A DNA stretch of 64,000 bases from Microbacterium sp. Marseille-Q6648 (GTDB lineage Bacteria > Actinomycetota > Actinomycetes > Actinomycetales > Microbacteriaceae): the NCBI RefSeq assembly GCF_943181415.1, contig NZ_CALPBZ010000001.1, positions 868,001 to 932,000 on the forward strand, in the 5' to 3' direction. Under the pieces are notes generated by a model. The model had not been told where the DNA came from, did no database searches, and saw only the letters and a program-made list of their open reading frames with translations. The position numbers and the translations under genes were made by a program. Shown here in pieces: positions 1 to 64,000 of this stretch; the stretch's first letter is position 1, and each line of letters starts with the position of its first letter.

Positions 1-222
1 GGCGGAAGTCAGCGCCGAGGCATCACCGTGGAGGGCAAGCACTCGGCTGGCGGGATCCGCGCGGAGACGCTCCAGCAGACCTGTCTCGAGGCGCTCGGCG
101 GCCGCCCGTGCGAGGGCGTCGGCGCTGTCTCGACCAGCGCTGTCTCGACCAGCGCTGTCTCGACCGGCGCTGTCTCGAACGGTGCCCGCCGGAACGGTGC
201 CCGCGCTCTCGGACGACGACAT
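1..222 (-). CDS. nudC: NADH pyrophosphatase NudC-like, N-terminal fragment (runs off left edge)
   Basis: Only the first 74 codons lie in the window. The ATG at 222 is preceded by a good ribosome binding site (AGAGGGG, 5-nt spacer). After a repeat-rich leader the frame reads AAERLETGLLERLRADPASR and then VLALHGD, which resembles the N-terminal domain of actinobacterial NudC, the Nudix hydrolase that cleaves NAD(H) to NMN(H) and AMP. A nudC gene beside the AdnAB helicase pair is a known actinobacterial gene order (Rv3199c near Rv3201c/Rv3202c in Mycobacterium tuberculosis), which supports the call. Residues of about 14-35 contain four tandem copies of the pentapeptide GRDSA or a close variant. 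The Nudix box itself lies outside the window, so the assignment rests on the N-terminus and on context. Confidence 0.6.
   Translation of the reverse strand, partial: MSSSESAGTVPAGTVRDSAGRDSAGRDSAGRDSADALARAAAERLETGLLERLRADPASRVLALHGDASALTSA
124..183. repeat. 15-bp tandem repeat, four copies, in frame in nudC
   Basis: The unit gctgtctcgaccagc occurs at 124-138 and 139-153 exactly, then at 154-168 with one change and at 169-183 with further changes. The 15-bp period keeps frame, so copy-number change would add or remove five residues of the nudC leader without a frameshift. Immediately afterwards the 12-mer aacggtgcccgc is also duplicated (about 179-205). Confidence 0.85.
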
Positions 223-349
223 CGGGACCCCTCTGCGGATTGGGCGTGGAGCCGGCGCCGGGACGCTCCGCGACGCCGGTGCGGCATGGTGCTCGGCGGC
301 CAGGGCGTGGCGCGGCACCGCACGCGCGAGCCCGACCTACCCTGGGCAC

Positions 350-1651
350 ATGGCTCGCTCACCCCTCACTCTAGCCGCGTCCGTCACGGCGGCTCTTCCC
401 CGCGTCGGCGTCGTGGGCGTGGGAGCCCTGACCGAGGGCGCGGCCGGCCGATACGACTCCGCCGTGGCGCACCTGGACGACGGGCGACGCGTCGTGGTGA
501 GGGTCCCGGCCGAGCCCGACACCGCACCGGAGGTGGCGGCGCAGGCGCGGGCTCTGCGTGCTCTGACGCCGGGGGTGCGCTCGCTGCTGCCCTTCCGCGC
601 CCCCGAGCTCCTCGGTGAGACCGCGGTCGACGGTTCGCGGGCGATCGTGGTGGACTTCCTGCCCGGCTACCGGGTCGATGCTGCGCACCTTCCGCCAGGA
701 CGCGGAGCCGCGACATCGGTGGGGGCGGCCCTGGCCGCCCTGCACGCCCTGCCGGTGTCGATCGTCCGGACGGAGGGACTTCCCTTCCGCACCCCCGGCC
801 AGGTCCGTGCCGACGCCGCGCGACTGGCGGACCGCGCTGCGGCGACCGGCGCCGTGCCCGTTCCGCTCATCGTGCGATGGCGTCGCGCGCTCGACGCCGA
901 TCCGCTGTGGCGTTTCGAGTCGGCGGTCGTTCTCGGCGGGGCAGGTGCCGCCTCCTTCCTGTTCGAGGACGTCGATGACGTGCCGCATGTGACCGGCGTG
1001 CTGGAGTGGCACGGGCTGAGCGTCGGCGATCCGGCCGTCGACCTGCAGTGGCTGGCGTCGGCGCCGACGGCCGCCCAGGACGTGTTCGACACGTACGTCT
1101 CCGCCAGCGATCGGGCGCCCGACGCCGGGGTGCGCGAGCGCGCCCGCCTCTACGCGGAGCTCGAGTTCGCCAAGTGGCTGGTGCACGGCCATGACGCCGA
1201 GCGCTCCGACATCGTCGACGACGCCGTGGCGCTGCTGGAGTCGCTGGCCGCCACGGTCGCGGGAAGCGATCTCCTCACGGACGGACAGGTGGACGTCGAC
1301 GGGGCGATCGCCCTGCTGGGCCAGGTGCCGGCAGCCGATTCCGCGGCGGCGTCCGACACGTCGATGCACACGGACGCCTACGATGCGGCCGAGCTCTCGC
1401 AGTGGATCGACGACGATGACGCCGACCGCGAGACCGCCCCGGTCGAGGTCGAGGTTGAAGCCGAGACCGCACGCGCAGCCGCCACGGCCCCCTCCGCCTC
1501 AACCGTCTCCGCCTCGACGCCGGGCGCGGATGCGGTCACCGGCCCGATCGACATCGCCCGCTTCGGCGAGGATCACGCCGAAGCGGAGCGCGAGGCCGAG
1601 CGCGCCTCCCGCGCGGCATTCCAGCGCTGGACCAGTTCCGCCTCGGAGTAG
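350..1651 (+). CDS. Phosphotransferase-family protein, apparent pseudokinase
   Basis: A 433-residue protein with the fold of aminoglycoside/macrolide phosphotransferases (APH). The N-lobe is about residues 15-105 (VVVRVPAE, then VDFLPGYRV as hinge) and the C-lobe about 120-330. The catalytic loop, normally HGDLxxxN, reads VVLGGAGAASF at residues 193-203, so the catalytic Asp and the loop His and Asn are absent. The metal-binding Asp after it is replaced by Glu (VLEWHG, about 217-222), although GDPAVDL is kept. It is therefore unlikely to be an active kinase or a resistance determinant. An acidic, Ala-rich tail of about 90 residues follows. The start at 350 is chosen because similarity begins just after it; an upstream ATG at 182 would add a non-conserved leader overlapping divergent nudC. 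The 3' end overlaps the 3' end of convergent adnB by 79 nt. Confidence 0.75.
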   Translation: MARSPLTLAASVTAALPRVGVVGVGALTEGAAGRYDSAVAHLDDGRRVVVRVPAEPDTAPEVAAQARALRALTPGVRSLLPFRAPELLGETAVDGSRAIVVDFLPGYRVDAAHLPPGRGAATSVGAALAALHALPVSIVRTEGLPFRTPGQVRADAARLADRAAATGAVPVPLIVRWRRALDADPLWRFESAVVLGGAGAASFLFEDVDDVPHVTGVLEWHGLSVGDPAVDLQWLASAPTAAQDVFDTYVSASDRAPDAGVRERARLYAELEFAKWLVHGHDAERSDIVDDAVALLESLAATVAGSDLLTDGQVDVDGAIALLGQVPAADSAAASDTSMHTDAYDAAELSQWIDDDDADRETAPVEVEVEAETARAAATAPSASTVSASTPGADAVTGPIDIARFGEDHAEAEREAERASRAAFQRWTSSASE

Positions 1652-4600
1652 ACACGGTCCGAACGGATGACGAGGTCGTCGGCGACGTAGTACAGCGCGA
1701 CGTCGATGTCGGCCAGAGGCACTCCGTGGCGCTTGTGATAGGCCACGCGGTAGAGCGCCAGCTGCAGCATCCGCTCGTCTCGTTCCGCCTCGGTGGCCGG
1801 AGGGCGTCCCGTCTTCCAGTCCACGATCTCGATGCGCCCGCCGCGGTCGGCGCGGCGATACACCGCGTCGAGCTTGCAGATGACGTTCACGAGGCCGGTG
1901 GCACCGCCGAGGGTCACGTCGATCTCGGTCTCGACCTCGATCGGCTGGAGCCTCCCCCATTCCGAAGCCAGGAAGATCGATGTCAGCCGGTCCATCTCGG
2001 CGGCGTCGGCCAGCGCGGACTCGCTCTCGAGCGCCTCCTCGTCGGCCTCCCACAGCCCGTCGTCGAGCGAGCCGGAAAGCCCCACCAGGCCCGAGCGATT
2101 CTCGACCCAGGCGTGGAAGAGCGTGCCGATTCGGGTCTGGCGGAAGGGGCGCTCGGGCAGGGGCCGGTTCAGCGCACGGACCGTCTTGTCGAAATCCTCG
2201 ACGAAGTCCTTGAAGCGGGAAGCCGCGACCCGCGAAGGCGCCGCGGCCGCAGGCGGGGCGGCGCGCGCCGCCCGCTCGCGCAGGAGGCGATCGAGTTCCT
2301 CGGTCGGGTGCGCACGCTCCGGCGCCGCCAGCGCGGCGCCGACCTCGCCGGCGGCCTCGAGCACCGCGGGCGCACGACCGCCGAGCGGGTCGAGCGGCCA
2401 CTGCAGGGTGGCCCCGGAACGCCCCTCATACGGGTTCTCGGCGGTCTCATCGAGCGCCACGGGTTCCAGTCCGAGCGCGGCGATGACCTCGTCCAGGTAC
2501 GGCGACGGGCGACGGGCGTCGCGTTGGCCGCCCCACTGGGAGCCGCTGAGCAGCAGGTCCTGTCGCGCTCGGGTGACGGCGACGTAGGCCAGACGGCGCT
2601 CCTCCCGTTCCTGATGGTCGCGGCTGCGGTTCTTGAACTCGGTGATCGCCTTCTGAAGCGACTTGCGGTCGCCGGGTGCGGCGGGGTCCCAGTCCAGCGT
2701 CGGAAGCGCGTCGCGGTCCCCCCGGAAGCGGTACGGGACGACGCCGTACCCGAGCCAGGCGAGCGTCGACCGCGGCCGTTTGGGAAGTTCGTCCTTCACC
2801 AGCCGCACGACCGCCACGGCATCCCACTCCAAGCCCTTGGACCCGTGGATGGTGAGGAGCTGGACCACGCCGGGCTCGGGGGGCTCCGGACGCGGCATGA
2901 GCTCGTCGGTCTCTTCGGCGTGATCGAGCCAGGCCAGGAGGCTCCCGATCGACCCCCGCTCGTCCGACGCCAGGAATCCGCGCACCTCGTCGACGAAGGA
3001 GCGCAGCTGGGCCGAGGCCAGGCGCGCCGGTCCCCTCGTCTCGTTCGCAGCCAGTTCGACGTCGAGCCCCAGTTCGAGCTCGATCTGCCGGATCAGGTCG
3101 GGAATGGGTTGGCCCACCAGCCCGCGCAGGCGCTCGAAGACACCGCCCGCTTCTTTGATGCGGCGCACGCCTTCGCGGGTGAAGCCGCCGAGCAGCGCGT
3201 AGTCGGCAGGCAGCGCCCGCACCACGTCGACCGCGTCGACGATCGAGACCTGCTCGTCGACGCCGACCGAGCCGCGAAGTCGCTGCAGCACCGCATCGGG
3301 CAGCCGCGACAGCGACGCATCGCGCTGTGCGAGCGTGGTCGCCAGCTCATGCAGCGCCGCCATGTCGGCCACGCCCACGCCGAAGCGCGGCCCGACGAGC
3401 AGGCGGATGAGGCTGGAGCCCTGCCCGGGGTCGCTCAGCACCCGCAGAGCGGCGACGACGTCCACGACCTCGGGCGTGGACAGCAGTCCCCCGAGCCCGA
3501 GGATGCGATGCGGGATCCCGCGAGCGGCGAGGGCGTCGGCGAAGACGGACATGTGGCGCTTGGCGCGGAAGAGGATCGCGCCGGAATGGGGATCCTCGCT
3601 GCGTGCGGCGTGATGGTCTCGCACCCGCCCGAACCAGTCGGCGACGGCCGCCGCCTCCTCGTCGATCGTCTGGGCGAACACCCGGGCGACCCGCCCCTCA
3701 CCGGCGGCGGGCCGCGAGACCAGCGGCGGCACGTCGGCATCCGCACCGGCGATGAGGGCGTTGGCGGCGTCGAGGATGCGCCGGTCGTTGCGCCAGCTGA
3801 CCATGAGCGCGAACCGCTCGCACGGGGTGTCCCGGGCGAAGGCGCGGGCGAAGGCACGCAGGTTGTCGGCGCTGGCTCCACGCCAGCCGTAGATGGACTG
3901 GTGGGGGTCGCCGACGGCCATCACCGCGGTGTCGTGGAAGACCGCGGCCAGCAGATCCGTCTGGATGACCGACGTGTCCTGATACTCGTCCAGCAGGACC
4001 ACCCGGTACTGGGCTCGGAGCTCGGCGGCGACGTCAGGCGAGGTGATCACGATCTCGAGAGCCCCTGCGACCTGGTCCGCGAAGTCCAGTGCCCCGCGGG
4101 CCTGCTTGACGCGCGCGTAGTCCCGCACGAGGTCGGCGAGCACGGGCAGGCCGCTCATCGCCGCCCCGAACTTCTCGATGTCGCCCGGCTGCGCCAGCCC
4201 CGGGTTCGTGAGCGGACGGATCGCCGCGGCCATCTCGGTGCCGAACGCGGCCAGCTCGTCCAGGTCGACCCGATTGTCCAGGACCTCTCCCGCGAGCCGC
4301 TGCACCGCGTCGACCACCGTGCCGAACCGGTCCTCGCGAAGCGCGAGCCGTTCGTCGACGGAGGACACCACCACTCGTCTGGCGGTCAGCCACGAGCCCG
4401 ACTGGCTCAGCAGCGACGCGTCCGCGTCGCGACCGATGCGGGCCGCGTGCTCGCGCACGATCGCGTCCGCGAACGCGTTGTAGGTCGACACGCGGGCGCG
4501 CAGCAGCACGTCCTCGTCGACGCTGCGGAATCCCGGCCCGACCCCGGCCTCCGGGTGGGCGTCGGCGTCACCGAACGTTCCCACCTGGCGCGCGAGCCGG

Positions 4601-5028
4601 TCGAGGTGCTCCCCGAGGGCGAGGCGCCGTCGACGCTCGGGTTCACGCGCGACATGCTCCCAGACCGTCGTGAGCTCACCGGATGCCGCGAGCGCGGGGA
4701 TGTGGGCGAGAAGCCCCCGCCGGGCGTACTCGTCGACGCGACTCAGGCGCGCACCGATGCGCTCGGCGAGCTCGCCGGCCGCTTTCCGGGTGAAGGTCAG
4801 ACCGAGGATCTCGTCACGGCGCACATGTCCGTTGGCCACGAGCCACACCACCCGGCCGGCCATGGTCTCGGTCTTGCCGCTTCCGGCTCCGGCGATGACC
4901 AGGGCGGGCGTCGGCGGCGCTTCGATCACCGCGCGCTGGTCTGCGGTGGGTTCGGGAAGCCCCAGGGCGGCGGCGATGACCGAGGCGGAGAGACCGGTGC
5001 CGGGCGGCCACTGCGGCGTCGTCGTCAC
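1573..5028 (-). CDS. adnB: ATP-dependent helicase-nuclease AdnB-like (UvrD motor plus RecB nuclease)
   Basis: A 1151-residue superfamily 1A helicase fused to a C-terminal RecB-type nuclease. Visible motifs are Walker A GAGSGKTE (about 47-54), the Walker B/DExx sequence LLDEYQDTS (about 345), the late UvrD motif LTIHGSKGLEWD, VAVTRAR (motif VI) and the nuclease motif IVDWKTGR (about 1068), preceded by TLFHAWVENR, whose His fits the nuclease metal site. In mycobacteria AdnA and AdnB form a heterodimer that resects DNA double-strand breaks, with AdnB as the leading motor. Length and pairing match. It starts with GTG at 5028 and overlaps the adnA stop by 4 nt (GTGA), so the two are co-transcribed and translationally coupled. 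It could be annotated simply as a UvrD helicase, but the paired arrangement favours AdnB. Confidence 0.88.
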   Translation of the reverse strand: MTTTPQWPPGTGLSASVIAAALGLPEPTADQRAVIEAPPTPALVIAGAGSGKTETMAGRVVWLVANGHVRRDEILGLTFTRKAAGELAERIGARLSRVDEYARRGLLAHIPALAASGELTTVWEHVAREPERRRRLALGEHLDRLARQVGTFGDADAHPEAGVGPGFRSVDEDVLLRARVSTYNAFADAIVREHAARIGRDADASLLSQSGSWLTARRVVVSSVDERLALREDRFGTVVDAVQRLAGEVLDNRVDLDELAAFGTEMAAAIRPLTNPGLAQPGDIEKFGAAMSGLPVLADLVRDYARVKQARGALDFADQVAGALEIVITSPDVAAELRAQYRVVLLDEYQDTSVIQTDLLAAVFHDTAVMAVGDPHQSIYGWRGASADNLRAFARAFARDTPCERFALMVSWRNDRRILDAANALIAGADADVPPLVSRPAAGEGRVARVFAQTIDEEAAAVADWFGRVRDHHAARSEDPHSGAILFRAKRHMSVFADALAARGIPHRILGLGGLLSTPEVVDVVAALRVLSDPGQGSSLIRLLVGPRFGVGVADMAALHELATTLAQRDASLSRLPDAVLQRLRGSVGVDEQVSIVDAVDVVRALPADYALLGGFTREGVRRIKEAGGVFERLRGLVGQPIPDLIRQIELELGLDVELAANETRGPARLASAQLRSFVDEVRGFLASDERGSIGSLLAWLDHAEETDELMPRPEPPEPGVVQLLTIHGSKGLEWDAVAVVRLVKDELPKRPRSTLAWLGYGVVPYRFRGDRDALPTLDWDPAAPGDRKSLQKAITEFKNRSRDHQEREERRLAYVAVTRARQDLLLSGSQWGGQRDARRPSPYLDEVIAALGLEPVALDETAENPYEGRSGATLQWPLDPLGGRAPAVLEAAGEVGAALAAPERAHPTEELDRLLRERAARAAPPAAAAPSRVAASRFKDFVEDFDKTVRALNRPLPERPFRQTRIGTLFHAWVENRSGLVGLSGSLDDGLWEADEEALESESALADAAEMDRLTSIFLASEWGRLQPIEVETEIDVTLGGATGLVNVICKLDAVYRRADRGGRIEIVDWKTGRPPATEAERDERMLQLALYRVAYHKRHGVPLADIDVALYYVADDLVIRSDRVYSEAELVQRWNAAREARSASRSASA

Positions 5029-8000
5029 GCGGAGCTCACCGCCTTGACGGTGTGCAGCCGGCAGACCGCGAACCGGTCCTCCGTGCAGTGGGCGTCCACG
5101 TTCGCGACGAAGCTCGACGCCGCCATCCCGCGGGCGTCATCGGCGATGCGTCGCAGGAACGCCGCGCGCTCGTCGACGCCCATGGGCGGCTGGTGCGCGA
5201 TGCGGTAGTGGGTCCCCTTGAGGGTCTTCGACAGCACGAGCAGACGCGCCCCGGCATTGACGTGCCCCTGCGCGCCGTCCACCGTCCCCTCCGCGACGGC
5301 GAGCTGATAGGCGGCCAGCTGCGCATCCTCGCGGACCTTCTCCGCCGACACGCGCGCCTCCGAGCGGCCGGTCTTCAGATCGATGACCACCACGCGAGTG
5401 GCCTCTCCGTCGACGACCGGCACGTCCTCGCCGCCACCCGGCGGATACACCTCCACCCGGTCGATCGAGCCGCTCAGCAGCGCGAGCGGACCCGGCGGCG
5501 GCTGCATCGGCTCGGATGAGGCGATCACCGCGGGCTCGCCCCCGTCGTCGGGCAGCTGGACCATCAGCCGGAAGCGGGCTTCCGAGCCCACCGGCGCTCC
5601 CCCCTCGCGGGCGACCCGGCGCAGATAGACGTGGAGTCGCTGCACCAGGGTCTCGGCCCACGCGCGCTCCTGCCTCTCGAGCCAGGGCGCCTCGAAGTCC
5701 AGCTCCCCCCATCGGGCGTCCACAGCTGCGCGCAGCGCCTCCAGATCCCCGTCCGGGGCGTCTTCCATCGCCGCGTGGAGGATCGTCCCGAGCCCCGATG
5801 AGAACGAGGTCGTGTCACCTCCGAGGGCGCGCACCGCCCAGTCGAGCCCGCACGTCTCGAACCCCTCGAGGCGTGAGGGCGAGACCCGCACCGGCGCCCG
5901 TCGCAGATCGTGCAGCGGGCCGGTGCTCGACGGCGGAGACACGCCGTACCACTGCTCCGGGGGCGCTCCCGGCACGCCCGCTTCGGCGAGGAGCACCAGC
6001 TGCCCCGCCGCGTGGGCGCGAGCGTGCGGGTCGGAGACGGAGGTGAGCACCCGGCGGTGCTGCGCGACGAGCCCCCGGAGGGTGAGCGGATGGCCCTCCG
6101 CGGCCGTTTCGGTCGTCGGCTCGGGGAGATAGGCGAAAAGCGCGCTCGGACCGAGATCGTCGTCGTCCACCGCCGTGACCACCACACGCGACCGCGCCCG
6201 CGAGACGGCACGTACGAACAGGCGGAGCTCCTCGTGGAGTGCGGCACGACGACGGTCGATGACCTGCGGCGGGGCGGCGGGCACACCCCCGCGGTGCGCG
6301 GCGACGGCGTCCGCCAGGCGCCAGGTGTCGAGCAGGCCGCCGCGCAGCCGCGTGTTCGGCCACACCCCGTCCTGGACGCCCGCCACCACCACGACGTCGA
6401 ACTCCGTGCCGAGTGCCGCAGCCGGGGTCAGCAGCGCCACCGCCCCGGCGCGCTCGGGCGCGGTCAGCATGTCCTCGGGCACCTCGCTGTCGAGGATCTC
6501 GCGGATGAAGCGCGACGGCCCCTCCTCCGGTGCACGCTCGACCGAGCGCTTGGCCGCACCGAACAGCGCGACCAGCGCATCGAGGGCTCGGGTCGCCTCG
6601 TCCGCGCCGGCTCCCCCGCCGGCCGCGCGCCTCGACCACACCTGCTCCAGACCCGAGCGCTCCCACACCAGCCACAGGAGCTCGTGAATGGTCGCTCCGC
6701 GCCGGCCGTGGTCGTGCAGCTGCGCGAGGGTGGTCGCCAGTCGCTCGGCGCGGCGGGCCTCGGCGGCGTCGATCAGGGCGAGGATGCCGGGCTCGCGCAT
6801 CGCCTCGGCGAGCAGTTCGCGCGCCGGGCGACTGCCCTCCGCCGCCAGTTCGCCGATGCGCAGGCGCGCGCGCAATCGCCGCAGGCCGACCGAGTCGAGG
6901 CCGCCGTAGGGGGTCACGAGGGCGTCGGCGAGCGCGTCCGGCTCGCGGTCGGCGGGATCGGCCAGACCCAGCCGGACGATGCCGACGAGGTCGCGGACGA
7001 CATCCTCCCGCCCCAGCGGACGCGGCACGCTGCCGGCCCGGGTGGGCACCTCGCGCGCCGCCAGCTCGACTTCGAGCTGCGCGACCTGGCGCGTGTCGTG
7101 CGCGATCACCGCCATGTCGTCCCAGGCGATGCCGTCCATGACATGCCACGCCCGCAGGGTCCGCGCGATCCGATCGACCTCGGCGAAGGGCGAGTCCGCG
7201 ATGATGGCCGCGACGCCCTCGTCACCGGAGTCCGGCCCGGGGGCGCGGCGATGGTCCACGCGGCCGACGGCGCCGATCGACGAGGTGACGACACGCGTCA
7301 GCCGCGTCAGGGCGGGGACCGCTCGGTGCGGGGCGTCGAGCACGTGCACCGTGCCCCCGAGGGTGCGCACCAGCGCGTCGAACAGCTCCGGGCTGGCGCC
7401 GCGGAAGGCACCGGATCCGATGTCGGGATCGCCGAAGGCGACCACGGCGATCCCCCGGCGTCGCGCGGCCTCCACGAGCGCCACGCCGCCGCGCGTGAGC
7501 TCCTGCGCGTCGTCGACGAGGAGCACCTTGAGGTCCACCGCCGCGCCGATCCGGTCCCGCCCCGCGTGCGAGAGCAGTCCCGCGGCCTCGTGGACGAGCT
7601 CGGCGGCGTCGCGGTGCGAGGCGCGCATGCGGGCCAGCGCATAGTCGTACTCCTGCAGGAATCCCGCCGCCGCGGCCCAGGTGTCGTGACCCTCCCGTGC
7701 CGCCACGGCGGCGAGCTCGCGGGGGCGGACGCCGAGATCCGCGCACTGGGCGGCGAGAGCCCGCAGCTCGGAGCGGAACGAGCGGGATCGACGCACGGCT
7801 GGACCGAGCACCGCCGGCCAGCGGTCGGCGCCGGTCGCGGCATCCTCCTCGTCCCCGGCGAGCAGGTCGGCGATGATGCGGTCCTGGTCGCCCGCCGTGA
7901 GCAGCTGCGGGGGCTCTCCGCGGTCGGCCACGGACGCCGCGCGGACCAGCTGGAACGCGAAGGAGGCCGTGGAGCGGGCGAGGGGACCGGGGGTGGCGAC

Positions 8001-8243
8001 GTCGAGACCTGCGGCGAGGCGATCGCGGACGGCGGTCGCCGTCTGGCGCGTCGGGGTGAGCACCAGGAGCTCGTCCGGCGAGAGCCCGCCGTCGGTCAGC
8101 AGATGCGCGACCCGCAGCACGAGGGCAGTCGTCTTGCCGGTGCCGGGCGCCCCCAGGACGACGCCCGACGCGTCGGCGGGCAGACCGGCGACTGCCCGTT
8201 GGGCGGCGTCGGGCCGCACGTCGGGGCGGGTCGGGCTCGGCAT
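5025..8243 (-). CDS. adnA: ATP-dependent helicase-nuclease AdnA-like
   Basis: A 1072-residue partner of AdnB. It has Walker A GAPGTGKTT (about 31-39), a variant DExx box VDDAQELT (about 243), motif VI-like VSRARSRVVV and a C-terminal RecB nuclease with TILHAAMED and VVVIDLKTGR (about 954). The variant Walker B fits what is known of AdnA, the auxiliary motor of the AdnAB break-resection complex. It is the first gene of the two-gene operon and faces away from the DUF3107 gene across a 140-bp divergent spacer. A GTG codon sits directly before the chosen ATG, so the start could be 8246. Cys residues near the C-terminus (FETCGLDW and later CTEDRFAVC) do not match the four-Cys Fe-S pattern of AddB, and I do not infer a cluster. 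Confidence 0.85.
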   Translation of the reverse strand: MPSPTRPDVRPDAAQRAVAGLPADASGVVLGAPGTGKTTALVLRVAHLLTDGGLSPDELLVLTPTRQTATAVRDRLAAGLDVATPGPLARSTASFAFQLVRAASVADRGEPPQLLTAGDQDRIIADLLAGDEEDAATGADRWPAVLGPAVRRSRSFRSELRALAAQCADLGVRPRELAAVAAREGHDTWAAAAGFLQEYDYALARMRASHRDAAELVHEAAGLLSHAGRDRIGAAVDLKVLLVDDAQELTRGGVALVEAARRRGIAVVAFGDPDIGSGAFRGASPELFDALVRTLGGTVHVLDAPHRAVPALTRLTRVVTSSIGAVGRVDHRRAPGPDSGDEGVAAIIADSPFAEVDRIARTLRAWHVMDGIAWDDMAVIAHDTRQVAQLEVELAAREVPTRAGSVPRPLGREDVVRDLVGIVRLGLADPADREPDALADALVTPYGGLDSVGLRRLRARLRIGELAAEGSRPARELLAEAMREPGILALIDAAEARRAERLATTLAQLHDHGRRGATIHELLWLVWERSGLEQVWSRRAAGGGAGADEATRALDALVALFGAAKRSVERAPEEGPSRFIREILDSEVPEDMLTAPERAGAVALLTPAAALGTEFDVVVVAGVQDGVWPNTRLRGGLLDTWRLADAVAAHRGGVPAAPPQVIDRRRAALHEELRLFVRAVSRARSRVVVTAVDDDDLGPSALFAYLPEPTTETAAEGHPLTLRGLVAQHRRVLTSVSDPHARAHAAGQLVLLAEAGVPGAPPEQWYGVSPPSSTGPLHDLRRAPVRVSPSRLEGFETCGLDWAVRALGGDTTSFSSGLGTILHAAMEDAPDGDLEALRAAVDARWGELDFEAPWLERQERAWAETLVQRLHVYLRRVAREGGAPVGSEARFRLMVQLPDDGGEPAVIASSEPMQPPPGPLALLSGSIDRVEVYPPGGGEDVPVVDGEATRVVVIDLKTGRSEARVSAEKVREDAQLAAYQLAVAEGTVDGAQGHVNAGARLLVLSKTLKGTHYRIAHQPPMGVDERAAFLRRIADDARGMAASSFVANVDAHCTEDRFAVCRLHTVKAVSSA

Positions 8244-8383
8244 CACCCGACGACGCTACCGTGCACGTCCGACTCGATGCCGTTCGCCCAGAGCGTGCCC
8301 GCAGCGGGCGGGTCGCCGCCGGCCGTGTCGTAGAGTTGCCATGCGCCGCAGGCAGGGGCGCACAGCGCGAGAAAGGCAGTCAC

Positions 8384-8608
8384 GTGGAGATCCGCATCGG
8401 CATCGCGAACACCGGACGCGAGCTCAGCTTCGAGACGAACGAGCCCGCGGCGGCGGTGAAGAAGTCGATCGCCGACGCGCTGGACGCCCAGTCGAGCCAC
8501 GTCACCTTCGCCGACGCGAAGGGCAACTCCTACATCGTCCCCACCGCGTCGCTGGCGTACATCGAACTCGGCACCGAGGAATCGCGCCGCGTCGGCTTCG
8601 TCGCCTGA
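8384..8608 (+). CDS. DUF3107 family small protein
   Basis: A 74-residue protein beginning VEIRIGIANTGREL, with GTG start at 8384 and an AAAGG ribosome binding site about 10 nt upstream. DUF3107 is a small, widespread actinobacterial family normally encoded beside AdnA/UvrD-type helicases or DEAD-box helicases; its biochemical role is not established. The visible pattern is a short beta-strand start, an Ala/Glu helix (EPAAAVKKSIADAL), then ASLAYIELG and RRVGFV near the C-terminus, which are family signatures. There is no signal peptide, membrane segment or Cys motif. It is followed 10 nt downstream by a membrane protein gene that is probably in the same transcript. Confidence 0.85.
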   Translation: MEIRIGIANTGRELSFETNEPAAAVKKSIADALDAQSSHVTFADAKGNSYIVPTASLAYIELGTEESRRVGFVA

Positions 8609-8618
8609 TCCCACGCCC

Positions 8619-8909
8619 ATGGAGATCCTCCTGGGTTTGATCGCCGGAGCCGCGATCGGCATCGGCGTGCACCTGCACATCGGTGCGCGCTCCACACGGG
8701 GTGTGGTTCTCGCACCGATGATCGGCACCGTCTCGGCCGGTGCGGCCTGGACCGCCCTCACCTGGGCCGGCCTGGGCGCCGCCACCGTGTGGCCGTGGCT
8801 CGCCGCCGTCCTCGTTCCGCTCGCGGTGACCTATCCGGTCGTGATCATGCTGGCGCGCACGCGCGCGGCGCACGACGCGAACGAGAGGGCGCGCCTCGGG
8901 CTCGGCTGA
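8619..8909 (+). CDS. Small membrane protein, hypothetical
   Basis: A 96-residue protein with three hydrophobic segments: about 3-20 (ILLGLIAGAAIGIGVHL), about 30-52 and about 58-78 (WPWLAAVLVPLAVTYPVVIM). A short charged cytoplasmic-type tail (ARTRAAHDANERARLGLG) follows. It starts with ATG 10 nt after the DUF3107 stop. I do not recognise a function; no catalytic motif is visible. The composition and the codon use match the neighbours, and the close spacing argues that it is a real gene translated with DUF3107. Confidence 0.7.
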   Translation: MEILLGLIAGAAIGIGVHLHIGARSTRGVVLAPMIGTVSAGAAWTALTWAGLGAATVWPWLAAVLVPLAVTYPVVIMLARTRAAHDANERARLGLG

Positions 8910-8938
8910 CCCACGCCACGGCGGGGTCGGGGCGCAGG

Positions 8939-9655
8939 TCAGGCAGCGAGTCCCATCGCGTCCATGCGGCGCGAATGCGCGGCCATGAGTTCGGTGAACA
9001 CCGGCTCGACCTTCTCCTCGTCGGCGACGCGCAGCTCCGTCGGTCGCAGCGCGGCGCGCGCGATGAGCAGCGTGTCCCCGACGAGCCGGCGTCCCCACAT
9101 CGCCAGCAGGGATCGCCACTGCACATCGCTGGCGATCGTGTCGAGGATGATGTCGACGATCGCCTGACGGTCGTCGTCGGCTCTGAGGATCCTGGCCACA
9201 CGCCGGCCGGTCTCGCCGTAGCTCGATGACAGGGCGAGATAGAAGTCGTCCAGCATGCCGGCGGTGATGTGCACCGACAGCATGGTCTCCTGCGGTCGCA
9301 CCCCGTGGGTGGCGCGGCGGAAGGCGTCCAGCGGTTCCCGGAACGGGAGCATGAGGGTCGTGGGATCGTCGCCGCGCTCGCGGATCAGGGCGACGAGCGC
9401 CTCGTGCTTGGTCAGCGCCGCGCCCGCCGCCCGGGACAGCGACTCCTTCTGCGCCAGTTCCGGAGTCGAGGCGATCAGCTCGCTGAGGGTCTCGAAGTAT
9501 CCCAGCTGCAGATAGGCGGCCTGGCCGAGGAAGGTGTCGGCGTCGGGTGCGAGCTCTTCGAAGTCGACGCGGACGGCGTCGCCGAAATCTCCCCTCGAGC
9601 GCAGGGCCAGCGAGCGATCGCCGCGCCGACGGCGCTGCCAGAACCAGGTCACCAC
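8939..9655 (-). CDS. Ferritin-like fold protein (MiaE_2-like)
   Basis: A protein of about 238 residues that is largely helical. It carries ferritin-like metal-ligand patterns: YLQLGYFETLSELI, a helix with KHEALVALIRERG, and SDVQWRSLLAMWGRR. In actinobacteria this family is annotated as ferritin-like fold-containing protein or tRNA-(ms2io6A)-hydroxylase-like (MiaE_2) and is found next to a DEAD-box helicase, as here. Tandem GTG codons at 9655 and 9652 begin the recognisable sequence (VVTWFWQRRRR); an open frame extends further upstream to 9769 but encodes a low-complexity Arg/Ser/Pro stretch overlapping the divergent gene, so I reject it. Actual tRNA hydroxylation is unproven, since the diiron ligands cannot be assigned from sequence alone. 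Confidence 0.7.
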   Translation of the reverse strand: MVTWFWQRRRRGDRSLALRSRGDFGDAVRVDFEELAPDADTFLGQAAYLQLGYFETLSELIASTPELAQKESLSRAAGAALTKHEALVALIRERGDDPTTLMLPFREPLDAFRRATHGVRPQETMLSVHITAGMLDDFYLALSSSYGETGRRVARILRADDDRQAIVDIILDTIASDVQWRSLLAMWGRRLVGDTLLIARAALRPTELRVADEEKVEPVFTELMAAHSRRMDAMGLAA

Positions 9656-9786
9656 GGCTTCTACCCTAGGGCCGGGTATCCTGGAACGCGTCCCGGCGAC
9701 GGACCGGGACCCCGCGCCTGCGGATGAGTGAGGGCGTGGATCGCTTCGCGGCATCCCTCGCCGCCTCATCTGAACAGGTACATATC

Positions 9787-11271
9787 GTGACGACCTTCGC
9801 CGAACTCGGCGTAGACCAGGACATCGTCGAGGCCCTTGCCACCAAGGGCATCGTCGACGCGTTCCCCATCCAAGAGCAGACGATTCCGCTCGGGCTTCCC
9901 GGCCAGGACATCATCGGCCAGGCCAAGACCGGCACCGGCAAGACCTTCGGGTTCGGCATCCCCGTCGTCCAGCGGATGGGCCTCGACCCCGCCCCCGGCG
10001 TCAAGGCCCTCATCGTGGTCCCCACCCGTGAGCTGGCCGTCCAGGTCTACGAAGACATGGACATGCTCACGTCGAACCGCTCCACGAGCGTCGTCGCCAT
10101 CTACGGCGGCAAGGCGTACGAGGGGCAGATCGACCAGCTGAAGGCCGGTGCGCAGATCGTGGTCGGCACCCCCGGCCGTCTGATCGACCTCAGCAACCAG
10201 CGACTTCTCGACCTCTCGAACGCCACCGAGGTCGTGCTCGACGAGGCCGACAAGATGCTCGACCTCGGCTTCCTCGCCGACATCGAGAAGATCTTCACCA
10301 AGGTCCCGCCGGTGCGCCACACCCAGCTGTTCTCGGCGACCATGCCCGGGCCCATCGTGGCCCTGGCGCGCCGCTTCATGTCGAACCCCATCCACATGCG
10401 CGCCAACGATCCCGACGAGGGCCTCACGCAGGCGAACATCCGGCACCTCGTGTACCGAGCCCATTCGCTCGACAAGGACGAGGTCATCGCCCGCATCCTG
10501 CAGGCCGAGGGCCGGGGCAAGTCGGTCATCTTCACCCGCACCAAGCGCGCCGCGCAGAAGCTCGTCGACGAGCTCGGCGACCGCGGCTTCAACGCCGCTG
10601 CCGTGCACGGCGACATGAGCCAGGAGTCGCGCGAGCGCTCCATGGCCGCCTTCAAGGCCGGCAAGCGCGACGTGCTCATCGCCACCGACGTCGCCGCCCG
10701 CGGCATCGACGTCAACGACGTCACGCACGTCATCAACCACACGATCCCCGATGACGAGAAGACCTACCTGCACCGCGTCGGCCGCACCGGCCGCGCCGGC
10801 AAGACGGGCATCGCCGTCACGTTCGTGGACTGGGACGACCTGCACAAGTGGGCGCTGATCAACCGGGCCCTGGAGTTCGGTCAGCCCGAGCCGGTCGAGA
10901 CCTACTCCTCGAGCCCCCACCTGTACGACGACCTCGACATCCCCGCCGGGACCAAGGGCCGCATCGCGACGGCCCCGCGCACCCAGACCGTCAAGACGCA
11001 GGATGCCGGCACGAACGGCGACCGCCCTGCGCGGACCCCCCGCACGAACGACACCGGCGACGGAGATGCCCGCCGTAGGCGTCGCCGCCGCTCGGGCTCG
11101 GCCGCCGCCGGAGCCCAGGTGCCCGCCGAGCACGGAGCGCCCGCCCCGGCGTCCGTCCCCGACGGCGCGGGAACCCATGACGGCTCCGGCAAGGAGCACC
11201 ACGACGGCAAGCCCGCCCCGCGGCGCCGTCGCCGTCGCGGTCCGCGCACGGGCGGCACCCCCGCGGTCTGA
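9787..11271 (+). CDS. DEAD-box ATP-dependent RNA helicase
   Basis: A 494-residue DEAD-box helicase. In order it shows the Q motif (FAELGVD, then FPIQEQTIP, residues 4-33), Walker A AKTGTGKT (46-53), PTRELAVQ, TPGR, VLDEADKM (about 152), the SAT motif FSATMP (about 183), the second RecA domain with ARGIDV and the Arg-finger motif HRVGRTGRAG (about 332). After residue 400 comes a tail of Arg clusters (RRRRRR) mixed with Pro/Ala/Gly, typical of RNA-binding extensions. Its job is ATP-driven RNA remodelling in ribosome assembly or mRNA decay. Family members usually begin MTTFAELGVD, so I take the GTG at 9787; an in-frame ATG at 9724 would add 21 residues that do not look conserved. Confidence 0.9.
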   Translation: MTTFAELGVDQDIVEALATKGIVDAFPIQEQTIPLGLPGQDIIGQAKTGTGKTFGFGIPVVQRMGLDPAPGVKALIVVPTRELAVQVYEDMDMLTSNRSTSVVAIYGGKAYEGQIDQLKAGAQIVVGTPGRLIDLSNQRLLDLSNATEVVLDEADKMLDLGFLADIEKIFTKVPPVRHTQLFSATMPGPIVALARRFMSNPIHMRANDPDEGLTQANIRHLVYRAHSLDKDEVIARILQAEGRGKSVIFTRTKRAAQKLVDELGDRGFNAAAVHGDMSQESRERSMAAFKAGKRDVLIATDVAARGIDVNDVTHVINHTIPDDEKTYLHRVGRTGRAGKTGIAVTFVDWDDLHKWALINRALEFGQPEPVETYSSSPHLYDDLDIPAGTKGRIATAPRTQTVKTQDAGTNGDRPARTPRTNDTGDGDARRRRRRRSGSAAAGAQVPAEHGAPAPASVPDGAGTHDGSGKEHHDGKPAPRRRRRRGPRTGGTPAV

Positions 11272-11308
11272 CGCCGGACTGCCACATGCGCAGCGCGGGC
11301 GGCGGCGC

Positions 11309-12172
11309 TCAGGGATAGACCGGGGTGCTGCCGCTCGCGCTGTCGATGAGGCGCGCGACCATCGCGTCGGCCGTGGTGTTCTCGCCCGGCAGGTTCGGCT
11401 TGCCGACTCCGTGGTAGTCGCTCGAGCCGGTGACGATCAGGTCCCGCTCGCGGCACAGCCGGGCGAGGGTCTCCCGGCCCGCGGGCAGGTTCTCGCGATG
11501 ATCGAGTTCGAATCCGCCCAGACCGGCGTCCAGCATCCGCTCGGTGAGTCGCTCGGGCAGGAGGCCGGCACGACCGGCGGGGTGAGCGATGATAGCCACT
11601 CCCCCGGCTGCGACGACGAGTTCGACCGCGGTCACCGGGTCGGGCGCGTAGAGGGCCACGTAGTAGTCGCCGCGCGGGCTCAGGATGCCCGAGAACGCTT
11701 CGGCGCGATCGCGCACGAGGCCCCGTGCGATCAGGGCGTCCGCGATGTGGGGACGCCCCACGGTGGCACCGTCGATCGTCTGGGCGACAATGTCGTCCCA
11801 CACGAGGTCGTAGTCGCGGGCGATCCGGTCGGCCATGACACGCGCCCGATCGAGGCGCGAGGAGCGGATCCGGTCGGTCATCGCCCGCAGCGCCGGGTGG
11901 TCGGGGTCGAACAGGTAGGCCAGCACGTGGACGCTGCGCCACTCGTGCCGGGCCGACAGCTCCATCCCCGGCAGCAGCGTCATCCCCAGAGAAGTGGCGG
12001 CCTCCGCCGCCTCGGCCCACCCCGATGTCGTGTCGTGGTCGGTGAGCGCGACCGTGCGCAGTCCGTGTCGATGGGCGGCGCTCATAAGTTCGGCGGGCGC
12101 CTCGGTCCCGTCGGAATGGGTCGAGTGCAGGTGCAGGTCGCTCGGACCGGAGAAGCGACGTGATGCCTGCAC
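11309..12172 (-). CDS. PHP-domain phosphoesterase
   Basis: A 287-residue PHP-family hydrolase. The metal-binding motifs are all present: SDLHLHSTHSDG (residues 11-22), TDHDT, GMELSA, IIAHPAG and the C-terminal SSDYHG. Actinobacterial homologues act as 5'-to-3' exonucleases or nucleoside 3',5'-bisphosphate phosphatases (TrpH/RNase AM group), but the substrate cannot be read from sequence. The GTG at 12172 begins the region that looks conserved, although a GGAGG sequence sits directly against it with no spacer; an ATG at 12232 is an alternative that adds 20 Arg- and Ala-rich residues. It is divergent from the EEP gene and convergent with the DEAD-box gene. Confidence 0.8.
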   Translation of the reverse strand: MQASRRFSGPSDLHLHSTHSDGTEAPAELMSAAHRHGLRTVALTDHDTTSGWAEAAEAATSLGMTLLPGMELSARHEWRSVHVLAYLFDPDHPALRAMTDRIRSSRLDRARVMADRIARDYDLVWDDIVAQTIDGATVGRPHIADALIARGLVRDRAEAFSGILSPRGDYYVALYAPDPVTAVELVVAAGGVAIIAHPAGRAGLLPERLTERMLDAGLGGFELDHRENLPAGRETLARLCRERDLIVTGSSDYHGVGKPNLPGENTTADAMVARLIDSASGSTPVYP

Positions 12173-12276
12173 CCTCCGAGGGTATCGCCGGTGGACGGCG
12201 CCGGCGTCGCACGCGCATGCGCTCCCCGGCATGTCCGCTGACCGATCTCCCAGGCTGCTGACATAGAGTCGCCGTC

Positions 12277-13296
12277 GTGCTTCGCCTCGTGGGGGTCCTG
12301 GTGACCGTGGTCGGCGCGATCGTCGCAGCCGCTCTGACCTTCCCCGGAGTGTTCAGCGTGGGTCGCTTCTGGCCGGTGGCGCAGGTCGTCTCGTTCCGCG
12401 GCCTCCTCGCGGCCGGATTCGCCGCGGCGACCCTCTTCCTGCTGCTGCTCGCCATCGCGCGTCCGCTGCGGGCGATGGCGCTCACCCTCGCCCTGGTGAC
12501 CGCGCTGGCCGCCGGGGCGAACGTCGCGATGCTGATGACGCGGGGGCTCGGAACCGAGAGCCTCCCGGCGAAGTCCGACGCCAGCATCCGGGTCATGACG
12601 TGGAACACCGCCGGCGAGGCGACGACCGCCGACACGGTGGCCAAGATCGCCGTGGCCATGGACGCCGACATCGTCGCACTCCCCGAGACGACGATCGCCA
12701 CCGGCGAGCAGGTCGCCATCGCGATGCGCGAACTCGGGCATCCGATGTGGGCGCATCACGTCGACAACCCGTCGACCCAGTGGGATGCCGGATCGACCAC
12801 CCTCCTGATCACGCCGGATCTGGGCGATTACGCCGTCATCGAGGCCTCGCAGGACGGCACCAGCAACACCTCCACGGTGCCGAGTGCGGTGGCGATGCCC
12901 ACGAGCGGCGACGGACCGATCGTGGTGGCCGCGCACGCGGTCGCCCCGCGGCAGGCGTACATGTCGTACTGGCGCAGCGACCTGCAGTGGCTGGCGGATC
13001 AGTGCGCCGATGCGAATGTGATCCTCGCGGGCGACTTCAACGCCACCCTCGACCACATGGCCGGTCTGGGCGTGGACGGCGGCACTCTCGGACGCTGTCA
13101 CGACATCGCCGCAGAGACCGGCAACGGCGCCGTCGGCACCTGGACGACCGCGATCCCCGCCCTCCTCGGCGCCCCCATCGACCACGTCATGGCAACGACG
13201 CACTGGAAGCCGACCGGCTCGATCGTCCTGCGGTCCCTGGACGGATCCGGCAGCGATCACCGGCCGCTGATCGTCCAGCTCGAGCCTGTGGACTGA
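12277..13296 (+). CDS. Membrane-anchored endonuclease/exonuclease/phosphatase family protein
   Basis: A 339-residue protein. Residues of about 3-90 form three transmembrane segments (VGVLVTVVGAIVAAALTF; LLAAGFAAATLFLLLLAI; MALTLALVTALAAGANVAM). Residues of about 105-339 form an EEP domain with VMTWNTAG, LPET (the metal-binding Glu), VILAGDFNATLDH, PIDHVM and SDHRPLIV, so the catalytic set Asn/Glu, GDFN and the terminal SDH are intact. The domain is probably extracytoplasmic. The substrate may be a phosphodiester or a lipid head group; this is inference. It starts with GTG, 104 bp from the divergent PHP gene. Confidence 0.8.
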   Translation: MLRLVGVLVTVVGAIVAAALTFPGVFSVGRFWPVAQVVSFRGLLAAGFAAATLFLLLLAIARPLRAMALTLALVTALAAGANVAMLMTRGLGTESLPAKSDASIRVMTWNTAGEATTADTVAKIAVAMDADIVALPETTIATGEQVAIAMRELGHPMWAHHVDNPSTQWDAGSTTLLITPDLGDYAVIEASQDGTSNTSTVPSAVAMPTSGDGPIVVAAHAVAPRQAYMSYWRSDLQWLADQCADANVILAGDFNATLDHMAGLGVDGGTLGRCHDIAAETGNGAVGTWTTAIPALLGAPIDHVMATTHWKPTGSIVLRSLDGSGSDHRPLIVQLEPVD

Positions 13297-13346
13297 CGCG
13301 CACCGACCGCCGATCCCGGGCGGGTGCGTCGTGCGAGACTGGGCGG

Positions 13347-14765
13347 ATGAGCACCTCAGGCGACAGCGACACGATCGCGCAGACCGACGGCGAGCGCCCC
13401 ACCACCAGCACCAACCGCCGCCAGCCCTACGGTCAGGGCTTCCTCGACACGATCTCGACGGGCTGGGCCGAGCGCCCCGATTCCACTCCCCCGCAGCGGG
13501 CACAGGCGCCGTATGCGGCCGCGCGCCGCGATGCGGTGTCGGCGGCATTCCCGGGCTCCCGCCTGGTCGTCCCCGCCGGCGGCCTCAAGCAGCGCAGCAA
13601 CGACACCGACTACCCGTTCCGCGCGCACTCCGCCTTCGCGCACCTGACCGGGTGGGCCAGTGACGCCGAGCCCGATGCCGCACTGGTCTTCGAGCCGCGC
13701 GAGGACGGTCACGACGTCACGCTCTACTTCCGCGAGCGCGCCGACCGCACGACGGCGGAGTTCTACTCCAATGCGGCGATCGGCGAGTTCTGGATCGGAC
13801 CCCGCCCGTCCCTGGCGGCGGTGGCCGCTGACCTGGGCGTGGGCACCGCGCACATCGACGACTTCGCCGCGGGCGAGGACGACCGCGTCGTCGGCGAGGA
13901 CGCCGACGTGACGCGCTTCGTGTCGGAGCTGCGCCTGGTCAAGGACGACTACGAGATCGCGCAGCTCCGCGAGGCGGTCGCCGCGACCGCGGCCGGCTTC
14001 GACGACATCGTCGCCGACCTGCCGCGGGTCATCGCGCACCCGCGCGGCGAGCGCATCGTCGAGGGCGTGTTCCATCTGCGGGCGCGCAGCGACGGCAACA
14101 CGGTGGGGTACGACACCATCGCCGCCTCCGGTCCGCACGCGTGCTATCTGCACTGGACCCGCAACGACGGGGCGGTGGTTCCGGGCGACCTCATCCTCAT
14201 CGACGCCGGCGTCGAGGTCGACAGCCTCTACACCGCCGACATCACCCGCACGCTGCCGGTCAGCGGACGCTTCACCGACGTGCAGCGCCGCGTCTACGAA
14301 GCCGTGCGCGAAGCCGCCGACGCCGCTTTCACCGCCGCGCGGCCCGGGGTGCGCTTCCGCAGCGTCCACGACGCCGCCATGGAGGTCATCGCCGCGCGGG
14401 TCGCGGAATGGGGACTTCTGCCCGTCACGGCGCAGGAGGCGCTCGACGCGGACGCGGGCGGCCACCACCGGCGTTACATGGTGCACGGGACGAGCCATCA
14501 CCTCGGCATCGACGTCCACGACTGCGCGCAGGCCCGACGTGAGATGTACTACGACGGCGTGCTGGAGGCGGGCATGGTCTTCACGATCGAACCCGGCCTG
14601 TACTTCCAGATCGACGACACCACCGTGCCGGAGGAGTACCGGGGCATCGGGGTCCGCATCGAGGACGACATCCTCATGACGGTGGACGGCCCGGTCAACC
14701 TCTCGGCAGACATCCCCCGCTCGGCCGACGAGGTCGAGGCCTGGATCGCGCGGCTGTCCTCGTGA
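13347..14765 (+). CDS. pepP: Xaa-Pro aminopeptidase (aminopeptidase P family, M24)
   Basis: A 472-residue M24 metallopeptidase that removes N-terminal residues preceding proline. The aminopeptidase-P N-domain spans about residues 50-190 (RSNDTDYPFRAHSAFAHLTG), followed by the pita-bread catalytic domain. The five metal ligands fall in LILIDAGVEVDSLYTADITR (two Asp), VHGTSHHLGIDVHD (His), FTIEPGLYF (Glu) and RIEDDILM (Glu). The first 45 residues are polar and possibly disordered. It starts with ATG at 13347. Its TGA overlaps the GTG of the next gene (GTGA), which couples it to a gamma-glutamyltransferase-like gene, so a joint role in peptide turnover is plausible. Confidence 0.9.
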   Translation: MSTSGDSDTIAQTDGERPTTSTNRRQPYGQGFLDTISTGWAERPDSTPPQRAQAPYAAARRDAVSAAFPGSRLVVPAGGLKQRSNDTDYPFRAHSAFAHLTGWASDAEPDAALVFEPREDGHDVTLYFRERADRTTAEFYSNAAIGEFWIGPRPSLAAVAADLGVGTAHIDDFAAGEDDRVVGEDADVTRFVSELRLVKDDYEIAQLREAVAATAAGFDDIVADLPRVIAHPRGERIVEGVFHLRARSDGNTVGYDTIAASGPHACYLHWTRNDGAVVPGDLILIDAGVEVDSLYTADITRTLPVSGRFTDVQRRVYEAVREAADAAFTAARPGVRFRSVHDAAMEVIAARVAEWGLLPVTAQEALDADAGGHHRRYMVHGTSHHLGIDVHDCAQARREMYYDGVLEAGMVFTIEPGLYFQIDDTTVPEEYRGIGVRIEDDILMTVDGPVNLSADIPRSADEVEAWIARLSS

Positions 14766-16576
14766 GCTCCGTCTCCACCCCGTCGCCCGCGTTCACCCCG
14801 CCGTCGGCCTTCACGACGCGCCCGACCCTCACCGGCACCTTCGGGATGGCCGCGTCGACGCACTGGATCGCCACCGCGGCCGCGCAGGCGATGCTCGAGC
14901 GCGGCGGCAACGCCTTCGACGCCGCCGTGGCGGGCGGATTCGTGCTCCACATCGTCGAACCGCACCTGAACGGCCCCGGCGGCGACCTGGTCGGTCTGTT
15001 CGCCACGGCCGCCGACCCGGGGACCCCGGTCGTGCTGATGGGCCAGGGACCGGCGCCGGCCGGCGCCGACATCGAGCACTTCCGCTCCCAAGGCCTCGAC
15101 CTCGTCCCCGGAGCGGGCGGCCTCGCCGCAGCCGTGCCCGGCGCCGTGGACGCATGGCTCCTGCTTCTCCGCGATCACGGCACGCTCGAGCTGTCCGAGG
15201 TCCTCGCACCCGCGATCGGGTACGCGCGGGACGGCGCCCCGCTGCTGCCCACCGCCGCCGCCACGATCGCCCGGGTCGCCGAGCTGTTCCGCGACCACTG
15301 GCCGAGCTCGGCCGCGCTGTGGCTGCCGGAGGGACGGGTGCCCGCCGCCGGGGAGCTGCACCGCAACCCCGCCTATGCGACGGTGCTGGAAGAGCTCGTC
15401 TACGCCGGCACCGACGGCACCACCCGTGCCGACCGCATCGATGCCGCGCGCGACGAGTGGGCGACGGGGCGCGTCGCGCAGGCCGCCGCCGCCTTCCTCG
15501 CCGTCCCGCACCGGCACTCGTCCGGCACCGACCATTCGGCCGTGATCTCGGCGGCCGACTTCGGCGAGTTCCGCGCGTCGTACGAGGATGCCGCCACCAC
15601 GGCGTTCCGCGGGCACGTCGTGGCCAAGGCGGGCGCCTGGTGCCAGGGCCCCGCCCTGCTCGAGGCGCTGCGGATCCTCGAACCGCTCGCGGACGAGGAC
15701 CTCGACGTGTCGACCGAGCGCGGCGCGCACACGGTCGTCGAGACGCTCAAGCTCGTCCTGGCCGACCGCGACGCGCACTTCGGCGAAGACGTCGATGTCG
15801 CCGCGCTGCTGGACGAGGCCTTCATCGCGGGGCGACGGGACGCGATCGGGGCCGCGGCGTCGCGGGAGTGGCGCCCGGGTCGGCTCGGCGACGCGGAGCC
15901 GTTCCGGCCCCCGCTTCGACGCACCGCCGATGAGACCGTGTCGTTCGCCGGGGCCGGCGAGCCCACGGTCGCCCGCGACGGCGTCACGCGCGGCGACACG
16001 TGCCACATCGACGTGGTGGACCGCTGGGGGAACATCGTGTCGGTCACGCCGTCGGGCGGGTGGCTGCAGTCTTCGCCGACGATCCCCGAGCTCGGCTTCT
16101 GCCTGGGAACGCGCCTGCAGATGACATGGCTCGATCCGGGGTCGCCCTCGGCGCTGCGTCCGGGGGCACGCCCCCGCACGACGCTCACCCCGACCCTCGT
16201 CCTCCGCGACGGCGCCGCCGTCTGCGCCATGGGCACGCCCGGCGGCGACCAGCAGGACCAATGGCAGCTGCCGATGATCCTGCGCATGCTCGCCGGCGGC
16301 TACAGCGCGCAGGAGGCGATCGACGCCCCCACCCTGCACACCACCGCCCTGGTGGACTCGTTCTGGCCGCGCACGTGGGATCCAGCGGGCGTCGTGGTCG
16401 AGGATCGCCTGGGCGACGAGGTCATCGAAGCGCTCCGTCGCCGCGGCCACGACGTCACCCGCGCCGGGGACTGGCGCCTCGGTCGCCTGTCCGCCGTGGG
16501 GATCGACCGCGCACGCGGCGTGCTGTGGGCCGCCGCCAACCCGCGGGGCATGCAGGGCTACGCCGCCGGGCGCTGA
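14762..16576 (+). CDS. Gamma-glutamyltransferase family protein
   Basis: A 604-residue Ntn-hydrolase of the gamma-glutamyltranspeptidase family. The large-subunit part has NAFDAAVAGGF and a GPGGD motif near the start. The autoprocessing site GDTCHIDVVDRWGN puts the nucleophile at Thr413, followed by IVSVTPSGG and later MGTPGGDQQDQWQ. No signal peptide is visible, so it is probably cytoplasmic, unlike secreted GGT; this fits the YwrD-like or oxamate/acylase branch of the family, and the exact substrate is uncertain. It starts with GTG, overlapping the stop of the upstream aminopeptidase P gene by 4 nt. The gene is convergent with the stress-protein/hydrolase gene, one base apart. Confidence 0.85.
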   Translation: MSSVSTPSPAFTPPSAFTTRPTLTGTFGMAASTHWIATAAAQAMLERGGNAFDAAVAGGFVLHIVEPHLNGPGGDLVGLFATAADPGTPVVLMGQGPAPAGADIEHFRSQGLDLVPGAGGLAAAVPGAVDAWLLLLRDHGTLELSEVLAPAIGYARDGAPLLPTAAATIARVAELFRDHWPSSAALWLPEGRVPAAGELHRNPAYATVLEELVYAGTDGTTRADRIDAARDEWATGRVAQAAAAFLAVPHRHSSGTDHSAVISAADFGEFRASYEDAATTAFRGHVVAKAGAWCQGPALLEALRILEPLADEDLDVSTERGAHTVVETLKLVLADRDAHFGEDVDVAALLDEAFIAGRRDAIGAAASREWRPGRLGDAEPFRPPLRRTADETVSFAGAGEPTVARDGVTRGDTCHIDVVDRWGNIVSVTPSGGWLQSSPTIPELGFCLGTRLQMTWLDPGSPSALRPGARPRTTLTPTLVLRDGAAVCAMGTPGGDQQDQWQLPMILRMLAGGYSAQEAIDAPTLHTTALVDSFWPRTWDPAGVVVEDRLGDEVIEALRRRGHDVTRAGDWRLGRLSAVGIDRARGVLWAAANPRGMQGYAAGR

Positions 16577-16577
16577 C

Positions 16578-17960
16578 TCAGGAGCGCTCGCGCATCCACG
16601 CCGCCACGATCGGCGCCAGCTCGGCGCCGATCGTGGCGGCATCGCGGCGCCGCCCTGCCACCTCGAAGGAGTGCCCTGCGCCCTCGACCCACGCGATGCG
16701 GGCATCGGCGCACGCCGCCAGCGCGTCGACCAGTTGCGCATGGGGGTCGATGAACGGATCGCGGGTGCCTTCGACGAACAGCTGCGGCTGCGCGACGCGC
16801 GGCAGGTGCGCCGCGCGAGGCTTGTCGGGCCGTCCCGGCGGGTGCAGCGGATAGCCGAGGTACACCAGCCCCGCCGGTGAGATCGCGCCCTCCGCCGCCG
16901 CCATCGAGGCCATCCGACCGCCGTACGACTTGCCCGCAGCCCAGAGCGGGGACCGGTCGAGGTCGGCGGCCAGCGCGGCGACGGCCCGCCATGTCGCGAC
17001 GGCGTGAGCGGGCGGCCCCGGCATCCGACGCCCCGCGGTGAGATAGGGGAAGTCGAAGCGCAGCGTCGAGACGCCCTCGCCGCGCATGCCGGCGGCGAAA
17101 CCCACGAGGAACGGATGCGACGAGCCGGCGCCTGCGCCGTGGGCGATCGCCATGGTCGCCCATCCGGCCTCGGCGCGCTCGTGCCACGCGACGGTCTCGA
17201 CGCGACCGGTGGGAAGGTCGACCGGCACGTTCAGCGCGCCGGCGGAGGTCATCGCCCGGGGGCCCGGTCCGGAGCCGCGGGGTCCGGACCGGCGGGGTTC
17301 GGGGAGGCGGGGCCCGGGAGGCGCCGGGTGCGGCGGTCTCCGGCGCACCCGAGCCGTCACCCGAGCGGGCAGGCGGGGTGATCCGCTCCCTGCAGCGCGG
17401 CGCTCGGTCGGGGGCGCCTCTGGCGCGGCGCGGGCCGGGGCCGCGGGGGGCGGGTCGGATGCCGCGGTCGGCGTGCTCTCGGACGCGGCGCCCGGGGCGT
17501 TGAGGATGCCGCGTGCGCGGTTCAGGCTCGCAGCGGAGACCGTCACCTCGTAGTGGTCGGCGGCGACCTGCATGACCGAGGCGAAGTCGCGACGGCGGCG
17601 GACGAGGGAGTAGGTGACCAGGCTCAGCAGCATCCCGATCGCGATGCCCACGAACAGCACGCCGACGAAGGCCTGGATGGGGACGGTCGGGCTGCCGATC
17701 ACGAGGATCGCCGAGAACAGCATTCCCAGCAGAAGCCCGTTGACCGCGCCCGAGCGGGCGGCGGCGGCGTAGCCGAGGCGCCCGGTGACCCGCTCGATCG
17801 ATCGCAGTCCCTTGCCGACGATCGCGATCTCCCGCGCGGGGACATCGGCGGCGATGAGCGCCGACACCGCCTTCTGCGCGGCCTCGTAGGTGGGGTATCC
17901 GGCGACGGTCTGTCCGACCTCGTCCTTGCCCTGCGGGAAGCGTCCGCCCATCATGGTCAT
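16578..17960 (-). CDS. General stress protein (YflT-like) fused in frame to an alpha/beta hydrolase
   Basis: A 460-residue open frame holding two normally separate proteins. Residues 1-155 are a YflT-type general stress protein: VAGYPTYEAAQKAVSALIAA, REIAIVGKGLRSIERV, then two membrane segments (about 70-92 and 96-120). Residues of about 156-236 are Pro/Ala/Arg/Gly-rich low-complexity sequence. Residues 237-460, starting MTSAGALNVPVDLP, are a KANL3/Tex30-type alpha/beta hydrolase with AIAHGAGAGSSHP, the nucleophile motif AGKSYGGRM, GTRDPFIDP and the final His in EGAGHSFEVAG. The ATG of the hydrolase part is at 17252 with only a weak ribosome binding site, so separate translation cannot be excluded. 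In the linker another frame reads RERITPPARSGDGSGAPE, which looks more like a normal tail of the stress protein; a frameshift, natural or technical, is possible near 17400. Confidence 0.7.
   Translation of the reverse strand: MTMMGGRFPQGKDEVGQTVAGYPTYEAAQKAVSALIAADVPAREIAIVGKGLRSIERVTGRLGYAAAARSGAVNGLLLGMLFSAILVIGSPTVPIQAFVGVLFVGIAIGMLLSLVTYSLVRRRRDFASVMQVAADHYEVTVSAASLNRARGILNAPGAASESTPTAASDPPPAAPARAAPEAPPTERRAAGSGSPRLPARVTARVRRRPPHPAPPGPRLPEPRRSGPRGSGPGPRAMTSAGALNVPVDLPTGRVETVAWHERAEAGWATMAIAHGAGAGSSHPFLVGFAAGMRGEGVSTLRFDFPYLTAGRRMPGPPAHAVATWRAVAALAADLDRSPLWAAGKSYGGRMASMAAAEGAISPAGLVYLGYPLHPPGRPDKPRAAHLPRVAQPQLFVEGTRDPFIDPHAQLVDALAACADARIAWVEGAGHSFEVAGRRRDAATIGAELAPIVAAWMRERS
16600..16640. 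terminator. Perfect 18-bp inverted repeat, 3' of the GGT-like gene and inside the hydrolase 3' end
   Basis: The arm gccgccacgatcggcgcc (16600-16617) and its exact complement (16623-16640) flank a 5-nt loop. It starts 24 nt after the stop of the forward gamma-glutamyltransferase-like gene, as expected for its terminator, but it also encodes part of the last 15 residues of the convergent hydrolase (AATIGAELAPIVAA). No U-run follows on the forward strand. Confidence 0.6.
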
Positions 17961-18000
17961 GCTCCCATCCTCCCACGCTCCCCCGGGCTACTCTGGGGAG

Positions 18001-19272
18001 GTGAGCACGCAGAGGGTTTTCGTCGCGCGCCTGACCGGGTGCACGGTCTTCGACCCCTCCGGCGACCGCGTCGGCAAGGTGCGCGACGTCGTCGTCATCT
18101 ACCGCAAGGACGATCCGCCGCGCGTGGTCGGCCTCGTGATCGAGATCCCGGGACGACGCCACGTGTTCCTCTCGATCGGCCGCGTCACCTCGATCGCGAC
18201 CGGCCAGGTGATCACCACCGGCCTCATCAACGTGCGGCGGTTCGAGCAGCGCGGCGGAGAGGTGCGCGTCATGGCCGAGATGCTCGGACGCAAGGTCTTC
18301 CTCCGCGACGGGTCGGGTCACGCCGTCATCGAGGACGTCGCCATCGAGCGGAACCGGCTCGGCGAGTGGGACGTCGGTCAGCTGTTCCTCAGGCGCCCGA
18401 AGACGAGCGCGTCGCCCTTCGCGAAGGGACCGACGACGTTCGCCACGTGGAGCGACGTCCGCGAGCAGCAGACGCCGGGCGAGGCCCAGTCCGCCGAGCA
18501 GCTCGTGGCCACCTACTCCGAGCTGAAGCCCGCGGACCTCGCCAACACGCTGCTCGATCTGCCCGAGGAGCGGCTCCTCGAAGTCGCCGAGGAGCTGCCC
18601 GACGACCGGCTCGCCGACGCCCTCGAAGAGATGCCCGAGGACGAGCAGATCCACATCCTCGAGCAGCTGGGCGACGAGCGTGCCGCCGACATCCTCGACG
18701 CGATGGAGCCCGACGACGCCGCCGACCTTCTCGGACAGCTCCCCGAGGGCCGCCTCGAGCAGCTCCTCGATCTGATGGAGCCCGAAGAGGCCGAGGACGT
18801 CCGCGAGCTGCTGAAGTACGGCCCCGACACGGCCGGCGGTCTGATGACGAGCGAGCCGATCATCCTCCCCGCCGATGCGACCGTCGCCGAGGCTCTCGCC
18901 CTCATCCGGCGTCACGAGCTGCATCCCGCCCTCGCGGCATCCGTCTTCGTCACGCTTCCCCCGTACGAGACCCCCACGGGTCGCCTGCTCGGGACGGTGC
19001 ACTTCCAGCGGATGCTGCGCTACCCGCCGCACGAGCGGATCGGCGCGATCATCGACGACAGCGTCGAGCCGGTGGCCTCCACGGCCACGGCCGCCGAGGT
19101 CGCGCGCCTCCTCGCCAGCTACGACCTCGTGTCGGTGCCGGTCATCGATCAGGCGCACCGACTGGTGGGCGCGGTCTCGATCGACGACGTGCTCGACTAC
19201 CTGCTGCCCGATGACTGGCGATCCCAGGATGCCGCACCCCGCACCCGCTCGCCGCGACAGGGGGTGCGCTGA
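18001..19272 (+). CDS. PRC-barrel/MgtE N-domain/CBS protein without membrane domain
   Basis: A 423-residue soluble protein. Residues of about 5-85 form a PRC-barrel-like domain (VFVARLTGCTVFDPSGDRVG). Residues of about 160-280 are the MgtE intracellular N-domain, with superhelical acidic repeats (LDLPEERLLEVAEELPDD). Residues of about 285-400 are a CBS pair containing the GGLMTSEPIILP motif. In MgtE these parts sense Mg2+ and gate a membrane channel; here the channel domain is missing, so the protein is a candidate divalent-cation or nucleotide sensor rather than a transporter. It starts with GTG at 18001, with GGGGAG directly upstream. It heads an operon with DUF1003 (1-nt overlap) and Mrp, an arrangement common in Actinobacteria. 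Confidence 0.82.
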   Translation: MSTQRVFVARLTGCTVFDPSGDRVGKVRDVVVIYRKDDPPRVVGLVIEIPGRRHVFLSIGRVTSIATGQVITTGLINVRRFEQRGGEVRVMAEMLGRKVFLRDGSGHAVIEDVAIERNRLGEWDVGQLFLRRPKTSASPFAKGPTTFATWSDVREQQTPGEAQSAEQLVATYSELKPADLANTLLDLPEERLLEVAEELPDDRLADALEEMPEDEQIHILEQLGDERAADILDAMEPDDAADLLGQLPEGRLEQLLDLMEPEEAEDVRELLKYGPDTAGGLMTSEPIILPADATVAEALALIRRHELHPALAASVFVTLPPYETPTGRLLGTVHFQRMLRYPPHERIGAIIDDSVEPVASTATAAEVARLLASYDLVSVPVIDQAHRLVGAVSIDDVLDYLLPDDWRSQDAAPRTRSPRQGVR

Positions 19273-19820
19273 TGGCCCGCAGCTCCCGCCGGGTCTCGCT
19301 GGACGCCCCCCGCGGACGCGGGGGCGTGCTGGCACCGCGGACCCCTCAGCCGTCGCGCGACCGCTTCGGCCGCTTCACCGAGTGGATCGCGCGGAATATG
19401 GGCACCCCGGCGTTCCTGCTCGGGCTGACCCTCTTCTGCGTCGGGTGGATCGTGTGGAACACCGCCGCCCCGGTCGCGTGGCGCTTCGACTCGCAGGAGT
19501 TCGGCTTCACCGCGCTGACTCTCGTGCTGTCGCTGCAGGCCTCGTACGCCGCTCCCCTCATCCTGCTCGCGCAGAACCGTCAGGACGACCGGGATCGTGT
19601 CCAGATCGAGCAGGACCGCCAGCGTGCCGAGCGCAACCTCGCCGACACCGAGTATCTGGCGCGCGAGATCGTGGCGCTGCGGATGGCGGTCAGCGACTAC
19701 CGCAACGACGCCATCACGAAGGATGTGCTCCGAGCCGAGCTCAGGCAGCTCCTGGAGAGCATCGGGCCTGATCCGGATGCGGCTCCCCCGGCCGAGACGA
19801 ACCGGGACCGTTCGTCGTGA
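19272..19820 (+). CDS. DUF1003 membrane protein
   Basis: A 182-residue protein. After a basic N-terminus come two transmembrane segments, about residues 45-65 (PAFLLGLTLFCVGWIVWNT) and 75-98, the second containing TLVLSLQASYAAPLILLAQN, a DUF1003 signature. A long charged helix rich in Asp, Arg and Glu follows (DDRDRVQIEQDRQRAERNLA), typical of the family and probably a coiled coil in the cytoplasm. The function of the family is unknown. It starts with ATG overlapping the previous stop by 1 nt (TGATG), and its own stop overlaps the mrp start by 4 nt. Confidence 0.85.
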   Translation: MARSSRRVSLDAPRGRGGVLAPRTPQPSRDRFGRFTEWIARNMGTPAFLLGLTLFCVGWIVWNTAAPVAWRFDSQEFGFTALTLVLSLQASYAAPLILLAQNRQDDRDRVQIEQDRQRAERNLADTEYLAREIVALRMAVSDYRNDAITKDVLRAELRQLLESIGPDPDAAPPAETNRDRSS

Positions 19821-20974
19821 GCGACATCGATGGAGTCGGCGCGGCCGACGCCGTCCGCCGTGCGGTCGGCGCGGTGTCCGACCCCGAGCTGCGTCGCCCC
19901 CTCGCCGAGCTGGACATGCTGCGTGACATCAGGGTCGATGGGGCGATCGCGACCGTCGGCATCGCGCTGACGATCGTCGGGTGCCCCGCGGCCGACCGGA
20001 TCTCGCGCGAAGTGACCGCGGCCGCCGCCTCCGTCCCCGGGATCGACGAGGTGGTGCTGAACGTCGGCGTCATGTCGCCCGACGAGCGCCGTGGCCTGAC
20101 GGAGAAGCTCCGCGGCGGCCGCGCCACTCGCGAGATGCCCTTCGGCCCCGACAGTCTGACGCGCGTCATCGCCGTCACCAGCGGCAAGGGCGGTGTGGGC
20201 AAGTCCACCGTCACCGCGAACCTCGCCGTCGCGCTCGCCGAGCGGGGACTCGCGGTCGGCCTGATCGACGCGGACGTGCACGGATTCTCCATCCCGGCTC
20301 TGCTCGGCCTCACCGCTCCCGACGGCGGAGCCGTGCAGCCCACACGCATCGACGAGCTGATGCTCCCGCCGGTCGCCCACGGGGTGAAGACGATCTCGAT
20401 CGGGATGTTCCTGCGGCGAGGAGACGCCGACGGGCCCCTGGGCGCCGTCGCGTGGCGCGGTCCGATGCTCCACCGCACCGTGCAGCAGTTCCTCACCGAC
20501 GTGTACTTCGGCGATCTGGACGTGCTGCTGCTGGACATGCCGCCGGGAACGGGAGACGTCGCGATCTCGGTCGGCCAGCTGCTCCCCCACGCCGACGTGC
20601 TCGTCGTCACGACACCGCAGACCGCGGCATCCGATGTCGCCGTGCGCAGCGGCCTCGTCGCCCGTCAGACCGGTCAGCGGGTGATCGGCGTCGTCGAGAA
20701 CATGGCTGCGATGACCCTGCCCGACGGCACGGTGCTCGACCTCTTCGGCAGCGGCGGCGGTGCCGCCGTCGCGCGTGTGCTCGGTGACGACGTGCCACTG
20801 CTGGCGTCGATCCCCCTCAGTCCCGACCTGCGTCGCGACGCCGACGCCGGCATCCCCGCCGTGCTCTCGCACCCGGACGATCCGGCCTCCGCGGCGATCC
20901 GGTCCCTGGCGGCGTCGATCGCGGCGGCGCCGCGGGGCCTGTCGGGTCGCTCCCTGCCGATGCGGCCGCTCTGA
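19817..20974 (+). CDS. mrp: Mrp/NBP35-family Fe-S cluster carrier ATPase
   Basis: A 385-residue P-loop protein. Residues of about 8-95 are a MIP18/DUF59 domain with GCPAADRI. The deviant Walker A motif SGKGGVGKST lies at about 122-131, followed by GLIDADVHGFSIPALLG and LLLDMPPGTGDVAI. Mrp/ApbC proteins load Fe-S clusters onto target enzymes. The CPxC motif that many Mrp proteins carry after VxENM is absent here (VVENMAAMTLPDGTVLDLFG), a difference I believe is usual in this bacterial group. It starts with GTG at 19817, overlapping the DUF1003 stop (GTGA), and is the last gene of the three-gene operon. Confidence 0.88.
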   Translation: MSDIDGVGAADAVRRAVGAVSDPELRRPLAELDMLRDIRVDGAIATVGIALTIVGCPAADRISREVTAAAASVPGIDEVVLNVGVMSPDERRGLTEKLRGGRATREMPFGPDSLTRVIAVTSGKGGVGKSTVTANLAVALAERGLAVGLIDADVHGFSIPALLGLTAPDGGAVQPTRIDELMLPPVAHGVKTISIGMFLRRGDADGPLGAVAWRGPMLHRTVQQFLTDVYFGDLDVLLLDMPPGTGDVAISVGQLLPHADVLVVTTPQTAASDVAVRSGLVARQTGQRVIGVVENMAAMTLPDGTVLDLFGSGGGAAVARVLGDDVPLLASIPLSPDLRRDADAGIPAVLSHPDDPASAAIRSLAASIAAAPRGLSGRSLPMRPL

Positions 20975-21016
20975 CCGGCGCGCACGGCGGACATCCGGCG
21001 GAAGTACCAGCGCGGG

Positions 21017-21415
21017 TCAGGTGGCTTCGGTGTCGTAGGGCGGGACGGCACCGGGCTCGCGCCCGGAGGCGGGACCGGCGAAGGGTGAGGGCACCGGAGC
21101 GGCCAGCGCCGAGGAGGCGACCGCGGCCGTCTGCGCGGCGCGGACGGTGGCGACCGGCGCGTCGTCGAGGAGCGCCTCTTTGATGATGCGGCGCGGGTCG
21201 TAGCGTCGCGGATCGAGCGTCCGCCAGTCCACGTCGTCGAAGTCCTCGCCCATCTCGTCCTTGACGCGGGTCTTGGCCGTGGACACCCACTCCCGAGCGC
21301 GCTTGGTGAACAGCGCGAGCGACTCCGCATAGCGGGGCAGCCTCTCCGGACCGACGATGAGCGCTGCGATCACCCCGATGAGCAGCAGCTTCTCGATCGT
21401 GAGGCCGAAGAACAT
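21017..21415 (-). CDS. tatB: Twin-arginine translocase component TatB-like
   Basis: A 132-residue protein with the TatA/B architecture. The N-terminal transmembrane helix is MFFGLTIEKLLLIGVIAALI, followed directly by the family hinge VGPERLPRYAE, an amphipathic helix (LFTKRAREWVSTAKTRVKDEM) and a disordered Ala/Pro-rich tail. The VGPERLP hinge points to TatB, which binds Tat substrates with TatC in the membrane. It stands alone here; in mycobacteria tatB sits near sigE-rseA-htrA and mrp, and only mrp and the O-methyltransferase gene remain as neighbours. It starts with ATG and is divergent from the O-methyltransferase gene. Confidence 0.85.
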   Translation of the reverse strand: MFFGLTIEKLLLIGVIAALIVGPERLPRYAESLALFTKRAREWVSTAKTRVKDEMGEDFDDVDWRTLDPRRYDPRRIIKEALLDDAPVATVRAAQTAAVASSALAAPVPSPFAGPASGREPGAVPPYDTEAT

Positions 21416-21485
21416 GTGTTCAGGTTACCGCCGCGCCGACCGGGCGTCGCACGCCGCGGCGCGTAGGCTGAGCGCCGGAGGACAT

Positions 21486-22121
21486 ATGCCCGAGCACGAC
21501 GCCAACCACCGATTCGCCGCCGAGGCGACGGTCGAGCCCGAGCACATCGCGCGCGCACGCGCGCACGCGCTCGAAGTCGGCGCGACGCCCATCAGTCCCG
21601 AGGTCGGCGCGCAGTGCGCGGTCATCTCGGCAGTGGCGAAAGCCCTGAACATCGTCGAGATCGGAACCGGCGCCGGCGTCTCGGGTCTCTGGCTTCTCCG
21701 CGGCTCGCCACGGGCCACCCTCACCACGATCGACAGCGAGCCCGAGCACCTGGCAATGGCTCGTCGCGCGTTCGCCGAGGCGAAGGTTCCTGCGGCACGC
21801 GCGCGTTTCATCACGGGCCGTGCATCCGATGTCCTCCCCCGCATGAACGAGGCGTCCTACGACATCGTGCTCGTCGACGCCGACCCCGACGGTGTCATCG
21901 AGTACGTCGAACACGGCCTGCGGCTCGTCCGCGCCGGCGGCACCGTGCTCGTTCCGCGCGTCCTCGGCAACGGGGCGGTCGCCGACCCGGTGCGCCGCGA
22001 TGCCGTCACGACCGCCTACCGCTCGCTCATCCAGGAGACGCAGGCGTCGCCGGCCGTCATCGGCGCGCTCTCGATCGTCGGCGAGGGCCTGCTGCAGCTC
22101 ACCACTGTCCCGACCGACTGA
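21486..22121 (+). CDS. O-methyltransferase, class I SAM-dependent (Rv1220c-like)
   Basis: A 211-residue methyltransferase. The SAM-binding motif I is IVEIGTGAGVSGLWLL (about 55-70), the acidic residue after strand 2 is in TIDSEPEH, and DIVLVDADPDG is the metal-associated Asp motif of COMT-like enzymes. The substrate is unknown. The start is the ATG at 21486, supported by a GGAGG ribosome binding site; an in-frame upstream extension into the divergent tatB gene is rejected. The gene ends just before a strong bidirectional hairpin. Confidence 0.85.
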   Translation: MPEHDANHRFAAEATVEPEHIARARAHALEVGATPISPEVGAQCAVISAVAKALNIVEIGTGAGVSGLWLLRGSPRATLTTIDSEPEHLAMARRAFAEAKVPAARARFITGRASDVLPRMNEASYDIVLVDADPDGVIEYVEHGLRLVRAGGTVLVPRVLGNGAVADPVRRDAVTTAYRSLIQETQASPAVIGALSIVGEGLLQLTTVPTD

Positions 22122-22143
22122 GCGCGCGCAGCGGCGCACGAGA

Positions 22144-22169
22144 AAAGGCCGGTCCGAAGACCGGCCTTT
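22144..22169. terminator. Bidirectional hairpin terminator between O-methyltransferase and DUF3117 genes
   Basis: The arm aaaggccggtc (22144-22154), loop cgaa and perfect complement gaccggccttt (22159-22169) form an 11-bp stem. Because the arms carry an A-run and a T-run, it can act as an intrinsic terminator in either direction, which suits two convergent genes ending at 22121 and 22186. Confidence 0.85.
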
Positions 22170-22185
22170 CCGCGGAACGATGGAA

Positions 22186-22359
22186 TCAGGCGGCGCCCAC
22201 CACACCGCCAAGGACGTCGTAGAGCTCCTTGGCCTCAGCGTCGTTCACCGAGACGACGAGACGTCCGCCGCCTTCGAGCGGAACGCGCACGATGATGAGG
22301 CGACCCTCCTTCACTGCCTCCATCGGCCCGTCTCCGGTTCGCGGCTTCATGGCTGCCAT
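22186..22359 (-). CDS. DUF3117 family small protein
   Basis: A 57-residue protein starting MAAMKPRTGDGPMEAVKEGR and ending ELYDVLGGVVGAA, a near-textbook DUF3117 sequence (Rv1211-type, Actinobacteria-wide). AAAGGAG lies upstream of the ATG at an appropriate distance. The family is highly conserved and short; the function is unknown. The residues ending VPLEGGGRLVVSVNDAEAKE suggest a small beta-rich domain. It shares a bidirectional terminator with the convergent O-methyltransferase gene. Confidence 0.9.
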   Translation of the reverse strand: MAAMKPRTGDGPMEAVKEGRLIIVRVPLEGGGRLVVSVNDAEAKELYDVLGGVVGAA

Positions 22360-22392
22360 AGCGGCTCCTTTACTTCGAGGGTCAGCCTGTCA

Positions 22393-22422
22393 AGTTTATC
22401 CCCCGGCTCTGATGAGGGATAA
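22393..22422 (-). promoter_or_regulatory. Candidate sigma-70-type promoter of the DUF3117 gene
   Basis: On the reverse strand TTATCC (22422-22417) is separated by 18 nt from TAAACT (22398-22393), followed by about 33 nt to the ATG. The -10 is good and the -35 poor. A TTGACA overlaps the -10 but would place its own -10 on the ribosome binding site. Confidence 0.35.
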
Positions 22423-22453
22423 TCCGCGCCGCGCCACGACCCGGGTACCCGGC

Positions 22454-23650
22454 TCACGGGATCTGCCAGTAGGTGTTCCCGAGGGCGTACATGTTGTAGA
22501 TCCACCACCACTGACCCGCCAGACTCGCCACCAGGACGCCGGCGCGCCACCACGGTGACCGCGGCACGGCGACCGCTCCCCACAGCGGGGACAGCGGCAC
22601 GAGGAGCCGGAAGATGCTCGACTGCGGGAAGAACACCGCCAGCAGATAGACGACGTACGACGCCGACCACAGCCGGATCTCGGGCCCGAGCCGCCTCACC
22701 GGCGGAGCGAACGCCAGCAGCGCGGCGATACCGGCGACGCCGAACGCGAGCGCGACGTAGCCCAGCACCGGGCCGAGGCCCCATAGCCCGAACCACATCG
22801 CCGCTGCCTCGATGAAGCCGGCGAAGGGCACGAAGTGCCCGTCGGCGCCGACCCACCCCCGGCGCCAGGCGAGCTCGGTCTCGAGGTAGGCGGCGGGGTC
22901 GCCGGTCACCACCCCCGCGATGACCTGCCACGAGAAGCCGATCACGACCGCGAGCATGCCGGCGACCACGATGTGAACGATCTGGAGCCTCGGCAGCGGG
23001 TCGCGCCGCCGCGTGAACCACCGGTGGATGCCGTAGAGGCCGAGGAACAGCGCGAAGGCGAGGACGCCGGGGCGGGTGTAGCCCATGAGCGGGATGAGCG
23101 CGTAGAGCCACACGAACTTCCGGCGCACGACCGCCCACAGAGCGAGGAAGAGCAGGAGCAGGAACAGCGACTCGGCGTACCCGACGTGGAACAGCGCCGC
23201 GAGCGGGGCGCACGCGAAGAACACCACCGCCCAGGTCGCGGCGGTGTCGTCCAGCCGCTCGCGCAGCAGGCGGTGCAGGATGAGGCACGCGCCGTACCCG
23301 GCCACGAGTGAGACGATCACCGCGCCCGTCAGCCATGATCCGAACAGCGCGCCGACGCCGGCGGCGAGATAGGCGTAGACCGGCATGAAGGCCCACTGGT
23401 TCTCAGCGATCAGCCCCTCATCCGTCCGTGGCAGCTCGGACGGGTACCCCGCCCAGGCGATGTAGCCGTACCACTGCGCATCCCAGCCGCCGAGGAGGGC
23501 GGCGAGGTCCGCGTCGGCGCCGAAGCGGGATGCCGGGGTGGACAGTTCGGCGGCCAGCAGCAGGAACCCGGTGGTGACGACCCGGGCGGCGAGGTAGATC
23601 ACCGCGATGCGGGCCGCGACCGGCCACCGCGCGGGGCTCAGGTCAGCCAC
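22454..23650 (-). CDS. PIG-V-like polytopic mannosyltransferase
   Basis: A 398-residue integral membrane glycosyltransferase of the GT-C fold, with about nine to ten hydrophobic segments. The first extracytoplasmic loop has LGGWDAQWYGYIAWAGYP, a WD motif typical of PIG-V/dolichyl-phosphate-mannose-using enzymes, followed by ENQWAFMPVYAYLA and later HVGYAESLFLLLLF. Such proteins transfer mannose from polyprenyl-phosphate-mannose to envelope glycolipids or proteins in Actinobacteria. The acceptor is unknown. It starts with GTG at 23650, overlapping the end of dapE by 13 nt, so it is probably co-transcribed with it. Confidence 0.8.
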   Translation of the reverse strand: MADLSPARWPVAARIAVIYLAARVVTTGFLLLAAELSTPASRFGADADLAALLGGWDAQWYGYIAWAGYPSELPRTDEGLIAENQWAFMPVYAYLAAGVGALFGSWLTGAVIVSLVAGYGACLILHRLLRERLDDTAATWAVVFFACAPLAALFHVGYAESLFLLLLFLALWAVVRRKFVWLYALIPLMGYTRPGVLAFALFLGLYGIHRWFTRRRDPLPRLQIVHIVVAGMLAVVIGFSWQVIAGVVTGDPAAYLETELAWRRGWVGADGHFVPFAGFIEAAAMWFGLWGLGPVLGYVALAFGVAGIAALLAFAPPVRRLGPEIRLWSASYVVYLLAVFFPQSSIFRLLVPLSPLWGAVAVPRSPWWRAGVLVASLAGQWWWIYNMYALGNTYWQIP

Positions 23651-24708
23651 ACGCGCAGTCCGCGCTCGACATCCTCGATCTGCGCCACCGGCACGCGCTC
23701 CTCGTCGTGGTGGGCGAGCTGCGGATCGCCCGGACCGTAGTTGACGGCCGGGACGCCCATCGCACTGAAGCGGGCGACATCGGTCCAGCCGTACTTCGGT
23801 CGCGGTTCGGCTCCCACCGACGCCACGAACTCCTGCGCGAGGGGCGCGTCCAGGCCGGGACGTGCTCCCGGCGACAGGTCGACGATCTCCACGTCGAAGC
23901 CCTCGAAGACGTCGCGCACGTGCTGTTCGGCCTGCTCGCCGCTGCGGCTCGGTGCGAACCGGAAGTTCACCTCTACCTCGCAGGCGTCGGGGATGACGTT
24001 CCCCGCGATCCCGCCCGAGATCCCCACCGCGTTCAGCCCCTCACGGTAGACGAGGCCGTCGACCTCGATCTCTCGGGGCCGGTACTCGGCGAGACGGACG
24101 AGGACCGGAGCGGCCTTGTGGATGGCGTTCTCGCCGACCCACGCCCGCGCGCTGTGGGCGCGGACCCCGTCGGTGCGCACGATCGCGCGGAGCGTGCCGT
24201 TGCACCCGCCCTCCACCTGTCCGTTGGAGGGCTCGCCGAGGATGGCGAAGTCAGCGGCGAAGAGGTCGGGGCGCGCGGCCGCCAGACGGGTGAGGCCGTT
24301 GCGCGCGGCATCCACCTCCTCGTGGTCGTACCACATCCATGTGATGTCCACCCGGGGCTCGACGAGCTCGGCCGCGAGTACGAGTTGCACGGCGACCCCG
24401 GCCTTCATGTCGACGGTGCCGCGACCCCACACGTACGGTTCGCCCTCGATCTCGATGTCGCGCGTGGGCACGTTCCCGTTGATCGGCACCGTGTCGATGT
24501 GTCCGGCGATCACCACGCGCTGCGCACGCCCGAGGTCGGTGCGGGCGACGATGGTGTCGCCGTCGCGGTGCACACTCAGGTGCGGCAGCTGCCGGACGGC
24601 GGCCTCGATCGCGTCCGCGAGCGGGGTCTCGTCATCCGAGACGCTCGGGATGTCGCAGATCGTGCGGGTGAGGTCGACGGCGGAAACGGACAGATCGAGC
24701 ACCGGCAT
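23638..24708 (-). CDS. dapE: Succinyl-diaminopimelate desuccinylase
   Basis: A 356-residue M20 metallohydrolase that converts N-succinyl-LL-DAP to LL-DAP in the lysine and peptidoglycan pathway. Metal ligands are visible in VVIAGHIDTVP (His, Asp), WGRGTVDMKAG (bridging Asp), WYDHEEVD (general base Glu and ligand), AILGEPSNG and the late LAHHDEE (His). The dimerisation domain spans about residues 175-290. ATG start at 24708. It is divergent from dapD, 70 bp apart, so the two DAP genes share a control region, and it is followed by the mannosyltransferase gene. Confidence 0.92.
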   Translation of the reverse strand: MPVLDLSVSAVDLTRTICDIPSVSDDETPLADAIEAAVRQLPHLSVHRDGDTIVARTDLGRAQRVVIAGHIDTVPINGNVPTRDIEIEGEPYVWGRGTVDMKAGVAVQLVLAAELVEPRVDITWMWYDHEEVDAARNGLTRLAAARPDLFAADFAILGEPSNGQVEGGCNGTLRAIVRTDGVRAHSARAWVGENAIHKAAPVLVRLAEYRPREIEVDGLVYREGLNAVGISGGIAGNVIPDACEVEVNFRFAPSRSGEQAEQHVRDVFEGFDVEIVDLSPGARPGLDAPLAQEFVASVGAEPRPKYGWTDVARFSAMGVPAVNYGPGDPQLAHHDEERVPVAQIEDVERGLRVWLT

Positions 24709-24778
24709 CCCCCGAGTCTAGCGAGGCGGCGGCGACCCCCGAGCGGAACGGGGCGGCTCGCTTCGGTACGGTTGAGGC

Positions 24779-25735
24779 ATGAGCGATGAGCGGTGGATGT
24801 GGGGCACGGGACTGGCGACGATCCGGCAGGACGGCACCGTCCTGGACACGTGGTTCCCCGAGCTGACCGCCGGGCGCATCCCCACCGGGTTCGACCGGGC
24901 GAAGCCTCCGGCCCAGCTCGAGCAGCTCGCGGTGGAGGACCCCCGCCGCGAGGTGGCGGTCGAGGTGGTCACGGTCGAGGTCGATCTGGATGCCGCGCCC
25001 CAGAGCACCTCGGACGCCTACCTGCGGCTTCATGCGCTGTCGCTGCGACTGGTGCGTCCCAACGAGCTGAACCTCGACGGCGTGTTCGCCCACCTGCCGA
25101 ACGTGGCCTGGACCACCTCGGGCCCGATGCACCCCGACGACCTGACCCGGCTGCGCCCGTTCCTGCAGCGCGACGGCATCCAGGTGCAGGGGCTGGACAA
25201 GTTCCCCCGACTGCTCGACTACGTCACCCCCGCCGGCGTCCGCATCGCCGACGCGTCGCGCGTGCGGCTCGGCGCCTACCTCTCGCCCGGCACCACCGTC
25301 ATGCACGAGGGGTTCGTGAACTTCAACGCGGGGACCCTGGGCCAGAGCATGGTCGAGGGCCGGATCTCGCAGGGGGTGGTGGTCGGCGACGGCAGCGACA
25401 TCGGCGGCGGTGCGTCGATCATGGGGACGCTCTCGGGGGGCGGCGCCCACCGGGTCTCGATCGGGGCCCGCACCCTCCTGGGCGCCAACGCCGGGGTCGG
25501 CATCTCGCTCGGCGACGACTGCGTCGTCGAGGCGGGGCTGTACGTCACGGCGGGCTCGAAGATCGTGCTCGCGGACGAGGCTCCCACCGCGCAGGGCGAT
25601 CGCCCCGCGGTGAAGGGCGCGGAGCTGTCGGGACGCGACGGCATCCTGTTCCGCCGGAACTCCCTCAGCGGGGCGATCGAAGCCGTCCGTCGCGCGGGCG
25701 TGGGCGTCACGCTCAACGAGGCCCTGCACGCCTAG
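24779..25735 (+). CDS. dapD: Tetrahydrodipicolinate N-succinyltransferase
   Basis: A 318-residue enzyme of the actinobacterial DapD type, which transfers succinyl from succinyl-CoA to tetrahydrodipicolinate. The start matches the family ([20 protein letters not shown]). The C-terminal half is a left-handed beta-helix of hexapeptide repeats: [58 protein letters not shown]. It starts with ATG at 24779 and is divergent from dapE. The next gene, ppk2, follows 42 bp later on the same strand. Confidence 0.93.
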
Positions 25736-25777
25736 AGTTCTCTCACACGCCGAAGGGCGCGGGCGAGAGGGGCTGTC

Positions 25778-26611
25778 GTGGCGAAACGACTGGCGAAGGA
25801 CGTCTACGAGCGCGAGCTCAAACAGCTGCAGGCCCGGCTGGTCGACATGCAGGCCTGGGTCCAGGCCACCGGGGCCCGCATCGTCGTGATCTTCGAGGGC
25901 CGTGACGCCGCAGGCAAGGGCTCGACGATCAAGCGCGTCTCGGAGTACCTCAATCCCCGCGTGACGCGCATCGTCGCCCTCCCGTCTCCGACCGAGCGCG
26001 AGCGCACGCAGTGGTACTTCCAGCGCTACGTCGCCCACCTGCCGGCGGCCGGCGAGATCGTGCTGATGGACCGCTCGTGGTACAACCGCGCCGGCGTGGA
26101 GCACGTCATGGGCTTCTGCACGAACGCGGAGTACCACCGGTTCCTGCACCAGGCGCCGATCTTCGAGCGGATGCTGGTCGAGGACGGGATCATGCTCGTG
26201 AAGTACTGGTTCAGCGTGTCGGACGTCGAGCAGGAGAAGCGGTTCCGCTCCCGCGCCGAAGATCCGATGCGCCGGTGGAAGCTCAGTCCCAACGACGTGC
26301 TGTCGATCACGAAGTGGCAGGACTACTCGCGCGCGAAGGACACGATGTTCGTGCACACCGACATCCCCGAGGCGCCCTGGTTCGAGGTCGACAACGAGGA
26401 TAAGCGCCGCGGGCGCATCAACATGATCGCCCACCTTCTCGCGGCGATCCCGTGGCAGCCGGTCCAGCGCCCGGAGGTCGTGATCCCCTCACGCCCCGAG
26501 GACGGCGGCTACGAGCGTCCGCCGCGCGAACTCACGACGCAGGTGCCCGACTACGCCGCCACGGCGGTGGCGGCGAAGCCGAGGGAGTCGGGTCAGACCG
26601 CGCCGGGGTAG
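25778..26611 (+). CDS. ppk2: Polyphosphate kinase 2
   Basis: A 277-residue class I PPK2, which uses polyphosphate to phosphorylate nucleoside diphosphates (or the reverse). It shows Walker A EGRDAAGKGST (40-50), PSPTERERTQWYFQRYV, the Walker B-like MDRSWYNRAGVEHVMGF (about 95-111), the lid RFRSRAEDPMRRWKLS and the ITKWQDYS motif. GTG start, with GAGAGGGG upstream. The last 19 nt overlap the convergent 3' end of the citrate synthase gene, so the two transcripts must be complementary at their ends. Confidence 0.92.
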   Translation: MAKRLAKDVYERELKQLQARLVDMQAWVQATGARIVVIFEGRDAAGKGSTIKRVSEYLNPRVTRIVALPSPTERERTQWYFQRYVAHLPAAGEIVLMDRSWYNRAGVEHVMGFCTNAEYHRFLHQAPIFERMLVEDGIMLVKYWFSVSDVEQEKRFRSRAEDPMRRWKLSPNDVLSITKWQDYSRAKDTMFVHTDIPEAPWFEVDNEDKRRGRINMIAHLLAAIPWQPVQRPEVVIPSRPEDGGYERPPRELTTQVPDYAATAVAAKPRESGQTAPG

Positions 26612-27891
26612 TCGCGCGCGGCGGCTCCCGTGTAGAGCTGCTGCGGGCGCCCGATCTTGGTCTGCGGGTCGGACTGCATCTCGCGCCAGTGTGCGAGCCA
26701 GCCGGGGAGCCGCCCGATCGCGAACAGCACGGTGAACATGCGGGTGGGGAAGCCCATCGCCTTGTAGATGACGCCGGTGTAGAAGTCGACGTTCGGGTAC
26801 AGGCGACGCTCCTTGAAGTAGTCGTCGTTGAGGGCGATCTCCTCGAGCTCCTTCGCGAGATCCAGCAGGGGATCGCTCACCCCGAGAGCCTCGAGCACCT
26901 CGTCGGCGGATTCCTTGACGAGCTTGGCGCGGGGGTCGTAGTTCTTGTAGACGCGGTGCCCGAAGCCCATGAGCTTCACCCCGTCCTCCTTGTTCTTCAC
27001 CCGCTCGACGAAGCGCTGCACGCTCTCGCCGGAGTCCTGGATGCGGGCGAGCATCGACAGCACGGCCTCGTTCGCGCCGCCGTGCAGCGGACCGTACAGG
27101 GCGTTGATGCCGGCCGAGATCGACGAGAACTGGTTGGCGCCGGTGGAGCCGACCAGGCGCACCGTCGACGTCGACGCGTTCTGCTCGTGGTCCTCGTGGA
27201 GGATGAGCAGTCGCTCGAGGGCGCGCGACATCACGGGGTTGATCTCGTAGAGCTCGCTGAGAACGCCGAAGTTCAGCTTCAGGAAGTTGTCGACGAAGCT
27301 CAGCGAGTTGTCGGGGTAGAGGAAGGCCTGACCCACGCTCTTCTTGTGCGCGTACGCCGCGATGACCGGGAGCTTGGCCAGCATGCGGATCGTGTTGAGC
27401 TCGACGTGCTCGGGGTTGTTGGGGTCGGACTCGTTCTCGTAGTAGGTCGAAAGCGCCGCGGTCGCCGACGACAGCACCGACATGGGGTGCGCGTTGTGCG
27501 GCAGCGCGGAGAAGAAGCGCTTGAGATCCTCGTGCAGCAGCGTGTGACGGCGGATGCGCTCATCGAAGGCGGCGAGTTCGTCGGCGCTCGGCAGATCGCC
27601 GTAGATGAGCAGCCAGGCCACCTCGAGGTAGCTGGAGTGCGTGGCCAGCTGCTCGATCGGGTAGCCGCGGTAACGGAGGATCCCCTGGTCGCCGTCGATG
27701 AAGGTGACGGCGGACTTGGTCGCCGACGTGTTGACGAAGCCGTAGTCGAGCGTGGTGAAGCCCGTCTGGCGGGTGAGCGTGGTGATGTCGACGCTCGGGA
27801 TGCCGTCCGTGCCGCGCAGCACCGGGAATTCGGCCGTCTTCCCTCCGACGGTGAGGCTGGCCTTCTCCTGCTGGGTGCCCGCTTCGCTCAC
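26593..27891 (-). CDS. gltA: Citrate synthase
   Basis: A 432-residue hexameric-type citrate synthase that condenses acetyl-CoA and oxaloacetate. The catalytic residues are present: His270 in LHGGANEAV, His312 in GFGHRVYK and Asp369 in YPNVDFYTG, with the oxaloacetate-binding LHEDHEQNAST motif near 231-241. The start is GTG at 27891, chosen for its GGAGG ribosome binding site 4-5 nt upstream and the usual family N-terminus (TVGGKTAEFPVLRG). The open frame continues upstream but with no conserved sequence. The 225-bp upstream spacer holds the promoter and, further on, the dapC end. Confidence 0.94.
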   Translation of the reverse strand: MSEAGTQQEKASLTVGGKTAEFPVLRGTDGIPSVDITTLTRQTGFTTLDYGFVNTSATKSAVTFIDGDQGILRYRGYPIEQLATHSSYLEVAWLLIYGDLPSADELAAFDERIRRHTLLHEDLKRFFSALPHNAHPMSVLSSATAALSTYYENESDPNNPEHVELNTIRMLAKLPVIAAYAHKKSVGQAFLYPDNSLSFVDNFLKLNFGVLSELYEINPVMSRALERLLILHEDHEQNASTSTVRLVGSTGANQFSSISAGINALYGPLHGGANEAVLSMLARIQDSGESVQRFVERVKNKEDGVKLMGFGHRVYKNYDPRAKLVKESADEVLEALGVSDPLLDLAKELEEIALNDDYFKERRLYPNVDFYTGVIYKAMGFPTRMFTVLFAIGRLPGWLAHWREMQSDPQTKIGRPQQLYTGAAARDYPGAV

Positions 27892-28066
27892 GGCGCCTCC
27901 TCGCGATCTCTGGTCGTTCCGGGGGGTGTCGTCCGCCTCTGCGACGCACCTTCGGTGGCGCCTTCTGCGAGCCGGTGCGGGGCCGGGGTGCCGTGCCGCC
28001 GCTTCGTACAGCCTACTGGGAGTGGGAGACCACTGCGGACACGACCAAAGCCGCCGGGGATCCGAT

Positions 28067-28098
28067 GGAGGAATCCTCCGCATCGCGATCCGCGATGC
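28067..28098 (-). terminator. Weak hairpins downstream of dapC
   Basis: Two small palindromes lie side by side: ggagg-aat-cctcc (28067-28079) and gcatcgcg-atc-cgcgatgc (28080-28098). They fall 18-50 nt past the dapC stop on the reverse strand and may end its transcript. The rest of the 27892-28116 spacer shows only a possible -10 (TAGGCT) with no convincing -35 for gltA. Confidence 0.4.
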
Positions 28099-28116
28099 GT
28101 CCGGCCGCTCCCCCGG

Positions 28117-29229
28117 TCACGAGGCCACGGCGCGAAGCCTCGCCGCGCCCGCGGCGATGCGCTCGTCCGTGGCGGTGAGCGACAGCCGAACGTGCCGGGT
28201 GAAGTGCGCGCCGTAGAAGTGACCGGGTCCCGCGAGGATCCCGAGGTCCGCGAGCCTTTCGAGCGACTCCCAGGCGTCGCGCCCCTCGGTCGCCCACAGG
28301 TAGAGGCCCGCCTCGCTGCGATCGACGCGGAAGCCGGCCGCCTCGACCGCGGGTTTGAGCTGAGCGCGTCGGAGGCGATAGACCTCCTTCTGCGCGGCGA
28401 CGTGGGCGTCGTCGCCGAGCGCGACGGTCATGGCCGCCTGCACGGGTGCCGGCAGCATGAGGCCCAGGTGCTTGCGCGCCGTGAGCAGTGAAGCCACGAT
28501 CTCGCGATCGCCCGCGAGGAAGGCCGCGCGGTACCCGGCGAGATTGGACTGCTTGCTGAGCGAGTAGACCGACAGGATGCCGTGGCTGTCGCCGCCGGTC
28601 ACGCGCGGATCCAGGGCCGACGGGATCGGCTCGCGGTCCCACGGCGCGTCCCAGCCGAGTTCCGCGTAGCACTCGTCCGAGGCGAGGACCGCACCCAGCT
28701 CACGAGCCCGCGCGACCGCTCGGCGCAGCGACGGGGCGTCCCACACCCGGCCGTCGGGGTTGCCGGGCGAATTGATCCAGATGAGCCGCGCATCGCTCGG
28801 CCACTCCCCCGGATCGTCGGCCGCGACCGCGCGCGCACCCACCAGGGTCGCCCCGACCTCGTAGGTCGGGTAGGCCGCGCGGGGGTGCACCACCGCGTCG
28901 CCCGGACCGAGACCCAGCAGCAGGGGCAGCAGCGCGACGAGCTCCTTCGAACCGACGGTCGGCAGGACCTGGTCGAGCGTGAGACCCGGAACGCCGCGGC
29001 GTCGGGCGTACCACGCCGCGATCGCCTCGCGCAGCGCGGGAGTGCCCATCGTCTGCGGGTACGCGTGCGCGTCGGTCGCCGCGCGCAGCGCATCGGCCAC
29101 CACCGGCGGCGTGACGTCGACCGGAGAGCCGATCGAGAGGTCCACGATCCCATCCGGGTGCGCCCGTGCGCGAGCGGCATACGGTGCGACGGCGTCCCAC
29201 GGGTAATCGGCGAGGTCGGCGACGCTCAT
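28117..29229 (-). CDS. dapC: Succinyldiaminopimelate transaminase
   Basis: A 370-residue class I/II PLP aminotransferase. The PLP lysine is Lys226 in VYSLSKQSNLAGYR; INSPGNPDG (about 152-160), SDECYAELG (about 184-192) and the C-terminal RLSLTATDERI fit the family. It is assigned to DapC rather than a generic aspartate aminotransferase because it lies directly downstream of a ferredoxin gene of FdxA type, as in M. tuberculosis fdxC-dapC, and near dapD/dapE. It makes N-succinyl-LL-DAP from the keto acid for lysine and cell-wall synthesis. ATG start at 29229. Confidence 0.9.
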   Translation of the reverse strand: MSVADLADYPWDAVAPYAARARAHPDGIVDLSIGSPVDVTPPVVADALRAATDAHAYPQTMGTPALREAIAAWYARRRGVPGLTLDQVLPTVGSKELVALLPLLLGLGPGDAVVHPRAAYPTYEVGATLVGARAVAADDPGEWPSDARLIWINSPGNPDGRVWDAPSLRRAVARARELGAVLASDECYAELGWDAPWDREPIPSALDPRVTGGDSHGILSVYSLSKQSNLAGYRAAFLAGDREIVASLLTARKHLGLMLPAPVQAAMTVALGDDAHVAAQKEVYRLRRAQLKPAVEAAGFRVDRSEAGLYLWATEGRDAWESLERLADLGILAGPGHFYGAHFTRHVRLSLTATDERIAAGAARLRAVAS

Positions 29230-29288
29230 CGGTCAGCTCCGCCCGGTGATCGACGGTCGACCGATGAAGGCCAAGGGGTGTGCGACGG

Positions 29289-29609
29289 TCACGGGGCCTG
29301 CGGCGGCAGGGCGTCGATGATCGGGTGATCCTTGTGGATCACGCCCACCTTCGCGGCGCCGCCGGGCGAGCCGACCTCGTCGAACCACTCGACGTTGGCC
29401 TTGTAGTAGTCCTGCCACTCGTCGGGCAGGTCGTCTTCGTAGTAGATCGCCTCGACCGGGCAGACCGGTTCGCATGCGCCGCAGTCCACGCACTCGTCGG
29501 GGTGGATGTACAGCATCCGGTCGCCCTCGTAGATGCAGTCCACCGGGCATTCGTCGATGCAGGCGCGGTCCTTGACGTCCACGCAGGGAAGGGCGATCAC
29601 GTACGTCAC
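29289..29609 (-). CDS. fdxA: 7Fe ferredoxin
   Basis: A 106-residue [3Fe-4S][4Fe-4S] ferredoxin. Cysteines fall at positions 9, 17, 21, 25, 40, 43, 46 and 50, as in [18 protein letters not shown] and [16 protein letters not shown], the actinobacterial FdxA pattern. It is a soluble electron carrier, commonly for cytochrome P450s or other oxidoreductases. GTG start. It is 59 nt upstream of dapC, an arrangement conserved in Actinobacteria, although no metabolic link with DAP synthesis is established. Confidence 0.94.
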
Positions 29610-29613
29610 GGAG

Positions 29614-30000
29614 TCAGTCTAGTTGCTCGCTGTCGATGTCTCGCCGCGCAGCGACACGATCGGGCCATGCCACCACGATCGCGACCATGAGCGGGAGGGC
29701 GATCGTCCACACCGTCCCGAGGAGGGTCTGCGGCACGACGATGGAACCGCCTGGCCCTCGCCCCGAGAAGACGAGCGTCGCCGTCATCATGCCCAGCCCC
29801 GTGCCGAGCGCGGCCCAGCGGTCGGCGGTCAGCAGCCGGACGGCCAGGAGCAGAGCGCCGGAGCCGACCACGGCGAGGATCAGGCCGAGGGGGAACCACG
29901 CCAGCGCGTAGGCGTGCGCGATCGTGCCCGCCACGCCGTACACGACCCCCACCAGAAGGGCGACCACCCACGTTCCGGAGCGCGCCCACGAGAATCCCAC
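29614..30000 (-). CDS. Small polytopic membrane protein (DUF6113-like)
   Basis: A 128-residue protein with four hydrophobic segments: about 10-31 ([20 protein letters not shown]), 33-55, 63-80 and 95-112. It ends with a short charged tail. It lies 4 nt upstream of fdxA and is probably in the same operon, a position that I associate with the DUF6113 family in Actinobacteria. No catalytic motif is visible. GTG start. The family assignment is from memory of gene context. Confidence 0.65.
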
Positions 30001-30023
30001 CGCGTCAGTCTAGGTGCTGGGAC

Positions 30024-30338
30024 TCAGTCGGCGATTCCCCACAGTCGCAGGACCGCGGCGACGACGGCCGCGGCGACCACGACGACGAGGAAGGGGGCGC
30101 GCAGCAGCAGGAGGCCCCCCGCGACGAGGACGGCGGGCACCCGCGCATCCACGATCACCTGCTGACCTGCCGCGAGGGTCTGCACCGCGACAAGGGCGGC
30201 CAGGAGGGCGACCGTCAGCAGATCGGCGATCCGCGCGGGCCGCGGAGCCTCGAGCCAGCGCGGCGGGACGAGATAGCCGAGCGTCTTGAGCGCGACGCAC
30301 ACGATCGAGGCGACCAGGACGGCGTTCCAAAGCGTCAC
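30024..30338 (-). CDS. azlD: AzlD-type branched-chain amino acid exporter subunit
   Basis: A 104-residue protein with three to four membrane segments (TLWNAVLVASIVCVALKTLG; LLTVALLAALVAVQTLA; a final Ala/Val-rich helix), matching the AzlD small subunit that works with AzlC to export branched-chain amino acids or analogues. I choose the GTG at 30338 because it overlaps the azlC stop (GTGA) and has GGAGGG six nt upstream; a GTG at 30353 would add five residues. Confidence 0.8.
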   Translation of the reverse strand: MTLWNAVLVASIVCVALKTLGYLVPPRWLEAPRPARIADLLTVALLAALVAVQTLAAGQQVIVDARVPAVLVAGGLLLLRAPFLVVVVAAAVVAAVLRLWGIAD

Positions 30339-31120
30339 GGCAGACCCTCCCACGGTTCATGGGGCCGTGCGAGCGGACCCGGTGTCGCTGTCGTCCCCGT
30401 CGCGACCGCCGGATCGTCGTCGTGTCCGAGCCAGTTGGTCCACCCCACGACGACCGCGACGGCAGCGGCGATGAGCACCGGCATCCCGGGCATGAGAACG
30501 GGAGTTAGCAGAGTCGCCACGACGGCCGCCGCCACGCCCACGACGATCGGCTGCCGGCGCCGAAGTCGCGGCCACAGCAGCGCGAGGAAGGCGGCGGCCG
30601 CGGCGGCGTCCAGCCCGTAGGAGCGGATGTCGCCCAGGACGTCCCCGAGGAGTGCGCCGGCGAGGGTGGAGAGATTCCAGCCGATCCAGATGCCGACCCC
30701 GGTCACCCAGAACCCGACCGTGCGCGCGCGGGCGGTGCGCTGGGCGAGGGCGACGGCGGTGGACTCGTCGATGGTGAAGTGCGCGGCGGCCGCGCGGCGC
30801 CAGAATCCGGTGCCGATCACCGGTGACATGCTCACGCCGTAGGCGACGTTGCGCACGCCCAGGAGCGACGCGGACGCGATGGCCGCGGGCGCCGCCGCCA
30901 CGCCGCCGGCACCGATGACTCCGGCGAAGGCGAACTGCGAGCCGCCGGTGAACATCAACAGGCTCAGCAGACAGGTCTGCCAGACGTCGAGACCCGATGC
31001 GACGGCGAGGGCCCCGAACGACACGCCGTACGCACTGGTCGCCAGGGCGACGCCGAGACCCTGTCGGCCGGCCCGTCGGGCGTGGGCGTCCTCGTCGTCG
31101 ATGTCGGGCAGGTGATCCAT
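30335..31120 (-). CDS. azlC: AzlC-type branched-chain amino acid exporter
   Basis: A 261-residue membrane protein. After a charged N-terminus it shows the AzlC pattern ATSAYGVSFGALAVASGLDV, then LMFTGGSQFAFAGVIGAGG and LLGVRNVAYGVSM, followed by five or so further membrane segments. AzlCD pairs export branched-chain amino acids and toxic analogues such as azaleucine. The start is ATG at 31120; longer reverse-strand frames running back into typA are spurious. It is coupled to azlD by a GTGA overlap, and a strong hairpin separates it from typA. Confidence 0.88.
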   Translation of the reverse strand: MDHLPDIDDEDAHARRAGRQGLGVALATSAYGVSFGALAVASGLDVWQTCLLSLLMFTGGSQFAFAGVIGAGGVAAAPAAIASASLLGVRNVAYGVSMSPVIGTGFWRRAAAAHFTIDESTAVALAQRTARARTVGFWVTGVGIWIGWNLSTLAGALLGDVLGDIRSYGLDAAAAAAFLALLWPRLRRRQPIVVGVAAAVVATLLTPVLMPGMPVLIAAAVAVVVGWTNWLGHDDDPAVATGTTATPGPLARPHEPWEGLP

Positions 31121-31149
31121 CGTTCGAATGCTACCCACGACGCACACGT

Positions 31150-31187
31150 GAGCCCCGTGCCACCGGACGATCGGTGGCACGGGGCTC
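31150..31187 (-). terminator. Terminator hairpin downstream of typA
   Basis: A perfect 16-bp stem: gagccccgtgccaccg (31150-31165), a 6-nt loop and its complement (31172-31187). It begins 11 nt after the typA stop on the reverse strand and ends 30 nt before the azlC start. There is no clear U-tract on the reverse strand. Confidence 0.75.
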
Positions 31188-31197
31188 GACGAGGTGG

Positions 31198-33111
<1,914 letters not shown>

Positions 33112-33132
33112 AAGGGGTTTCCTTGCAGAAAT

Positions 33133-33162
33133 GGGGGACGATCCGGATTCGGACCGTCCCCC
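33133..33162 (-). terminator. Terminator of the oligopeptide ABC ATPase gene
   Basis: A 13-bp stem with 4-nt loop (33133-33145 and 33150-33162). The single A-C mismatch on the forward strand becomes a U-G pair in reverse-strand RNA, and the reverse strand continues into attttct-like sequence (atttct). It fits an intrinsic terminator for the gene ending at 33222. Confidence 0.8.
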
Positions 33163-33221
33163 AGTCTACAAGGCGGCGCGTCGGCCCGCCGTGAGGGCCC
33201 TGTGGACCACCTCGCGGCGGG

Positions 33222-35000
33222 TCAGCCGGCGCTCTTCAGCAGCGCGGCGCGCGCCTCGCGACGCACCCGCTGCTCGTCGGGGTCCGGCACCGGGACCGCG
33301 GCGATCAGACGCTGCGTGTACGGGTCCTTGGCCCCGCGCAGGATCTGGTCGCGCGTGCCCGTCTCCACGAGCTTGCCGTGGTGCATGACGCTGATGCGGT
33401 GGGCGAGGATGTCCACCACCGCGAGGTCGTGGCTGATGAACAGGCACGCGAACTGGAGGCGCGACTGCAGCTCCTGCAGCAGGTCGAGGAAGCGGGCCTG
33501 CACCGACACGTCCAGCGCAGAGGTGGGCTCGTCGGCGATCAGCAGCTCCGGGGCCAGGGCGAGCGCGCGGGCGATGCCCACACGCTGCCGCTGTCCACCC
33601 GACAGCTCGTGCGGGAAGCGGTTGCGGTACGACGCCGGAAGCTCGACCTGGTCCAGCAGCGTCTCCACGCGCCGATCCAAGGCGTCCCCCTTGGCCTCGC
33701 CCGAGAGCAGCAGCGGCTCGCCGATGGACTGGCCGATCGGCATCCGCGGGTTCAGCGACGACGCCGGATCCTGGAAGACGATGCCCGTGCGGCGGCGGAT
33801 CGCGAACAGATCCTTCTGCGACGCGTGCGAGATGTCGACGCCCACCGTGGTCAGGGTGCCGTCGGCGATCGGGAGAAGGCCGATGGCGGCGCGACCGAGG
33901 GTGGTCTTGCCCGAGCCGGACTCGCCCACCAGGCCCATGATCTCGCCGGGGTAGATCTCGAGGTCGATGTGCTCGGCGGCGCGGAACGCCGGGATGCGCC
34001 CCCGCTTGGGGTAGTCGATGGCCACGTCCTGGAACGACAGCACGGGGGTGCGGGCCTCGGCGACCGGCTCCGCCTGCGACGCGCGTTCGCGGACGGCGGC
34101 GATCACCGGCACGCTCGAGGTGTCGGTCTCGACGTGGTCGGGACCGTGCTCGACCTCTTCGAGCACCCCCAGGCCCAGGTGCGGCACCGATGCCAGCAGC
34201 TGCTGGGTGTAGGGGTGCTGCGGGGCGTGGAAGATCGCGTCGACCGTTCCGGATTCGACCACTTCGCCGTTCTTCATGACCATGATGCGGTCGGCGAGGT
34301 CGGCGACGACACCCATGTCGTGCGTGATGAGGATGATCGCCGAGTCCAGGCGCTTGTGGAGGTTGCGGAGGAGGTCGAGGATCTCGGCCTGCACCGTGAC
34401 GTCCAGCGCCGTCGTGGGCTCGTCGGCGATGAGCAGCAGCGGATCGCACGAGATGGACTGCGCGATCATGGCGCGCTGACGCTGACCGCCCGACAGCTGA
34501 TGCGGGTACTTGTGGAACGCCTGGTCGGGGTCGGGCATCTCGACGAGCCGGAGCAGCTCGACCGCCTTGTCCTTCGCCTCCGACGGGGCCAGCGACCGGT
34601 CGTGCGAGCGCAGCGCCTCGACGATCTGGAACCCCACGGTGTAGACGGGGTTCAGCGCGGTCATCGGCTCCTGGAAGATGACGGCGATCTCGTTGCCGCG
34701 CAGCGTCCGCAGGGTGGCGTCGTCGACGCCGCGCAGCTGACGCCCCTGCAGCGTGATCGATCCGGTGACGCGGGCGTTCTCGGGGAGGAGTCCGAGGAGG
34801 GCCATGGAGCTCGTGCTCTTGCCGGACCCGGACTCTCCCACGATTGCGAGGACCTCGCCCCGTCCCACGCGGTAGTTCATGTCGATGGCGGCCGGGTAGA
34901 ACTCGCCCTCCACCCAGAAGTCGACGTTCAGTCCGTCGACCTGGAGGATCGACTCGGGGCCGGCTTCGTGCGGTGCGCGGGTGCCCGTGGTGTCAGTCAT
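33222..35000 (-). CDS. Peptide ABC importer ATPase, fused DppD-DppF type
   Basis: A 592-residue protein with two complete ABC ATPase domains. Domain 1 has Walker A GESGSGKS (about 55), LSGGQRQRAM and LLIADEPTTALD; domain 2 (from about residue 315) has GESGSGKTT, LSGGQRQRV and LLIADEPTSALD. The linker between them is acidic and contains EHGPDHVETD. It powers the dipeptide/oligopeptide permeases encoded at 35652-38377. Both ATP sites look competent. The ATG at 35000 is taken as start; an ATG at 35015 would add five residues. A forward PH-domain gene separates it from the permease genes. Confidence 0.9.
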   Translation of the reverse strand: MTDTTGTRAPHEAGPESILQVDGLNVDFWVEGEFYPAAIDMNYRVGRGEVLAIVGESGSGKSTSSMALLGLLPENARVTGSITLQGRQLRGVDDATLRTLRGNEIAVIFQEPMTALNPVYTVGFQIVEALRSHDRSLAPSEAKDKAVELLRLVEMPDPDQAFHKYPHQLSGGQRQRAMIAQSISCDPLLLIADEPTTALDVTVQAEILDLLRNLHKRLDSAIILITHDMGVVADLADRIMVMKNGEVVESGTVDAIFHAPQHPYTQQLLASVPHLGLGVLEEVEHGPDHVETDTSSVPVIAAVRERASQAEPVAEARTPVLSFQDVAIDYPKRGRIPAFRAAEHIDLEIYPGEIMGLVGESGSGKTTLGRAAIGLLPIADGTLTTVGVDISHASQKDLFAIRRRTGIVFQDPASSLNPRMPIGQSIGEPLLLSGEAKGDALDRRVETLLDQVELPASYRNRFPHELSGGQRQRVGIARALALAPELLIADEPTSALDVSVQARFLDLLQELQSRLQFACLFISHDLAVVDILAHRISVMHHGKLVETGTRDQILRGAKDPYTQRLIAAVPVPDPDEQRVRREARAALLKSAG

Positions 35001-35032
35001 GCGGTGTGTTCCCATCTGAGAAACTTGGGGTC

Positions 35033-35641
35033 ATGTCGTTTCAGGAGGTCGTCTACCGGCCGATGTGGGGCCGGATTCTCGCTGTCGTGACCGTCGTCGT
35101 GTGCGCCATCGGCGTTGCGGCGCTGTTCTGGGGTGATGTCGTCTCGGCGGTGCGGTACGCGTGGCCGGTGATCTTCATCGGCGCCCTGGCGTGGGCGCTG
35201 TTCTGGCGCCCGGAGCTGCGGGTGCAGGAGCACGGCATCACCGTGGTGAACGTCTTCCGCACCTACTTCGTCCCGTGGCCGGCCATCCGTGACATCCAGA
35301 CGCGGTACGCGCTGACCCTCGTCACGGGCCGCCGTCGCGTGCAGGTGTGGGCGACGCCCGCTCCCGGCCGCCACCGCACGCTCGGACTTGCGAGCAAGGA
35401 CTTCGACGGCGTCGGCGCGACGGCCCTGGGCGAGCACGGCTCGCTGCGCCCGAGCGACGCGGTGTCCACGCCCACGGGCAACCTGGCCCAGGTCATCCGC
35501 GGACACTGGGAGCGTCTGCGCGATGCCGGGATGCTGGCCGCCGGCGAGGATCCGGACGCCGAGACCGCGACGTGGCACACCGTGACGGCCGTCGTGCTGA
35601 CGGCTCTCGCGGTGGCCACCGTCGCGGGCCTGGTGGTCTGA
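35033..35641 (+). CDS. PH-domain (bPH2-like) membrane protein
   Basis: A 202-residue protein with two N-terminal membrane segments (RILAVVTVVVCAIGVAALFW; VIFIGALAWALFW), then a small beta domain (LRVQEHGITVVNVFRTYFVP, WPAIRDIQTRYALTLVTGRR) of the bacterial PH/DUF2581-like type, and a third membrane segment at the C-terminus (VVLTALAVATVAGLVV). Its role is unknown. It is the only forward gene in this stretch and sits between oppC and the ATPase gene of the peptide importer, divergent from the ATPase gene with start codons 32 nt apart. Confidence 0.75.
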   Translation: MSFQEVVYRPMWGRILAVVTVVVCAIGVAALFWGDVVSAVRYAWPVIFIGALAWALFWRPELRVQEHGITVVNVFRTYFVPWPAIRDIQTRYALTLVTGRRRVQVWATPAPGRHRTLGLASKDFDGVGATALGEHGSLRPSDAVSTPTGNLAQVIRGHWERLRDAGMLAAGEDPDAETATWHTVTAVVLTALAVATVAGLVV

Positions 35642-35651
35642 TCGCATCGGA

Positions 35652-36860
35652 TCAGCGTCCCGGATCGCGCGGGTCGTCCCGCTTCTCGCCCGGCTCGGCC
35701 GGGCGCGGGTCGGTGGCGCTCTCGACGTCACCGGCGAAGGCACTCTGCCCCGGGAGCGTGACGTCTCCGGCATCCGTTCGCACGGCCGCCCCCGCCTCGG
35801 GCGAGGCGTCGAGCTTGGCTGCGCGGCCGGCGCGGGCCATCGCGCGCTCGCTCGGCATCTTCTTCTGACGCGGGTCGAACGCGTCGCGCAGGCCGTCGCC
35901 GATGAAGTTGACGCACAGCGCGATGACGATGATGAAGATGCCGGGCCACCAGAACAGCCACGGCCGGGTCGAGAACGCCGCCTGGTTGTCGGAGACGATC
36001 TTGCCCAGCGAGGTGTCCGGAGACTGCACGCCGAAGCCGAGGAAGCTCAGCGCCGACTCCAGCAGGATCGCACCGGCCATGAGGAGGGTCGCGTTGACGA
36101 CGATCACGCCCACCGCGTTCGGGAGGATGTGACGGAAGATGATCCGCCGGTCCCGCGCTCCGCTGACGCGTGCGGCATCCACGAATTCGCGCTCGCGCAG
36201 GGTCAGGAACTCGCCGCGCACGAGCCGGGCGAGGGTCGTCCACGCGAAGAGGCCGATCACGACGCCGAGCACCGCGGCACCGAGGCTGCCGAGCATGTTG
36301 CCGAGCACCGCACCGATGACGATGAGCGGGATCGTGATGATGACGTCGGTGAAGCGCATGAGGATCGAGTCGGTCATCTTGCGGTAGTAGCCCGCGACCG
36401 CCCCGATGACGACGCCGATGAACGTGGCGACGACACCGGCGATGACCATCACCATGAGCGACTGCTGCGCCCCGCGCATGACGACGGCGAAGATGTCGCG
36501 GCCGACCTCGTCCTGACCGAACGGGTGGTCGCCGAAGCGGATCCCGGGGCCGCCGAGGAACTGCGGGATGATGCTGAGGGTCGGCACGCCGTTGTTCAGC
36601 TTCGTCGGGATCTCGGTCCAGCTGTACTGCCACCAGCCGGGGATGCGGATCCCCCACAGGTCGACGCCGACCGAGGTGAAGGCCAGCAGCACGATGAAGG
36701 CCAGCACGATCATCGAGGTGACGGCGCCCAGGTGACGGAAGAACCGGCGCCGGACGATTTGACCCTGGCTGAGCCCCTCGGTCTCGCGCTGCTCGATCGA
36801 GATCTCGGTCTTGGCCTCATCCTCGCGGGAATCGGGCGCTTGTGTGGCGGAGGTGTTCAT
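35652..36860 (-). CDS. Peptide ABC importer permease, DppC/OppC type
   Basis: A 402-residue permease. A cytoplasmic N-terminus of about 40 residues precedes TM1 (AVTSMIVLAFIVLLAF), then a periplasmic loop (FGQDEVGRDIFAVVMRGAQQ, diagnostic of DppC), and the BPD transport core with the EAA loop in FVDAARVSGARDRRIIFRHI. A tail of about 70 polar residues after DAFDPRQKKMP is unusual and probably disordered. ATG start overlapping the oppB stop (ATGA). Together with the upstream OppB-like protein it forms the membrane channel for imported peptides. Confidence 0.9.
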   Translation of the reverse strand: MNTSATQAPDSREDEAKTEISIEQRETEGLSQGQIVRRRFFRHLGAVTSMIVLAFIVLLAFTSVGVDLWGIRIPGWWQYSWTEIPTKLNNGVPTLSIIPQFLGGPGIRFGDHPFGQDEVGRDIFAVVMRGAQQSLMVMVIAGVVATFIGVVIGAVAGYYRKMTDSILMRFTDVIITIPLIVIGAVLGNMLGSLGAAVLGVVIGLFAWTTLARLVRGEFLTLREREFVDAARVSGARDRRIIFRHILPNAVGVIVVNATLLMAGAILLESALSFLGFGVQSPDTSLGKIVSDNQAAFSTRPWLFWWPGIFIIVIALCVNFIGDGLRDAFDPRQKKMPSERAMARAGRAAKLDASPEAGAAVRTDAGDVTLPGQSAFAGDVESATDPRPAEPGEKRDDPRDPGR

Positions 36861-38377
36861 CAGCTCACCTTGATTCGGGGGTCGAGGGCCACGTAGACGA
36901 GGTCCGCGATCAGGTTGAATACCACGGCCAGGGTGCCGGTGACGACGAAGAAGGCCATCACGGGGTTCGGGTCCGAGACGCCGAGGGCGTCGACGAACAG
37001 CCGGCCCATGCCGGTCCAGCCGAACACCGTCTCGGTGACGACGGCGCCGCCGACCACCGCTCCCACGTCGAACGCGATGATCGTCGTGATCGGGATCAGC
37101 GCGTTGCGGAACGCGTGGCGGACCACGACCGTGCGCTGGGTGAGGCCCTTGGCGCGCGCGGTGCGGATGTAGTCCTGGTTCATCACCTCGAGCAGGCTCG
37201 CACGCGAGTAGCGGGTGTAGCCGGCGAACGAGATGAGGATGATCGCGATGGTCGGAAGCAGCAGGTGCGTGTAGAGATCGATGCCCTGCACCCAGAAGTT
37301 GCCGCCGAGGTTCGGCGTCGAGGCACCGACGGTGGCGATCGGACGACCCCGGATCCGGCTGGAGTTGGAGTAGATTGCCCAGTACGACATGTACTTGTCG
37401 AGCGCGATGAGCCCGGCCGTCAGCACGCCCACGATGATCGTGGTGCGGATGACGGGGCCACGGTCGGGGCTGCCGATGAACCAGCCGATGGCGCCGCAGA
37501 CGACGATCGTCGCCGCCGCCAGCCCGACGAACACCCACAGCGTCATGCCGTTGAGGATGTAGGTCATCATCGGGAAGTACAGGGCGATGCCCAGCGCGGC
37601 CACTCCCAGCGAGCCGTAGAGCGCCTTGCGGTTGCGCAGACCGGTCGAGACGGCGGTCACGCCGAAGGCGATGCCGATGGCGAGCGCCGCGTACACGACG
37701 ATGCCGATGCTCGGATCGGCGAACCACTGCGTCGCCGAGAGGTACGCCAGCACGCCGGCCGTGGCGAGCGTCGCGGCGCCGAAGACGATGCCCCGCCGCT
37801 TCCACGATCCGCCGATGAGCGACATCCACAGCACGCCGGCGATGAGCGAGGCGATCACGATGACGGGTATCGCGATGGTGGGCTCGCCCAGCCAGCCGTT
37901 GAGCTGGATGGCACCGTACTGCTTGAGGAGGACGGCCACCCAGAAGATGGGCAGCGAGAAGAAGAGGAACGAGACGAAGGTCACGGCGTAGTCGAAGCCG
38001 CTGTACTGGCGCAGGGCCGAGATGATTCCGACCGAGATGCCGAGCACGATGGCGACGACGGTGGCGATGGTCACGAGCGTCAGCGTCGACGTCAGTGCGT
38101 TCGCCAGCAGCGCGTTCACGGGCTGGTTCTGGATGCTGATGCCGAAGTCGCCGCGGAAGATGCCGCCGAGCCAGATGAAGTAGCGCAGCGGGGCGGGGAC
38201 GTCGAGGTTGAGGAGCCTGGTACGCGCTTCCATCAGCTCCGCCTTGTTGGGAGCGTTGGACTGCTTGAGCTCTTCCAGGGGATCGCCCGAGAGCGAGACG
38301 AGCACGTACATCAGGAATGTCGCGGCGAAGAGCACGAAGACCGATGCGATCAATCGCCGGATGATGAATGAAGCCAT
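36860..38377 (-). CDS. Peptide ABC importer permease, DppB/OppB type, enlarged
   Basis: A 505-residue permease; ordinary DppB proteins have about 300-340. The start is typical (FIIRRLIASVFVLFAATFLM, then LSGDPLEEL), as is the end (DYIRTARAKGLTQRTVVVRH, containing the EAA loop, and DLVYVALDPRIKVS). The extra length is an insert of about 170 residues between residues 175 and 345 that adds roughly six hydrophobic segments, before the core resumes at VQGIDLYTHLLLPTIAI. The insert is in frame and uses the same codon style. ATG start; it follows the substrate-binding protein gene after a 163-bp spacer that contains a hairpin. Confidence 0.88.
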   Translation of the reverse strand: MASFIIRRLIASVFVLFAATFLMYVLVSLSGDPLEELKQSNAPNKAELMEARTRLLNLDVPAPLRYFIWLGGIFRGDFGISIQNQPVNALLANALTSTLTLVTIATVVAIVLGISVGIISALRQYSGFDYAVTFVSFLFFSLPIFWVAVLLKQYGAIQLNGWLGEPTIAIPVIVIASLIAGVLWMSLIGGSWKRRGIVFGAATLATAGVLAYLSATQWFADPSIGIVVYAALAIGIAFGVTAVSTGLRNRKALYGSLGVAALGIALYFPMMTYILNGMTLWVFVGLAAATIVVCGAIGWFIGSPDRGPVIRTTIIVGVLTAGLIALDKYMSYWAIYSNSSRIRGRPIATVGASTPNLGGNFWVQGIDLYTHLLLPTIAIILISFAGYTRYSRASLLEVMNQDYIRTARAKGLTQRTVVVRHAFRNALIPITTIIAFDVGAVVGGAVVTETVFGWTGMGRLFVDALGVSDPNPVMAFFVVTGTLAVVFNLIADLVYVALDPRIKVS

Positions 38378-38464
38378 GGTGTGGCAGCCTGCCTGTCGAT
38401 GTGCCAGACGGCGTCCGGCGCCCCCGGGTGGAGCGCCGAGCCGCTGAAGAGAAGTCTCATGGAT

Positions 38465-38496
38465 GGGGGTGCAGGTCCCGTGGAACCTGCACCCCC
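38465..38496 (-). promoter_or_regulatory. Intercistronic stem-loop between substrate-binding and permease genes
   Basis: A perfect 12-bp stem, gggggtgcaggt (38465-38476) with its complement (38485-38496) and an 8-nt loop. It lies 45 nt after the substrate-binding protein stop and 88 nt before the permease start, with no U-run. This is the usual place for a partial terminator or RNA-stabilising hairpin that lets the binding protein be made in excess over the permeases. Confidence 0.7.
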
Positions 38497-38540
38497 GTGT
38501 CCGGTCGCGGCGGGCTCAGCCCGACGCCACCGGCTGTGAC

Positions 38541-40379
38541 TTACTCCTCGGTACCGGCGTCCGTCACTTCCCAGTCCCACGCGTTCCAGAAGATGGTCGG
38601 CGCGAGGATCGACGGGTCGATGTTGGTGACGCGGTCGCTGTAGGCGGTGACCTCCGGGAACTGGAAGATGGTGACTCCGTAGAAGTCCTCCCAGAGAAGG
38701 CGGTCCAGCTCCTGCTGCAGCGTGATCTGCTGCTCGGCGTCGAAGGTGACGTTGAGCTCGGAGATGATCTCGTCGACACGCTCGTTCGAGTAGTAGTTCA
38801 GGTTGTTGATGCCGTTCGTCACGAACGTCGGGAGCGAGTTGGTCACACCCAGGCTCGTCGACTGCCATCCGAACAGCGACGCGTCGTAGGCGCCGGGGGT
38901 GCCGAGCAGGCCACCCCAGTCCTCGGAACCGCAGTCGGTGACCTCGAAGCCGGCCTCGTTGGCCGACTGCTGGATGAGAGCGAACTCGTTCACGCGACGG
39001 GGGTTGTTCGACGCGTAGAGGATGCAGACCTCGGTGTTGGTGACACCGGAGTCCTCGAGCAGCTGACGAGCGCCCTCGATGTCGACCTCGGCGTAGTCGG
39101 CCGAGGTGTTGTTCGCGGCGGACTCGTCGTAGCCCTCGGCACCGGGGACGAACAGCTGCGAGTCACGGAGGATCGCGTCGTCGCCGATGATCGGCTCGAT
39201 GAGGGTGGTGACGATCTCCTGACGGGGGATCGTCTTCATGAACGCCTCACGGACCTGCGGGTTGGAGAAGATGTTCTCCGGGTTGCGGCCCTGGTCGAAC
39301 TGCAGGTCGACGTGCTCGTACGTGCCACCGAGGCCGGTGCTCACCGTGATGCCGTCGATGCCCTCGAGCGCGTCGGTGATGTCGGCGGTCGCCTGCGGCT
39401 GGATGATGTCAACCTCGCCGTTCTCGAGCGCCTGGACAGCAGCCAGCGGGTCGGGGATGAAGCGGATCGTGATCTCCTCGATGTTCGGGGAGTTCTCGCC
39501 GGCGTACTCCGGGTTCGCCGTGAGGGTCACGAACTGGTCAGCCTGGTAGTCGCTGATCATGTACGGGCCGCTCGCGGTGACGAGCTCGGTGTCGTCGGGC
39601 ATCGACGTGAAGTTGAAGCCGCCGTTCCAGAACGCGGACATCGCGGCCAGGGCCTCGGCGTCCTCGGACTCGATCGCGTCGAGCACGGCCTGCTTGGCCT
39701 CTTCGTTGTCCTCGATCTCGAGCGACTTCTTCGCGATGATGTGCGCGGGAAGCGGCGACGAGAAGACGAGCTCCCAGTCCACGAAGGGCTGGTCGAAGGT
39801 CATCGTGATGGAGCGCCCGTCCTCGCCGATCTCCGGCGTCTCGGTGACCAGGCCCATGCCCGACTCGGGCGTGGCGCCGGAGTCGAAGTAGACGATGTCC
39901 TCGGGGAACGCGTCGGTGAACTCACCGGTCTCGGGGTCGGTGAACTCGCCCGGGTCGAAGTCCGGGGTGTCCAGCGCACGCGAGAGCGCAGCCCAGTTGA
40001 GCATGAGGTCGGCAGCGTCGATCGGGGTGCCGTCGGACCAGTTCACGCCCTCGTTGACGGTGTAGGTCACCGTCAGGGGGTCTTCGCTGACCAGCTCGTA
40101 CGTGCCGAACGAGGTGTTCTTCACGAGCTCGGGCGTGTTGTTGTAGTAGTTGAAGCCGTCCAACACCAGGTAGTTGATGTTGTTGTTGGCTGTGGCGTTG
40201 CCGAACGACGTGTTGCCGTTCATCGAGTAGAACGCCTGGTTCCACGCTGCTGTGATCGAGGAGCCCTCGACGAGCCCCGAATCGTCGCCACCGTCGGTGT
40301 CAGAGCCACCGGCGGCGCATCCGGAGATCACGAGTGCGCCGACTGCGGTGAATCCCACCGCAGTCAGGATGCGCTTCAT
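38541..40379 (-). CDS. Peptide ABC importer substrate-binding lipoprotein
   Basis: A 612-residue family 5 solute-binding protein (OppA/DppA group). The signal peptide MKRILTAVGFTAVGALVISG ends at a lipobox with Cys21, followed by a Gly/Asp-rich spacer (SDTDGGDDSG). The mature part has EGVNWSDGTPIDAADLMLNW, the family signature, and TLQQELDRLLWEDFYGVTIF near the C-terminus. It delivers peptides to the permeases at 35652-38377. The start is the ATG at 40379, with a strong AGGAGG ribosome binding site. It is acidic, and its codon use is more AT-tolerant (many AAC/AAG/GAG), consistent with high expression. TAA stop. Confidence 0.92.
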   Translation of the reverse strand: MKRILTAVGFTAVGALVISGCAAGGSDTDGGDDSGLVEGSSITAAWNQAFYSMNGNTSFGNATANNNINYLVLDGFNYYNNTPELVKNTSFGTYELVSEDPLTVTYTVNEGVNWSDGTPIDAADLMLNWAALSRALDTPDFDPGEFTDPETGEFTDAFPEDIVYFDSGATPESGMGLVTETPEIGEDGRSITMTFDQPFVDWELVFSSPLPAHIIAKKSLEIEDNEEAKQAVLDAIESEDAEALAAMSAFWNGGFNFTSMPDDTELVTASGPYMISDYQADQFVTLTANPEYAGENSPNIEEITIRFIPDPLAAVQALENGEVDIIQPQATADITDALEGIDGITVSTGLGGTYEHVDLQFDQGRNPENIFSNPQVREAFMKTIPRQEIVTTLIEPIIGDDAILRDSQLFVPGAEGYDESAANNTSADYAEVDIEGARQLLEDSGVTNTEVCILYASNNPRRVNEFALIQQSANEAGFEVTDCGSEDWGGLLGTPGAYDASLFGWQSTSLGVTNSLPTFVTNGINNLNYYSNERVDEIISELNVTFDAEQQITLQQELDRLLWEDFYGVTIFQFPEVTAYSDRVTNIDPSILAPTIFWNAWDWEVTDAGTEE

Positions 40380-40452
40380 TCTCACTATTCCTCCTGTGCA
40401 AGGTTGTGCGCGCACGAGGCCATGGTTGGACCCCGGCGCGCGGATAGACACA

Positions 40453-40481
40453 CCCTAAGCACGCGTGTGTCGGATGGTCAA
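40453..40481 (-). promoter_or_regulatory. Candidate promoter of the peptide importer operon
   Basis: On the reverse strand TTGACC (40481-40476) lies 17 nt from TTAGGG (40458-40453) in an unusually AT-rich patch (about 40440-40520), leaving a leader of about 67 nt before the substrate-binding protein ATG. The -35 is good and the -10 mediocre. Confidence 0.4.
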
Positions 40482-40545
40482 AAGTCCGAACGAAAACGTT
40501 ACATAGCCTTAACTCAGGGCAGACGACGTGTGACAATCTGACAAG

Positions 40546-42012
40546 ATGAACGGCGATTCCGGCGCGGCCGATGTGAGGTTTCCCACGACCTCCCCGCGCG
40601 CCCGCACGTGGTGGGAGATCGGCATCGTCCTGGCGGTCACGGTGGGCCAGTCCGCGGTGTACAGCGTGCTGTCGTTCGTGCGCTCGATCCAGCGCGCGCT
40701 CGAGCAGAACGCCTCGCTCGGCGACCAGCAGGCCCGCCTGAACCCGTCGCGCGACACGCAGGCGCTGTGGGACCTCGTCTATCAGCTGCTCGACATCTTC
40801 TTCTCGCTGGCGCTGGTCGCCCTCGTCCTCTACCTGCTGTGGGAGCCGGGGACGAACGTCCTCAAGCGCATCGGCCTGGACGTCGGCCGCTTCGGCTCGG
40901 ACGCCGCGCGCGGCATCCTTCTGGTCCTGGCAATCGGGGTGCCGGGACTCGCCCTGTACGTCGTCGGCAGGATGCTGGGCCTCACCGTCGCCGTCGTGGC
41001 GTCTCCCCTGGACGCCGCCTGGTACACCGTTCCGCTCCTGCTCCTGTCGGCGGTGCGGGCGGGCCTGGTCGAGGAGGTCATCCTCCTCGGCTACCTCTTC
41101 GACCGGCTGCGGCGCGTCGGGTGGTCGTGGTGGACCATCATCCTCGCGACGGCCGGGCTGCGCGCGGCCTACCACGCGTATCAGGGCGTGGGTTCGATCA
41201 TCGGGAACTTCGTCATGGGCGTGGTGTTCGGGTGGTGCTACCGCCGTTGGGGCCGGGTGATGCCGCTCGTGATCGCCCACACCGTGATCGACGTGATCGC
41301 CTTCGTCGGCTACCCCCTCGCCGCCGCCCTCTTCCCCGCCGTCTTCACCCCACCCCGACCCCGACCCTCCCCTCCTCGTCGCCCTCCCCCTGACGCCCCC
41401 TTCGGTTCCGCGAAAGCGGCCGACACTGCCGTGGATCTCGGACGGCACCGGCATCCGGCCGTCGGGTTGGCCGCGGCCGATGCCGCGCTCCGGCTCGAGG
41501 CAGATCTGAGCCGAGAGGCCCTACAGGGCGTGAACGAGGGTCGCCGGAGCAGTCGCGGCCGCAATCTGGCACGGTGGCCGCTCTCGCGCGCGACCGCCGA
41601 TGCCGAGACAGCGCTCGAGTCTGTCAGCCGGGCGGTGATCGAGTGGCTCGGCTTTCCGCCCCCGGACCTGCAGGTCTCCTTCGTGTCGACCGACGACGTC
41701 GTCGACCGGTCCGACATGTTCTGGCCCGAGATCGGGCTCGTCGGCGAGAGCGACGGAGACCTGAAGTACGACGGCCGGTACGGCGACGCGCGCGCCGTGC
41801 TTCGCTCCCAGTCCGAACGCGACCGGCGCCTGCGCGCGCAGCCGCGGGTGCGCAATCTGGTCCACTGGGGATGGACCGATGCGACGCGCGTCGACCCGTT
41901 GCGCAGCATCCTCATCGGTGTCGGTCTGCGTCAGCGGGAGCCGGAGCATCCGGCGCACCTATACTCGCTGCGCCGGGCGCTCGCGCCGCATCCGCCGCAC
42001 CGCACCGCGTGA
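40546..42012 (+). CDS. CPBP intramembrane protease fused to remnant of a second protein
   Basis: A 488-residue frame with two unrelated parts. Residues 20-265 are a CPBP (Abi/Rce1-like) membrane protease: several membrane helices with the motif VRAGLVEEVILLGYLFDRLR (Glu176, Glu177), His210 in AAYHAYQG and His245 in LVIAHTVIDV. Residues of about 268-290 are Pro/Arg-rich. Residues of about 292-488 (TAVDLGRHRHPAVGLAAADA, ALESVSRAVIEWLGFPPP, DMFWPEIGLVGESDGDLKYD) match the C-terminal part of a family of hypothetical Microbacteriaceae proteins with a PD-(D/E)XK-like DUF559-type ending, whose N-terminus is absent. The gene looks like an in-frame chimera made by deletion. The protease part is probably functional. 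GTG-free ATG start at 40546. Confidence 0.75.
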   Translation: MNGDSGAADVRFPTTSPRARTWWEIGIVLAVTVGQSAVYSVLSFVRSIQRALEQNASLGDQQARLNPSRDTQALWDLVYQLLDIFFSLALVALVLYLLWEPGTNVLKRIGLDVGRFGSDAARGILLVLAIGVPGLALYVVGRMLGLTVAVVASPLDAAWYTVPLLLLSAVRAGLVEEVILLGYLFDRLRRVGWSWWTIILATAGLRAAYHAYQGVGSIIGNFVMGVVFGWCYRRWGRVMPLVIAHTVIDVIAFVGYPLAAALFPAVFTPPRPRPSPPRRPPPDAPFGSAKAADTAVDLGRHRHPAVGLAAADAALRLEADLSREALQGVNEGRRSSRGRNLARWPLSRATADAETALESVSRAVIEWLGFPPPDLQVSFVSTDDVVDRSDMFWPEIGLVGESDGDLKYDGRYGDARAVLRSQSERDRRLRAQPRVRNLVHWGWTDATRVDPLRSILIGVGLRQREPEHPAHLYSLRRALAPHPPHRTA

Positions 42013-42051
42013 CCCTCCCGCCCGTGCCCCGCGCCCCCGCCCCGCGCCGGT

Positions 42052-42124
42052 CCGCGAAAGTACATCTGGCGGACGAAACCCCGGGCGCACCCCGCACCCT
42101 CATCCGCCAGATGTACTCTCGCGG
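42052..42124 (-). repeat. 25-bp inverted repeat (REP-like hairpin) downstream of gcvP
   Basis: Arms at 42052-42076 and 42100-42124 match at 23 of 25 positions around a shared core agtacatctggcgga, with a 23-nt C-rich loop. Both mismatches are A-C on the forward strand and therefore G-U pairs in reverse-strand RNA, the sense of gcvP, which ends 22 nt away. It probably acts as a gcvP transcript end or belongs to a dispersed repeat family; neither is shown here. Confidence 0.8.
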
Positions 42125-42145
42125 TCAAGGGAGAGCCGCGAGAGG

Positions 42146-45057
<2,912 letters not shown>

Positions 45058-45061
<4 letters not shown>

Positions 45062-45441
45062 GCGTCCCCGCCGGTGAGTTCGACGTAGGCGGCACGATCC
45101 ATGAGACCCTCCACCGCGGTCGGGTCGACGGTGATCTTCAGCAGCCACCCGTCCCCGTAGGGCGACGAGTTCACCAGCGACGGGTCGTCGACGGCGGCGT
45201 CGTTCGTCTCGGCGACCTCGCCGGTGAGCGGCGCGTACAGTTCGCCGACGGACTTCGTCGACTCGATCTCGCCGCACACCTCGCCCGCCGTGACGGCCGA
45301 GCCGGTGGACGGGAGCTCCACGAACACGACGTCGCCGAGCTTGTCGGCGGCGTAGTCGGTGATGCCGACCGTGGCGGTGGTGCCGTCGAGGGCCACCCAC
45401 TCGTGCTCAGCGGTGTACTTGAGGCTGTTGAGATCGGTCAC
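45058..45441 (-). CDS. gcvH: Glycine cleavage system H protein
   Basis: A 127-residue lipoyl carrier. It begins [17 protein letters not shown]; the lipoylated lysine is in [20 protein letters not shown] (Lys63 approximately), and the end reads [14 protein letters not shown]. It shuttles the aminomethyl group between GcvP, GcvT and lipoamide dehydrogenase. GTG start at 45441 overlaps the gcvT stop (GTGA). Upstream in-frame sequence belongs to a reverse-strand shadow of gcvT. Confidence 0.95.
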
Positions 45442-46616
45442 TTCTTCCTCCGGTAGAAAGGCGGGGCGGTCACGGTCGCGGGGATGCGGGTTCCGCGCAC
45501 GTCGAGATAGAGCACGGTGCCGGCGGCGGATGCCGCGGGGGCGACGAAGGCCATGGCGATGGGGTGGCCGAGGGTCGGGCTGAGCGCGCCGGAGGTGACC
45601 TCGCCGACGCGCGACGCGTCCGGCCCGTCCCCGTCGAAGACGCCGTACCCGGCGCGTCCGGCTCGGCGCCCCTCGGCGACGAGCCCGACGAGGACGGGCG
45701 CGTCCGTGAGGTCGCGCCCGGCGAGCGCGGCCTTGCCGACGAAGTCGTCCTCGTCCATCGCGACGACCCGGCCGAGGCCCGCCTGGGCGGGGGCGATGTC
45801 GCGCGTCAGCTCGTGGCCGTAGAGGGGCATGCCGGCCTCGAGGCGCAGGGTGTCGCGCGCGGCCAGGCCCGCCGGCACCAGCCCGAGCGGTTCGCCGGCG
45901 CGGAGCAGGGCGTCCCACAGCGCCTCGGCGTGGGTGACGGGCACGAGCAGCTCGAAGCCGTCCTCGCCGGTGTAGCCGGTGCGGCACACGAGCACACCGG
46001 TCTCGTCGAACGACGCGCTGGTCGTGGCGTAGTACGGCACGTCTGCGAGCGGTCGCTGCCACCCCGTCAGCTCGGGCGTCGCCTCGAGGACCGCCCGCGC
46101 CGCCGGACCCTGCACGGCGAGCAGGCCGTAGCCGTCCGAGACGTCCTCGACGCGGGCATGCGTGCCGGGGATGAACGCGAACGACCCGTCCTGGCCGGTG
46201 AGGGGCGGCGGCGGCGGGAACATCGCGACCCGCTCGGCGAGGGCTTCGGCGACCGCGTCGCGATTACCTGCGTTGGCGATGACGAGGTAGCGGTCGTCGG
46301 CGAGGCGGTAGACGATCACGTCGTCGATGATGCCGCCGTCGGCCGCCAGCACGAGCGAGTACTTCGCCCTGCCCTCGGCGAGCGCCGAGAGCCGGCCGGC
46401 GAGCGCGTAGTCGAGGAACGCCCCGGCGTCTGATCCGGTGACGAGGAACTCCGCCATGTGCGAGATGTCGAACAGTCCTGCGCTCTCGCGGACGGCCTTG
46501 TGCTCGGCCAGGTCGGAGGAGTAGCGCACCGGCATGAGCCAGCCGCCGAAGTCCGTGAACGAGGCGCCGAGCGCTTCGTGGCGCCCACGCAGCGGCGTGG
46601 AGCGAGGGTCTGGCAT
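45438..46616 (-). CDS. gcvT: Aminomethyltransferase, glycine cleavage T protein
   Basis: A 392-residue T protein that releases ammonia and passes the methylene group to tetrahydrofolate. Recognisable parts are [32 protein letters not shown] (catalytic Asp region) and the C-terminal [23 protein letters not shown] start at 46616 with GGGAG upstream (7-nt spacer). An open frame continues upstream through the riboswitch but has no conserved sequence. It is the first gene of the gcvTHP operon. Confidence 0.94.
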
Positions 46617-46660
46617 GAGTTCTCCCGTCGGTCGGGCAGGCGCGGGTCCGCGCCTATCGA

Positions 46661-46858
46661 ACTCCCCCTCTGTCATGGGCCTGAGAGTTTCGCATCGGCA
46701 TCCGTTCGTCAAGGGGATGCCGGTGCTTTCACCGTCGGCGGATGTCGAAGACATCTCTTTCCAGAGTGGCCCGACCTCAGCGGTACGCGTACCTGAGAGA
46801 TTGGCGGGGAGGCTTGCTCCTTCGGTGCCCGGCGTAGCGCCGGGGCTCTCCCGCAGAG
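46661..46858 (-). promoter_or_regulatory. Tandem glycine riboswitch controlling gcvTHP
   Basis: On the reverse strand two glycine aptamers follow each other. Aptamer 1 starts GCGGGAGAG (46854-46846), has CACCGAAGGAGCAAGC and closes with AATCTCTCAGGTACG (near 46802-46788). Aptamer 2, after CACTCTGGAAAGAG, has CCGACGGTGAAAGCACCGG (near 46739-46721), then AACTCTCAGG and ACAGAGGGGGAG (46674-46663). These are the conserved glycine-binding sequences. The gcvT start is 45 nt further on, so binding of glycine is expected to switch on the cleavage operon. Short in-frame ORFs here are artefacts. Confidence 0.93.
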
Positions 46859-46916
46859 GTCATCGAGCCGGTTCTGTTGCTGTTCAGTTGCGGGGCCAGC
46901 ATAGCGCCCCCGACCG

Positions 46917-48092
46917 TCACGACGTGCAGGCGCCCGTCGACACCGGCTGCTCGAACGCGTCCGCCTGGGCGAGGACGGGCAGCAGCTCGGCCGTCGTCAT
47001 CGCGTAGCCGACCTCGCGGCCGTCGTCCGCCCGTGCGAACACCACGCCCGCGACGTCGCCGTCGGTGGTCAGCAGCGGGCCGCCGGAGTTGCCCGGCACG
47101 ACCTGCGCCTGCAGCGCGTAGATCTCGCGTGGGGCGCTGGCGTCCTCGTAGATGTCCGGCACGGGCGCCGAGGTGGCGGACAGGACGCGGGCGGGGCCCG
47201 ACGAGAACGGGCCGCCGTACGGGTAGCCCTGCACGACCGCCGACGCACCCGGCTCCAGCGGTTCGGTGATGCCGAGAGCGGCCGCATCCAGATCGTCGAT
47301 CTCGATGACGGCGAGGTCGTCGACCGGATCGAAGTAGACCACGCGGCCCTCGCGGGCGGCGCGGCCGGGGAGCTCGACCACCGGTGCGTCGACCCCTGCC
47401 ACGACGTGCGCGTTGGTCACGACGAGGTCGGGAGCCGCGACGAACCCGCTGCCCGTGGAGCTCGTCCCGCAGGCGTACGCCACGCCCGAGATACGTCCGA
47501 CCGAGGCCGCTGCGGCCTCGAGACGCGGTGAATCCAGCGCGATGGCCGGCAGGGGTCCGGTCTCGGTCTCGGGGGCGAGGAGACCGCCCAGACGTGGAAT
47601 GCCCTCGTCGAGGACTGCGGCCCGCAGCTGCGCGAGTGTGGTCTGCACGGGCCGGGGGGTCAGCGAGTCGATCGTGCGCAGCACCGTCGATGAGCCGATC
47701 GCGGGCGCCACCACCGGCATCCCGGTCGCGACGAGTCCCTGCCCGACGAACGAGGCGGCGAGCGCGGCGATCACGACGCTCGCGGCGCCGCCGAGGAGGC
47801 GCTCGAAGCCGCGGAGGGGGGTGCGGTCGACGCCGCGCCGCAGGGCCATGCCGATGCCGCCGCCGATCGCCATGCCGACCACCAGGAGCAGCAGGGTGCC
47901 GCCGATGACGACGAGGGGCCGCCACTGCTGAGTGGGCAGGGCGTCGTTGACCAGTGGGATGGCCCAGAGGGCGGCGAACGCGCCGCCGACGAGACCCAGC
48001 AGGGATCCGAGGCTGGCGAGCAGCCCGCGCTGGAGACCTGCCAGCAGAGCGACGACGAGGATGACGATCAGAACGATGTCGATCACCTGCAC
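46917..48092 (-). CDS. MarP-like periplasmic serine protease (CvpA fused to trypsin-like domain)
   Basis: A 391-residue protein. Residues 1-125 hold four CvpA-type membrane segments (VIDIVLIVILVVALLAGLQR is the first). Residues of about 185-391 are a chymotrypsin-fold protease with triad His229 (VVTNAHVVAG), Asp259 (DPVDDLAVIEID) and Ser336 (VPGNSGGPLL). Cys208 and Cys389 are 181 residues apart, the same spacing as the redox-controlled disulfide Cys214-Cys395 that I recall for M. tuberculosis MarP, an acid-resistance protease acting on the peptidoglycan hydrolase RipA. The start is GTG at 48092 with GGAAGGAG upstream. It is divergent from nrtR, and starts 300 bp from gcvT. Confidence 0.88.
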   Translation of the reverse strand: MQVIDIVLIVILVVALLAGLQRGLLASLGSLLGLVGGAFAALWAIPLVNDALPTQQWRPLVVIGGTLLLLVVGMAIGGGIGMALRRGVDRTPLRGFERLLGGAASVVIAALAASFVGQGLVATGMPVVAPAIGSSTVLRTIDSLTPRPVQTTLAQLRAAVLDEGIPRLGGLLAPETETGPLPAIALDSPRLEAAAASVGRISGVAYACGTSSTGSGFVAAPDLVVTNAHVVAGVDAPVVELPGRAAREGRVVYFDPVDDLAVIEIDDLDAAALGITEPLEPGASAVVQGYPYGGPFSSGPARVLSATSAPVPDIYEDASAPREIYALQAQVVPGNSGGPLLTTDGDVAGVVFARADDGREVGYAMTTAELLPVLAQADAFEQPVSTGACTS

Positions 48093-48159
48093 GGGGGCTC
48101 CTTCCGGGGAGGGCCACCCTACGGCGCGCGACTGGGAGAACGACGCGAACGTCACGCGT

Positions 48160-48189
48160 TTGACCTTCTGGTCACCATGACACTAAGAT
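48160..48189 (+). promoter_or_regulatory. nrtR promoter with internal operator
   Basis: TTGACC (48160-48165) and TAAGAT (48184-48189) are 18 nt apart, giving a predicted start of transcription near 48196. The spacer contains the palindromic operator at 48171-48183. Confidence 0.55.
48171..48183 (+). promoter_or_regulatory. Candidate NrtR operator 1 (between -35 and -10)
   Basis: gtcaccatgacac contains the palindrome GTCA-CCA-TGAC. The identical 13-mer recurs 36 bp downstream. Placement between the promoter elements fits repression by blocking RNA polymerase. Confidence 0.55.
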
Positions 48190-48206
48190 CGGTCGCAGGA
48201 GTTAGA

Positions 48207-48219
48207 GTCACCATGACAC
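48207..48219 (+). promoter_or_regulatory. Candidate NrtR operator 2 (over the nrtR start codon)
   Basis: An exact second copy of gtcaccatgacac; its ATG is the nrtR start at 48213. The 36-bp centre-to-centre distance is 3.4 helical turns, so two dimers would not lie on exactly the same face. Confidence 0.5.
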
Positions 48220-48938
48220 GAACCAGCACGATCAGCCACGGCATCCCCGTCGCGTCCGCCGACGGCGACGCGACGCGCGTCGCCGTGTCCACGGTCATCT
48301 TCACGCTCCGCCGCGACCCCGACGGCGACCGCCCCGAGCTCGCCCTGCCCCTCGTCCGTCGCACGCGCGACCCCCACGAGGGCTCGTGGGCGCTGCCGGG
48401 CGGCTGGCTGGACGTCGACGAGGGACTGGACGCCGCGGCATCCCGGACCCTGGCCGAGACGACGGGACTGGAGCCGAGCTACCTCGAACAGCTGTACGCC
48501 TTCGGCGCCGTCGACCGCTCCCCCACCCGCGTCGTGTCGATCGTGTACTGGGCGCTGCTGCGCGCCGACGAGGCGGCCGCCGCGGCCGCGGAGGAGAACG
48601 TGTCGTGGTTCGATGCGACATCTCTTCCGCGCCTGGCGTTCGACCACAACGACATCGTCGACTACGCCCTGTGGCGCCTGCGGAACAAGGTCGGCTACAG
48701 CCGCATCGCGCACGGACTGCTCGCCGACGAGTTCACGCTCGCCGAGCTGCGCGAGGTGTACGAGTCGATCCTCGGCAAGCGGCTCGACCCGGCGAACTTC
48801 CGCCGTCAGGCCGAGAACTCCGGCACCCTCATCCCCACCGACCGCTTCCGCACCGGAAGCCACCGCCCCGCGCGGCTGTACCGCTACGACCGGGATGTCG
48901 AGCTCGCCGACCGCGGGCCGCTCTCGGCGCGCCATTGA
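48213..48938 (+). CDS. nrtR: NrtR-type Nudix transcriptional regulator of NAD synthesis
   Basis: A 241-residue regulator: an N-terminal Nudix-like domain (about 20-150) and a C-terminal winged helix (about 165-225: LADEFTLAELREVYESILGK, LDPANFRRQ). The Nudix box keeps GX5E but reads RTLAETTGL instead of REUXEEXGU, so the catalytic glutamates are partly lost, as expected for NrtR, which binds ADP-ribose or NAD-related ligands as a sensor. It precedes nadA-nadB-nadC, its expected targets. The ATG at 48213 is chosen because the predicted transcript starts near 48196, after an alternative ATG at 48177. Confidence 0.9.
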   Translation: MTRTSTISHGIPVASADGDATRVAVSTVIFTLRRDPDGDRPELALPLVRRTRDPHEGSWALPGGWLDVDEGLDAAASRTLAETTGLEPSYLEQLYAFGAVDRSPTRVVSIVYWALLRADEAAAAAAEENVSWFDATSLPRLAFDHNDIVDYALWRLRNKVGYSRIAHGLLADEFTLAELREVYESILGKRLDPANFRRQAENSGTLIPTDRFRTGSHRPARLYRYDRDVELADRGPLSARH

Positions 48939-48981
48939 CCCGAACCGCCACGGCCACCGCCCCACCCGAACAGAGAACCCC

Positions 48982-50364
48982 ATGACCGCCGTCAACATCT
49001 CCCTCACCCCGCACCCCGGAGTCGACCCGTCGGTCGACCACGAGATCCAGGCGATCGTCCGCGGCGCCTCGACCACCGAGACCTGCAACACCGACCTCGC
49101 CGCCGGTCCGTGGGACTTCGACACACGCCCGGGCTATGGCCCCGGCGCATCGATGGGCGATGTGATCCCCACCGGCGCCCCCCGCCAGGGTGAGCTGCCG
49201 CGCGAGTACCGCGAGGCCGACGACGCCGAGCTCGACGATCGCATCCGCGCCGCCAAGGCCCTCCTCGGGGACCGGGTCGTCGTGCTGGGTCACTTCTACC
49301 AGCGCGAAGAGGTCGTCCGTCACGCTGACTACGTGGGCGACTCCTTCCAGCTCGCCGGCGCCGCGAAAGCACATCCCGAGGCCGAGGCCATCGTGTTCTG
49401 CGGCGTGCACTTCATGGCCGAGACCGCCGACCTGCTCTCGCAGCCGGAGCAGGCCGTCATCCTCCCCAACCTGGCCGCGGGATGTTCGATGGCCGACATG
49501 GCCGACATCGACCAGGTCGAGGACTGCTGGGAGCAGCTCGAGGAGCTGTACGGCGACATGACCGCCGTGGATGCCGAGGGGAGGGTGCCCGTCATCCCGG
49601 TGACGTACATGAACTCCTCCGCGGCGATCAAGGGCTTCGTGGGCCGTCACGGCGGCATCGTGTGCACCTCGTCGAACGCGCGCACCGTCCTGGAATGGGC
49701 CTTCGCTCGGGGCCGCAGGGTGCTGTTCTTCCCCGACCAGCACCTCGGCCGCAACACCGCGAAGGCGATGGGCGTGCCCGTGGAGCAGATGCCGATGTGG
49801 AACCCGCGACGTCCCCTCGGCGGGGCCGACGAGGATGCGCTGCACGACGCGCGCGTCATCCTGTGGCACGGGTTCTGCTCGGTCCATCGCCGCTTCACCG
49901 TCGACCAGATCGCCGCCGCCCGCACCGCGCACCCGGGCGTCCGCGTCATCGTGCACCCGGAGTGCCCGATGGAGGTCGTCGACGCCGCCGACGAAGCGGG
50001 CTCGACCGACTACATCCGCCGGGCCATCGAGGGCGCGACCGAACCGACCACGTTCGCGATCGGCACCGAGGTCAACCTCGTGCAGCGGCTGGCGGCGCAG
50101 CATCCGCAGCATGAGATCTTCTGCCTCGACCCGGTCGTCTGCCCCTGCTCGACGATGTACCGCATCCACCCCGGATACGTCGCGTGGGTGCTCGAGTCGC
50201 TGGTCCGCGGTGAGGTCGTCAACCGCATCACCGTCCCGGCCCATGTCGCCGACCCCGCGCGGGTCGCGCTCGAGCGGATGCTGGCCGCCAAGCCGCCGGC
50301 CGGACGACTCGAGCCGGGCGGAGCTCCCGGTCCGGTCGCGACCGCCGCCGGAGCGCCGGCATGA
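48982..50364 (+). CDS. nadA: Quinolinate synthase
   Basis: A 460-residue quinolinate synthase, the [4Fe-4S] enzyme that condenses iminoaspartate with dihydroxyacetone phosphate. It shows VVLGHFYQREEVVRHADYVG, NLAAGCSMADMAD, GIVCTSSNA, VHPECPMEVVDAAD and VVCPCSTMYRIHP, covering the cluster cysteines. The N-terminal 60 residues are a non-conserved extension. ATG at 48982, 43 nt after nrtR. Its stop overlaps nadB (ATGA). It is regulated with nrtR. Confidence 0.95.
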   Translation: MTAVNISLTPHPGVDPSVDHEIQAIVRGASTTETCNTDLAAGPWDFDTRPGYGPGASMGDVIPTGAPRQGELPREYREADDAELDDRIRAAKALLGDRVVVLGHFYQREEVVRHADYVGDSFQLAGAAKAHPEAEAIVFCGVHFMAETADLLSQPEQAVILPNLAAGCSMADMADIDQVEDCWEQLEELYGDMTAVDAEGRVPVIPVTYMNSSAAIKGFVGRHGGIVCTSSNARTVLEWAFARGRRVLFFPDQHLGRNTAKAMGVPVEQMPMWNPRRPLGGADEDALHDARVILWHGFCSVHRRFTVDQIAAARTAHPGVRVIVHPECPMEVVDAADEAGSTDYIRRAIEGATEPTTFAIGTEVNLVQRLAAQHPQHEIFCLDPVVCPCSTMYRIHPGYVAWVLESLVRGEVVNRITVPAHVADPARVALERMLAAKPPAGRLEPGGAPGPVATAAGAPA

Positions 50365-51953
50365 CCTCCCCCGCCGCCGTGCACGCCGTGGTCGTCGGCA
50401 GCGGCATCGCGGGGCTCACGGTCGCGCTGCACGCCGTAGCGCACGGCTGCCGCGTGACCCTCGTCACCAAGGATGTGCTCGAGCACGCGAACACGCGATA
50501 CGCGCAGGGCGGGATCGCCGGCGTGATGTTCGACGACGACAGCGTCGCCGATCACGTGCGCGACACCCTCGCGGCGGGCGCCGGTCTCAGCGACCCCGCC
50601 GCCGTCGACGTGCTCGTCGGCGAGGGCCCGGAGCGCATCCGCGAGCTGATCGCCCTGGGGGTCGAGTTCGACCGCAGTGCCGGCGGCGACTTCGTGAAGG
50701 GGCTCGAAGCCGCCCACTCCTACCCGCGCATCCTGCACGCCGGAGGCGATGCGACCGGGACCGCCATCGAACGGTCGCTCGTGGCACGGCTGCGGGCCAG
50801 CGACGCCGACGTGATCGAGCACGCGTTCGTGGTCGACCTCGTCCTGGATGCCGGCCGGGCCGCCGGTGTGGAGCTGCTGGTCGGCGAGCGCGCGGCATCC
50901 GGAGCCGACTCGGGTCGCCCGGGCACCCGCCGCACGATCTCCGCCGATGCCGTCGTCCTCGCTTCGGGCGGCGCCGGCGAGCTGTACGCGTTCTCGACCA
51001 ATCCGACGGTGGCCACCGGCGACGGCATCGCCGCGGCGCTGCGGGCCGGAGCGGCCGTGGCGGACCTGGAGTTCTTCCAGTTCCACCCGACGATCCTGGC
51101 CGTCGGGGAGCCCTTCCTGGTGTCGGAGGCCGTCCGCGGCGAAGGCGCGGTGCTCATCGACGACACCGGACGACGGTTCGCGTTCGATGACCATCCCGAC
51201 GGCGAACTGGCCCCGCGCGACGTCGTCGCGCGCTCGATCGCCCGCGCGATGCAGCGTCAGGGCGGCCGTCCGGTCCGCCTGGACGCGACCGGCCTGCATT
51301 CGGCCGATGCCGACGAGCGCGCACGATTCCTGGCCGAGCGGTTCCCCACGATCGACCGCGCGGTGCGCGAGCGCGGATTGGACTGGGCGCGCCGGCCGGT
51401 TCCGGTCGCCCCCGCCGCGCACTATCTGATGGGTGGCGTCGCGACCGACCTGTGGGGTCGCTCCAGCATCCCCGGCCTCTACGCCGTCGGCGAGGTCGCG
51501 CGCACCGGCGTCCACGGCGCGAATCGGCTCGCGTCGAACTCCCTGCTCGAAGGCGCCGTGTTCGGCGCGCGCGCCGGCGACGTGATCGCCGCCGACGTCC
51601 TCTCACGTCACTGGCCGGATGCCGCCACGAGCGCCGCGGCACCGGTCGCGGTGCGGGGCGTGGAAGCGACGGCCGGCGTCGTGCCGTTCTCGCGGAAGGC
51701 CCTGCAGCGACTGCTCTGGGAGCACGCCGGCCTCGTCCGCGACGAGGCCGGGCTCGCTCGCGCCGCCGCGCAGCTCGCGCTGTGGCGCTCCACCCGCCGT
51801 CGCCCCTCATCCGAGTCCGCGTTCGAGGACGAGAACCTCCTCCTGGTCGCCGAACACCTCGTGGCCGCCGCCCGCGCGCGGACGAGGTCCGCCGGTGCCC
51901 ACTTCCGACGAGACGACCCCACCGCCATGACGCTCACGAAGGGAGCCGCCTGA
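50361..51953 (+). CDS. nadB: L-aspartate oxidase
   Basis: A 530-residue flavoprotein that oxidises L-aspartate to iminoaspartate for NadA. It has the FAD motif VVGSGIAGLTVALHA (about 11-25), RYAQGGIAGVM, VLASGGAGELYAFSTNP, EFFQFHPTIL and ANRLASNSLLEGAVFGARAG near the C-terminal part of the FAD domain, then a helical C-terminal domain. ATG start overlapping nadA by 4 nt. Its TGA overlaps the nadC ATG by 1 nt. Confidence 0.95.
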   Translation: MTSPAAVHAVVVGSGIAGLTVALHAVAHGCRVTLVTKDVLEHANTRYAQGGIAGVMFDDDSVADHVRDTLAAGAGLSDPAAVDVLVGEGPERIRELIALGVEFDRSAGGDFVKGLEAAHSYPRILHAGGDATGTAIERSLVARLRASDADVIEHAFVVDLVLDAGRAAGVELLVGERAASGADSGRPGTRRTISADAVVLASGGAGELYAFSTNPTVATGDGIAAALRAGAAVADLEFFQFHPTILAVGEPFLVSEAVRGEGAVLIDDTGRRFAFDDHPDGELAPRDVVARSIARAMQRQGGRPVRLDATGLHSADADERARFLAERFPTIDRAVRERGLDWARRPVPVAPAAHYLMGGVATDLWGRSSIPGLYAVGEVARTGVHGANRLASNSLLEGAVFGARAGDVIAADVLSRHWPDAATSAAAPVAVRGVEATAGVVPFSRKALQRLLWEHAGLVRDEAGLARAAAQLALWRSTRRRPSSESAFEDENLLLVAEHLVAAARARTRSAGAHFRRDDPTAMTLTKGAA

Positions 51954-52828
51954 TGCTCACCCGCACCACCATCGACCGCGTCGTCGCCGTCGCTCTCGAC
52001 GAGGACGCGCCCTGGGGCGACATCACCGCCGAATCGCTCATCCCCGCCGACGCCCGCGCACACGCCGAGCTGGTCGCCCGCGAAGAGGGCGTCTTCAGCG
52101 GCGGCGAGGTGTTCGCCGCCGCGTTCCGCCTCACCGACCCCGCCGTCGAGGTCGACCTCCTCGTGCGCGACGGCGAGCGGTTCACAGTCGGCGACGTCCT
52201 CGCGGCGGTCTCGGGACCCGCCCGCGCGGTGCTCACGGCCGAGCGCGTGGGGCTCAATTTCGTGCAGCGCATGTCGGGCATCGCCACACTGACCGCCCGG
52301 TACGTCGCCGAGGTCGCCCACACCGGCGCCCGTATCGTCGACACGCGCAAGACGACGCCCGGCCTTCGCGCCTTCGAACGCCACGCCGTCGTGAGCGGCG
52401 GGGGGCACAACCACCGTCACTCCCTTTCCGACGCGGTGATGGCCAAGGACAATCACCTCGCCGTCCTGACCGAGCGCGGTCTCTCGGTGACCGCTGCGCT
52501 GCAGGGGGCGATCGCCCGCCTGCCGCACACCACCCACGTCGAGGTCGAGGTCGACCGGCTCGATCAGATCGATGCGGTGCTCGCCGCGGGGATCGGCACG
52601 ATCATGCTCGACAACTTCTCTCTCGAAGACCTCCGCGCCGGCGTCGAGCAGATCGGGGGGCGTGCCATCGTCGAGGCCTCCGGCGGCGTCACGCTGCACA
52701 CCGTGCGTGCGATCGCCGAGACGGGAGTGGACGTCATCTCGGTGGGGGCGCTCACCCATTCCGCGCCGGCGCTCGATCTCGGACTCGACATCCGTCTCGA
52801 CGACTCCCGCACACCCGTCGCCCTCTGA
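51953..52828 (+). CDS. nadC: Nicotinate-nucleotide pyrophosphorylase (quinolinate phosphoribosyltransferase)
   Basis: A 291-residue enzyme that makes nicotinate mononucleotide from quinolinate and PRPP. It shows EDAPWGDITAESLIPADA, VGLNFVQRMSGIATLTARYV, DTRKTTPGLRAFERHAV (quinolinate-binding Arg and Lys), GGGHNHRHSLSDAVMAKDNH, IMLDNFSLEDLR and EASGGVTLHTVR. ATG start with GGGAG upstream, 1-nt overlap with nadB. It completes the three-step pathway from aspartate. Confidence 0.95.
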   Translation: MLTRTTIDRVVAVALDEDAPWGDITAESLIPADARAHAELVAREEGVFSGGEVFAAAFRLTDPAVEVDLLVRDGERFTVGDVLAAVSGPARAVLTAERVGLNFVQRMSGIATLTARYVAEVAHTGARIVDTRKTTPGLRAFERHAVVSGGGHNHRHSLSDAVMAKDNHLAVLTERGLSVTAALQGAIARLPHTTHVEVEVDRLDQIDAVLAAGIGTIMLDNFSLEDLRAGVEQIGGRAIVEASGGVTLHTVRAIAETGVDVISVGALTHSAPALDLGLDIRLDDSRTPVAL

Positions 52829-52837
52829 CCCCCGCCC

Positions 52838-54004
52838 ATGCTGTACCTCGACAACGCCGCGACGACGCCCGTCCGTCCCGAAGTGCTCGAGGCCATGGCC
52901 CCCTACCTCGCCCGCACCTTCGGCAATCCCTCCAGCCATCACACGGTCGGCGAGGCCGCGGCGGCCGCCCTCGCGGACGCTCGCGCCCGTGTCGCGCACG
53001 TGCTGGGGATGCGTCCGGCCGACATCGTCCTCACCTCGGGCGGCACGGAGTCCAACAATCTCGCCGTGAAGGGCCTCGTCGTCGCCGCCGTCACGGGACC
53101 CCGCGCGGTGCGCCCGGGCCACCTCGTCACTTCCCCGATCGAGCACGAATCCGTGCTCGCCTCGGCCGATCACCTCGCCCGCATCCACGGGGTCGACGTC
53201 TCGCTCGTGCCGGTGGATCCGGGTGGACGCTGGCATGCGGATGCCGTCGCGGAGGCGATCCGTGCCGACACCGTCCTGGTGAGCTTCGGCTACGCCAACA
53301 ACGAGATCGGCACCGTGCAGGACGTCGCGGCCATCGCGGCGGCCGTCCGCACGGCCGCCGGGGACCGCCGCATCCCGGTGCACATCGACGCCGTGCAGGC
53401 GGCCGGGTGGCTGCCGCTGTCGGCACGGGAGCTCGGCGTGGACGCGATAACCGTCGCCGGCCACAAGATCGGCGCGCCGAAAGGCACCGGCGTGCTGGGA
53501 GTGCGCTCCCGCCTTCCGCTGGAGCCCGTCCTGCACGGCGGCGGACAGCAGCAGGGGCGGCGCGGCGGCACGGAGGACGTCGCCGGCGCCGTCGCCCTCG
53601 CCACCGCCCTCGAACTGGCCGAGGCCGAGCGGGATGAGGCGAGCCGCCGCGTCGGGGCCTGGCGGGACGCGTTCATCGCCCGGGTGCTCGCCCTCGTTCC
53701 CTCGTCTCGTCTCACCGGCGATCCGGTGCATCGTCTCGCGGGCACGGCCAGCTTCACCTTCGCGGGCACGAGCGGCGAAGCCGTCCTGCTCGAGTTGGAG
53801 CGACGAGGGGTCGTGTCCTCGAGCGGCTCGGCCTGCGCGGCCGGCAGCGACGAGCCCTCGCACGTCCTCACCGCGCTGGGCATCGACGCCGAAGTCGCCC
53901 GGACCGCGGTGCGCTTCACGCTCCCCCGTTCGCTCGCCCAGCCGCTCGACGCCGTCGCGGACGCGGTGGCCGCCTCCGTGGCAGCGGTACGATCGGACGG
54001 GTGA
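52838..54004 (+). CDS. Cysteine desulfurase (NifS/IscS type)
   Basis: A 388-residue PLP enzyme. It starts MLYLDNAATTPVRPEVLEAM; the PLP lysine is in TVAGHKIGAPKGTGVL, and the catalytic cysteine is in VSSSGSACAAGSDEPSHVL. It takes sulfur from cysteine for Fe-S cluster assembly. Position 10 nt after nadC in the NAD operon suggests a dedicated supply for the NadA [4Fe-4S] cluster, as for NifS in Bacillus NAD operons. ATG start; the stop overlaps the glycosyltransferase GTG (GTGA). Confidence 0.93.
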   Translation: MLYLDNAATTPVRPEVLEAMAPYLARTFGNPSSHHTVGEAAAAALADARARVAHVLGMRPADIVLTSGGTESNNLAVKGLVVAAVTGPRAVRPGHLVTSPIEHESVLASADHLARIHGVDVSLVPVDPGGRWHADAVAEAIRADTVLVSFGYANNEIGTVQDVAAIAAAVRTAAGDRRIPVHIDAVQAAGWLPLSARELGVDAITVAGHKIGAPKGTGVLGVRSRLPLEPVLHGGGQQQGRRGGTEDVAGAVALATALELAEAERDEASRRVGAWRDAFIARVLALVPSSRLTGDPVHRLAGTASFTFAGTSGEAVLLELERRGVVSSSGSACAAGSDEPSHVLTALGIDAEVARTAVRFTLPRSLAQPLDAVADAVAASVAAVRSDG

Positions 54005-54948
54005 CCCCGACGCCCGCACCCGTCGTCACGATCATCGTCCCCGGATACGATGTGGGACCCTGGGCGGCGGAGGCCCTCTCCTCCCTCGAGGCGCAGACGC
54101 TCCCGACGTGGCGGGCCCTTCTCGTGGACGACGCGTCCACCGACGACACCGGACGCATCTTCGCGGACGCGGCCGCGCGCGACGAGCGCTTCCGCCTCAT
54201 GCGGCACGACGCGCGCCGCGGCCTCGGCGCCGCGCGCAACACCGCACTCGACCTCGTCGACACGCCGTTCGTCGGATTCCTCGACGCCGACGACCGCATG
54301 CGCCCCCGTGCCCTGGAGCGGCTCGTCGACTCCCTGGACGCCTCGGGAAGCGACGTCGCCGTCGGCGCGTACGTCCGACTGCGGCCCGATGGCGCCGGCG
54401 GTTACACCCCGGGAACGGTCCAGCCGTGGGTGCGCTCGGCGACCGACCCCGTCCGCACCGGAACCTCGCTGCGGGAGCATCCTCAGGTCGCCGGCAACAT
54501 CGTGGCGTGGTCGAAGGTGAGCCGCATCGATCTGTGGCGACGGGCGGGCCTGCGCTTCCCCGTCGGCAAGGCCTACGAGGACCAGGTCGTCGCGCAGCTG
54601 CTGTACGCCCACGCGCGCGGGATCGACGTCGTCCCCGACGTCGTCGTGGAGTGGCGGGAACGCGCCGACGGCTCGTCCATCACCCAGCACCGCGAGCGGC
54701 TTGACGTGCTGAACGACTACCTCGAGGCGCTCGAGGCGGGTATCGGGGTGCTCGACGCTTCCGGCCACACCGCCGCCGCGCGGGCGCGGGTCGACCTGAT
54801 CCTGGCGATGGACCTGCCGCCGCTGGTCACGATCGCGCGCACGCACCCCGACACCCGGTACCGTCGGGCGCTGGGCGCCTTCGTGCGACGACTCGCGGAC
54901 CGCGGGGGTGCACCGGACGGCGACGTCGCTCCGGCCCTGCTGTGGTGA
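54001..54948 (+). CDS. Family 2 glycosyltransferase
   Basis: A 315-residue GT-A glycosyltransferase. The N-terminal motif TPAPVVTIIVPGYDVGPWAA, LVDDASTDDTGRI (nucleotide-sugar Asp) and the DxD motif in VGFLDADDRMRPRALERL are intact. Later EDQVVAQLLYAHARG contains the acidic catalytic-base region (YEDQ). No membrane segment is visible. The acceptor is unknown. GTG start overlapping the nifS stop, so it is co-translated at the tail of the NAD operon without an obvious functional link. Confidence 0.88.
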   Translation: MTPTPAPVVTIIVPGYDVGPWAAEALSSLEAQTLPTWRALLVDDASTDDTGRIFADAAARDERFRLMRHDARRGLGAARNTALDLVDTPFVGFLDADDRMRPRALERLVDSLDASGSDVAVGAYVRLRPDGAGGYTPGTVQPWVRSATDPVRTGTSLREHPQVAGNIVAWSKVSRIDLWRRAGLRFPVGKAYEDQVVAQLLYAHARGIDVVPDVVVEWRERADGSSITQHRERLDVLNDYLEALEAGIGVLDASGHTAAARARVDLILAMDLPPLVTIARTHPDTRYRRALGAFVRRLADRGGAPDGDVAPALLW

Positions 54949-54958
54949 GGACCCGATC

Positions 54959-56890
54959 TCAGGATGCCGCGGACTCCGCCGCCTTCTCCGCCTCGAGGAT
55001 GCGGCTGGCCGCGAGCTGCTCCGCCGCGAGGTCTGCGTAGAGCCCCCCGGCTGCGAGGAGTTCGGCGTGGGTTCCTGATTCGACGATGCGCCCCGCCTCC
55101 ACGACGTGGATGATGTCGGCGCCGATGATGGTCGACAGCCGGTGCGCGACCGTGAGGGTCGTGCGGCCGCGGGCGGCGGCATCCAAGGCCTCCTGCACGA
55201 CGCGTTCCGAGACGGTGTCGAGGGCGGAGGTCGCCTCGTCCAACAGCAGCACCGGCGGGTCCTTCAGCAGCACGCGCGCGATGGCGATCCGCTGCTTCTC
55301 CCCGCCCGAGAGCCGGTACCCGCGCTCGCCGACGACGGTGTCGTACCCCCGCTCGAATCCCTCGATGACGTGGTGGATGTTCGCGGCCCGGCACGCGGCG
55401 GCGACCTCTTCATCGGTGGCGTCGGGCTTGGCATAGCGGAGGTTCTCGCGGATGGTCGCGTGGAAGAGGTACGTCTCCTGCGACACGATGCCGACGTGAT
55501 CGACGATGGATTCCTGCCGGAGCCGGCGGACGTCCTCGCCCGCGAAGAGCACCTGTCCCGCCGCGGCTTCGTACATCCGGGGCGTGAGATAGAGCACCGT
55601 GGTCTTGCCGGCGCCGGAGGGACCCACGAAGGCGACGTGCTGACCCGGGTCGGCGGTGAAGCTCACCGCGTCGAGGGTCGGGCGGCTGTCGGGTGCGGCA
55701 TCCGGATATCGGAAGACGACATCACGGAACTCGATCCGCCCGATCGGACCGGGCGCCTGCTCGACCGACAGCGCGTCGGGGGCGTCCTGGATCGCCGGCA
55801 CCAGGTCGAGGTACTCGAAGATGCGGGCGAACAGCGCGGCGGACGTCTGCAGATCGAGGGCCACGCGCATGAGGCCCATGAGCGGCATGAGGAGCCGGGC
55901 CTGCACGGTGGTGAAGGCCACGATCGTGCCCGCCGTGATCTCGGCCGCCCCGCCGGCGACGAGGTACCCCGCGACGAGATAGATGATCGCCGGGACGCTC
56001 GCCATCATCACCTGCACCACGGCGAAGAAGCCCTGGCCGCTCATCGCACGGCGCACCTGAAGACGCACCTGGTTGACGTTCTCGTCGCCGTACCGTGCGG
56101 ATTCGGTGCGCTGCCGGTTGAACGACTTGGACAGCAGGATCCCCGACACGCTCAGCGTCTCCTGGGTGATGGAAGTCAGCTCCGAGAGCGACTCCTGAGT
56201 CTCGCCGGCGATGCGGGCGCGGACCTGGCCGACACGTCGCTGCACCACGACGAGGAACGGCATCACGACCACCGCGATGAGGGTCAGGCGCCAGTCGATG
56301 ATGATCATCGCCACGAGCGAGGCGATCACGGTGACGGCGTTGCCGAGGATGCTCGTGACGGTGTTCGTGAGCACGCCCGATACGCCGCCCACGTCGTTCT
56401 GCAGACGCGACTGGATCACCCCGGTCTTGGTGCGGGTGAAGAAGCCGAGCTCCATGGACTGCAGGTGCTCGAACAGGCGCACGCGCAGATCTCCGGTGAC
56501 GCGATTGCCGACGGTGGCCGTGAGCCAGGTCTGCGCCACACCCACGATCGCCGACAGCAGGAAGAGTCCGATCATCGCCGCCACGAGGGTGGCCAGCAGC
56601 GACAGGTCCGGCCGACCGCCGTCGAGCGGGAACAGCGCGTCATCGAACACCCGCTGCACGATGAGCGGCGGGATCACCGCGATCGCGGCACCGGCGATCA
56701 CCAGGGCTCCGGTGGCGACGATGCGGCCGCGGTACGGACGGAACAGCGCCACCACGCGGCGGCCGAGGTCGGGGATGCGGGGAGCCTGCGCGTTGATGCG
56801 CTTCTGCGCCTCGATGTCGACGCCGCGGAAGCCGCCGCCGCCGCCGGGGTGGCCGCCACCTCCGCCGCCGCCCCCGCGCCCCATGCTCAT
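54959..56890 (-). CDS. ABC exporter half-transporter (membrane plus ATPase)
   Basis: A 643-residue type IV ABC exporter. An unusual N-terminal run of Gly (MGRGGGGGGGGHPGGGGG) precedes the membrane domain (about 50-340; six segments, starting with IVATGALVIAGAAIAVIPPL). The ATPase domain has GPSGAGKTT (about 425), YLFHATIREN, LSGGEKQRIAIARVLL, LLLDEATSALD and VAHRLST (H-loop). It acts as a homodimer or with a partner; the substrate is unknown (drug or lipid). The start is the ATG at 56890; a TTG at 56899 is possible. Divergent from the MFS gene. Confidence 0.88.
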   Translation of the reverse strand: MSMGRGGGGGGGGHPGGGGGFRGVDIEAQKRINAQAPRIPDLGRRVVALFRPYRGRIVATGALVIAGAAIAVIPPLIVQRVFDDALFPLDGGRPDLSLLATLVAAMIGLFLLSAIVGVAQTWLTATVGNRVTGDLRVRLFEHLQSMELGFFTRTKTGVIQSRLQNDVGGVSGVLTNTVTSILGNAVTVIASLVAMIIIDWRLTLIAVVVMPFLVVVQRRVGQVRARIAGETQESLSELTSITQETLSVSGILLSKSFNRQRTESARYGDENVNQVRLQVRRAMSGQGFFAVVQVMMASVPAIIYLVAGYLVAGGAAEITAGTIVAFTTVQARLLMPLMGLMRVALDLQTSAALFARIFEYLDLVPAIQDAPDALSVEQAPGPIGRIEFRDVVFRYPDAAPDSRPTLDAVSFTADPGQHVAFVGPSGAGKTTVLYLTPRMYEAAAGQVLFAGEDVRRLRQESIVDHVGIVSQETYLFHATIRENLRYAKPDATDEEVAAACRAANIHHVIEGFERGYDTVVGERGYRLSGGEKQRIAIARVLLKDPPVLLLDEATSALDTVSERVVQEALDAAARGRTTLTVAHRLSTIIGADIIHVVEAGRIVESGTHAELLAAGGLYADLAAEQLAASRILEAEKAAESAAS

Positions 56891-57036
56891 GGAGGCCAAG
56901 CCTAGCCACGCGCGGATCGACGGGCTCCGGTTTCACCCGGTCGGGAATGCCCTGTCGGACCCCGTGGTTATCCTGGAGGCTTGCCATCCGGGGGTCCATC
57001 CTGCGGTGGCGCCTTCAGACACGCCGAGGAGTACGC

Positions 57037-58563
57037 ATGGCCGCGACCGACACCAGCGCAGCTCCGGCCACCGGCGGCATCCCGGTCCCGCAGGGATCGA
57101 AGCTCACCGCCGCCGAGAACCGCGTGATCTGGCTGCTGCTGGCCGCCGCGTTCGTCGCGATCCTCAACGAGACCACGATGGGTGTGGCGATCCCGCACCT
57201 CATCACCGATCTCGGCATCACCGCCGTCGCCGCGCAGTGGCTGACGACGGCGTTCATGCTGACGATGGCGATCGTGATCCCGGTCACGGGATTCCTGCTG
57301 CGGCGCTTCACGACGCGGCAGATGTTCATCACCGCGATGAGCCTGTTCTCGCTCGGCACCCTCGCGGCACTCCTTGCTCCGGGGTTCGAGCTGCTGGTGG
57401 TGGCCCGCGTCATCCAGGCGTCGGGCACCGCGATCATGATGCCGCTGCTCATGACGACGATCATGAACCTCGTGCCGGCCCATTCGCGCGGCCGCATGAT
57501 GGGGCGCGTCAGCATCGTCATCTCGCTCGCTCCCGCCATCGGCCCGACCCTTTCGGGCTTCCTGCTCGACACCGTCGGCTGGCGCGCGAACTTCGGCGTC
57601 GTGCTGCCCATCGCCCTGGTGTCGCTCGCGATCGGAGCCCGCTGGATCCACAACCTCGGCGAGACGACCCGCGCCCCCATCGACGTGCTCTCGGTGATCC
57701 TGTCGGCCTTCGGCTTCGGCGGGCTGGTCTACGGCCTCAGCCAGATCGGCGGCGCCTCGGGTCACGGCGGCGGCACCGCGGCCGAAGAGGCGGCGGCCGG
57801 GACGACCTCGACGATCGCACTCGTCGTCGCCCTCTCGGTGTCGGTCATCACGCTCGGTCTGTTCGTGTGGCGTCAGCTGCGCCTGCAGAGGGATGACGAT
57901 GCTCTGCTCGATCTCCGGGTCTTCCGCTCGCGCAACTTCACCCTGTCGATCATCCAGATGACGCTGCTGTCGATCGCCTTCTTCGGCACGATCACCGTCG
58001 TGCCCCTCTACATGCAGTACGTCCTCCAGGTGTCCGCTCTCGAGACCGGGTTGGTGGTCCTGCCCGGGGCGCTGGTGATGGGCCTGGCCGGTCCCGTCAT
58101 CGGTCGCATCTACGACAAGAGAGGCACGCAGGTGCTGCTGATTCCCGGGTCGATCATCGCCTCGGGCATGCTGTGGATCTTCACCACCTTCGACGCGTCG
58201 ACCACGGTGTGGACGATCGCCATCGCTCAGACCGTGCTGTCGCTGGGACTGGCGATGTCGTTCACGCCCCTGTTCACGGCATCTCTGGCCTCGTTGCAGC
58301 CGAAGTTCTACTCCTACGGCTCCGCCATTCTGGGCACCGCGCAGCAGGTGGCCGGCGCCGCGGGCATCGCGCTGCTGATCACGATCTACTCTTCCGTCGC
58401 CGCGGATGCCGTCGGCGCCGGACTGGACGAAATCACCGCCGGCGCGGTGGGAACCCGGACCGCGTTCCTCGTGGCGGCATTCGTGTCGCTGCCGCTCATC
58501 GTCGGCGCCTTCCTGATCCGCAAGCCCGCTGACGACCAGGGCCCGGTGCCCGCGGCCCACTGA
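57037..58563 (+). CDS. MFS multidrug exporter, DHA2 (EmrB/QacA) type
   Basis: A 508-residue transporter with about 14 membrane segments. Helix 1 carries AAFVAILNETTMGVAIPHLI (DHA2 motif D1 variant), followed by AQWLTTAFMLTMAIVIPVTG, motif A-like GFLLRRFTTRQMF, and motif C-like IGPTLSGFLLD. The central loop (about 245-275) contains a Gly/Ala-rich stretch. It exports drugs by proton antiport; the substrate is not deducible. ATG at 57037 with GAGGAG upstream. Confidence 0.9.
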   Translation: MAATDTSAAPATGGIPVPQGSKLTAAENRVIWLLLAAAFVAILNETTMGVAIPHLITDLGITAVAAQWLTTAFMLTMAIVIPVTGFLLRRFTTRQMFITAMSLFSLGTLAALLAPGFELLVVARVIQASGTAIMMPLLMTTIMNLVPAHSRGRMMGRVSIVISLAPAIGPTLSGFLLDTVGWRANFGVVLPIALVSLAIGARWIHNLGETTRAPIDVLSVILSAFGFGGLVYGLSQIGGASGHGGGTAAEEAAAGTTSTIALVVALSVSVITLGLFVWRQLRLQRDDDALLDLRVFRSRNFTLSIIQMTLLSIAFFGTITVVPLYMQYVLQVSALETGLVVLPGALVMGLAGPVIGRIYDKRGTQVLLIPGSIIASGMLWIFTTFDASTTVWTIAIAQTVLSLGLAMSFTPLFTASLASLQPKFYSYGSAILGTAQQVAGAAGIALLITIYSSVAADAVGAGLDEITAGAVGTRTAFLVAAFVSLPLIVGAFLIRKPADDQGPVPAAH

Positions 58564-58580
58564 GGCGAGGCCGCCCTGCG

Positions 58581-59420
58581 TCACTCCGGCAGAGGCTCCC
58601 CGCCGGTCTGGCAGCCGGGACAGTACTGGGCGCCCTGACTGGTTCCGGGCACGTCGAGGATCGGGCTGCCGCAGACGCCGCACAGGTCCCCTGCCCGGCC
58701 GTGCACGCGCATCGCGGCGACTTTCGCGGCCTTCAGCTCCGCGGGCGGCGTGTCGCGCCGGGCCGCGGTGGCGTCGATGAGCACGGCGCGGACGGTGGCG
58801 AACAGACGGTCCTTCTCCTCGTCGGTGAGGGCGGCCGCGTGTGTGAAGGGCGACAGCCTCGCCGTGTGGAGGATCTCGTCCGAGTAGGCGTTTCCGACAC
58901 CCGAGAAGCTCTCCTGCTCGACCAGGAGCGCCTTGAGGCGTTTGCGTCGGCCGTCCACGGCGCGGGCGAAATCCTCACGCGTGTACGCCGGGCCCATCGG
59001 ATCCGGCCCCAGCTTGGCGATCGCGGGCACCTGCAGCGGCTCGTCGACCCACGAGAGGCCGAGCGACAGCCACTCCCCCGCATCCGTCAGATCGAGCGCG
59101 CTGCCGTCATCGAAAGAGATGGCGGCCACGACCGGCGGGGCGTCGGGGTCCATTGCCGCGGACGCGGGTTCCGGAGCACGCAGACGGGCCCAGCCGGCAC
59201 GACCGAACGAGACGACGAGACTTCCGCGGTCGATCTCGAGATCGACGTGCTTGCCGTATCGGGACACACCCGTGATGCGGCATCCGGCGATACCCGCAGC
59301 GGGGCGCTCGCGGGTCTTCCACACGCGCGCCTCGATGAGATCGATGTCCTGGATGCGCCTGCCGGTGAGCGCGCGATCGAGATCCTCCGCGAGGATCTGG
59401 ACTTCCGGCGACTCCGGCAT
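58581..59420 (-). CDS. Fpg/Nei family DNA glycosylase
   Basis: A 279-residue base-excision glycosylase/AP lyase. The N-terminal MPESPEVQILAEDLDRAL supplies the catalytic Pro2 and Glu3, GVSRYGKHVDLEI the conserved Lys, VEQESFSGVGNAYSDEIL the H2TH motif, and the C-terminal zinc finger has LCGVCG and QYCPGCQTGG (four Cys). It removes oxidised bases. PES rather than PEG at the start places it nearer the Nei2/Nei1 actinobacterial branch. ATG start. Convergent with the MFS gene. Confidence 0.92.
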   Translation of the reverse strand: MPESPEVQILAEDLDRALTGRRIQDIDLIEARVWKTRERPAAGIAGCRITGVSRYGKHVDLEIDRGSLVVSFGRAGWARLRAPEPASAAMDPDAPPVVAAISFDDGSALDLTDAGEWLSLGLSWVDEPLQVPAIAKLGPDPMGPAYTREDFARAVDGRRKRLKALLVEQESFSGVGNAYSDEILHTARLSPFTHAAALTDEEKDRLFATVRAVLIDATAARRDTPPAELKAAKVAAMRVHGRAGDLCGVCGSPILDVPGTSQGAQYCPGCQTGGEPLPE

Positions 59421-59453
59421 GGCGTCAACGGGCGGCCGGTGCGGCCGGCGGGG

Positions 59454-59576
59454 TCAGCTGCCGCCGCAGCATCCGCCGCCGCAGCACGAGCCGGCGGAGT
59501 CGTCCGAGGCCGTGACGAGCAGGTTCTTCTCGTCGGTGACGGGCTGAAGGGGCGTGGTGGAGGATGAGGTCGACAT
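59454..59576 (-). CDS. Small Cys-rich peptide with SCCGGGCCGGS tail
   Basis: A 40-residue peptide: a Ser/Thr-rich start (MSTSSSTTPLQPVTDEKNLL), an acidic middle (VTASDDSAG) and a C-terminal block SCCGGGCCGGS with four cysteines in two CC pairs. GGGGGA immediately precedes the ATG, closer than an optimal ribosome binding site. I do not recognise a named family. The CC-G3-CC block would suit metal binding or cysteine cross-linking; no modification or protease genes are adjacent. It lies 33 nt upstream of the Fpg/Nei gene on the same strand. It could be a chance frame, but the non-random tail argues otherwise. Confidence 0.55.
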   Translation of the reverse strand: MSTSSSTTPLQPVTDEKNLLVTASDDSAGSCCGGGCCGGS

Positions 59577-59700
59577 TCCCCCATCGTAACCGCGGAGGCC
59601 GACATCGGCACGGAAGCACCGTGCGTCACGTGAGTAGTCGACGACGACGGTCGATGCAACCCCCTCGCCCGGACCGACGCCCGACGTAACGTGGCGAGCG

Positions 59701-59979
59701 GTGGTCGCCGACCCGCACCGCCCACCCGATGCCCCGGTCGCGGTGATCTGCCACGGAGCATGGACTCTCATCGAGGCGGGAGTGGTGGCCGACCGCACGC
59801 TGACGAGCTACCCGAGCCTCAAGACCGATCTGCGCAACGCCGGCGCCACCTGGGTCGACGAAGAGGTCGTGGTGGACGCGGGCCTGGTGTCGAGTCGCAC
59901 GCCGGATGACCTGCCGGCCTTCAACGACAAGCTCATCGAAGAGGTGGCCGAAGGCGAGCACGCCGGCCAGACGGCATGA
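59701..59979 (+). pseudogene. C-terminal remnant of a PfpI/DJ-1 family protein
   Basis: A 92-codon frame whose residues from about 12 on read VAVICHGAWTLIEAGVVADR, TLTSYPSLKTDLRNAGATWV, DEEVVVDAGLVSSRTPDDLP, the C-terminal half of a PfpI-type class I glutamine amidotransferase-like protein, including the nucleophile Cys of ICHG. The family is about 170-190 residues. The N-terminal half is missing, and the 124 bp back to the small Cys-rich gene are too short to hold it and show none of it in any frame I checked. It is probably a deletion remnant. The GTG at 59701 could still start a short product. Confidence 0.7.
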
Positions 59980-59995
59980 CCCCGATCGGATGATT

Positions 59996-60027
59996 AGGCG
60001 GGCTTACTTCATTTAGTAAGCCCGCCT
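59996..60027 (+). terminator. Hairpin terminator after the PfpI remnant
   Basis: aggcgggcttact (59996-60008), a 6-nt loop and the perfect complement agtaagcccgcct (60015-60027) give a 13-bp stem, 17 nt after the stop, followed by a T-poor tctcgctct tail. The surviving terminator is consistent with the remnant having been a working gene. Confidence 0.75.
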
Positions 60028-60047
60028 TCTCGCTCTACGTTGTGGAT

Positions 60048-60359
60048 GTGGGAAAACTCGTTTATGGCAGCGATTCTCGATCGCTCGACATCGACGACCG
60101 CGTCCTGGCGCACCTCCGCGTGGTGTTCATGAACAAGCTGCGGCGACTCGAGCCCTTCATGTTCCACCTTCCCGATCCCCCCGGTGTGCGGTCCCTGTGG
60201 GTCCATCCCGCGGTGCCGATCGTCTTCCACTTCTACGGATCTCGAGCCCCACGGCTCAACCGGGCGTGGGTCGACGCGCTCATGCTCGAAGCGGCGGGAC
60301 CCCACGGACTGCGGATCGTCGCCGAGCCCGACGAGGAGAACGCCGCAGCCTCCGGGTGA
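60048..60359 (+). CDS. DUF7882-like small protein
   Basis: A 103-residue protein starting VGKLVYGSDSRSLDIDDRVL and containing NKLRRLEPFMFHLPDP, SLWVHPAVPIVFHFYGSRA and LNRAWVDALMLEAAGPHGLR. This pattern (MGKLxYG, DRVLAHL, KLRRxExF, WLHPxIPxxF, NRxWVDALM) belongs to a small Microbacteriaceae family annotated DUF7882, sometimes described as similar to a part of ATP-dependent DNA ligase. Function unknown. The GTG at 60048 fits the family start; the GTG at 60042 is in frame as well. Its ribosome binding site is poor. Confidence 0.7.
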   Translation: MGKLVYGSDSRSLDIDDRVLAHLRVVFMNKLRRLEPFMFHLPDPPGVRSLWVHPAVPIVFHFYGSRAPRLNRAWVDALMLEAAGPHGLRIVAEPDEENAAASG

Positions 60360-60392
60360 GCCCGGCCAGGCCGGACGTGCTCGCCGATGTGC

Positions 60393-60839
60393 TCAGGTGC
60401 ATTCCCGGTCGACCGCGTCCGTGATGAGCGTCAGAAAGCGCACGACCTCTTCCATGTCGACCGCGCTCAGGTTGTCGGCGAGACGCCGTACGTGCGCGGT
60501 CAACGGGTCGATGTCATCGGCGTCCGCCGAGCGGTCGAGCGGCCGCACGAACTTGCTCCGACCGTCATCCGGATTCCGCTCGAAGACGATCAGACCGCCG
60601 GTGCGGAGCCGATCGAGGATCGTCGTCATGGATGCTGTCGAGACGCCGACGTGATCGGCGACCATGGTGGGCGTGACGTCGACACCGGCGTCGGAACTCT
60701 CGTAGACGTACCGCATCGCCGCACGAGCGGTCTCGCTCGGCCCGCATTGCGTCTGCCGCCGGCGTGCCAGGCGCGCTTCGGCCAATCTCAGTCGCTCGAC
60801 CGCCCGGGCCGCCTCGACCGCCGTCGCCTGTTCGCCCAC
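60393..60839 (-). CDS. MarR-family transcriptional regulator
   Basis: A 148-residue winged-helix regulator. The DNA-binding core spans about residues 40-100: MRYVYESSDAGVDVTPTMVA, VSTASMTTILDRLRTGGLIV (recognition helix), and the wing FERNPDDGRSKFVRPL. Flanking helices would form the dimer interface. The ligand is unknown. GTG start at 60839. It is divergent from the RsbQ-like gene across 182 bp, a possible target. Confidence 0.82.
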   Translation of the reverse strand: MGEQATAVEAARAVERLRLAEARLARRRQTQCGPSETARAAMRYVYESSDAGVDVTPTMVADHVGVSTASMTTILDRLRTGGLIVFERNPDDGRSKFVRPLDRSADADDIDPLTAHVRRLADNLSAVDMEEVVRFLTLITDAVDRECT

Positions 60840-61021
60840 GCGCCACTCCCCTCGACTGCCGAAAGTGTAGGTCGCCCCCTGACTTTCGACCTGCCCCTTG
60901 CACTCACATGTCCCGTCGCGCTACGCGGCAGGGCGTGCCCCGATACCGGATTGTCGACGCCGTCGTCTACGCTCAGCAGTGCGGTCATGCAGTACGCCGC
61001 GTTTCGACCCGAGGAGCGCCC

Positions 61022-61837
61022 ATGACCGCAGCCGTGCAGGCGTCGGACGCGCTCCGACGCAACAACGTCACCGTCGGCGGCGACCCATACGGGCGCGTCA
61101 TGGTCTTCGCGCACGGCTTCGGCTGCGACCAGGCTGTCTGGCGTGCGGTGGCGCCCGCGTTCGCACCCGACCATCGAACGGTGCTCTTCGATCATGTCGG
61201 AGCCGGCGGATCCGACCTGAGCGCCTACCACCCCGGCCGGTACGACTCCCTCGACGGCTATGCCGGGGATCTGCTCGAGATCCTCGAAGCCATCGACGCC
61301 ACGGACGTCGTCTTGGTCGGGCACTCGGTGAGTGCGATGGTGGGGGTGCTCGCGGCGAACCGCGATCCGTCGCGATTCGGCGCCCTGGTGCTCGTGACCC
61401 CCTCGCCCCGATATGTCAACGATGCAGAGTACGACGGCGGCTTCGAGCTCGACGACATCTCGAGCCTGCTCGACTCGCTGGACGCGAACTACCTCGGCTG
61501 GTCGCGGGAGTTCGCCCCGGTGATCATGGGGACCCCCGAACGCCCGGACCTGAGCGATGCGCTGACGGCGAGCTTCTGCCGCGTCGATCCGGCGATCGCG
61601 AGGCACTTCGCGCGCGTGACCTTCCTCTCCGACAATCGGGATGACCTGCGCGCGGTCTCGGTGCCGACCCTCGTGCTGCAGTGCAGCAGCGACGCACTCG
61701 CCCCCCGCACGGTCGGCGACTACGTCCACGCCGCGATCCCCGGCAGTCGACTGGCTGTTCTGGAAGCCACCGGGCACGTCCCCATCCTCTCCGCGCCCGA
61801 CGCCGTCATCGCCGAGATCCGGGAGTTCCTGGCGTGA
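61022..61837 (+). CDS. RsbQ-like alpha/beta hydrolase
   Basis: A 271-residue hydrolase that closely follows Bacillus RsbQ along its length: VFAHGFGCDQAVWRAVAPAF, LFDHVGAGGSDLSAY, VGHSVSAMVGVLAA, PSPRYVNDAEYDGGFELDDI, SFCRVDPAIARHFARVTFLS, DNRDDLRAVSVPTLVLQCSS and ATGHVPILSAP. The catalytic triad is Ser102, Asp224 and His252. RsbQ works with the PAS-domain phosphatase RsbP in energy-stress signalling and is thought to act on a small hydrophobic compound. Here the partner is a PAS-GAF-GGDEF protein whose GTG overlaps the stop (GTGA). ATG start with GAGGAG upstream. Strigolactone and karrikin receptors belong to the same family. Confidence 0.9.
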   Translation: MTAAVQASDALRRNNVTVGGDPYGRVMVFAHGFGCDQAVWRAVAPAFAPDHRTVLFDHVGAGGSDLSAYHPGRYDSLDGYAGDLLEILEAIDATDVVLVGHSVSAMVGVLAANRDPSRFGALVLVTPSPRYVNDAEYDGGFELDDISSLLDSLDANYLGWSREFAPVIMGTPERPDLSDALTASFCRVDPAIARHFARVTFLSDNRDDLRAVSVPTLVLQCSSDALAPRTVGDYVHAAIPGSRLAVLEATGHVPILSAPDAVIAEIREFLA

Positions 61838-63207
61838 GCGCGGACAGCTGGTTCGATCTCGCCCCGTGCGGGCTCGTGGCGACATCGCCCGACGGCACCG
61901 TCCTCGAGGCGAATTCGACGTTCCTCGAGTGGACGGGGCAGTCGCGGGAGATCATCGGCACGCCCTTCGCGGACCTTCTCGATCCCGGGAGCCGCCTGTT
62001 CTACGAGACGCGGCACGTGCAGTCGCTGCACCTGCAGGGGAGGGTCGACGAGGCAGCACTGACGATCCGCCGGACCGACGGCCACGGCATCCCGGTCCTG
62101 GTCAACTCGCTGCGGGACGCCGCGACCGGCGTCGTGCGGACGGCGGTCTTCAACGCGACCGAGCGGATCCGGTACGAGCGCGACCTTGTTCACGCTCGAC
62201 GAGCGGCCGAGTCCTCCGAGGCCCGCGTGCGCGTGCTGCAGGAGGTCTCGAGCACTTTCGGGCTGACAGCGAGCGCGGAGGACGTCGCGCACGCCTTTGC
62301 CGACGTCGCGCGAACCGCCTTCAGCGCGCGGGAGGCGGCGGTGCTCCTGTGGGACGACGAGGGCGATCTCGTGCTGGCGGGCGGCGTGAACCCGCTCGCG
62401 GGTCGCGTGCCGCCGGTCGTCACGCTCCGCAACACGCCACGGGTCGTCGCCGTCACCGAGAAGGCCGCGCAGACGCAGTTCCCCGAGCTCGCCGCCGCCA
62501 TGCGCGAGACCCGACTCGAGGCGCTGAGCGTCACGCCGCTCTTGGACGAGAGCGACCGGCTGGGCGTGCTGGTGTGCTTCTTCGGCCGCGACCGCGAGTT
62601 CGACGACCAGTTCTACGACCTGCAGCAGGCGCTGGGCCGGCAGGCGTCGCAGACGCTCGTCCGTCTGCGCTACCAGCGCCGTCTCGCCTTCCTCGCCCTG
62701 CACGACCAGCTCACTGGCGTCGGCAACCGTCAATTGCTCGAGCAGAGTCTCGACGACGCGATCCGCACCGCGTGGAACGAGCGCACCCCGCTGGCGGTCC
62801 TCTTCCTCGACGTGGACGACTTCAAGGGCATCAACGACCGGTTCGGCCACGCGGCCGGCGACATGGTCCTCACCGAGCTCGCCGCGCGCCTCATGCACGG
62901 CGTGCGCGCGGGGGACGTCGTCGGTCGCATCGGCGGGGACGAATTCGTCGCCATCTGCGCGGATGCCGACCAGGAAGCCGCCGAGGCCATCGCCGAGCGC
63001 ATCCTCGCGATGACCCAGGACCCGATCACCGTGGACTCCGGGCTGATCTCACCGTCGGTGAGCGTCGGCGTTTCGCTCTATCGTCCGCAGGAGGACCCCC
63101 GCCCCGACCCCGAGCACCTTCTCGTGCGCGCGGACGGCGCGATGTACGAGTCGAAGGGCGCCGGCAAGAACCGCGTCACGATCGAGCGGCTCGTCGACCT
63201 GCTCTGA
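61834..63207 (+). CDS. PAS-GAF-GGDEF diguanylate cyclase
   Basis: A 457-residue signalling protein. Residues 5-112 are a PAS domain (WFDLAPCGLVATSPDGTVLE, NSTFLEWTG), about 113-140 a helical linker, about 140-280 a GAF domain (LQEVSSTFGLTASAEDVAHA), and 285-455 a GGDEF domain. The active site GGDEF is intact at 367-371, and the product-inhibition I-site RxxD is present as Arg358-Asp361, five residues before it. It should therefore make c-di-GMP with feedback control. No membrane segment is visible. GTG start coupled to the RsbQ-like gene by a 4-nt overlap, which suggests that RsbQ chemistry feeds its PAS domain. Confidence 0.92.
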   Translation: MSADSWFDLAPCGLVATSPDGTVLEANSTFLEWTGQSREIIGTPFADLLDPGSRLFYETRHVQSLHLQGRVDEAALTIRRTDGHGIPVLVNSLRDAATGVVRTAVFNATERIRYERDLVHARRAAESSEARVRVLQEVSSTFGLTASAEDVAHAFADVARTAFSAREAAVLLWDDEGDLVLAGGVNPLAGRVPPVVTLRNTPRVVAVTEKAAQTQFPELAAAMRETRLEALSVTPLLDESDRLGVLVCFFGRDREFDDQFYDLQQALGRQASQTLVRLRYQRRLAFLALHDQLTGVGNRQLLEQSLDDAIRTAWNERTPLAVLFLDVDDFKGINDRFGHAAGDMVLTELAARLMHGVRAGDVVGRIGGDEFVAICADADQEAAEAIAERILAMTQDPITVDSGLISPSVSVGVSLYRPQEDPRPDPEHLLVRADGAMYESKGAGKNRVTIERLVDLL

Positions 63208-63253
63208 CGCCGACTGCGCGCTCGGAGATGGGCGGCTCCAGCCGTCACCGCGT

Positions 63254-64000
63254 CTACCGCCGCAGCGTGCGCGAGGGCTTCTCTCCGAACAGCTCCTGAT
63301 ACTCGGCGGCGAAGCGGCTCGGGCTCGCGAATCCCCAGCGGTGCGCGATCTCCACGACGGACTTCTCCCCCGGTTGCGCGTCGAGCAGCTCGTCGCGGGC
63401 GTGCAGCAGCCGCACGCGACGCAGGTACCCGAGCGGCGTGGTGTCGAGCTCCCGACGGAAGCCGTTCTGCAGCGTCCGAACCGACACGCGCGCCTGTTCT
63501 GCGATCTGCTGCACCGTCAGGGGCTGGTCTGCGTGGTCGTCGATGAACGCGCGGGCCCGCCGAAGCGCAGACGGCAGCGCCGCATCCGGCGGAATGCGTC
63601 CGGCGTGGACGACATCGACGGGGAATGCCGCAAGCGCCGCCGCGACGACCGCGTCGAACGTCGCCGTCCGGACGAGGTCGTTGCGGAACACCTCCGGCAC
63701 CTGAGCGACGCTCCGCCACGCGTACGCCACCGTTCGCTGCCAGTGCCGGCTGAGCTCCGGCGACGCCGGCGCGGTCCGCGAGAAGTCGATGCGCGCGTCC
63801 TCGACACCCTCCCGACGGGCGACCGCCTGACGGAGCATGTCGTCCTGGACGTTCACGACGAGCAGGTCGAGCCCCTCGGATATGGACGAGCCCGGCCCGG
63901 GCCGGAAGACGAACGGCTGGGTGGTGTCGAGGGCGTCCCCCCGCGACTGCGCCGCGTACCGCCCATCGAGGAGCAGTCCATAGCCCGCCACGCCCTGGAA
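63254..64000 (-). CDS. AraC-family transcriptional regulator, N-terminus outside the window
   Basis: The frame is open to the right edge (it reads FQGVAGYGLLLDG from 64000), so the gene continues beyond it. At least 248 residues are present. The C-terminal 100 hold two helix-turn-helix motifs: LTVQQIAEQARVSVRTLQNG and KSVVEIAHRWGFASPSRFAA, then EYQELFGEKPSRTLRR, the AraC signature. The upstream part resembles the AraC-binding-like domain of about 330-residue family members. Its inducer is unknown. It is convergent with the diguanylate cyclase gene, 46 bp apart. Confidence 0.9.
   Translation of the reverse strand, partial: FQGVAGYGLLLDGRYAAQSRGDALDTTQPFVFRPGPGSSISEGLDLLVVNVQDDMLRQAVARREGVEDARIDFSRTAPASPELSRHWQRTVAYAWRSVAQVPEVFRNDLVRTATFDAVVAAALAAFPVDVVHAGRIPPDAALPSALRRARAFIDDHADQPLTVQQIAEQARVSVRTLQNGFRRELDTTPLGYLRRVRLLHARDELLDAQPGEKSVVEIAHRWGFASPSRFAAEYQELFGEKPSRTLRR

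Follow-up and report, generated by a model that had tools for sequence, protein, structure and literature searches.

An RsbQ-family hydrolase gene overlapping a PAS-GAF-GGDEF gene in Microbacterium: a conserved member of a published module type, with an arginine at a proposed contact site

What does an RsbQ-type hydrolase do directly in front of a gene for a predicted diguanylate cyclase? The question is raised by two genes close to the end of the window, i.e., the stretch of 64,000 nt from Microbacterium sp. Marseille-Q6648 to which all coordinates refer. In Bacillus subtilis, RsbQ is the partner of RsbP, a PAS protein encoded in the same gene order; RsbP acts in the SigB pathway through a PP2C phosphatase, in contrast to the GGDEF domain found here. 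We consider it likely that the two genes encode a sensor made of two proteins, of the RsbQ-PAS type known from the literature, in which RsbQ controls the cyclase via the PAS domain. The features of the locus are as follows.

61011..61016, + strand: GAGGAG, from the sequence a likely ribosome-binding site for RsbQ
61022..61837, + strand: RsbQ-family alpha/beta hydrolase, 271 aa (structure match, alignment)
61325..61327, + strand: codon of catalytic Ser102 (invariant in the alignment with 1wom; Ser in 118/118 RsbQs)
61691..61693, + strand: codon of catalytic Asp224 (invariant in the alignment with 1wom; 118/118 RsbQs)
61775..61777, + strand: codon of catalytic His252 (invariant in the alignment with 1wom; 118/118 RsbQs)
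61834..61837, + strand: GTGA, in which the RsbQ stop (TGA) overlaps the cyclase start (GTG), read from the sequence
61834..63207, + strand: 457-aa protein with PAS, GAF and GGDEF domains (Pfam), a predicted diguanylate cyclase
61852..62163, + strand: RsbP-type PAS domain, residues about 7-110 (Pfam PAS_9, 3.8e-08, best stretch 12-103; groups with RsbQ-paired PAS domains)
61987..62022, + strand: F-alpha segment GSRLFYETRHVQ, residues 52-63, counterpart of RsbP's RsbQ-contact helix (F56 = F55, R60 = Y59)
62269..62658, + strand: GAF domain, residues 146-275 (Pfam GAF, 2.4e-06, match at 149-275)
62695..63174, + strand: GGDEF domain, residues 288-447 (Pfam, 5.9e-42)
62905..62916, + strand: RAGD (RxxD), residues 358-361, five residues before the GGDEF motif
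62932..62946, + strand: GGDEF active-site signature, residues 367-371, read from the sequence

The hydrolase had been annotated as a clear RsbQ relative with an intact Ser102-Asp224-His252 triad, and both statements hold. Its residues 9-270 match B. subtilis RsbQ (1wom) at 2.7e-86, which is the top PDB match, and the three residues are invariant across a 12-row alignment that includes 1wom. By its triad and its best match, the protein is a member of the RsbQ family. The second PDB match is a bacterial relative (3qvm, Olei00960; 4.2e-64), followed by the plant receptors KAI2 and D14 at 4.9e-57 and weaker. The initial annotation was also right to place the hydrolase in the strigolactone/karrikin receptor family, the likeness seen here being one of structure match. 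The plant receptors keep a triad as well. They differ from the window pair in acting through F-box proteins (MAX2; PMC3531792). Among the best 25 of 31 NCBIfam matches, the hydrolase hits other hydrolase models only, all far below their cut-offs. It is the single RsbQ of the host genome at E<=1e-40.

The 4-nt overlap with the downstream gene was found as annotated, with respect to coordinates, frames and the GTGA itself. It is also conserved, in that the downstream gene could start at the same 4-nt overlap with the RsbQ stop in 17/18 loci of the genus (G079 being the exception) and in 70/104 PAS-bearing loci of the wider survey described below (best 80 of 581 confirmed loci plus 26 phylum loci). 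Within the downstream protein, PAS, GAF and GGDEF are each matched by a Pfam model above its cut-off, with the PAS_9 match in N-terminal position (residues 12-103 of 457). The annotated active-looking GGDEF with a kept RxxD is borne out by the sequence, since the GGDEF signature, the metal-site aspartates and RAGD, which we take to be the RxxD inhibitory site, are all intact. Judged by these residues, the 457-aa protein is predicted to be an active diguanylate cyclase.

The arrangement as such is not novel. Nadezhdin, Brody and Price (2011, PMC3183031) described 45 PAS proteins of the RsbP type whose genes directly follow that of RsbQ; the output domain is PP2C, a histidine kinase or a diguanylate cyclase. 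Cyclase outputs are reported there for both Gram-positive and Gram-negative bacteria, the histidine-kinase output for Gram-negative bacteria, and a coiled coil between PAS and output for 36/45 proteins. The module proposed by the initial annotation is thus in substance the one put forward in PMC3183031, reached anew from the sequence alone. Like the published modules with cyclase output, the window pair has RsbQ directly upstream, an N-terminal RsbP-type PAS, a GGDEF output and no DIT motif; where the PAS domain ends, NATERIRYE is found by eye in place of DIT. What sets the pair apart is an Arg corresponding to RsbP Tyr59 and a GAF domain between PAS and GGDEF, "GAF" being a term absent from the main text of PMC3183031. 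RsbP is described there as PAS, coiled coil and phosphatase, again in contrast to the window cyclase. Among the titles and abstracts listed in our literature searches, we found no experiment on a cyclase-linked RsbQ pair.

We therefore asked how far the pairing extends. In 149 Microbacterium genomes, RsbQ (E<=1e-40) is present in 18, the window's genome included, i.e., the distribution is patchy, and in 18/18 of these a cyclase homologue lies directly downstream. The reverse search with the cyclase gives 41 matches in the genus (E<=1e-40), which divide into the 18 paired proteins, 22 without a partner and 1 next to what remains of an RsbQ gene. The F-alpha segment is present in the 18 paired PAS domains as well as in the one beside the remnant, while it is absent from the 20 unpaired proteins examined (of 22). 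The remnant locus (L019, G130:C29:78500-82500, about 1400-2925) has kept the cyclase and the 4-nt overlap (here ATGA), but RsbQ is reduced to about 16 RsbQ-like N-terminal residues followed by codons without visible likeness (by eye).

Of six window neighbours sought in 17 loci of the genus, each spanning about 9-19 kb, none is regularly found beside the pair. Relatives of a 105-aa ORF (window 60042-60359) lie near the module in 3/17 loci and ABC-transporter matches in 5/17 (three at about 35% identity, the other two weak), such that a conserved larger operon is rejected within loci of this size. In two genus loci, L025 (G017) and L026 (G095), the gene immediately upstream of RsbQ, in opposite orientation, encodes another PAS-GAF-GGDEF homologue, which lacks F-alpha; in G095, the match to it is interrupted by a single in-frame stop.

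Across the phylum, RsbQ was detected at E<=1e-40 in 24/396 genomes (27 matches), and the 26 matches outside the window's genome were taken into a wider survey. Named genomes contributed a further 80 loci, the best of 581 confirmed ones, which gives 106 in total, where the two sets may share genomes. An RsbP-type PAS is encoded downstream in 104/106, which is to be read as family likeness and not as an independent test, since sequences from this very set went into the PAS profile. Two RsbQs lack an RsbP-type PAS downstream: L186, and the distant L187 (37%), whose gene shares a 4-nt overlap with that of a GGDEF-motif protein of 587 aa. The Ser-Asp-His triad is kept in all 118 RsbQs that were aligned.

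For the 104 PAS-bearing loci (best 80 of 581 plus 26), the outputs are 80 phosphatases, 15 cyclases and 6 kinases, with 3 (L094, L119, L130) running off contig ends. Our home-made output profiles had assigned 80 PP2C, 15 GGDEF and 5 kinase domains and left 4 proteins unassigned; a Pfam scan of 19 proteins from the wider survey and the genus gave the same outputs and identified L142 as the sixth kinase. Two of the RsbQ pairs with histidine-kinase output, L185 (G256) and L181 (G499), belong to the window's phylum, and G256 has a cyclase-linked pair (L184) in addition to its kinase-linked one. In Salinibacterium, two RsbQ-PAS-GAF-GGDEF pairs (L099, L104) have degenerate GGDEF motifs (TNTNEF, LREDEF), from which the output may have lost its cyclase activity in some relatives, i.e., be inactive or repurposed.

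A GAF domain between PAS and output is also found in the phosphatase-linked L090 and L174, so the PAS-GAF-output order is not peculiar to cyclases. When linker and GAF of the 24-member clade introduced below are used as a profile, unpaired cyclases score up to 116 bits (L019 aside), about as high as the PAS-GAF proteins of RsbQ pairs, and neither group is favoured as the source of the GAF domain. Among RsbQ-paired proteins scored with this profile, values reach 107 bits for L119, the output of which is cut off, and 103 bits for the phosphatase-linked L090.

The pairing is no accident of one genome, which is ruled out by the adjacency in 18/18 genus and 104/106 wider loci. These counts also represent the co-occurrence in related genomes on which the initial annotation was to be judged, and the window pair is a real, conserved member of the published RsbQ-PAS module type. 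One may still suppose a metabolic role for the hydrolase, with no tie to the cyclase other than their common operon. G130, which keeps the cyclase without a whole RsbQ, fits this idea, as does the outcome of the literature search, in whose titles and abstracts no functional test of a cyclase-linked pair appeared. Nevertheless, we regard it as highly improbable: RsbQ stays adjacent to the PAS gene across three output types, the F-alpha segment is tied to RsbQ pairing, and the pair is kept while none of the six window neighbours regularly accompanies it in the 17 genus loci.

To relate the different outputs, we computed an RsbQ tree of 122 sequences (quick method, SH-aLRT support only, midpoint root). 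The window's RsbQ falls into a cyclase-linked clade of 24 rows (support 100) that lies among phosphatase-linked RsbQs. Its named members are from Microbacterium, Agromyces, Naasia, Cryobacterium, Lacisediminihabitans, Salinibacterium, an unnamed Microbacteriaceae bacterium and one unclassified actinobacterium. The same 24 form one group in the tree of the PAS domains (support 91), which is based on few columns. A second cyclase-linked lineage comprises five Microbacterium RsbQs on a long branch (43-49% identical to the window's), and L184 is a further cyclase-linked case. With many forks of the tree being weak, the simplest reading would be that the phosphatase came first and the cyclase later.

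The PAS domains also score in line with RsbQ pairing. Among the 45 matches listed for a PAS profile of the 24-member clade, 17/18 phosphatase-linked PAS domains score 127-149 bits (L174: 103), the five of the second lineage 55-81 bits, and the 20 unpaired cyclases below 30 bits or not at all. RsbQ and PAS identities are correlated (Spearman 0.60 for 24 pairs, 0.74 for 80; 0/500 shuffles as high), as common descent would also predict.

For RsbP, nine class residues of the PAS domain were tested in B. subtilis, where changes of L48, F55, Y59 and E72 are null; of these, F55A and Y59A also break RsbQ binding in yeast two-hybrid assays, F55A in addition in a pull-down (PMC3183031). We took the RsbP positions from this work and matched them to the window's PAS by motif and spacing. 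On that basis, C12, L49, F56, E73 and P87 correspond to the kept class residues C10, L48, F55, E72 and P86, and V15, R54 and Y57 are often seen in paired PAS sequences. R60, on the other hand, departs from the aromatic residue at RsbP Y59. Given Arg60 at this site and Gln63 at that of Pro62, the window's contact surface differs from the studied one.

Among the matches listed, the Tyr59 site holds Arg in 24/24 PAS domains of the clade versus His in 80/80 phosphatase-linked ones; His is also found in 5/6 kinase-linked domains and Gln in 4/5 of the second cyclase lineage. The Phe55 site is Phe in 23/24 clade members, while the Pro62 site is Pro in 7/24 and Gln in 13, among them the window's protein. 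As all 24 belong to a single lineage, their Arg may represent one event rather than 24. On the side of RsbQ, the majority residue of the clade differs from that of the phosphatase set in columns 36, 73, 133 and 155. The window's RsbQ is of the clade type at 133 and 155 and of the phosphatase type at 36 (Asp) and 73 (Arg), by which a strict co-variation of these positions with PAS position 60 is rejected. Together, the residues suggest that the hydrolase-PAS interface may have been re-tuned in the clade. A more specific scenario, i.e., that this nearly-all-Microbacteriaceae clade switched once from PP2C to cyclase, with Arg for His at the Tyr59 site and most RsbQs altered at 36/73/133/155 marking a re-tuned interface that possibly serves another ligand or sign, strikes us as rather unlikely. 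The 24-member cyclase clade with Arg at this site is a modest and possibly new observation; likewise, the GAF-containing cyclase architecture and the clade-wide contact-site residue may be new points with respect to PMC3183031.

How could such a sensor work? The initial annotation had RsbQ read by the PAS domain, with GGDEF in place of the phosphatase. This reading gains from the conserved adjacency, from the F-alpha segment tied to pairing and from the cyclase clade among phosphatase-linked RsbQs, and as a signalling link it stays a suggestion of these sequence comparisons. Translational coupling would ensure that both proteins are made together. RsbQ, with its catalytic triad, would bind and perhaps convert a small molecule and contact the F-alpha helix of the N-terminal PAS in the cyclase dimer. 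The resulting change would travel via the helical linker and the GAF domain and turn c-di-GMP synthesis by GGDEF up or down, an output that could be product-inhibited via the RxxD site. Both the direct RsbQ-PAS contact and the need of the triad are inferred by analogy to B. subtilis RsbQ-RsbP, for which the published work favours direct protein contact, with or without product delivery, and reports triad changes to be null (PMC3183031).

Two forms of this sensor correspond to the two models put forward in PMC3183031. For the receptor form (Model 2), the PAS-bound hydrolase is itself the sensor and signals the occupancy of its pocket, with hydrolysis at most resetting it. This form has, in our view, close to an even chance. 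After RsbQ, and bar one bacterial relative, the nearest solved structures are plant hydrolase receptors, and the clearest clade-specific PAS change sits at the proposed contact site; direct contact is what PMC3183031 reports for RsbQ-RsbP. A receptor needs no catalysis by itself, yet the triad is kept in every aligned RsbQ. The same conservation speaks for the product-delivery form (Model 1), where a product of RsbQ is handed to the PAS pocket as the true sensor, and so do the null triad changes in B. subtilis. Against it, RsbP-PAS had no known ligand or cofactor as of 2011 (PMC3183031), and we see product delivery as possible with the balance tilted against it.

In the host, c-di-GMP turnover is plausible, given three GGDEF matches and one EAL match in its genome; no PilZ match was found there. 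Another GGDEF gene lies close to the one EAL match, on opposite strands (G000:C2:371317-373207). Four matches to SpoIIE-type phosphatases lie elsewhere in the genome.

In plants, the relatives of RsbQ act as hormone receptors. The signal of the bacterial module was still an open question in 2011 (PMC3183031). The clade-wide replacement of His by Arg points to where partner specificity may lie and, if the re-tuning scenario is true, the clade would be a natural experiment for decoding how the RsbQ-PAS module signals. A cyclase-linked pair such as that of the window would offer, with c-di-GMP, a simple readout for finding the bacterial ligand of the module.
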